A program made the position numbers and the translations under genes. Below, in pieces: positions 1 to 20,283 of a stretch of DNA of 20,283 nucleotides. How positions within the stretch are numbered: position 1 is the first letter of the stretch; each line of letters opens with the position of its first letter. This stretch comes from a virus. The stretch spans positions 1-20,283 of the IMG/VR virus record IMGVR_UViG_3300044675_000724; one strand, given 5' to 3'. Under the pieces are notes generated by a model. The model saw only the letters and a program-made list of their open reading frames with translations, searched no databases and was not told where the DNA came from.

Positions 1-653
1 CCTGCAGAAGATAGACCAGTAATAACTGGTGAACCTGAAATAGTTGGGCTAGTTAAAGTTTTGTTTGTTAAAGTCTGTACCGCTGTATCAATTACTACTG
101 TGCCTGTTGTGTTAGGCATTGTAATTGTATTGTCCTGTGTAGGGTCAACCACTGTAAGGGTAGTCTCATAAGCATCAGCAGTTGCACCTTCAAAAACAAT
201 ACTTGCATCTACACCAGCACCTGAAATGCTAGGGTTGGTAATTGTAGGGCTTGTAAGAGTTTTGTTGGTTAGTGTCTGGGTATCTGTAGTACCCACCACA
301 GCCCCTGCAGCCCCGTGTACGCCTGTTGTAGACTCAATGTGAACATTAGCCTCACGGTAGTCACGGCCAATTGCCATGTGGCGAACTACTGCACCAGCAG
401 AGTGAGCCTGTGCAGACGAACCATCTATAGCACGAGTAATAGTAAAAGTATTAGTTGATATCGCCGTAGCATCTACAATTTCTTCAATGGCTGTATCTGG
501 GTCAACAACCAATGTAAAGGTTGTACCACCAGCAATTGTTGCACCACCAAGAAGCGCAGGTCCAGACTGAACAACAATCGTTGTTGCACCAGCAGTAACC
601 GCGCTTGTCAGCGTAGTTTGCTGAGAGCGTGAGGAGTAATTTCTAGTTGTCAT
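1..653 (-). CDS. Tail-fibre-like structural protein, N-terminal part (cut by window edge)
   Basis: This is an open frame of 217 codons that begins at the ATG at 653-651 and runs off the window at base 1, so the C-terminus is missing. It starts 8 bp after the stop of the preceding gene in the same direction. The protein is rich in Thr, Ala, Gly and Val with almost no Cys or Trp, as in beta-structured fibres. The motif QTLTNKTLTSPTI occurs twice, at residues 126-138 and 193-205, each followed by a similar Ser/Pro/Gly stretch; this repeat is common in phage tail fibres and appendages. Residues 17-105 resemble a small beta module ending in ITRAIDGSSAQAHSAGAVV, also visible in the neighbouring 306-aa protein. 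By family knowledge the N-terminus should attach to the virion and the missing C-terminus may bind the host. Role as fibre or appendage is likely; receptor binding is inference. Confidence 0.75.
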   Translation of the reverse strand, partial: MTTRNYSSRSQQTTLTSAVTAGATTIVVQSGPALLGGATIAGGTTFTLVVDPDTAIEEIVDATAISTNTFTITRAIDGSSAQAHSAGAVVRHMAIGRDYREANVHIESTTGVHGAAGAVVGTTDTQTLTNKTLTSPTITNPSISGAGVDASIVFEGATADAYETTLTVVDPTQDNTITMPNTTGTVVIDTAVQTLTNKTLTSPTISGSPVITGLSSA

Positions 654-661
654 TTATATTC

Positions 662-1582
662 CTATCGGCTGTAGTGAACTCGTGTTGGGTACTGAGTTAA
701 TTGTTTTTGCTTTTCTTCATTAAGACGCTGTTGATATAGTCCAAAAATTTGACGTACTGCTGTATTGGATGCACCAAACGGACGCTTAGAATCAATCTCA
801 TCAGCCTGTGGGCTGTACTGAGCAGCACGGGCTGGGTCAAGATAAGACAACAGTCTGTAAACTGCGCCTAAAATAATTACATCTTTAACTGTATTTGATA
901 ATCCAGTCTGTGTAGAAAAATCTTGTGAGTTACTTGTAAAAGGTAGTGGGTGTGTAGCATACATAGCCTTAACGGTTCTACCAGGAATAATAACATCATG
1001 AATAGTTACAGTCTGTGAACCCCCACCCCATGTTGCAGTATCAGCAAATGGGTCAAAGGTCCATCTACGAACTCTAATCCATTCTTTAGTTGGCCCAATA
1101 TCCTGCCATGACATAGTAAGGATATTCTCTATGTTTAAATCTTGAAACTCATAAGTTGTTACGGCTGCATTGTAAATAAATGATGTTTGTTTAACCGCAT
1201 AAATAGAAGAACCAACCGCTTCAATAGTATCATTGATAGCCTTTTTAATAACATAGCGCGGGAAAATAGGTGAGATAGTAACCTTTGCATCCGCAGCATG
1301 AGTGGCAGCATCTGTTCCAAGATACCCTCGACCATAAGGAGAAACTGTTGCTGTATTGCCAACACGGTCAAATGAATCAACCCACATTAGTTCTTCATCA
1401 ATCTCAAGTATGCCCTTACCCACATTGCTGGTATCTCCAAGAGATAAAATTGTAGGTGCAGTACTTGGTGATGTTAGTGTGCTAACAGCAGTTCTAAGAT
1501 AGGTAGAGCGGTCTTGCTGGTATGTATAACCAGACAGATTAATAAGTACTTCATCAATCATTTGTGTCAATGTTATTGTCAT
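662..1582 (-). CDS. Putative head-tail adaptor/connector-type virion protein (306 aa)
   Basis: The protein follows the capsid and small-protein cluster and precedes the fibre gene, where adaptor or tail-tube connector proteins often lie. The N-terminal 30 residues look helical (TLTQMIDEVLINLSGY), followed at about residues 41-105 by a beta-rich module (EIDEELMWVDSF ... PYGRGYLGTDAATHAADAKV) that resembles the module at the start of the next gene. The middle part is Trp- and aromatic-rich, and the C-terminus is helical and charged. No catalytic motif is visible. The ATG start lies inside the end of the upstream 91-aa gene (4-bp overlap), so the two are probably translationally coupled. The adaptor assignment rests mainly on gene order and overall look; a baseplate-like or other structural role is possible. 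Confidence 0.55.
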   Translation of the reverse strand: MTITLTQMIDEVLINLSGYTYQQDRSTYLRTAVSTLTSPSTAPTILSLGDTSNVGKGILEIDEELMWVDSFDRVGNTATVSPYGRGYLGTDAATHAADAKVTISPIFPRYVIKKAINDTIEAVGSSIYAVKQTSFIYNAAVTTYEFQDLNIENILTMSWQDIGPTKEWIRVRRWTFDPFADTATWGGGSQTVTIHDVIIPGRTVKAMYATHPLPFTSNSQDFSTQTGLSNTVKDVIILGAVYRLLSYLDPARAAQYSPQADEIDSKRPFGASNTAVRQIFGLYQQRLNEEKQKQLTQYPTRVHYSR

Positions 1583-1854
1583 AGGTCTATGCTCCTTAGT
1601 GCAACAACTGCTGACAGTCCAGTAGTTCCCGCTAATTCGTTACAGATAGCGTTTAGCATTTTATAATCATTAGGCTGACGGCTAGCACTGGCTTTAATGT
1701 TTAGTGCTGCAATAATACCTAAGCCATTAGTGTCAGCATAGTTGTTTGCTGCACCTTGTTCCGACTGGTATGCATCTGGTGTTGGGTATGTTCCACCATT
1801 TGCAAGACGATTTAATTCGTCAGCAAATGTGCTACCTGCTACTCCTGTTGCCAT
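1579..1854 (-). CDS. Small conserved-type phage protein of unknown function (91 aa)
   Basis: I do not recognise a function. The 91-residue protein is Ala/Asn-rich, soluble in appearance, with no signal peptide, membrane segment or Cys motif. It reads as two parts: a polar segment (residues 12-40, with GGTYPTPDAYQSEQGAANNY) and a helical C-terminal segment ending GTTGLSAVVALRSIDL. Its ATG overlaps the stop of the preceding small basic gene as TAATG, and its stop overlaps the start of the 306-aa adaptor-like gene by 4 bp. This tight coupling on both sides and its place in the structural block suggest a minor virion or assembly protein. Confidence 0.7.
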   Translation of the reverse strand: MATGVAGSTFADELNRLANGGTYPTPDAYQSEQGAANNYADTNGLGIIAALNIKASASRQPNDYKMLNAICNELAGTTGLSAVVALRSIDL

Positions 1855-2012
1855 TACTTACCCTTTCGTTTTGCTGCTGCATTATCTACAAGGTTTGGAT
1901 ATGGTCGTCCAGCCTTCTTGGCCATTGCTTTAGCCCTTGTTTTTTGGGCTGGTGTTAAAGGTGTTGACTTCTTCTTTGGATTCTTTTTATCCCAAAATGC
2001 TTTCTTCTTCAC
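1854..2012 (-). CDS. Small Lys-rich protein (52 aa), GTG start
   Basis: This small gene starts with GTG inside the stop of the upstream 85-aa gene (GTGA overlap) and ends with TAA overlapping the next ATG (TAATG), so no base between the genes is unused. The product is strongly basic, with the N-terminal KKKAFWDKKNPKKKS followed by LTPAQKTRAKAMAKKAGRPYP and a short tail. The AGRPYPNLVDN segment looks like a conserved motif; I believe similar short proteins occur in other phage structural blocks, from memory only. It may bind nucleic acid or be a minor virion component. The GTG start is chosen because the frame has no ATG before codon 30 and the overlap pattern matches all its neighbours. Confidence 0.72.
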   Translation of the reverse strand: MKKKAFWDKKNPKKKSTPLTPAQKTRAKAMAKKAGRPYPNLVDNAAAKRKGK

Positions 2013-2266
2013 CACTTCACCTTATCCGCCCAGTAAGCCGCAGACATTTTGCCTTTGGCAATGTTCTTTGCATGACGTGCTTTGAATGATGCTTGACGCT
2101 TTGTAGGTTGTCTATCACCAGTCACACCCTGCTGACCAAAGCGAATAGTTTTAACCTTAGTACCTTCTTTAGCCACAACAACGTGTGACTTTTTTGGGTG
2201 GTTTGGTGTGCGTTTAGGCTTGTTAAAGCCTGACACTCCTGCTCGCTTTAGTCTAGGGTCTGCCAT
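2009..2266 (-). CDS. Small basic phage protein (85 aa) with Lys/Arg-rich core
   Basis: I start this gene at the ATG at 2266-2264, preceded by an AGAGGAAC stretch, rather than at a TTG ten codons earlier; the ATG start leaves a 2-bp gap to the upstream 50-aa gene, in keeping with the neighbours. The protein is highly basic. The N-terminal half holds KPKRTPNHPKKSHVVVAKEG, and the C-terminal half holds IRFGQQGVTGD, RQASFKARHAKNIAKGKMS and the ending AAYWADKVKW. The C-terminal block (FKARHAKNIAKGKMSAAYWA) resembles a small domain I recall from marine and other environmental phages, whose function is unknown. DNA or RNA binding is plausible from the charge but not shown. Confidence 0.8.
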   Translation of the reverse strand: MADPRLKRAGVSGFNKPKRTPNHPKKSHVVVAKEGTKVKTIRFGQQGVTGDRQPTKRQASFKARHAKNIAKGKMSAAYWADKVKW

Positions 2267-2268
2267 TT

Positions 2269-2421
2269 TTACTCTGTTCCTCTTCCGCCCTGCCAACCAG
2301 GAATCTTTGTAATGTCACCTTTATACTTAATTAGCAACTCTTCAAATTTTGTAAGTTTGCGTGGCTTAATACGTGTTTGAATATCTCTAACTTCTGCTGG
2401 AGTTTTCTTTTTAGGAGCCAT
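2269..2421 (-). CDS. Small protein of unknown function (50 aa)
   Basis: The ATG overlaps the stop of the preceding 44-aa gene (TAATG) and the TAA ends 2 bp before the next ATG. The product begins MAPKKKTPAEVRD and continues with a mixed charged helical segment, then a Gly-rich end PGWQGGRGTE. Nothing identifies a function. The tight packing between two other small basic genes, and a reading frame that fits exactly between them, support it as a real gene in spite of its size. Confidence 0.65.
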   Translation of the reverse strand: MAPKKKTPAEVRDIQTRIKPRKLTKFEELLIKYKGDITKIPGWQGGRGTE

Positions 2422-2555
2422 TACTTCTTTTTGCCCATCTTCTTCATAGCCATCTTTTTTGCAGTCTTCTTCATAACCATTTTCTTAGCAGCCTTCTTGG
2501 CTGCCTTCTTACCTGCTGGTGTGTATGGGAACTCTTGATTTCCGACCATTGGCAT
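2421..2555 (-). CDS. Histone-H1-tail-like Lys/Ala repeat protein (44 aa)
   Basis: The ATG overlaps the stop of the preceding 106-aa gene (TAATG) and its own stop overlaps the next ATG in the same way. After a short N-terminus (MPMVGNQEFPYTPAG) the rest of the protein is a run of Lys pairs separated by small or Met residues (KKAAKKAAKKMVMKK and so on), ending KKK; 15 of 44 residues are Lys. Such sequences resemble the tails of histone H1 or AlgP-like proteins and usually bind DNA or RNA without a fixed fold. An ATG two codons downstream is an alternative start. It may be packaged with DNA or help condense it; this is inference from composition and from its place in the head gene cluster. Confidence 0.68.
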   Translation of the reverse strand: MPMVGNQEFPYTPAGKKAAKKAAKKMVMKKTAKKMAMKKMGKKK

Positions 2556-2875
2556 TATATTTGTCCTATCTCTTTCATTACTGCTACGGTTGATTTGTTT
2601 ACTTTATTTGCATCAGGCATTGTGTTCGAGTTATATGGTCTACCTAATACTTCGGAAGCCTTTTCGGCTTCACGAATTTTTTGCATTGATGTACCGCCAG
2701 GTTGTATACCCCGTGCTCTAGCCTCACTGTAAGCATTTAGTTCTTGGTTAAATGCTTTTTGTGGCCTTTGACGACGAGAGTCAGCATCACCCGTACCTAG
2801 TTCAAGGGTCATAACTTTGCACCCAAAACAACCTTCTACATATTCAGGATGTGTTTGTATTTGATGTAGGCTCAT
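2555..2875 (-). CDS. Conserved-type phage protein with CxxC motif (106 aa)
   Basis: The start overlaps the stop of the 90-aa gene by 4 bp and the stop overlaps the next start (TAATG). The N-terminal region contains HPEYVEGCFGCKV, a single Cys-x-x-Cys pair at about residues 16-19 that could form half of a zinc site or a redox pair. The middle is polar and Arg/Gln-rich, with EARARGIQPGGTS followed by the helical KIREAEKASEVLGRPYN. I recall similar short proteins with a CFGCK motif in phages of actinobacteria, where they are of unknown function. No enzymatic motif is seen. A minor structural or assembly role is inferred from location. Confidence 0.72.
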   Translation of the reverse strand: MSLHQIQTHPEYVEGCFGCKVMTLELGTGDADSRRQRPQKAFNQELNAYSEARARGIQPGGTSMQKIREAEKASEVLGRPYNSNTMPDANKVNKSTVAVMKEIGQI

Positions 2876-3144
2876 AGTTCTGTAAAGTTTGCTTCCGTTA
2901 CTCCTACACCACCAGCAATAAGTGCTGCTTTAGTAGCATCATCTACTGTGTGGGCATAGCCACCACGATAGACAACTGGATACTCAGGTAAATCAGAATC
3001 AAGTGGATAACGAATCTGTTGGTACTGTCCATTAGTATTTAATACAATAGATATACCACGGTCTAACTTGTAAAACTCAAACAGTCTATGCATACCTGCA
3101 GGACCTTCTTCAACTGTTGGTGTTTTAAATAACCAGTTAGACAT
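2872..3144 (-). CDS. Small protein just downstream of the capsid gene (90 aa)
   Basis: This 90-aa protein lies directly after the major capsid gene and a strong hairpin, with a near-consensus Shine-Dalgarno sequence (AAAGGAGGA at 3148-3156) four bases before the ATG. That is the best ribosome site in the left block, suggesting high expression. The protein is of mixed composition with a central aromatic beta-looking part (QQIRYPLDSDLPEYPVVYRG) and a small C-terminal part (GGVGVTEANFTEL). There are no membrane segments. Position suggests a head decoration or head-completion protein, but no family is recognised with confidence. Confidence 0.7.
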   Translation of the reverse strand: MSNWLFKTPTVEEGPAGMHRLFEFYKLDRGISIVLNTNGQYQQIRYPLDSDLPEYPVVYRGGYAHTVDDATKAALIAGGVGVTEANFTEL

Positions 3145-3172
3145 TCATCCTCCTTTAGTGGACTCACCATAA

Positions 3173-3190
3173 GGCTGGGTTGCCCCAGCC
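3173..3190 (-). terminator. Strong hairpin after the capsid gene (possible terminator or processing site)
   Basis: On the minus strand a perfect 7-bp GC-rich stem (GGCTGGG / CCCAGCC) closes a GCAA tetraloop of the stable GNRA type. It lies 17 bp after the capsid stop. The tract that follows is TTATGG rather than a run of T, so this is an imperfect intrinsic terminator; it could instead partly attenuate transcription or protect the 3' end of capsid mRNA. The next gene has its own strong ribosome site. Confidence 0.6.
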
Positions 3191-3207
3191 CTACAGTCAA
3201 TTAACTA

Positions 3208-4410
3208 CTAGTTAGCAGCGATTGATGAACCTGATGTGATTCGGAATAGTGCCTCATCACGGTAAACTGCAAAGCCGAGTACGCCGTACCAACCCATTGG
3301 GCGGAAACGCATCAACTTATCAGTTACGTTACCAATAACTACGTGTGGCTCTTCTGCTACGGCTTCTGCCATTGCTTGTGAACCTGCAACGATTGTGTCA
3401 AAGACACGTGTTACTGGAGTTACTGTAACAACTGTTGTTGTTGTAACTGCTGCTGAGTTAGCAACATCTACAGTGATTGTTGTTGTTGAACCTGTTGTTG
3501 AGAGAGCAGTAATCTTTGCAGATGTACCGATACCTGTTCCAGCAATTCCATCGCCAACTTCTGCGCGAGATGCAATAACAGAAGATGAAGCAACGCCGAA
3601 TGTAAATGCGGCTGAAACTCCTGCAACTGTTACTGCTGTTGTTGTCAATGCTGTCTGGTTTGCACCTGATTTAGCGTTGTACAAACGTGATGACTCTACG
3701 AAGAATGCGCCTTCGTACTCACCGATTTCTCCAGCCCAAATCTTGCTTGCTTCTGAAGCAGACTGTGCCTGTGGGTAGCGCCATCCTAGGTCGCCTGTCT
3801 CAGCACGAAGGTCGTGTGAAACTTCTGGGTGAATACCAACCCAGTATGCATTGCCGCGACGGCCCTTTGCCTTGTTCGAACGCAACTTAGCAACAGCCTT
3901 ACGGATGTCTGCTGAGTCAAGTGTGTCTGCAGCATCAACGTTAGCAACTGCTGTTGCATTGCCTGCGTAGATGTTGTTTGTTCCTGAGCGTAGAGTTGTC
4001 ATTGCAACATTGTCGATTGAATCTGCAAGGTTGTAAGCAATGATGTTTGCGATTGCTGGGTCTACATCTGCTAGAGAGAATAGTTCCAACGCACGTGTTA
4101 CAAGTACAGCGTTACCGTACTCGTTAAGTGTTACAGTAACAGATGTTGGTGTTGACAATGCTACTGCATCTGGGTCAACTGTCTCTGTTAGTGTTGATGT
4201 CTTAGCATCTAGGTCAACGTACTTCTGTAGAACTACAGTTGAACCTGGGATTGCTTGCTTTGCTGGACGCTTATCTGCGACAGAACGAATTAGGGGTTCT
4301 GAACGGAGAGCGAACTCGAGAAGGCGGTCATATGCCTTCTGTACGAGACCTGCGCCACCTACTGTACCACCGAATGAGGTGGCCGAGGTATCTGTATAGG
4401 CGTTTGCCAT
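3208..4410 (-). CDS. Major capsid protein, N4-gp56-like, with inserted beta domain
   Basis: This 400-aa protein follows the scaffold-like gene and carries features of HK97-fold capsids of the N4-gp56 type: an N-terminal helical arm with FALRSEPLIRSVADKRPAKQ, a beta strand region (GSTVVLQKYVDLDA), a helical segment around FSLADVDPAIANIIAYNLAD, the conserved-type block YWVGIHPEVSHDLRAETG, and a C-terminus of GWYGVLGFAVYRDEALFRIT. Residues about 248-334 are a Thr/Val/Ser/Ala-rich stretch of very different composition, placed between FFVESSRLYNA and RVFDTIVAGSQAMAEA. It looks like a beta domain inserted in the capsid core and probably exposed on the shell. The ATG has an AAGGAG ribosome site nine bases upstream. 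Capsid assignment is strong; the exact family is from memory of its motifs. Confidence 0.88.
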   Translation of the reverse strand: MANAYTDTSATSFGGTVGGAGLVQKAYDRLLEFALRSEPLIRSVADKRPAKQAIPGSTVVLQKYVDLDAKTSTLTETVDPDAVALSTPTSVTVTLNEYGNAVLVTRALELFSLADVDPAIANIIAYNLADSIDNVAMTTLRSGTNNIYAGNATAVANVDAADTLDSADIRKAVAKLRSNKAKGRRGNAYWVGIHPEVSHDLRAETGDLGWRYPQAQSASEASKIWAGEIGEYEGAFFVESSRLYNAKSGANQTALTTTAVTVAGVSAAFTFGVASSSVIASRAEVGDGIAGTGIGTSAKITALSTTGSTTTITVDVANSAAVTTTTVVTVTPVTRVFDTIVAGSQAMAEAVAEEPHVVIGNVTDKLMRFRPMGWYGVLGFAVYRDEALFRITSGSSIAAN

Positions 4411-4441
4411 TTGTATTAGTCTCCTTGACTATGAACGGATA

Positions 4442-4915
4442 TTATTGTTGACCTTGCATTAAAGCCATGAGTTCTTCCATTGAACTTGCATTGTTCATGC
4501 GTTGCTCGATGTCTTGTGCTCGGTCTGGTGTAACGGCATTTTGTGTCATTACATCTTGCTGACGTAGTGTAGCGAGATTTTGACTATCTGGTTTCTGAGA
4601 AACTTCAATGCCAAATAAGTCAGCGTTATCGTCGAGCCAGTTTGTAACTGACTCTTCTGAGAAATCACCGTCTAAATCCTTGAGGATTAGACGCGCTGCC
4701 TTCTGGTTTACACCCTTTTGTTCTAAGATTGATTTGACGGTTGACTCACGCTGCGCCTTGGAAAATCCCTCAAGTTGCTCAGTGAGTTCCTTGATACGCT
4801 TTTCATCAGCACGCTTGGCTTTTCGTAACTTTTTAAGTAAGTCACTGCCGTCCATTTGCGCCTCATTGTCGGTATCGAGGTCGTCGTCATCTTCATCCCA
4901 GTAGTTGTTGCTCAT
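4442..4915 (-). CDS. Scaffold-like capsid assembly protein (157 aa)
   Basis: The protein has the layout of a phage scaffolding protein: an acidic N-terminus (DEDDDDLDTDNE), then a charged coiled-coil-like helix (LLKKLRKAKRADEKRIKELTEQLEG), a mixed helical centre and a polar, Met/Gln-rich C-terminus (SSMEELMALMQGQQ). It sits immediately upstream of the capsid gene in transcription order, the usual place. In families of this type the protein guides capsid assembly and is lost or cut from the prohead, which here would give a substrate for the Ntn-type hydrolase encoded between portal and scaffold. A GAAGGGTGGG stretch before the ATG may serve as the ribosome site. Confidence 0.78.
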   Translation of the reverse strand: MSNNYWDEDDDDLDTDNEAQMDGSDLLKKLRKAKRADEKRIKELTEQLEGFSKAQRESTVKSILEQKGVNQKAARLILKDLDGDFSEESVTNWLDDNADLFGIEVSQKPDSQNLATLRQQDVMTQNAVTPDRAQDIEQRMNNASSMEELMALMQGQQ

Positions 4916-5031
4916 AGCAACCCACCCTTCTATTCGTTGTAGTTCGCAGGCCTCAGTTCAGTTCGGGGAAACTGGCTGGCTCCTACTCTCGGTCTATTAC
5001 TCTGACGGGGCCGATAGGTCCGTTCAGGATT
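4916..5031 (-). promoter_or_regulatory. Longest gap within the left gene block, with two hairpins
   Basis: This 116-bp gap separates the upstream virion genes from scaffold and capsid and is the largest gap in the left block. It contains a bulged hairpin at 5002-5027 (CTGA/TCAG and CGG/CCG arms around a GATA loop) and a smaller one at 4959-4974 (CAGTT/AACTG around CGGGGA). Neither is followed by a T run. A separate promoter or RNA-processing site raising capsid expression would make sense here, but I could not find a convincing -35/-10 pair. Confidence 0.35.
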
Positions 5032-6393
5032 TTAGTATTGTCCTACGCTTGATGTCGTAAGACTTGTTTTGTTTGTACCGCTAGAGCCGCTAAAGGCTGC
5101 TATTTCGCGTGCAGTAAGTTTTTGACGCTTACGTTGCGCTGATGCCAAACTATTGAATACTTCTTGCTCACCTTCGGCTTGTCGGTATTCGTCCAATGTC
5201 GTCCCATAGATATCGGATAGTTTTTCAGCAGTCGGAAGAATGTCTGCAATGGTTGCATAACCCTTACGTGCTTCGGCTTCGGTAACACCTTGTGCTGCTA
5301 GTTGCTCGGCAACTGATACTCCAGCGGTAAGTCCTTGACGGCCTGCTGCTACACCAATCTCTGATGCTGCAATCTGGCGTTCAATCTTCTGGAACTGTTG
5401 CTGTGGGTCAAGTACGTAGGCAACCATGTCTGGTGCGCCAATACCGTAGTATTGCTTAAGTTGAGCAACAATAGCAGGGTCTGCATTCTGCACACGCTGC
5501 ACTGCTGTAACAACACGGTTGGAAAGTTCTGTTGGTGACATATCATTAGCGATGAATTGTCTTACGTATGCATCATTGTCAAACTGCTTTAGTCCGTAAG
5601 CACGTAGTACTTGACGGTAAGAATCTTCAACATTAACATACTCTGCAGGGGTTAGAACTGATAGACCCTTTTTAAGGCGGTCAGCGTTTGCTGCAAATCG
5701 TTGCTGGTATTCTGGTGTCTCTTGTAACTGTAAAGTAATTGTTGCCTCTGTTGCACCAGCAATAGCAAGTTCTTTAATCTTATTTGCAAGTCCAGTAAGA
5801 CCGTACTTGTTAAAACGGTCTGCCATAGATGAGTAAATACTAATGCGTTCATTGTACTTAGCAGCATCTGCTGCTGCTTTATCTGCTGCAGTATTTCCTG
5901 AAAGTTGTCTTGTTAATGCAGCAATTTGGTCTTGTAATGCTTTCAGGGAAGAATTGCTTCCAGCATTTGCTGCTGCTAACGCTGCTGCTGCTTGAGCCGC
6001 TGCTAATCTTGCTGCTTCTTGTGCTCGACGCGCTGCATCTGCTTCTGCTGCATTACGCGCCGCCGCTGCTGCTGCATCTGCTGCTGCTTTGTCGGCTGCT
6101 GCTTTATCGGCTTCTGCTTTAGCATTTGCTATTGATTCTGCTGCCGCTGCTCTTGCGGCATCTGCTGCTGTTCGTGCTTCTGCAGCAAGTGTATCTAATT
6201 CTGCTTGGCCTTCATTCCAGTTATATGGGGATGCAGGCTTTGGGGCTGCTGGTAGACCTAGGTATTCGCGCTCTACTGCTGATAAAGTTTGACCTGATGA
6301 TAATTTTCTAACAGCGGCTTGTGCTTGTGGTCCAGTTAATAATGGTTTTGGAGTACTGTCTCCATCTGGCATGTATCTATCTGTAATAGCCAT
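5032..6393 (-). CDS. Virion-type protein with Ala-rich coiled coil (453 aa)
   Basis: Residues about 68-145 are a long Ala-rich helix with regularly placed Lys, Asp, Glu and Arg, followed by a conventional coiled coil (SLKALQDQIAALTRQLSG, about 149-166). The rest is a helical globular part with blocks such as LQETPEYQQRF, LTPAEYVNVEDSYRQVLRAYG and AQLKQYYGIG. These blocks resemble repeats found in large virion or ejection-associated proteins of environmental phages, as far as I recall. The ATG overlaps the stop of the 311-aa gene (TAATG). It belongs to a set of three consecutive virion-type genes after the giant protein; an internal or ejection protein is the most likely role. The Ala-rich DNA is built of GCT/GCA codons, which produces long Leu-rich mirror frames on both strands that are not genes. 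Confidence 0.65.
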   Translation of the reverse strand: MAITDRYMPDGDSTPKPLLTGPQAQAAVRKLSSGQTLSAVEREYLGLPAAPKPASPYNWNEGQAELDTLAAEARTAADAARAAAAESIANAKAEADKAAADKAAADAAAAAARNAAEADAARRAQEAARLAAAQAAAALAAANAGSNSSLKALQDQIAALTRQLSGNTAADKAAADAAKYNERISIYSSMADRFNKYGLTGLANKIKELAIAGATEATITLQLQETPEYQQRFAANADRLKKGLSVLTPAEYVNVEDSYRQVLRAYGLKQFDNDAYVRQFIANDMSPTELSNRVVTAVQRVQNADPAIVAQLKQYYGIGAPDMVAYVLDPQQQFQKIERQIAASEIGVAAGRQGLTAGVSVAEQLAAQGVTEAEARKGYATIADILPTAEKLSDIYGTTLDEYRQAEGEQEVFNSLASAQRKRQKLTAREIAAFSGSSGTNKTSLTTSSVGQY

Positions 6394-7328
6394 TACATTA
6401 GCCCCCAGTCTTTCATGACCTTGTACTGCATAGAGTCAATTGAATCTCTAGCATTATTTGTAAATTGCCAGCGAACATCAGAACGCAAGTCTGATTCAAA
6501 TTGCCATAATGGCATTACCTGTGAACCGCCAGCCTCTTTAGTCTTTTCGAATCCTCTATACTGCAAAGCCTTCATAAGAGTTGGGTCGTCGTATCCAATA
6601 GAATCAGCATCAATTTCAAGGATATTAGCCATTGAGGATTTGTAAGCAGATGCTAAAGCATCCATTGTTACGCCCTTCATAATCTGGTCTGCAAACCCTG
6701 GGTACTTGCTTGCTGATTCAACCTTAATTGCTTCTTCAACTTCTGAATCTGTGATACGGTTTGCAAATAGGTCAGCGCCCCACTGATTGTATTTAGCCTC
6801 AGTATATGATAAACCATAAGAACGAGCAAGGGTTTTAAAGTCTTGCATTTGGCCGAGAATAGTTCCACCAAATTTACCACCATAACTATTTGTTAAAGTA
6901 ATAGATGAATCTAATTGAGTATCAGTAAGATTACCAGCATATGCTTTCTTAAGCAAATCAGTAAGTTCATTATCTTCAACTCGAACACCTAATTTAAATA
7001 GGCGATTCTTTTGATTTGAAATATAAGCAGCCTCATCGGCAAGATATACTTCTGGTTGGTTCTTGCTTAATGCAAAACGTGAAGCAGCAGTCTTGCCTAA
7101 TTTTAAATAATAGTTAGACTGGAAGTATGCATTAAGTGCTGCAGTCTCATCGCCAGCAGCCCATAGGTCGTAGACCTCTTGTAGTCCTCCAGGACCTTTA
7201 CCATATGTAGGGTCGTCAAGGAGTGCTCGAGAAAGAACAAAGCCAAGGCTTGCTGTTAACTTAGACATGTCAGGAGCAGGCTTGTTTGATGCTGCGTTAA
7301 TGCCTTCAATAGTATTTGTATCAACCAT
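6393..7328 (-). CDS. Putative internal virion protein (311 aa)
   Basis: The protein is helical and soluble, with no membrane segment. The centre has LARSYGLSYTEAKYNQWGADLFANRI and the C-terminal part has SIGYDDPTLMKALQYRG followed by MPLWQFESDLRSDVRWQFTNNA and a final helix ending KDWGLM. I recall this order (helical pair, a DP-containing loop, then WxxxLRxD-like helix) from structural-block proteins of phages of actinobacteria, where it often ends near a C-terminal LG or WG. It lies between the 252-aa and 453-aa genes, overlapping both by the TAATG arrangement, so the three are probably made in fixed proportion. The ejection or internal-virion role is inferred from the neighbouring giant protein. 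Confidence 0.62.
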   Translation of the reverse strand: MVDTNTIEGINAASNKPAPDMSKLTASLGFVLSRALLDDPTYGKGPGGLQEVYDLWAAGDETAALNAYFQSNYYLKLGKTAASRFALSKNQPEVYLADEAAYISNQKNRLFKLGVRVEDNELTDLLKKAYAGNLTDTQLDSSITLTNSYGGKFGGTILGQMQDFKTLARSYGLSYTEAKYNQWGADLFANRITDSEVEEAIKVESASKYPGFADQIMKGVTMDALASAYKSSMANILEIDADSIGYDDPTLMKALQYRGFEKTKEAGGSQVMPLWQFESDLRSDVRWQFTNNARDSIDSMQYKVMKDWGLM

Positions 7329-8086
7329 TAGCGACCACCTCGCATTTGTTCTGCCTGTTGCATGAAGTCAAAGAAACTTAGTTCCCTTTGCTGTTGATAT
7401 TTTTCTGGTTCTAGTTCTTTAGCAACACGCTCTACAACAGCACCCGCACGCTCATCACTATACCCAGCGGTTTGGACAATTGTATCTTTACCAGACTTAT
7501 CTCTTTTGGTAGTTGTGGTTGTTCCTTCTTTAATTAACTTGTTAATCTCGTCCATAATCTTTTTACGAGACTCTTCTTTAATATTAGTGCTGCCAATAGT
7601 CTCCAAAAGAAACTTGTCGACATTCTGCTTTAGTAGGGCTGGTGACTTTTCAGTAATATACTGTGTTACACCGCTAGACTTTATTTTATCTTCTTCTGTA
7701 GTGCTGTAACCAGTTGCTTCGTCTTTAAATAACTGGATTAACTTCTTTACACTACCCTCAGCATTCTCAACAAGTACGTCAAAGTTGGTTTGTAAGAAAT
7801 CTTTAGCATTTGGATATGTAGAAAGATTAGTTTTAGTTGCACCAAACTTTTTAAGATAAGGAATAATCTGTTGCATTTCCGCTTTAGTTAGGTTAGTGAC
7901 AAAGTTAATCTTATCAACTTCTTTATCTTTAACAACCTCAACGCCAACGTTATCTAATCCTGTGTCAATTGCTGAACCTAGACCACCAGGTAGCGTACTG
8001 TTTGAACCAGGACGAAGTACTGTGCCTGTACCCAAAGGAGGGGTAGACGTAACCTTAGGTTTACGACCGATAACTGGCTCTACCAT
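7328..8086 (-). CDS. Virion-block protein of unknown function (252 aa)
   Basis: I do not recognise a family. The first 45 residues are Pro/Gly/Thr-rich and probably disordered; the rest is helical and Lys/Glu-rich (AEMQQIIPYLKKFGA; ESRKKIMDEINKLIKEG), with a Thr tract (GTTTTTKRDKSGKD) that may be a loop, and a C-terminus PEKYQQQRELSFFDFMQQAE. Both ends overlap neighbours by TAATG. Immediate downstream position to the giant 1661-aa protein suggests that the two interact or are both ejected, but this is only context. Confidence 0.6.
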   Translation of the reverse strand: MVEPVIGRKPKVTSTPPLGTGTVLRPGSNSTLPGGLGSAIDTGLDNVGVEVVKDKEVDKINFVTNLTKAEMQQIIPYLKKFGATKTNLSTYPNAKDFLQTNFDVLVENAEGSVKKLIQLFKDEATGYSTTEEDKIKSSGVTQYITEKSPALLKQNVDKFLLETIGSTNIKEESRKKIMDEINKLIKEGTTTTTKRDKSGKDTIVQTAGYSDERAGAVVERVAKELEPEKYQQQRELSFFDFMQQAEQMRGGR

Positions 8087-11000
8087 TACTTGCTCCTCTT
8101 TGGTGGTTCATAATCGAATATAAAACTAAAGTCATCTCCGTCAAAGTATCTGTCATAAAATTGACCAAACTTTATATCCTTATTGCGCAATTCCCATACT
8201 TTAATTGAGACTTTATTTTGTATGTCAATTGCTGCTTTAGTTCCGTAGTTAAGTTTTCTGCGCTTTAATTCATCATTAATTTCATAGCGGAAGTTCATGT
8301 ATTCAATAATAGCAGCCATTCGCGGTTGCTTAGATAGGTCTTTCCACATCTCGGGTGTGTTGGCAGCAATAGTAATAGCCTTAATAACATCAGCCGTTTG
8401 ACCAGTGTCTCCGCCACCCTTGCTTTTTTCTTTGATATCGTACCACATAGGATTTTGGGTCTTTTGTTGTTCGATAAAAGAATCCTTGTATTGTTGCAAG
8501 ACTTCTGCACCATAGCCACGTGCTGGGTCTAAGTTGTAAGGTGGCTTCTTCATTTCTGTTGAAACTACTTGAATTAACTTAAACCAACTATTCCAGCCTT
8601 GGTTGACAATCACTGACTTCATATTTTCAAGTGATGCTTCGTTTTCTTTGTATTTTCTGTCCAACCCAGGAATCTTCTGTGTACGAAGATAAGCATCTGC
8701 TGAACTAGAAAATGCATAGTTGTCATCATTAAAGACAGCACCTAATGCGGTAAGGTTATCAATGTTAGTAACAATTTCTCTTGTTGCAAAGTTATTACGC
8801 TTTAGCAAAGAAACTGACGTATCATCTGAGCGAAGTCCAGATACGGAGTTGGTCAGTTTTGCTGCAAACATAAAGTAGTCAGGGTTGTTCTTGAAGAAAT
8901 TTTCGGCCCCATTATCTGGGTCAGCCTTGATTGCCTCATTAAATCTATCTTCATAATAAGATATTGCAGTACGCATCTTAGGCTGTTGTGGCATTGAAAA
9001 TGCTGACAAAAGACGTACAACCGATAGGCTATACGCATCTTCTTCTGCTCTTATGCTGATTGCATTTAGTTCAGATGGGTTGGGCTGACGGTCTTTTTCT
9101 ACATAAAAATCATAAAGATATTGTTTTGTAATCATATCTTTATCTTTATTTAATTGCTCGCCGCCACGTTCTTTTCCAATTAATGGAATGTTAGTCGCAG
9201 CCCATAAGTCTCCAACTTTTCTCCATGTGTTTGGAGTATAAGCAGATGCATTATTTGTTGATACACCAAACGGTAGCAAGAACTGACCTAGTTTGGTTTC
9301 TGCAAATTCAGTATTTTTAGCAGTCATATTAGCGATTGTGGTTGCAAGTGGACCTGCAGATAAAAGCGAACCAGAAGTTGGATTAATTGGATTAAACCAA
9401 CTAACTCCAAAACGTGCCTTTAATCCTGTGCGTGGCATTGTGTACTCAATGTACTTGTTGCCATAAGCATCTTCCTGGACATTACCAATGTATTCTGGAA
9501 TCTGCGCAGCGTAAGCAAGACGGATAGGAAACTCTGGGTTATCTACCATGATGCGCCCGTATGCTTTAAACTGTTCTACAACCGCAGGGAAGAAGGCTAT
9601 AACATAGTTCATTATACCAGAAAAGTTCATATCCTTTGAAAAGGCGTTAATCTTGCTACGGTATTCATTAATAGCATATGAACGGGCAATTTTTTCATAG
9701 CGCAGTTTATTTTCAGCGTTAGGAATAATACCACGTTCATTGGCAACTAATACTAAACTTTCCAACTTTTCGTAATACTTAGAAGCAAAATAATGGTTGT
9801 AGTTAAGTCTAGAAGTTGGTACTGTAGCCATCCAAGTTACAACATTCTTTTGCAAATTATTTAATCCTTGTATAATACCACTTGTGCCTAGAGCAGCAGT
9901 TGTAACATCCCCAGCAACTGGTGGTCGTTCTGCAACATTTGGATATAATCTAACAAGTTCTGTAGGAGTTATCTTACCACTAAGAACTAGTTTTCTTATT
10001 TCTTCATTAGAAGCAAGACTTTCTACAGCGTAGTTAACGCGCTCATAAATATATTCAGCATCATCCTTGCGCAGTGGACGCGCAGGCTTTCCTTCTTCGA
10101 CAATAGTTAATCCAAAGCGGCTGATATATGGACGCTGCGCATCTTGTTGTAGCCAGTTCATTAACTCTGGCTTGCTCATCTTGCCTTCCATAATTTTCTT
10201 AGAAAGCGGGTCAATTCCAATGTGATTATTAAGCATATCAGTCCAAGCCGACAAGTGTGCTGATTCGTTACCGACTGGCTGTATTACTCTTAAGCCATAA
10301 CTATTGCGTCGCACTGAATCCATTTGGAGTTCGCGAAGAGATGCTACTGCACCACGGATACTTTCTTTGCCTTCTAAAACCTGACGGCTGATAGCAGCCA
10401 ATCCTTCGTCAGAAACAGCAAGTGGAAATTCCCATCCAGGCTGAACAACTCTACCCTTTCCAACTACCTTAGTTGGCACGTTAGCAAGAATCGCACTTTC
10501 TTGACGGCGTAATTCTTTATTTGTTGCTGCAATTTCGTCTCGATATTTAACCAGACGCTCGACAGAAGGTGGAAATTCAATTGGAGGGGCGCCTTTTTTG
10601 GGCTTCTTGTAGTAGCCTTCGGCTTCCAGGTTTCCTTCTAATACATTTAAAATTTTAGTATTTTCGTCAACAGTGTTGCGAATTTTCTTCAAAGTACGCT
10701 TAGGATTATTCGTGTCTCTTTCCAAGGCAGAAATTTTCTTTACGCTGTTGAGCCCATTTGTTATAGCCTCTAGAGTACTTTGACTCATTTGAGAGTACAA
10801 AGAAAACATAGATGCGTCTGTCCAAGCACGGAAATTAGCATCACGAAGGATGTTTATGGGGAACCCACCACGTGCCAAAGTTCCGCTACGCCATACTGCT
10901 TGTAGTTCATCCAATGCTGTTTTTGCACCGTACGCAGTAAGTTTTGCTCCCTTAATAGCGGGAGACTCATCCTTGCGAAATTCTTTGAAAGCATTAACGA

Positions 11001-13071
11001 TGGTTGGAACATCTGGTAGATACGCGCCATTTGCAAGTTGGGTAATCAACTGTGGGTCTTCAATACCTGTTCCATCTTTGCCAACCATGTAAGCACGGTT
11101 TTCAGTCTTTGCTAAACCTGCTTCTGCTTTAGTTTCGCGGGTATTCTTTAAGTATGTTTGAACTGCTAGGTCTGCAACAGATTCGTGGTGACCAGAGGCA
11201 ATAGCAGCATTTCTAATTACTGCTTCTGCGTATTTTTCAACTAAATCATACTTGATGCCTTCGTTTGAGGCAACAGTAAAATCGTTGTATATTCTTAACG
11301 CTTCTTTTTCGTCAAGAACTCCATAACGAACAGAGTCACGAAGACTTGTGCGAATGCGTGTAGCAGCCTGAATACCTTCATCAAATTTAATTGTAGCATG
11401 TGGAGCAGAATCTAAAGCGCGAGATACAATCTGCATTGGTGTTCCAAAGGCACTGTTTTTGTACAAAGATGTTATTAACTTGCCTGTTCCAGTTTCCTGA
11501 CGAATGCCATGAATAAGTTCAGAGTTAGACATATCTTTTTCGCGCCACTTTGTTGGATTAAATCCCAACTTTTCTCCAGATAGACTAACTGCAGTTGCGC
11601 GAACGGCTCTATCAGCACGCTGACGCTCAACCCATGCAAATGGGGATACGGTTCTATCTGTCTTAAGCCAGTCTTGAAGGTCTATTGTTTTTCTAAGAAA
11701 ATCATCTTTTGCAGAAAGTGCAGCATATTCTGCTTTAATCATATTGGCTTCATCGCCATCTGCATACTTTTTACCAAGCATCATCATCTTGTTATCGTGG
11801 CGAAACCACATCATTCCATCTTGCTCAAGAGCGGCAATACCAGATTCATAACGATTTAATTCCATTGCAGTATCTGCATAGTCTGGATTATCTAAAAGTT
11901 CATCAATAGCATCTGGGTCTCCCATACCAATACGAAGAACAAGAGACTTTTCTAAGTCTGATTTCTTGCTAAGTAAAGCAGCAGCAGTAGGACCCATATC
12001 ATTATTTTTTAAAAGTGGGTGATTACTTATTGTTGCAGCGTCATTATCTAAAAATGCAAATAGTGTAGAGTACTTTGATGGTTCGCTGCGTCCTGCTTTT
12101 TTAAGTTCTTCAAAGTTAACGTCTTCTCTATCGGCTAACTCCATACCTTTTATGCCAGTTGCGCGACCAATAAAGTCAGCAGTAAGACCCTGGCTTTTAG
12201 GAACTAACCCACCCTTAAGTGCGCCAGTTGCAATTCTACCAGTAAGGGCTGCACCTGCTAGTACAGGGTCAGTAAGAACTTCTCCACCAAGGTTAAAAAA
12301 ACCTTTGCTGATAATACCAATGCCCATGCTTGTATCTCCAAGAGATTTAAACCCTTTGATACGTGCTAGTTGCACTGTAGTATCTTGACCAAAATTATAA
12401 TGTTCTTGACCTACACCTGATTCGGCATAGATTGCTGCTTGCTTTGAATTTTCGCCAACAGTTCCTGATTTTGCAATATTACGGCTAACCGCACCTGTGT
12501 AACCCATACCAATACGAAAACCTGCAAGTGCTCCTGCAACGGCTCCTACTGTTGATGTAATTGGAGCGGCTGGTCCACCAATAAGTCCTGTTGCTGCGCC
12601 AACGCCAGCACCAGTAATTGCTCCTGCAAGTCCACCTGCAATTAGGTTTAATCCAGCAAGCATTCCCTTTGCTGTTTCGTCATCACCAAGTGCGCGAACA
12701 AAAGAATAATTAGCACGTACGTTTCTTTGGCCAGCAGTTGCTAATTTTAATGGGGTTTCCATTGTTTTTGAAACTTTTTTCTGTACTGACTCTGGAATAA
12801 CTTTATCAATACCTGCACCAATAAATCCAGAAACGGCAGACATGCCTTTAATTGCGAGAATGCGAGCATCCTCGACATCTTGATTTGTAATTCCACGTTT
12901 CATCGCTAATTGACTTTGTGTATTAAGTTTACTAATTCTAGATAGCAGTGATTTTGAAGTATCTAAAGTTACGCCAAAAGGAACGCGACCGTTAGTTGCT
13001 GGGACGGCACTTGTCTTAACATCGTTTCCGATATCTTTTTGAAGATTACCAATGTATTCCCATAGATTCAT
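8086..13071 (-). CDS. Giant virion protein with glycine-zipper segment (1661 aa), ejection-type
   Basis: At 1661 residues this gene takes up a quarter of the window. Residues about 136-192 form two hydrophobic Gly/Ala-rich stretches (LNLIAGGLAGAITGAGVGAA and VGAVAGALAGFRIGMGYTG), a glycine-zipper pattern typical of proteins that insert into or cross membranes. The remainder is mostly helical and charged, with segments such as LARGGFPINILRDANFRAWT in the middle and MNYVIAFFPAVVEQFKAYGR followed by FGVSWFNPINPTSGSLLSAG in the C-terminal third. Very long internal virion proteins of podoviruses (for example T7 gp16 or the N4 virion RNA polymerase) are ejected with the DNA; this one has no transglycosylase or polymerase motif that I can point to. 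The start overlaps the preceding stop as ATGA. Ejection or DNA-translocation role is inference from size, zipper and place next to the portal. Confidence 0.7.
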   Translation of the reverse strand: MNLWEYIGNLQKDIGNDVKTSAVPATNGRVPFGVTLDTSKSLLSRISKLNTQSQLAMKRGITNQDVEDARILAIKGMSAVSGFIGAGIDKVIPESVQKKVSKTMETPLKLATAGQRNVRANYSFVRALGDDETAKGMLAGLNLIAGGLAGAITGAGVGAATGLIGGPAAPITSTVGAVAGALAGFRIGMGYTGAVSRNIAKSGTVGENSKQAAIYAESGVGQEHYNFGQDTTVQLARIKGFKSLGDTSMGIGIISKGFFNLGGEVLTDPVLAGAALTGRIATGALKGGLVPKSQGLTADFIGRATGIKGMELADREDVNFEELKKAGRSEPSKYSTLFAFLDNDAATISNHPLLKNNDMGPTAAALLSKKSDLEKSLVLRIGMGDPDAIDELLDNPDYADTAMELNRYESGIAALEQDGMMWFRHDNKMMMLGKKYADGDEANMIKAEYAALSAKDDFLRKTIDLQDWLKTDRTVSPFAWVERQRADRAVRATAVSLSGEKLGFNPTKWREKDMSNSELIHGIRQETGTGKLITSLYKNSAFGTPMQIVSRALDSAPHATIKFDEGIQAATRIRTSLRDSVRYGVLDEKEALRIYNDFTVASNEGIKYDLVEKYAEAVIRNAAIASGHHESVADLAVQTYLKNTRETKAEAGLAKTENRAYMVGKDGTGIEDPQLITQLANGAYLPDVPTIVNAFKEFRKDESPAIKGAKLTAYGAKTALDELQAVWRSGTLARGGFPINILRDANFRAWTDASMFSLYSQMSQSTLEAITNGLNSVKKISALERDTNNPKRTLKKIRNTVDENTKILNVLEGNLEAEGYYKKPKKGAPPIEFPPSVERLVKYRDEIAATNKELRRQESAILANVPTKVVGKGRVVQPGWEFPLAVSDEGLAAISRQVLEGKESIRGAVASLRELQMDSVRRNSYGLRVIQPVGNESAHLSAWTDMLNNHIGIDPLSKKIMEGKMSKPELMNWLQQDAQRPYISRFGLTIVEEGKPARPLRKDDAEYIYERVNYAVESLASNEEIRKLVLSGKITPTELVRLYPNVAERPPVAGDVTTAALGTSGIIQGLNNLQKNVVTWMATVPTSRLNYNHYFASKYYEKLESLVLVANERGIIPNAENKLRYEKIARSYAINEYRSKINAFSKDMNFSGIMNYVIAFFPAVVEQFKAYGRIMVDNPEFPIRLAYAAQIPEYIGNVQEDAYGNKYIEYTMPRTGLKARFGVSWFNPINPTSGSLLSAGPLATTIANMTAKNTEFAETKLGQFLLPFGVSTNNASAYTPNTWRKVGDLWAATNIPLIGKERGGEQLNKDKDMITKQYLYDFYVEKDRQPNPSELNAISIRAEEDAYSLSVVRLLSAFSMPQQPKMRTAISYYEDRFNEAIKADPDNGAENFFKNNPDYFMFAAKLTNSVSGLRSDDTSVSLLKRNNFATREIVTNIDNLTALGAVFNDDNYAFSSSADAYLRTQKIPGLDRKYKENEASLENMKSVIVNQGWNSWFKLIQVVSTEMKKPPYNLDPARGYGAEVLQQYKDSFIEQQKTQNPMWYDIKEKSKGGGDTGQTADVIKAITIAANTPEMWKDLSKQPRMAAIIEYMNFRYEINDELKRRKLNYGTKAAIDIQNKVSIKVWELRNKDIKFGQFYDRYFDGDDFSFIFDYEPPKRSK

Positions 13072-13553
13072 ATAATGGTCCTAAGGTAATTTACATAATC
13101 CTTAGTACCCTGTGAAGTATCTATTTGCTCTGCCCATAGTTCAATAACTGGGAAATATTCACGTACTAAATCTAAATCAGGGTCATTGATAACTTCTTCT
13201 TGCCCTGGCATCATAAGTGATTCTGGTCCTGGAGTAGTACCAATTGCTGCACCTGTTGTAATATTTTCATCTGGGAAAGCAGATGGTGCTGTTAGTGGCA
13301 TAGGAATCTGGCCTTCGCCTGCTCCAGCGCCTGCCCCTGAGCCTTTAAATGCTGCTGCAGTTGTTGGGCCTGCCAACTTCGCACCTTTTTGCTGGTCCAT
13401 TGTAGCCTTGCCTTGACCGTACCCCATACCAGGAATGTACGTAGGAGCCTGTGTTCCGTTTCCGCTTTGACCGTTACCACCGAATGGATTGATATTGGCA
13501 GGATTATTCTGTGGTGCGTTTGGACGCATACCTCCACGATTTTCTACAGCCAT
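13068..13553 (-). CDS. Gly/Pro-rich linker-type protein (161 aa)
   Basis: About the first 110 residues are low-complexity (Gly, Asn, Pro, Gln, Ala), with no likely fold, and the last 45 form an acidic helical domain (DLDLVREYFPVIELWAEQID). It starts on a TAATG overlap with the protease-like gene, whose last codons contain an AAGGAG ribosome site, and ends on an ATGA overlap with the giant protein gene. The form (long disordered arm plus short folded end) would fit a linker or chaperone for the giant protein, or a substrate of the adjacent hydrolase. No family recognised. Confidence 0.65.
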   Translation of the reverse strand: MAVENRGGMRPNAPQNNPANINPFGGNGQSGNGTQAPTYIPGMGYGQGKATMDQQKGAKLAGPTTAAAFKGSGAGAGAGEGQIPMPLTAPSAFPDENITTGAAIGTTPGPESLMMPGQEEVINDPDLDLVREYFPVIELWAEQIDTSQGTKDYVNYLRTII

Positions 13554-14131
13554 TATTTCTCCTTATTACCATGTTGTGTAAAAATATGAATTGGTTGTGA
13601 GCACATGTTGTCGTATTGAATTGCAATAGAAATTGCTTTACGAATCATTCGCTCTGCTTCTTTAATAGTATTTACTTTTTCCACACCCAACGCTGCCAAT
13701 GCACCGAGGGCAACATCTCCGCCACTACCCATAACATATACGTTACGAACATCGGTATCCCAAGAGTAATCCTCAGAAACCGAAAAAATTTGCCCTTTAA
13801 CGGAGATGATGAATCCTCCATCGATTTGCGCGACATCGCCGTCCTCTTTCATGTCTATACCAGCATCAACAAAATTCTTACGCATTGCTGGGATAAATTT
13901 CTGCGTCATATAAGTATTTAAATCTTCTTTAATGGTTGGCTTAGGTTGCACGTATCCATAATGTAAAACATTACTTGCACGTGATGAACCACAGCCACCA
14001 ATTAAGATGCTATTGTTATCAACAATCTTAGGAGTCTTAGCAATCTGAAAGCGACCATGTTCATCGCTAAGGCGAGAATCGCAGCCCATTACAGACCAGC
14101 CATCACCTTGTATCGCTACTAAAGTTGTCAT
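13553..14131 (-). CDS. Proteasome/HslV-like Ntn hydrolase, putative head maturation protease
   Basis: The 192-aa protein has the layout of a proteasome beta or HslV subunit. It begins MTTLVAIQGDG, so removal of Met by the host aminopeptidase would expose Thr2 as the N-terminal nucleophile with no propeptide needed, as in HslV. Asp18 followed by SR (CDSR) fits the conserved D17-S-R of proteasomes; Lys35 in KTPKI fits K33 with one residue inserted; GGCGSS (45-50) fits the substrate-binding Gly turn; MGSGGD (134-139) fits the conserved GSG; Asp174 with Cys177/Ser178 fits the D166/S169 site. Length is near that of HslV. It lies between portal and scaffold/capsid genes, where a prohead protease is normally found, and no other protease gene is seen. 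A CPU-like role in protein turnover is an alternative, but no ATPase partner is near. Fold assignment is strong; role is inferred. Confidence 0.85.
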   Translation of the reverse strand: MTTLVAIQGDGWSVMGCDSRLSDEHGRFQIAKTPKIVDNNSILIGGCGSSRASNVLHYGYVQPKPTIKEDLNTYMTQKFIPAMRKNFVDAGIDMKEDGDVAQIDGGFIISVKGQIFSVSEDYSWDTDVRNVYVMGSGGDVALGALAALGVEKVNTIKEAERMIRKAISIAIQYDNMCSQPIHIFTQHGNKEK

Positions 14132-14146
14132 TGTCCCCTACTTAGA

Positions 14147-15937
14147 TTATCTACGCGTTACTGTCCGTACTGATGCTGTTGGTGTTCCTCCGCCAGATAG
14201 ACCAGAGAGTAAACTTTGAATACTTGGTGGTGCTACAGGTGCTCCTTCTGGCATTCCTTCTGGCATTGGTGCGCCTTCTGGAGAGCCTCCTACTGGAGAA
14301 CCAGGGGGAACAGGGGACGGTTGCTCAACCGATGGAACCCCAGCAGGAGGAACTTGTTGCTCTGGAGCAAATGTCTCTTCGATTGCATCTTCAAGTGCCT
14401 GTCCCTTTTGGCGTGCCTTAATAACATCGGCAATCTTACGTACTATTTCGCTTGGGTCTCCACCAGTTGTAGCCAATTGTGGAATTGCTTGTGTATATGC
14501 TGTAAGCGCTCCAAGTAATGCATCACGCATCTTTTCAATTTCAATTTTTTCTTGTTCTTGAGATACGTTAACTGTAAATGGAAGTTCACGCATAGCCATA
14601 TCTTTGGATATTAATCCACCACCAAGTGCCTGTAGCATGAAAATAAGTCCCTGTGCTGGGTTAAGACCAGCCAACATACCATAGCGAACATCTGCTGAGT
14701 AATCACCCTTAATATCTTTCTTAGGTGAGTATGTAATTTCATAAGGTGAACCTGAATCTACACCACGAATTGTTTTCTCTGATGGGAAAATCTTCTCATC
14801 AACCTGGAAACAGATTTGAATTACATCACGTAGTGCAGATGCAAAGATTGCTTGAGCAGATTTAACCTGTGTATCAAAGGCTCCCATAAGAGCCTGTACG
14901 CCTTGTCCTGTAACAACTGATGCGCTGATATTACCAGTACGTGATTCAGGATAACGAGCACCCACACGTAGTTCTTGATTAAGCAAACTCTGTTCTGTAA
15001 ACGCGCCTGCTGGAATGTTAAGTTCTACACGGCGTACACCTGCTGGGTTGGATGTGCGAATAACCGCATCTCCACCAAGTTGCAACTCCTGTACATCCTG
15101 TGGGAGTACAATAGGTGCTTGTACTGACTTCTCTGCTGCTTCCATCGCAAGTAACGCAAAGCGGTTACGCAGTAATTGAATTCCAAGGATGTCATCAAAC
15201 TGTCCGCGAAGTTCATCATCAATAGATGGCTTACGTGCTACTACGACCATCATCTTACCCAATGGATTCATAGCATGTGAAAGAACTAAATTATTCTTTG
15301 TAGGGATATAGATGATTGATTGGTCTTTGTCGAAGTAACGAATCATTTCAATTTGAGTATTCAAATCCTGCTTGTAGCCGTGGCCACCTAACAAGGAATA
15401 TTCGTACTCAGGGAACAGTGAAACTAACTCCGCCAAAGAAGTCATGTAGCGTTTTGCAAAGGCAATGCAGCGTCCGTAGCGGTCAAATTCTGGGTAAGCA
15501 CCCAGTGGGTTTTCTAGGCGGATGCGCGGCAACTTTGCTTCCTCATCCAACTCAATAAAGAATGGGAGGAAACCGTAGGTTAGATACCAGTCAGCACCTT
15601 GGTACATCTGTACCGAAAGGTCTGAGTGTGAAAAATAGTTTGATGCAATACGTGTGCGTCTATCAGCAAAACCACGCGCTCTGTCAGAAACAGAGTTAGC
15701 CGCTGAGCAGTTAATTGCAGGAAGCGGAGCCATAACTTCTGACAAGTCGCGTGCGACAATGTCGATAAAGTTGGCAACTACGTTAGCGTCTACTCCGTCT
15801 GGAAAGAAATCAGGATAGACAGATGCAATCTGGCCTTTACGAACTGCAAGAACGTCAAGGTTACGACCGTCACGTTCAGCGTTGCGGAAGCGAAGGTTCT
15901 CGACCCGCGCTGCAACTTGTTCCATCGATAATGCCAT
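14147..15937 (-). CDS. Portal protein
   Basis: The 596-aa protein sits two small genes after the large terminase and has the look of a phage portal. Early blocks include VANFIDIVARDLSEVMAPLP and RIASNYFSHSDLSVQMYQGADWYLTYG, an acidic loop, and a long central helical part with LNQELRVGARYPESRTGNI and GVQALMGAFDTQVKSAQAIF, which fits the stem-and-crown region of portals. The last 75 residues or so are Pro/Gly/Glu-rich (PAGVPSVEQPSPVPPGSPVG) and probably disordered, ending in a basic RTVTRR. By family knowledge the portal forms a dodecameric ring at one vertex, through which the terminase packs DNA. The ATG is preceded by TTAGGA, a ribosome site shared with the two small genes upstream. Slight doubt remains as to which portal family it belongs to. 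Confidence 0.85.
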   Translation of the reverse strand: MALSMEQVAARVENLRFRNAERDGRNLDVLAVRKGQIASVYPDFFPDGVDANVVANFIDIVARDLSEVMAPLPAINCSAANSVSDRARGFADRRTRIASNYFSHSDLSVQMYQGADWYLTYGFLPFFIELDEEAKLPRIRLENPLGAYPEFDRYGRCIAFAKRYMTSLAELVSLFPEYEYSLLGGHGYKQDLNTQIEMIRYFDKDQSIIYIPTKNNLVLSHAMNPLGKMMVVVARKPSIDDELRGQFDDILGIQLLRNRFALLAMEAAEKSVQAPIVLPQDVQELQLGGDAVIRTSNPAGVRRVELNIPAGAFTEQSLLNQELRVGARYPESRTGNISASVVTGQGVQALMGAFDTQVKSAQAIFASALRDVIQICFQVDEKIFPSEKTIRGVDSGSPYEITYSPKKDIKGDYSADVRYGMLAGLNPAQGLIFMLQALGGGLISKDMAMRELPFTVNVSQEQEKIEIEKMRDALLGALTAYTQAIPQLATTGGDPSEIVRKIADVIKARQKGQALEDAIEETFAPEQQVPPAGVPSVEQPSPVPPGSPVGGSPEGAPMPEGMPEGAPVAPPSIQSLLSGLSGGGTPTASVRTVTRR

Positions 15938-15943
15938 TATTGT

Positions 15944-15968
15944 CCTAACTTAGATTTAAAAAATTATT
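15944..15968. repeat. 25-bp direct repeat, copy 1 (before portal start)
   Basis: This 25-bp sequence, which begins CCTAACTTAGATTTAAA on the plus strand, recurs without a mismatch at 16190-16214. On the minus strand it supplies the TTAGGA ribosome site of the portal gene. Confidence 0.85.
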
Positions 15969-15980
15969 AACAACTCTGTT

Positions 15981-16181
15981 TTACAGAGTACCGTGTGTTT
16001 GTGAAAAAAGTTCTTCTTTAATAGCCTTTTTAATTTTACTTATTACGGATGGCGTTTTCTTTTTAGGAAGTTGAGGTCCTTGAATTTTTACAGAACCCAT
16101 CATGCCACCTTGAGGCTTATAGATAGGCGTAACGTTTTTTCCACCTGAACCCATAATGCCGCCTTGATTTCTATCTGACAT
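15981..16181 (-). CDS. Short basic protein with IYKPxGG motif (66 aa)
   Basis: The 66-aa product starts with Gly/Met-rich MSDRNQGGIMGSGGK, followed by VTPIYKPQGGMMGSVKI and a basic helix (KTPSVISKIKKAIKEELF). The motif IYKPxGG is repeated near the end of the upstream 119-aa protein, and the gene is bounded by two copies of an exact 25-bp sequence, so partial duplication of a small gene is likely. A TTAGGA ribosome site precedes the ATG. The function is unknown; position between terminase and portal might suggest a packaging or portal-associated role. Confidence 0.6.
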   Translation of the reverse strand: MSDRNQGGIMGSGGKNVTPIYKPQGGMMGSVKIQGPQLPKKKTPSVISKIKKAIKEELFSQTHGTL

Positions 16182-16189
16182 TTTATATT

Positions 16190-16214
16190 CCTAACTTAGA
16201 TTTAAAAAATTATT
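16190..16214. repeat. 25-bp direct repeat, copy 2 (before the 66-aa gene)
   Basis: Exact second copy of the 25-bp repeat at 15944-15968. It overlaps the stop codon of the 119-aa gene and supplies the ribosome site of the 66-aa gene. The two copies are 246 bp apart and enclose that gene. Confidence 0.85.
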
Positions 16215-16569
16215 TATTTTTGATTGAAAGAAGGCCAAGACCAGAGCCGCCCATTGGCTTATAAATTGCAGAAACTTTAGCGCCGCCTGTGCCAGAGATT
16301 CCAGGAGTAGAGCGAACACTAACTGTTGGACCCTTGGTGACATTTTTTTCTGCATGCGCACGAATATCTAGTGTACCCATAGCAGTATTGCGCGTTCTAG
16401 CAGATTCGGAAGCATTTCTATTTCCACGCTCAGCCGCTGTCATTGGTGGGACTGCTTTAACATTTGAACCAGGAGTTTTTGGCTTTGCTGCTGCAGCCTT
16501 TGCTGCTTTTGCATCTGCTTTGGCTTGTAGGGCTTTTGCCTTTGCTTTAACTTGTTGTGGTGTTGGCAT
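16210..16569 (-). CDS. Basic Ala/Lys-rich protein (119 aa)
   Basis: The first 36 residues are an Ala/Lys/Gln helix (QQVKAKAKALQAKADAKAAK) resembling a highly basic nucleic-acid-binding tail. The middle is polar, with EKNVTKGPTVSVRS, and the C-terminal part has GGAKVSAIYKPMGGSG, the same IYKPxGG motif as in the 66-aa gene downstream. The ATG is preceded by TTAGGATAATAAA. The gene lies 9 bp after the terminase stop. No family is recognised; a role in DNA handling during packaging is conceivable from its charge and place. Confidence 0.65.
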   Translation of the reverse strand: MPTPQQVKAKAKALQAKADAKAAKAAAAKPKTPGSNVKAVPPMTAAERGNRNASESARTRNTAMGTLDIRAHAEKNVTKGPTVSVRSTPGISGTGGAKVSAIYKPMGGSGLGLLSIKNK

Positions 16570-16578
16570 TTTATTATC

Positions 16579-18447
16579 CTAACTATAAGTTTCTTGCCAT
16601 TGCTCAGCGAATGCTTCGTCTAAGTTTAATGACATACGTTGTTGTTTTTGACTTCGGGTTGCCCAGCGGTTAGTTTGATATTGACCCACCGCAGAGGATT
16701 GTTGCATTAATTCACGTACACGTATAATAGCAAACCATAAAGCCATCACACAGTCAGTTGGGTTTTTAGTATCTGGCTTCCAGGTAATGAGTTGCTGCAC
16801 CAAAGACTTGAGTCCTTCTGAGCCTTCATTACTTGGTAGTTCTATGATACCGTTGTTCTGGTAGCGTTCATTGCTAATGCTGCCAAAAAGGCTAGCCATA
16901 GATGCTACACCGAAAGACGTGTCCCACTTGTTCTTGCCTGTAAAGTGTGAGTTCAATTGACAACCATAGGTTGCTAGATAGTTACGTAAATCCGTATCCA
17001 TAGCATAATACTTCTGGTGTGCGTTAATCTCCACACGAAACTCTTGAGGATGGTACTTCTCAACCCACTCACGAATAAGAGCATTCTCTTTTTGAGGTGT
17101 CGGGTCCGCCATGTTTACGCAGTCCAGTACATATATCTGACCATCGTCGCGGTTGTACGTTACTGCTACGAAAGCAGAGCGACCAGATACTGCAGGGTCA
17201 AAACCAATTACTGTGTAGATTGAGCCTGCTCTTTGCGGGTGTCCTGGAGTACCAGGTTTAAGCGGTCCACGCTTTCGCATACCGTTAACACATCCTGCAA
17301 CTGCTGTTGGCGGAAAGATAGAGTCTTGTTGGACATCTTCTTGTTGGTAGACCATAGCCCATACTGACGGAGCGACCTCAGAGCGACGCTTAAAGAGCGA
17401 GGGTCCATCCCACTTAGGGTAAAGCCCATCTTCGAATTGCTCATCTAAATCGTTCTCCTGGATGTTGGTCTTAGGCCACAACGTTTTCCAGTTCTGCGGG
17501 TTCTCATCAAATTGCAGAACGGCAGGCATAGCACAGTAGGTAAAGGGAGTCTTGCCACCAGTCCATTGTGCGCCATCACGTATCATTTTATACAAATCTA
17601 CGGGAGCGACACGGGTTCCTACTATAAGTAATTTTCCGTGCCGTCCCAGACGTGTGATAACTTCCTTTTGAAGCCATTCAATTTGCTTCTCCCATTCATG
17701 GGCATTTGAGTTCATCACAACGTCGTCTAGGATAATCAGGTCGGCGCGTGCGCCGTAAATCTGGGAACCAAATCCAAGTGCTTGCACTGTGGGGTCTTTC
17801 TCGCCAGAATCTCGTCCCGTTCCTAAATATATCATGTCGGCAGACCATTGGGTTGCATCTGCCTTATAGCCTCCATTTGGGCCAAAGGCCGTCTGGAGTT
17901 TCATATATGCTGGGTGGCTAAGACGAGTCTTAATCGCACCTAAGAATTTACGTGCCATACCCTGGGTCTTGGACACGATGATAACTCGCGCATTGGGGTT
18001 GGTCACAATTGTGTACAACGCATAGTTGGTTGTAATGGTGGTTGACTTGGCGTGCTCGGGTGGCACGTTAATCAGGACACGCTTTGGGTCTCCTGGCTCG
18101 TAAGTCATACCTGCAGGTTGCCATCGTGGCTCACGACCTTCAATAAGGTCTAGCCAGTTAAGTTGATGGTCAAAGAGGGTAGTGTCCAGAAACTGCTGGG
18201 AGAAGTCGGGGTAGGATATATCTTTGAGTTCTGCCAGGTCTGCTTTGATGCCTTTGCCTGCAAGGCGGGCTTTTTCAGACTTTTCCTTAAAGGATTCGTC
18301 CACCATGACCCATTGACGAAAGGCTGTATCTTGTCTACCGACGGCGGCCATAGCGGCCGTAATGGTAGCACCCTGTTCTAGTAGGGCTAGTACTTTAGCC
18401 TGGGCTTCGTCTTTAGGTACTGATTGTACCCCTGGTTTACGTCCCAT
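16579..18447 (-). CDS. terL: Large terminase with N-terminal helix-turn-helix segment
   Basis: The 622-aa protein carries both terminase activities. The ATPase has a Walker A at 127-136 (NVPPEHAKST, Lys134), a Walker B at 237-242 (LIILDD) and a coupling-type segment LLIVGTR at 273-279. The RNase H-like nuclease has Asp417 in GFDPAVSG, Glu473 in RVEINAH and Asp565 in PTDCVMALW, the three acidic residues expected for metal binding. Residues about 12-62 (LLEQGATITAAMAAVGRQDT, AFRQWVMVDESF) look like a helix-turn-helix of the kind normally found in small terminase subunits or Tc1-type DNA-binding proteins. No separate small-terminase gene is seen nearby. In the family this motor cuts and pumps DNA through the portal. 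It begins with ATG after a TTAGGAGACAATA ribosome site and is the first large gene of the leftward block. Confidence 0.95.
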   Translation of the reverse strand: MGRKPGVQSVPKDEAQAKVLALLEQGATITAAMAAVGRQDTAFRQWVMVDESFKEKSEKARLAGKGIKADLAELKDISYPDFSQQFLDTTLFDHQLNWLDLIEGREPRWQPAGMTYEPGDPKRVLINVPPEHAKSTTITTNYALYTIVTNPNARVIIVSKTQGMARKFLGAIKTRLSHPAYMKLQTAFGPNGGYKADATQWSADMIYLGTGRDSGEKDPTVQALGFGSQIYGARADLIILDDVVMNSNAHEWEKQIEWLQKEVITRLGRHGKLLIVGTRVAPVDLYKMIRDGAQWTGGKTPFTYCAMPAVLQFDENPQNWKTLWPKTNIQENDLDEQFEDGLYPKWDGPSLFKRRSEVAPSVWAMVYQQEDVQQDSIFPPTAVAGCVNGMRKRGPLKPGTPGHPQRAGSIYTVIGFDPAVSGRSAFVAVTYNRDDGQIYVLDCVNMADPTPQKENALIREWVEKYHPQEFRVEINAHQKYYAMDTDLRNYLATYGCQLNSHFTGKNKWDTSFGVASMASLFGSISNERYQNNGIIELPSNEGSEGLKSLVQQLITWKPDTKNPTDCVMALWFAIIRVRELMQQSSAVGQYQTNRWATRSQKQQRMSLNLDEAFAEQWQETYS

Positions 18448-18503
18448 TATTGTCTCCTAAAAACGCCTATTTAACGGTAGGGCTAAACGGGCATAACTGT
18501 CCC

Positions 18504-18536
18504 ATTATAATTATAATTTTATATATATTATATATA
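18504..18536. other. 33-bp pure A/T tract upstream of the terminase gene
   Basis: Thirty-three consecutive A/T bases lie 57 bp before the terminase start, with TATAAT-like hexamers in both directions. This could be a DNA unwinding element for the nearby DnaA-box cluster, or the -10 part of a leftward late promoter; I could not pick a matching -35. Confidence 0.6.
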
Positions 18537-18543
18537 GGAGGAG

Positions 18544-18631
18544 CGGAGTCTTAAACGGAGCGACTCCGTAATATGTATTTATATACATAATAGATAACCT
18601 GTTCAAACAGGTAAATCCGAACAAAGTTCGG
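18544..18631. repeat. Four consecutive short hairpins
   Basis: Four perfect inverted repeats follow each other in 88 bp: CGGAGTC/GACTCCG (18544-18568, 11-nt loop), TATGTAT/ATACATA (18572-18589, TTAT loop), ACCTGTT/AACAGGT (18597-18612, CA loop) and CCGAAC/GTTCGG (18617-18631, AAA loop). They lie between the A/T tract and a possible small gene, in the leader of the leftward transcript. They could form a structured 5' leader RNA, protein-binding sites, or hairpins of a replication origin. Confidence 0.7.
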
Positions 18632-18690
18632 GAATATATTTTTCGCAGTAGTACTTTTGAGCGTATATAGCCCCCAAATATAACAGAAAA

Positions 18691-18873
18691 TTATTGTGGG
18701 ATACTATAGGAGTACGGTCCAACGATTTTTAACAACCCACCCTCAAAGAATTGTCGACTTATCGACATGTCTACATGTAGATTGTTCCCTAGTTCCACAT
18801 AGTGAGATGGAATCTCACCTATTGAGACGGCCATTCTGGCCTCTGGCTTTACATAATTCGGAATATCTGGCAC
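18691..18873 (-). CDS. Possible small leftward protein (60 aa), unproven
   Basis: A frame from GTG at 18873 gives a 60-aa product with a believable mix of residues (PNYVKPEARMAVSIGEIPSH; YVELGNNLHVDMSISRQFFE; GGLLKIVGPYSYSIPQ). A TTG 12 codons earlier or an ATG 13 codons later, which has an AGAGG six bases upstream, are alternative starts. It is transcribed toward the terminase. Against it: the same DNA contains several short palindromes (TGTCGA/TCGACA at 18752-18767; CTACATGTAG at 18771-18780; GTGAGAT/ATCTCAC at 18802-18818; GGCCA/TGGCC at 18829-18841), and no function is recognised. It may be a regulator or simply a chance open frame. Confidence 0.35.
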   Translation of the reverse strand: MPDIPNYVKPEARMAVSIGEIPSHYVELGNNLHVDMSISRQFFEGGLLKIVGPYSYSIPQ

Positions 18874-18893
18874 TAGACTATCTGCCCTGCCCC

Positions 18894-18955
18894 TGTGGAT
18901 AACCCCCAATAGTTATGCACAAGTTATCCCCACCTGTGGATAAACCTGTGGATAA
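18894..18955. other. Cluster of five DnaA-box-like 9-mers, putative replication origin
   Basis: Three exact copies of TGTGGATAA (reverse complement of the classic DnaA box TTATCCACA) lie at 18894-18902, 18935-18943 and 18947-18955. In the opposite orientation are TTATGCACA at 18913-18921, which matches the relaxed consensus TTATNCACA, and TTATCCCCA at 18924-18932, with one mismatch. Five boxes in 62 bp, together with the nearby A/T tract and the strand switch of gene direction, are the make-up of a DnaA-dependent origin. A DnaA titration site or DnaA-regulated promoter is the alternative. Confidence 0.75.
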
Positions 18956-18961
18956 CTTTCG

Positions 18962-18973
18962 ACACAAACTTTT
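18962..18973 (+). repeat. ACACAAACTTTT repeat, copy 1
   Basis: The 12-mer ACACAAACTTTT followed by CG lies between the DnaA boxes and the LexA box. Further copies are at 19932-19943 and 19998-20009, and a shortened one (ACACAAACC) at 19922. All are upstream of rightward promoters. It may be an activator or initiator-binding site. Confidence 0.6.
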
Positions 18974-18988
18974 CGAACAGGTGTTCGA
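18973..18988. promoter_or_regulatory. LexA (SOS) box
   Basis: TCGAACAGGTGTTCGA matches the LexA operator of Bacillus and actinobacteria (CGAACRNRYGTTCG) at every defined position and extends one base further on each side as a perfect palindrome. It lies 28 bp before the -35 of the rightward promoter and 18 bp past the DnaA-box cluster. Host LexA could therefore hold a phage promoter in check until DNA damage. Whether it acts on the rightward promoter or on an unseen leftward one is not clear. Confidence 0.8.
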
Positions 18989-18997
18989 TAGATGCCC

Positions 18998-19015
18998 ATG
19001 TCCACAATGTCCGAA
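18998..19015 (+). repeat. Two 9-bp ATGTCC repeats abutting the -35
   Basis: ATGTCCACA and ATGTCCGAA follow each other directly and end one base before the -35 of the first rightward promoter. They are related to the four 9-mers at 19045-19080. Confidence 0.6.
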
Positions 19016-19044
19016 TTGACCTTATTGCCCCGTTATGGTAGAAT
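19016..19044 (+). promoter_or_regulatory. Rightward sigma70-like promoter for the 211-aa gene
   Basis: TTGACC at 19016-19021 and TAGAAT at 19039-19044 are separated by exactly 17 bp. Transcription would begin near 19051 and give a leader of about 140 nt before the ATG at 19191. It is bracketed by the tandem 9-mers and has a LexA box upstream and a palindrome downstream, so it is likely to be tightly controlled. Confidence 0.75.
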
Positions 19045-19080
19045 ATGTCCTATAAGTCCGATATGTCGCGAATGTCGCTA
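19045..19080 (+). repeat. Four tandem 9-bp repeats just after the -10
   Basis: ATGTCCTAT, AAGTCCGAT, ATGTCGCGA and ATGTCGCTA follow without a gap, sharing the core AWGTCS with a strict 9-bp period. They begin at the first base after the -10 and cover the predicted start site. Such iterons fit a repressor or a replication-initiator binding site. Confidence 0.65.
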
Positions 19081-19090
19081 TATAATATAG
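19078..19090. promoter_or_regulatory. Palindrome CTATATAATATAG, copy 1 (possible operator)
   Basis: A 13-bp inverted repeat with one central base lies 33 bp after the -10 of the first rightward promoter. The same element, with central A or T, occurs twice around the second promoter (20039-20051 and 20136-20148). It also contains TATAAT, so a -10 role cannot be excluded, but no -35 lies at the right distance. Confidence 0.6.
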
Positions 19091-19190
19091 TGAGCGAATT
19101 AGGGGAATGGATTAGACATATTCCGAGATTAGGCACTACAATAAAGACATGGACAAAGGCTCCATGCAGTACCCAAACAAAGGAAAAAAA

Positions 19191-19826
19191 ATGTCAGCAA
19201 ACACAGTAAAAAACGCTAGCCCGCTAGCAGAATTGAACGATTCACTTCAAGCGGAATACATGGACGTAATCGCAAAGGGAGAGGATGCGAATATCGCGAA
19301 CCTCGAGTTCATCAAGTCACTAGATGACCAGATGCAAAGAGGCCTAACTCAAGCGGTCGCAACTGCAACACTCAAGGCAACAGCCAAGGGAATCAAAGTC
19401 GGAATAATCGTAAAGCATGGACATATTCCCTCAATCCCTACAGCCCGCCTAATCGTGGACAAGTACTTCAACGAGATGCCAGAGACAACAGCCTCAGCCG
19501 TTCTCACTCTTGCCTCTCGAGTTCTTGCGGATGTAAAGGCAAGCGGAGTCCGCAAGCACATTGCAAAGTTCGACACATTGAAAGAGTTAGCAGATGGCAC
19601 ACGCACAAAGGCCGAGTCACAAGCAGAGGCAAAGGCCGAGTCACAAGATGAGGCCATGCAAGAATCAGCCAAGGCCATCACCTTGGAGAATATCGTGGAT
19701 GCTGTTGATTCTTACCTCTCAGCCAATGACCTCAAGACTCTCACCACATGCGAGTTAGAGAAGTTGCACAAGGTAATCGCAAAGTTGATTACAGTAGAGA
19801 ACAACACCAAGGCGCTCACAAAGTAA
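19191..19826 (+). CDS. Rightward early-type protein of unknown function (211 aa)
   Basis: This is the first gene of the rightward block. I use the ATG at 19191 because AAAGGA lies six bases before it; an ATG at 19149 in the same frame lacks a ribosome site and lies in a hairpin (CATGGA/TCCATG, 19148-19166). The product is helical and charged. The segment TAKGIKVGIIVKHGHIPSIP is followed by a long helical part and then an imperfect 8-residue duplication (KAESQAEA / KAESQDEA), encoded by two adjacent 24-bp repeats at 19608-19655. The C-terminus is another helix (CELEKLHKVIAKLITVEN). Codons appear more GC-rich than in the leftward genes. I do not recognise a family; a regulator or DNA-binding early protein is possible from its place beside the origin-like region. 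Confidence 0.8.
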   Translation: MSANTVKNASPLAELNDSLQAEYMDVIAKGEDANIANLEFIKSLDDQMQRGLTQAVATATLKATAKGIKVGIIVKHGHIPSIPTARLIVDKYFNEMPETTASAVLTLASRVLADVKASGVRKHIAKFDTLKELADGTRTKAESQAEAKAESQDEAMQESAKAITLENIVDAVDSYLSANDLKTLTTCELEKLHKVIAKLITVENNTKALTK

Positions 19827-19841
19827 TCGCCTAAATCTAAG

Positions 19842-19867
19842 CCCTCGGCCTCTCATGAGGTCGGGGG
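19842..19867 (+). terminator. Rho-independent-type terminator of the 211-aa gene
   Basis: An 11-bp stem (CCCTCGGCCTC with GAGGTCGGGGG, two G-T pairs) closes a TCAT loop and is followed by a short TTT run. It lies 15 bp after the stop codon, separating this gene from the next promoter. Confidence 0.7.
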
Positions 19868-20027
19868 TTTAGTCATGCCCGAAAGTAATCGCGACACGCC
19901 CGACCGCGTGGGGAGCGGCCGACACAAACCAACACAAACTTTTTATTCGCGGTCAGACGGCCTTTGATTTACAGGCGGAGGCATAAGCAATTTTTCAACA
20001 CAAACTTTTCGCGCCTCTGATATGCGT
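19868..20027. other. Non-coding stretch with repeats and GC-rich inverted arms
   Basis: Between the terminator and the operator/promoter of the next gene I see no convincing gene. The stretch holds two ACACAAACTTTT repeats (19932-19943, 19998-20009) and a pair of 7-bp inverted arms, GACCGCG at 19902-19908 and CGCGGTC at 19948-19954, which enclose the first of these. A small RNA or a regulatory site is possible; nothing decides between them. Confidence 0.5.
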
Positions 20028-20051
20028 AACGTGGCTTGCTATATAATATAG
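20028..20051 (+). promoter_or_regulatory. 24-bp operator-like element upstream of the second promoter
   Basis: The element consists of AACGTGGCTT followed by GCTATATAATATAG, and ends 17 bp before the -35. It recurs at 20125-20148 after the promoter, in the same direction, with only small changes. A shared repressor or activator could bind both and loop the DNA. Confidence 0.62.
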
Positions 20052-20068
20052 CGACCCAACCAACGTGC

Positions 20069-20097
20069 TTGACATCTGCCCGCCTATGGTGTATAGT
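20069..20097 (+). promoter_or_regulatory. Strong rightward sigma70-like promoter
   Basis: TTGACA at 20069-20074 is a perfect -35, and TATAGT at 20092-20097 is a near-consensus -10, separated by 17 bp. Transcription would begin near 20104, about 60 nt before the ATG at 20163. It is the best promoter seen in the window and lies between the two 24-bp elements. Confidence 0.82.
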
Positions 20098-20124
20098 TGT
20101 ACTTGTAAGTGAGATTAGTGAAGC

Positions 20125-20148
20125 AACGTGCTTCGCTATATTATATAG
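20125..20148 (+). promoter_or_regulatory. 24-bp operator-like element in the leader of the last gene
   Basis: AACGTGCTTC followed by GCTATATTATATAG, the second copy of the element at 20028-20051. Part of it also forms a small hairpin (GAAGC/GCTTC, 20120-20134). It ends one base before the GGAAGG ribosome site of the next gene, so binding of a protein here could also affect translation. Confidence 0.62.
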
Positions 20149-20162
20149 TGGAAGGTAATAAA

Positions 20163-20283
20163 ATGAATACAGATACCCAAACTTTGCTTCGCTTAATTGC
20201 CAAAGCAGAGGTTGCAAAGAATCACGCTGATGAAGCGCAACGCGTTGCAGATATTAAGGCTCGCGGTATTAAGGCTATGGCTG
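20163..20283 (+). CDS. Start of a rightward gene, C-terminus outside the window
   Basis: The ATG at 20163 follows a GGAAGG ribosome site at 20150-20155 and the strong promoter at 20069-20097. The 40 visible codons read MNTDTQTLLRLIAKAEVAKN and continue as a charged Ala-rich helix that could form a coiled coil. The frame is open to the window edge. Too little is present to give a function; promoter strength suggests an abundant early protein. Confidence 0.72.
   Translation, partial: MNTDTQTLLRLIAKAEVAKNHADEAQRVADIKARGIKAMA

Follow-up and report, generated by a model that had tools for sequence, protein, structure and literature searches.

Gene organization of the locus

The window, i.e., the whole 20,283-nucleotide stretch of viral DNA analyzed here (IMG/VR record IMGVR_UViG_3300044675_000724), carries on its minus strand, in this order, a terminase gene, two small open reading frames (ORFs), the genes for a portal protein, an Ntn hydrolase, a 161-residue protein and a 1661-residue protein, three further protein genes, and those for a scaffold-like protein and the capsid.

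16579 to 18447, minus strand: terminase large subunit (PHROG 38, E = 1.6e-65)
15981 to 16569, minus strand: two small ORFs (119 and 66 residues) separating the terminase from the portal gene; DNA identity marks them as another exchanged slot
14147 to 15937, minus strand: portal protein, 596 residues, conserved, bordering the exchange slot on the left (PHROG 104, E = 2.9e-30)
14135 to 14139, minus strand: Shine-Dalgarno-like AGGGG of the Ntn gene, read from the sequence
13553 to 14131, minus strand: Ntn hydrolase gene of the proteasome-beta/HslV/BPH type, slot type 5, 192 residues (PF00227, PHROG 1040, fold model and residues)
13068 to 13553, minus strand: Gly/Pro-rich protein, 161 residues, right border of the slot (PHROG 8200)
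8086 to 13071, minus strand: 1661-residue protein of no known family, highly variable among relatives (ORF and comparison)
7328 to 8086, minus strand: 252-residue protein of the variable block (ORF and comparison)
6393 to 7328, minus strand: 311-residue protein (PHROG 6654)
5032 to 6393, minus strand: 453-residue protein with a variable N-terminal part (PHROG 8424)
4442 to 4915, minus strand: scaffold-like protein, 157 residues (PHROG 7813; weak match to the scaffolding family PHROG 648)
3208 to 4410, minus strand: major capsid protein of the N4-gp56 family (TIGR04387, 109 bits; cut-off, 60)

The Ntn ORF starts with an ATG at 14131 and ends with a stop codon at 13553, as the initial annotation had delimited it, and lies on the minus strand; the plus strand across the same interval is riddled with stops. 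The portal stop codon and the Ntn start are separated by 15 bases that include the AGGGG ribosome site. The Ntn stop codon and the start of the 161-residue gene overlap by a single base, and this downstream gene is preceded by an AAGGAG motif. The place of the Ntn gene in the late operon suggests that it is expressed along with the head genes. The gene had initially been described as lying between the portal and the scaffold and capsid genes, which is right as to position, but approximately 8.6 kb of other genes intervene before the scaffold gene is reached. The largest of the intervening products, the 1661-residue protein, is a probable internal or ejection protein. Among phages whose portals are 80 to 98% identical, its identity ranges from 65% down to undetectable, and 41 clusters of this giant protein were found in 153 loci.

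The ORF codes for a proteasome-type Ntn hydrolase

Profile, fold and residues identify the product of the ORF at 13553 to 14131 as a genuine Ntn hydrolase of the proteasome-beta/HslV type. The protein matches the Pfam Proteasome family PF00227 above its cut-off (27.3 bits, E = 3.4e-6; cut-off, 22.4) and PHROG 1040, "peptidase HslV family," with an E value of 1.8e-23. With the HslV equivalog TIGR03692 it reached 20.4 bits, far under the cut-off of 157.75. A single-sequence search of the PDB retrieved HslV only at an E value of 0.22, and establishing kinship required a comparison of folds. Two scans of genome contigs with the single protein, which returned 24 and 26 pattern matches, revealed no bacterial or prophage relatives.

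An AlphaFold2 model built on 38 aligned sequences had a pLDDT of 90 and a pTM of 0.88. Comparison of this model with solved structures confirmed the Ntn fold, in agreement with the initial proposal of a threonine hydrolase resembling HslV and proteasome beta subunits. Foldseek retrieved HslV (4hnz, E = 2.2e-11) and BPH (5ovu, TM = 0.75), and VIA-align gave Z scores of 19.9 for an archaeal 20S beta subunit (2.9 Å over 170 residues), 19.5 for the Mycobacterium 20S beta subunit (3mka) and 19.4 for BPH. Residues 2 to 190 adopt the two-sheet fold with an N-terminal nucleophile strand and match HslV, BPH and 20S beta, and the model contains both helices H1 and H2 (residues 50 to 58 and 71 to 89). 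The commonest short Ntn type among the relatives was modeled with a pLDDT of 92, and its best Z score, 18.6, was to BPH.

The placement of the catalytic residues was judged from alignments. Thr2 aligns to Thr1 of the beta subunits, and the equivalents of Thr1, Asp17, Lys33 and Gly47 are Thr2, Asp18, Lys35 and Gly48. Met1-Thr2, Asp18, Lys35, Gly48 and Gly135-x-Gly137 (G135-S-G137-G in the window) occur without exception in the 186 complete relatives, which represent five types of the enzyme. Of the features noted earlier, Thr2, Asp18, Lys35 and the first and third residues of GSGG are retained throughout, but Asp174 and Cys177/Ser178, initially counted among them, are confined in the alignment to the window's type and not conserved in the others. 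Pairwise dN/dS values inside the types range from 0.07 to 0.16, indicating that the gene is under purifying selection. The conserved fold and active site, together with this constraint, make it very likely, as judged from sequences and model, that the enzyme is active as a hydrolase.

The portal-adjacent interval is an exchange slot

The phages nearest to the window in the databases are OX376640 and OX376641, with portals 82 to 85% identical and capsids approximately 78% identical. These accessions correspond to Planktophila phages E7 and F5, for which a "Ca. Nanopelagicales" bacterium served as the isolation host (PMC10202952), and the window belongs to a phage family with cultured members on "Ca. 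Planktophila" (Nanopelagicales), a host type that represents abundant or dominant freshwater actinobacteria. In E7 and F5 (LanE43-AprE7 and -AprF5 in PMC10202952), the portal-adjacent slot likewise holds an Ntn gene, whose product is about 27 to 30% identical to that of the window; the E7 gene is of type 2. The description of these phages reported high gene flux and an 8-kb variable island, and its main text does not mention the slot gene (PMC10202952). The next relatives, Streptomyces phages of the Beephvirinae, have the same gene order without an Ntn gene. The capsid proteins differ by an insert of about 68 residues (roughly residues 245 to 330), which is present in the window, in F5 and in the genome containing locus L088 and missing from G009, G001, G002 and FlowerPower.

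We surveyed IMG/VR with searches anchored on the portal, taking the best 80 matches per scan, so that the sample is biased to close relatives. Altogether, 294 distinct loci were read, and those with sufficient flanking sequence and a portal identity of 60% or more were defined as the close group. Among the matches listed, the Ntn gene lies directly behind the portal gene in 183 of 196 close loci (93%) and is absent from the remaining 13, where an unrelated gene of 73 to 90 codons is found instead. Eleven of these 13 loci, again among the matches listed, have a protein that we call YAI, and two have one that we call SEW. Two of the Ntn-free phages are represented by near-complete genomes, of 39.9 and 37.5 kb, and neither contains an Ntn gene anywhere. 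Nor was one present in any of the 66 loci of the Beephvirinae-like, Streptomyces-type sister group among the matches listed.

The YAI protein ("YSKLEEYAIWLNEYYKSLRKAGF," 73 to 90 residues) fills the slot in L144, L158, L190, L213, L215, L217, L226, L247 and L272, and in the surveyed loci it never occurs together with Ntn, among the matches listed. The conserved SEW protein ("GWVLVSEWADYEGTRYLMTDVSENMNPW," 80 to 86 residues) is encoded directly after Ntn in L239, L086 and about 40 other loci with type 1 or 2 enzymes. Its gene overlaps the Ntn stop codon by 4 bases in 43 of the 44 loci having both, and the window's Ntn type is seldom accompanied by it (2 of 58 loci). Neither protein matched a family in Pfam or PHROGs.

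The 186 complete Ntn relatives fall into five types of 77, 61, 27, 12 and 9 members, with identities between types of mostly 25 to 40%, about 30%. Phages that are nearly identical around the slot may carry different types. Thus, the window and L088 have portals that are 98.2% identical, scaffolds that are 94% identical and capsids that are 92% identical, and their Ntn proteins share approximately 30% identity. In a DNA comparison the two are about 95% identical up to the Ntn start and about 45% identical from there, with identity climbing again in the gene that follows. On the portal tree, the state of the slot changed at least 21 times, including at least 6 changes between presence and absence. 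The Ntn type is uncoupled from the type of capsid, scaffold or giant protein. Coupling to the giant protein was considered and rejected after giant clusters had been compared with Ntn types: seven clusters have more than one Ntn state, and two of these include Ntn-free phages. The interval from the portal gene to the 161-residue gene is an exchange slot whose occupant, one of five Ntn types or one of two small unrelated genes, is replaced by recombination. The gap between the terminase and portal genes (15981 to 16569) is a second exchanged slot, with about 35% DNA identity to L088 compared with about 95% in the flanking portal gene.

A probable accessory hydrolase that may target host proteins

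No HslU-type unfoldase (PF07724) was found in the window, which is a fragment, or in seven relatives of 37.5 to 40.5 kb, and all 14 control genomes were matched by the same profile. The only AAA match in the relatives was a DnaB/RecA-like ATPase of 260 to 271 residues that the Ntn-free genomes have too. Linked AAA+ partners of novel proteasome homologues were likewise not found by Fuchs et al. (PMC8665760). Without an HslU/Clp AAA+ protein, the enzyme is most likely ATPase independent or assisted by a host ATPase and directed at targets other than head proteins.

On balance, we favor an accessory threonine hydrolase of the late operon that probably targets host proteins, e.g., those involved in defense, stress or quality control, the phage's own head proteins being unlikely substrates. 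Removal of Met1 would expose Thr2 as the nucleophile, which would act together with Asp18, Lys35 and the oxyanion loop at Gly48. As the relatives have no dedicated unfoldase, the protein probably forms a self-compartmentalized or small assembly, possibly a ring, and would cleave unfolded or exposed proteins, or else it might borrow a host ATPase. Host defense, stress or quality-control factors would be the most likely targets, and we propose that this is why Ntn versions are swapped between near-identical phages while the catalytic residues are kept. Against an accessory role, presence in 93% of close relatives at a fixed place is more regular than is typical of an accessory gene, and the late-operon location points to joint expression with the head genes. 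Moreover, ordinary recombination between flanks that resemble each other can also produce the swapping of alleles, with no arms-race selection involved, and the dN/dS values within types denote constraint, not diversification.

A more elaborate version, which we put forward only tentatively, is that the portal-linked locus swaps specificity types. A fixed catalytic core would then be combined with differing surfaces, each type disabling different host proteins, e.g., defense factors, and SEW and YAI would serve as partners or substitutes.

Rather unlikely is a partnership with the host proteasome, in which the phage protein would borrow or compete for the proteasomal ATPase or alter assembly of the host 20S particle. 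The bacterial 20S beta subunit is among the closest solved folds, no unfoldase of the phage's own was found, and actinobacteria, the hosts of the cultured relatives (PMC10202952), are a phylum where 20S proteasomes are found (PMC8665760). However, phages of Escherichia coli and Caulobacter have similar enzymes.

We also regard it as improbable that the enzyme processes internal, ejection-type virion proteins, i.e., the giant protein and its neighbors, or controls their folding. These genes follow the Ntn gene immediately and share its high variability, and giant phages have proteolyzed packaged proteins (PMC10052503). However, a given giant cluster can occur alongside several Ntn types or in phages devoid of Ntn.

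Head maturation is very unlikely to depend on the Ntn enzyme

The initial annotation proposed that the Ntn fold is used for head maturation; the enzyme would be packaged in the prohead, cut the scaffold, portal or capsid protein and substitute for the usual serine protease. The gene lies directly behind the portal gene, its active-site residues are intact, and, as stated earlier, no recognized prohead protease was seen elsewhere: no match to Peptidase S78, S49 or ClpP was found in the window, in five near full-size Ntn-bearing relatives (38.5 to 40.5 kb) or in two Ntn-free genomes.

Nevertheless, the comparison of relatives makes this role very unlikely. The enzyme is not needed wherever the head module occurs, since 13 of 196 close loci and two near-complete genomes have none. 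Scaffold and capsid are colinear, with closely similar N termini, in phages with and without Ntn, including the two near-complete Ntn-free genomes, arguing that the head module can do without the enzyme. No capsid propeptide or cleavable scaffold extension linked to Ntn was found in these colinear N termini. The Streptomyces-type sister clade retains the gene order in the absence of Ntn (66 of 66 loci), and Ntn has been swapped for versions of about 30% identity between phages whose portal, scaffold and capsid proteins are still 92 to 98% identical. In other phages, Ntn genes sit among accessory genes, apart from head genes, and phage LeeroyJenkins encodes two separate enzymes, an Ntn protease and, behind the portal gene, a capsid maturation protease of the standard kind. 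The Ntn-free relatives, the sister clade, the swapping and LeeroyJenkins led us to reject a head protease as the leading explanation. The heads of T7-, P22- and phi29-like podoviruses mature without proteolysis, and this is the simpler reading for the present phage group as well. Gene position alone is a poor ground for naming a head protease.

A role as a specific amide-bond ligase or transpeptidase like connectase, in which SEW would serve the type 1 and type 2 enzymes as an acceptor or a regulator, is most improbable, since connectase, the precedent in the same superfamily (PMC8665760), lacks both flanking helices H1 and H2 that the model contains, and the window's type mostly lacks SEW despite the overlap of the two genes elsewhere.

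Relation to known proteasome homologues

The PPH, AAH and CPH proteins described by Fuchs, Alva and Lupas in 2021 (PMC8665760) and the members of PHROG 1040 share with the window protein the Ntn fold and the Thr1-Asp17-Lys33-Gly47 residues, the lack of a propeptide and of a linked AAA+ gene, and their presence in tailed phages. In contrast to PPH, described as a protein of about 140 residues without H2 (PMC8665760), the window protein has 192 residues with both H1 and H2 and does not belong to that group, and the window's phages differ from PPH/AAH/CPH in the fixed portal-adjacent slot and the five swapped types. HslV (ClpQ) gave the best profile matches among named bacterial peptidases and the top Foldseek matches, but the window protein scores far under the equivalog cut-off and HslU was not found. 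BPH (5OVS/5OVU) is the closest or equal closest solved fold and likewise has no known unfoldase; it is known from bacteria, however, and is 17 to 25% identical to the window protein. The capsid maturation proteases (LeeroyJenkins gp25 and Peptidase S78/S49/ClpP-like enzymes) occupy the same place behind the portal gene but have a different fold.

Phage homologues of the proteasome are thus already known, and what appears to be undescribed is the fixed portal slot, the five swapped types and the mutual exclusion with small proteins; a portal-linked proteasome homologue of phages did not come up in the open-licence literature searched. Proteasome-like phage genes have long been listed without any function. 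This group offers hundreds of variants at a fixed place, natural absence, clean swaps, two cultured members and a cultured host, so that the function of Ntn can be tested in comparisons of phages for which this gene is the main difference. In the genome containing L088, a class-II glutamine amidotransferase-like gene adjoins an amidoligase_2-like gene (L381, positions 17160 to 18520).

Follow-up and report, generated by a model that had tools for sequence, protein, structure and literature searches.

Host-type DnaA boxes in the control region between the early and structural genes of a relative of Planktophila phages, and their possible use as an input of host state

In P1 oriR and other plasmid-type origins, host DnaA boxes lie in a mobile replicon that encodes its own initiator, with iterons beside the boxes. 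In the pR/pO-ori-lambda region of phage lambda, host DnaA acts at boxes near promoters and stimulates the transcription that activates replication (PMC3985674 and references therein). DnaA also acts as a transcription factor (PMC8203912), and at uvrB of E. coli it regulates jointly with LexA, both proteins repressing the gene (PMC6015884); given these precedents, a transcription-mediated effect of DnaA on phage replication is possible. For the basal unwinding system (BUS, box-spacer-DnaA-trio) of bacterial oriC, the rule is that DnaA-trios lie within 0–16 nt of a box and that three motifs are needed (PMC8287927). Here we analysed a stretch of 20,283 bases (the window), the virus record IMGVR_UViG_3300044675_000724, which is a fragment of a phage genome and carries a cluster of DnaA boxes. 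The locus resembles lambda in that host DnaA boxes lie near a phage promoter, here a putative one, and replication functions are divided between phage and host; however, lambda encodes an initiator, O, that goes with iterons, and its sites only resemble DnaA boxes, whereas the window has a host-consensus cluster and no recognised initiator. P1 oriR and this phage likewise have in common that a mobile replicon carries boxes for host DnaA, but no initiator or iterons were recognised beside those of the latter. As at uvrB, DnaA boxes adjoin LexA operators at one promoter region, here a putative one, the difference being that uvrB is a bacterial repair gene and the site here a phage region. The clustered TTATCCACA boxes, with 11–12 bp spacing and in both orientations, are like those of the oriC BUS, from which the phage differs in having neither DnaA-trios nor an adjacent melting region. 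A host LexA operator in a phage control region is also found in GIL01 (PMC4551915), which is temperate, whereas the cultured relatives of the window phage lyse their host (PMC10202952).

The terL of the window is 76% identical to those of Planktophila phages LanE43AprF5 and E7 (OX376641/OX376640), and its gene order matches that of the LanE43 family (Caudoviricetes), with structural genes common to the window and F5. As the window phage falls in the family of LanE43AprF5 and E7, whose reported host is Planktophila (PMC10202952), its own host is very probably Ca. Nanopelagicales. The phage is probably lytic on streamlined freshwater actinobacteria; no integrase was noticed, and no prophage copies of the family were found in bacterial genomes. 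For comparison, 80 relatives were gathered, the near-complete ones being 36–42 kb long. One of these (G001; terL 95% identical) encodes a DnaB-like helicase, a Toprim primase, a Cas4/PD-(D/E)XK exonuclease and a RusA-like resolvase, as well as WhiB and a sigma factor. In the search for replication initiator genes that the original prediction had proposed, neither an initiator nor a DNA polymerase was recognised among the G001 genes examined, and a DnaA domain was absent from all 14 phage records examined. Elsewhere in the window, a gene for a proteasome/HslV-like peptidase (13553–14131, minus strand; Pfam PF00227, PHROG 1040) adjoins the portal gene and perhaps specifies a head-maturation protease, and a 1661-aa protein of the structural operon (8086–13071, minus strand) had no convincing family match. 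The features of the region around the boxes are as follows.

16579–18447, minus strand: terL, terminase large subunit, leading the leftward structural operon (by homology)
18504–18536, unstranded: 33-bp A/T tract within the leader of terL; all 17 aligned relatives are A/T-rich there too, with boxes or not
18876–18882, minus strand: GATAGTC core adjoining the last box; in most relatives, with or without boxes
18894–18902, minus strand: DnaA box TTATCCACA, exact match
18913–18921, plus strand: DnaA box TTATGCACA, exact match to the full TTWTNCACA consensus
18924–18932, plus strand: near box TTATCCCCA, one mismatch
18935–18943, minus strand: DnaA box TTATCCACA, exact match, 12 bp from the next box
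18947–18955, minus strand: DnaA box TTATCCACA, exact match
18973–18988, unstranded: perfect LexA-type operator TCGAACAGGTGTTCGA, its 14-mer identical to that at host recA/lexA
19016–19044, plus strand: sigma-70-like early promoter, TTGACC-17-TAGAAT, its −10 preceded by TG (consensus match only)
19191–19826, plus strand: first rightward early gene, predicted all-helical protein; second ATG, preceded by a ribosome-binding-like AAAGGA

The boxes within 18894–18955 start at intervals of 19, 11, 11 and 12 bp. Five sites in both orientations had been predicted and were found, at a point where, as also predicted, gene direction switches, being leftward from 18447 for terL and the structural genes and rightward from 19149/19191 for an ORF. 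The proposed division into three perfect and two near boxes did not hold, four sites being full TTWTNCACA matches and one a near match. The whole window contained 8 strict boxes, compared to 2.6 ± 1.5 in shuffles (shuffle maximum 7). When the window was simulated 500 times with a second-order model, four strict boxes within 62 bp never occurred (maximum 2), and none of 20,000 simulations of the intergenic region gave four there (maximum 3), confirming that the cluster is far above chance. When known phages were searched with the array by blastn, 486 records matched weakly, none covering 80% of the query, and no described array is therefore identical to it.

Host-like genomes, which are streamlined actinobacteria of 1.2–1.5 Mb, were found by searching for dnaA and for a 23S actinobacterial signature, and by class sampling. 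They are probably Nanopelagicales, an assignment drawn from their 1.2–1.5 Mb length, their G+C and an order-level sample that comprised only genomes of 1.2–2.2 Mb. The G+C of their dnaA loci was mostly 40–48%, and four loci at 53–55% may belong to a different group. In 30 of 30 host-like genomes TTATCCACA adjoins dnaA, in many of them as pairs 10–12 bp apart. Since the phage boxes are letter-for-letter identical to the host oriC box and include TTATCCACA pairs at host-like spacing, they are the box of the host. That host DnaA would bind them is well supported by the exact host-type box, the host pair spacing and the lack of a phage-encoded DnaA. Copying of the array from a host oriC was considered and is not supported, as the spacing is similar and the flanks are different.

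The same identity bears on the possibility that these repeats are bound not by DnaA but by a phage protein, or by another host protein, that prefers TTATCCACA. The presence of different repeats in the same slot in other relatives would suit such a binder, as would the product of the first rightward early gene, which is fast-evolving and helical and shows only a weak structural similarity, which we do not trust, to DNA-binding domains of the ParB type (Z 3–4). However, it would have to prefer precisely the host oriC box, in pairs at host-like spacing, and the early protein family is the same in relatives with different repeats. We consider this possibility very improbable. The early gene product had no Pfam or PHROGs match. 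It was also considered as an initiator: its AlphaFold model was good (pLDDT 84), yet neither PDB nor BFVD yielded a fold relative that was convincing.

To compare the surroundings of the boxes, sites were counted from −900 to 0 of terL in 55 relatives (49.5 kb) and in 697 kb elsewhere. The LexA site CGAACANNTGTTCG occurred 16 times in the terL-upstream regions and 0 times elsewhere, and the LexA 14-mer was present upstream of terL in 15 of the 55 relatives and absent from the rest of their loci. In host-like genomes this 14-mer precedes recA and lexA (genes recognised by eye from translations), which identifies CGAACANNTGTTCG as the host LexA operator. TGTGAN6TCACA, a putative CRP-type site by consensus alone, was found 39 times upstream of terL and 4 times in the 697 kb elsewhere. 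In addition, 11-bp CTCAG direct repeats lie upstream of terL in 24 of the 55 relatives. In two host-like genomes (L394 and L395), CTCAGGAAACNCTCAGG is located directly upstream of a gene for an OmpR/PhoB-family response regulator; judging from these few copies, the CTCAGG 11-bp repeat is probably the site of that regulator. At that gene CTCAGGAAACNCTCAGG is a candidate autoregulatory site, which phages may have copied.

The 55 relatives, which include the window and have at least 900 bp upstream of terL, are non-independent samples; among them, 11 have a box cluster upstream of terL. The carriers include phages whose terL differs by about 15% and in which the boxes are rearranged, indicating that the boxes are selectively kept or regained. 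Presence of boxes switches at least 4–6 times across the tree of terL, with L001, which has one exact box and two one-mismatch boxes, scored as lacking the cluster. The expectation that close relatives would conserve the boxes had a mixed outcome: these 11 keep them, and two others, L004 and L026, whose terL is 99% identical, do not. In both, the terL-proximal 300 bp are 98% identical and the box segment is absent, swapped for 11-bp CTCAG repeats between the common flanks TTTGTGTTG and GATAGT. Other relatives, L006 among them, hold both boxes and CTCAG repeats, and no boxes are present in the corresponding region of F5, a cultured phage. Since the slot is filled in relatives by putative sites of other host regulators, the DnaA boxes would constitute one interchangeable module. 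In most relatives, whichever repeat array is present, the GATAGTC core is found 350–510 bp ahead of terL. Among further elements seen here, ATCCTATA and TCCTATAGGA repeats lie upstream of terL in L045, L046 and L037, all of which lack boxes, and the boxes of several relatives are directly adjoined by a GC-rich element, CGCGACACGCCCGACCGCG, which in the window lies at about 19890–19908.

Our preferred reading, to which we give a probability of about 0.5, is that the boxes are an input to a hub of host regulators, through which host DnaA adjusts early transcription and perhaps, indirectly, replication. Host DnaA would occupy the boxes about 60–125 bp upstream of the early promoter, with the operator for host LexA beside them, the control region lying between the early rightward gene or genes and the terminase/structural operon. 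Bound DnaA would adjust early transcription, upward or downward, and the change in transcription might in turn affect phage replication, as in lambda. In relatives, the same slot would be taken by sites for an OmpR/PhoB-type response regulator, for a CRP-type regulator and for LexA. The LexA 14-mer and the DnaA box are identical to sites at host genes, and the operators are concentrated in the intergenic region. The boxes lie 60–125 bp upstream of the early promoter match, with the LexA operator in between. That match recurs in L022 (TTGACC-17-TATGAT) and can be read by eye in L001; it is clear only in these two and the window, and weak or missing in the other relatives with boxes. Promoter-like matches in the region numbered 6 against 4.0 expected from shuffles, which is little above chance. 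Also counting against the regulatory reading, a site 60–125 bp upstream of the promoter is an unusual position for a repressor, and the 11–12-bp spacing of several boxes would also suit a replication complex.

That spacing, with the conserved GATAGTC core directly adjoining the array, would equally fit a phage origin opened by host DnaA, in which melting nearby lets in the DnaB-like helicase of the phage and its primase, with the rest left to the host polymerase. The gene content of G001, with helicase, primase, exonuclease and resolvase and no polymerase or initiator recognised among the genes examined, and the 14 records without a DnaA domain are consistent with such an origin, and so is the position of the boxes at the divergence point, where the minimum of cumulative GC skew falls in most genomes. 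However, in 16 genomes, some of the rotated ones incomplete, this minimum lay near the terL region in most, whether boxes were present or not; the maximum was near gene convergence, at about 30–37 kb, with no turn at the antipode. The skew minimum anticipated near the site was there in most genomes, but those without boxes share it, and because skew tracks the gene strand its position is confounded with the direction of the genes. Of the 11 near-full-length genomes that lack boxes, F5 included, 10 or 11 had the helicase, primase and exonuclease families, which also argues against an origin at the boxes. The replication genes are common to both groups, and no extra initiator gene specific to the box-less genomes was recognised.

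The layout of the site argues against it as well. The strict DnaA-trio test (CTA/TTA ×3) was positive in 0 of 12 phages with boxes compared to 13 of 29 host loci; under the published degenerate rule (PMC8287927) the window reached at most two of the three NAN motifs needed, and some relatives reached three, as random sequence often does. No easily melted stretch was found beside the boxes, whose flanks are near average in stability. The 50 bp of lowest stability, at 18493–18543, are more than 350 bp away (the weakest DNA being about 350–400 bp off), and they are retained in relatives without boxes. The 33-bp A/T tract that had been placed near the boxes does exist, but it is 358 bp from them, in the terL leader, and since it occurs independently of boxes in relatives it is not part of the cluster. 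The description of the site as a host-type origin layout, with no DnaA-trio module, no adjacent melting region and an A/T tract unrelated to the boxes, could therefore not be maintained. These tests remove only the specific argument from layout; with the loss of the box segment from two relatives with 99% identical terL also speaking against it, we regard an origin at the boxes as rather unlikely, though worth serious consideration.

The terL leader has further features. At 18540–18640 there is a run of palindromes (CCGAAC/GTTCGG, ACCTGT/ACAGGT, ACGGAG/CTCCGT and others) whose conservation is strong in the majority of 17 relatives and partial in F5. As the consensus fold is weak and there is little covariation, DNA sites and a leader RNA are indistinguishable as explanations of this run. 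Between 18440 and 20283, terminator-like sites numbered 11, against 1.7 expected.

In E. coli, DnaA is titrated by boxes at high copy number (PMC8203912 and references therein), and on this precedent the array could be a decoy, the accumulating phage copies soaking up host DnaA and halting new rounds of chromosome replication. Eight host-like chromosomes carried 5–17 exact TTATCCACA each, numbers that 10 phage copies with 3–5 sites apiece would exceed. Against this, the array is small compared to dedicated titration sites, it is lost in close relatives, and it does not stand alone, since LexA and CRP-type sites share its promoter region; moreover, a lytic phage may hardly need to block initiation. 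We consider a decoy improbable. Returning to control by host regulators, we tentatively suggest, as a possibility rather than an expectation, that the TTTGTGTTG-GATAGTC segment is a "socket" for exchanged arrays (DnaA, OmpR/PhoB-type, LexA and CRP-type) that ties early transcription or the start of replication to the state of the host. If so, the signals read would be chromosome replication, envelope or nutrient stress, DNA damage and carbon status. Two other repeats lie near control regions in the window: the palindrome CTATATAATATAG, perhaps a phage operator, has three copies (19076–19096, 20038–20052 and 20134–20150) near rightward promoters or genes, and a ACACAAACTTTTCG-like repeat is found at about 18961–18976, 19920–19949 and 19997–20012.

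Ca. Nanopelagicales, slow-growing hosts that rank among the most abundant groups of bacteria in lakes, are believed to suffer heavy predation by their phages. A control region with sites for DnaA, LexA and other global regulators, in which arrays are swapped between near-identical phages, offers a handle on how lytic phages may read host replication and stress. The exact double-box 22-mer TTATCCACAGGTTTATCCACAG was present in at least 120 IMG/VR viral stretches (L220–L338), which suggests that the use of host DnaA boxes by phages goes beyond the few textbook cases. Of the TTATCCACAGGTTTATCCACAG loci that were read, 26 had at least four boxes within 200 bp, and some had 10–18. In a recurrent group of these stretches, GATCTTACTG and GTGGAGTGAAGTGGAG adjoin the TTATCCACAGGTTTATCCACAG sequence.
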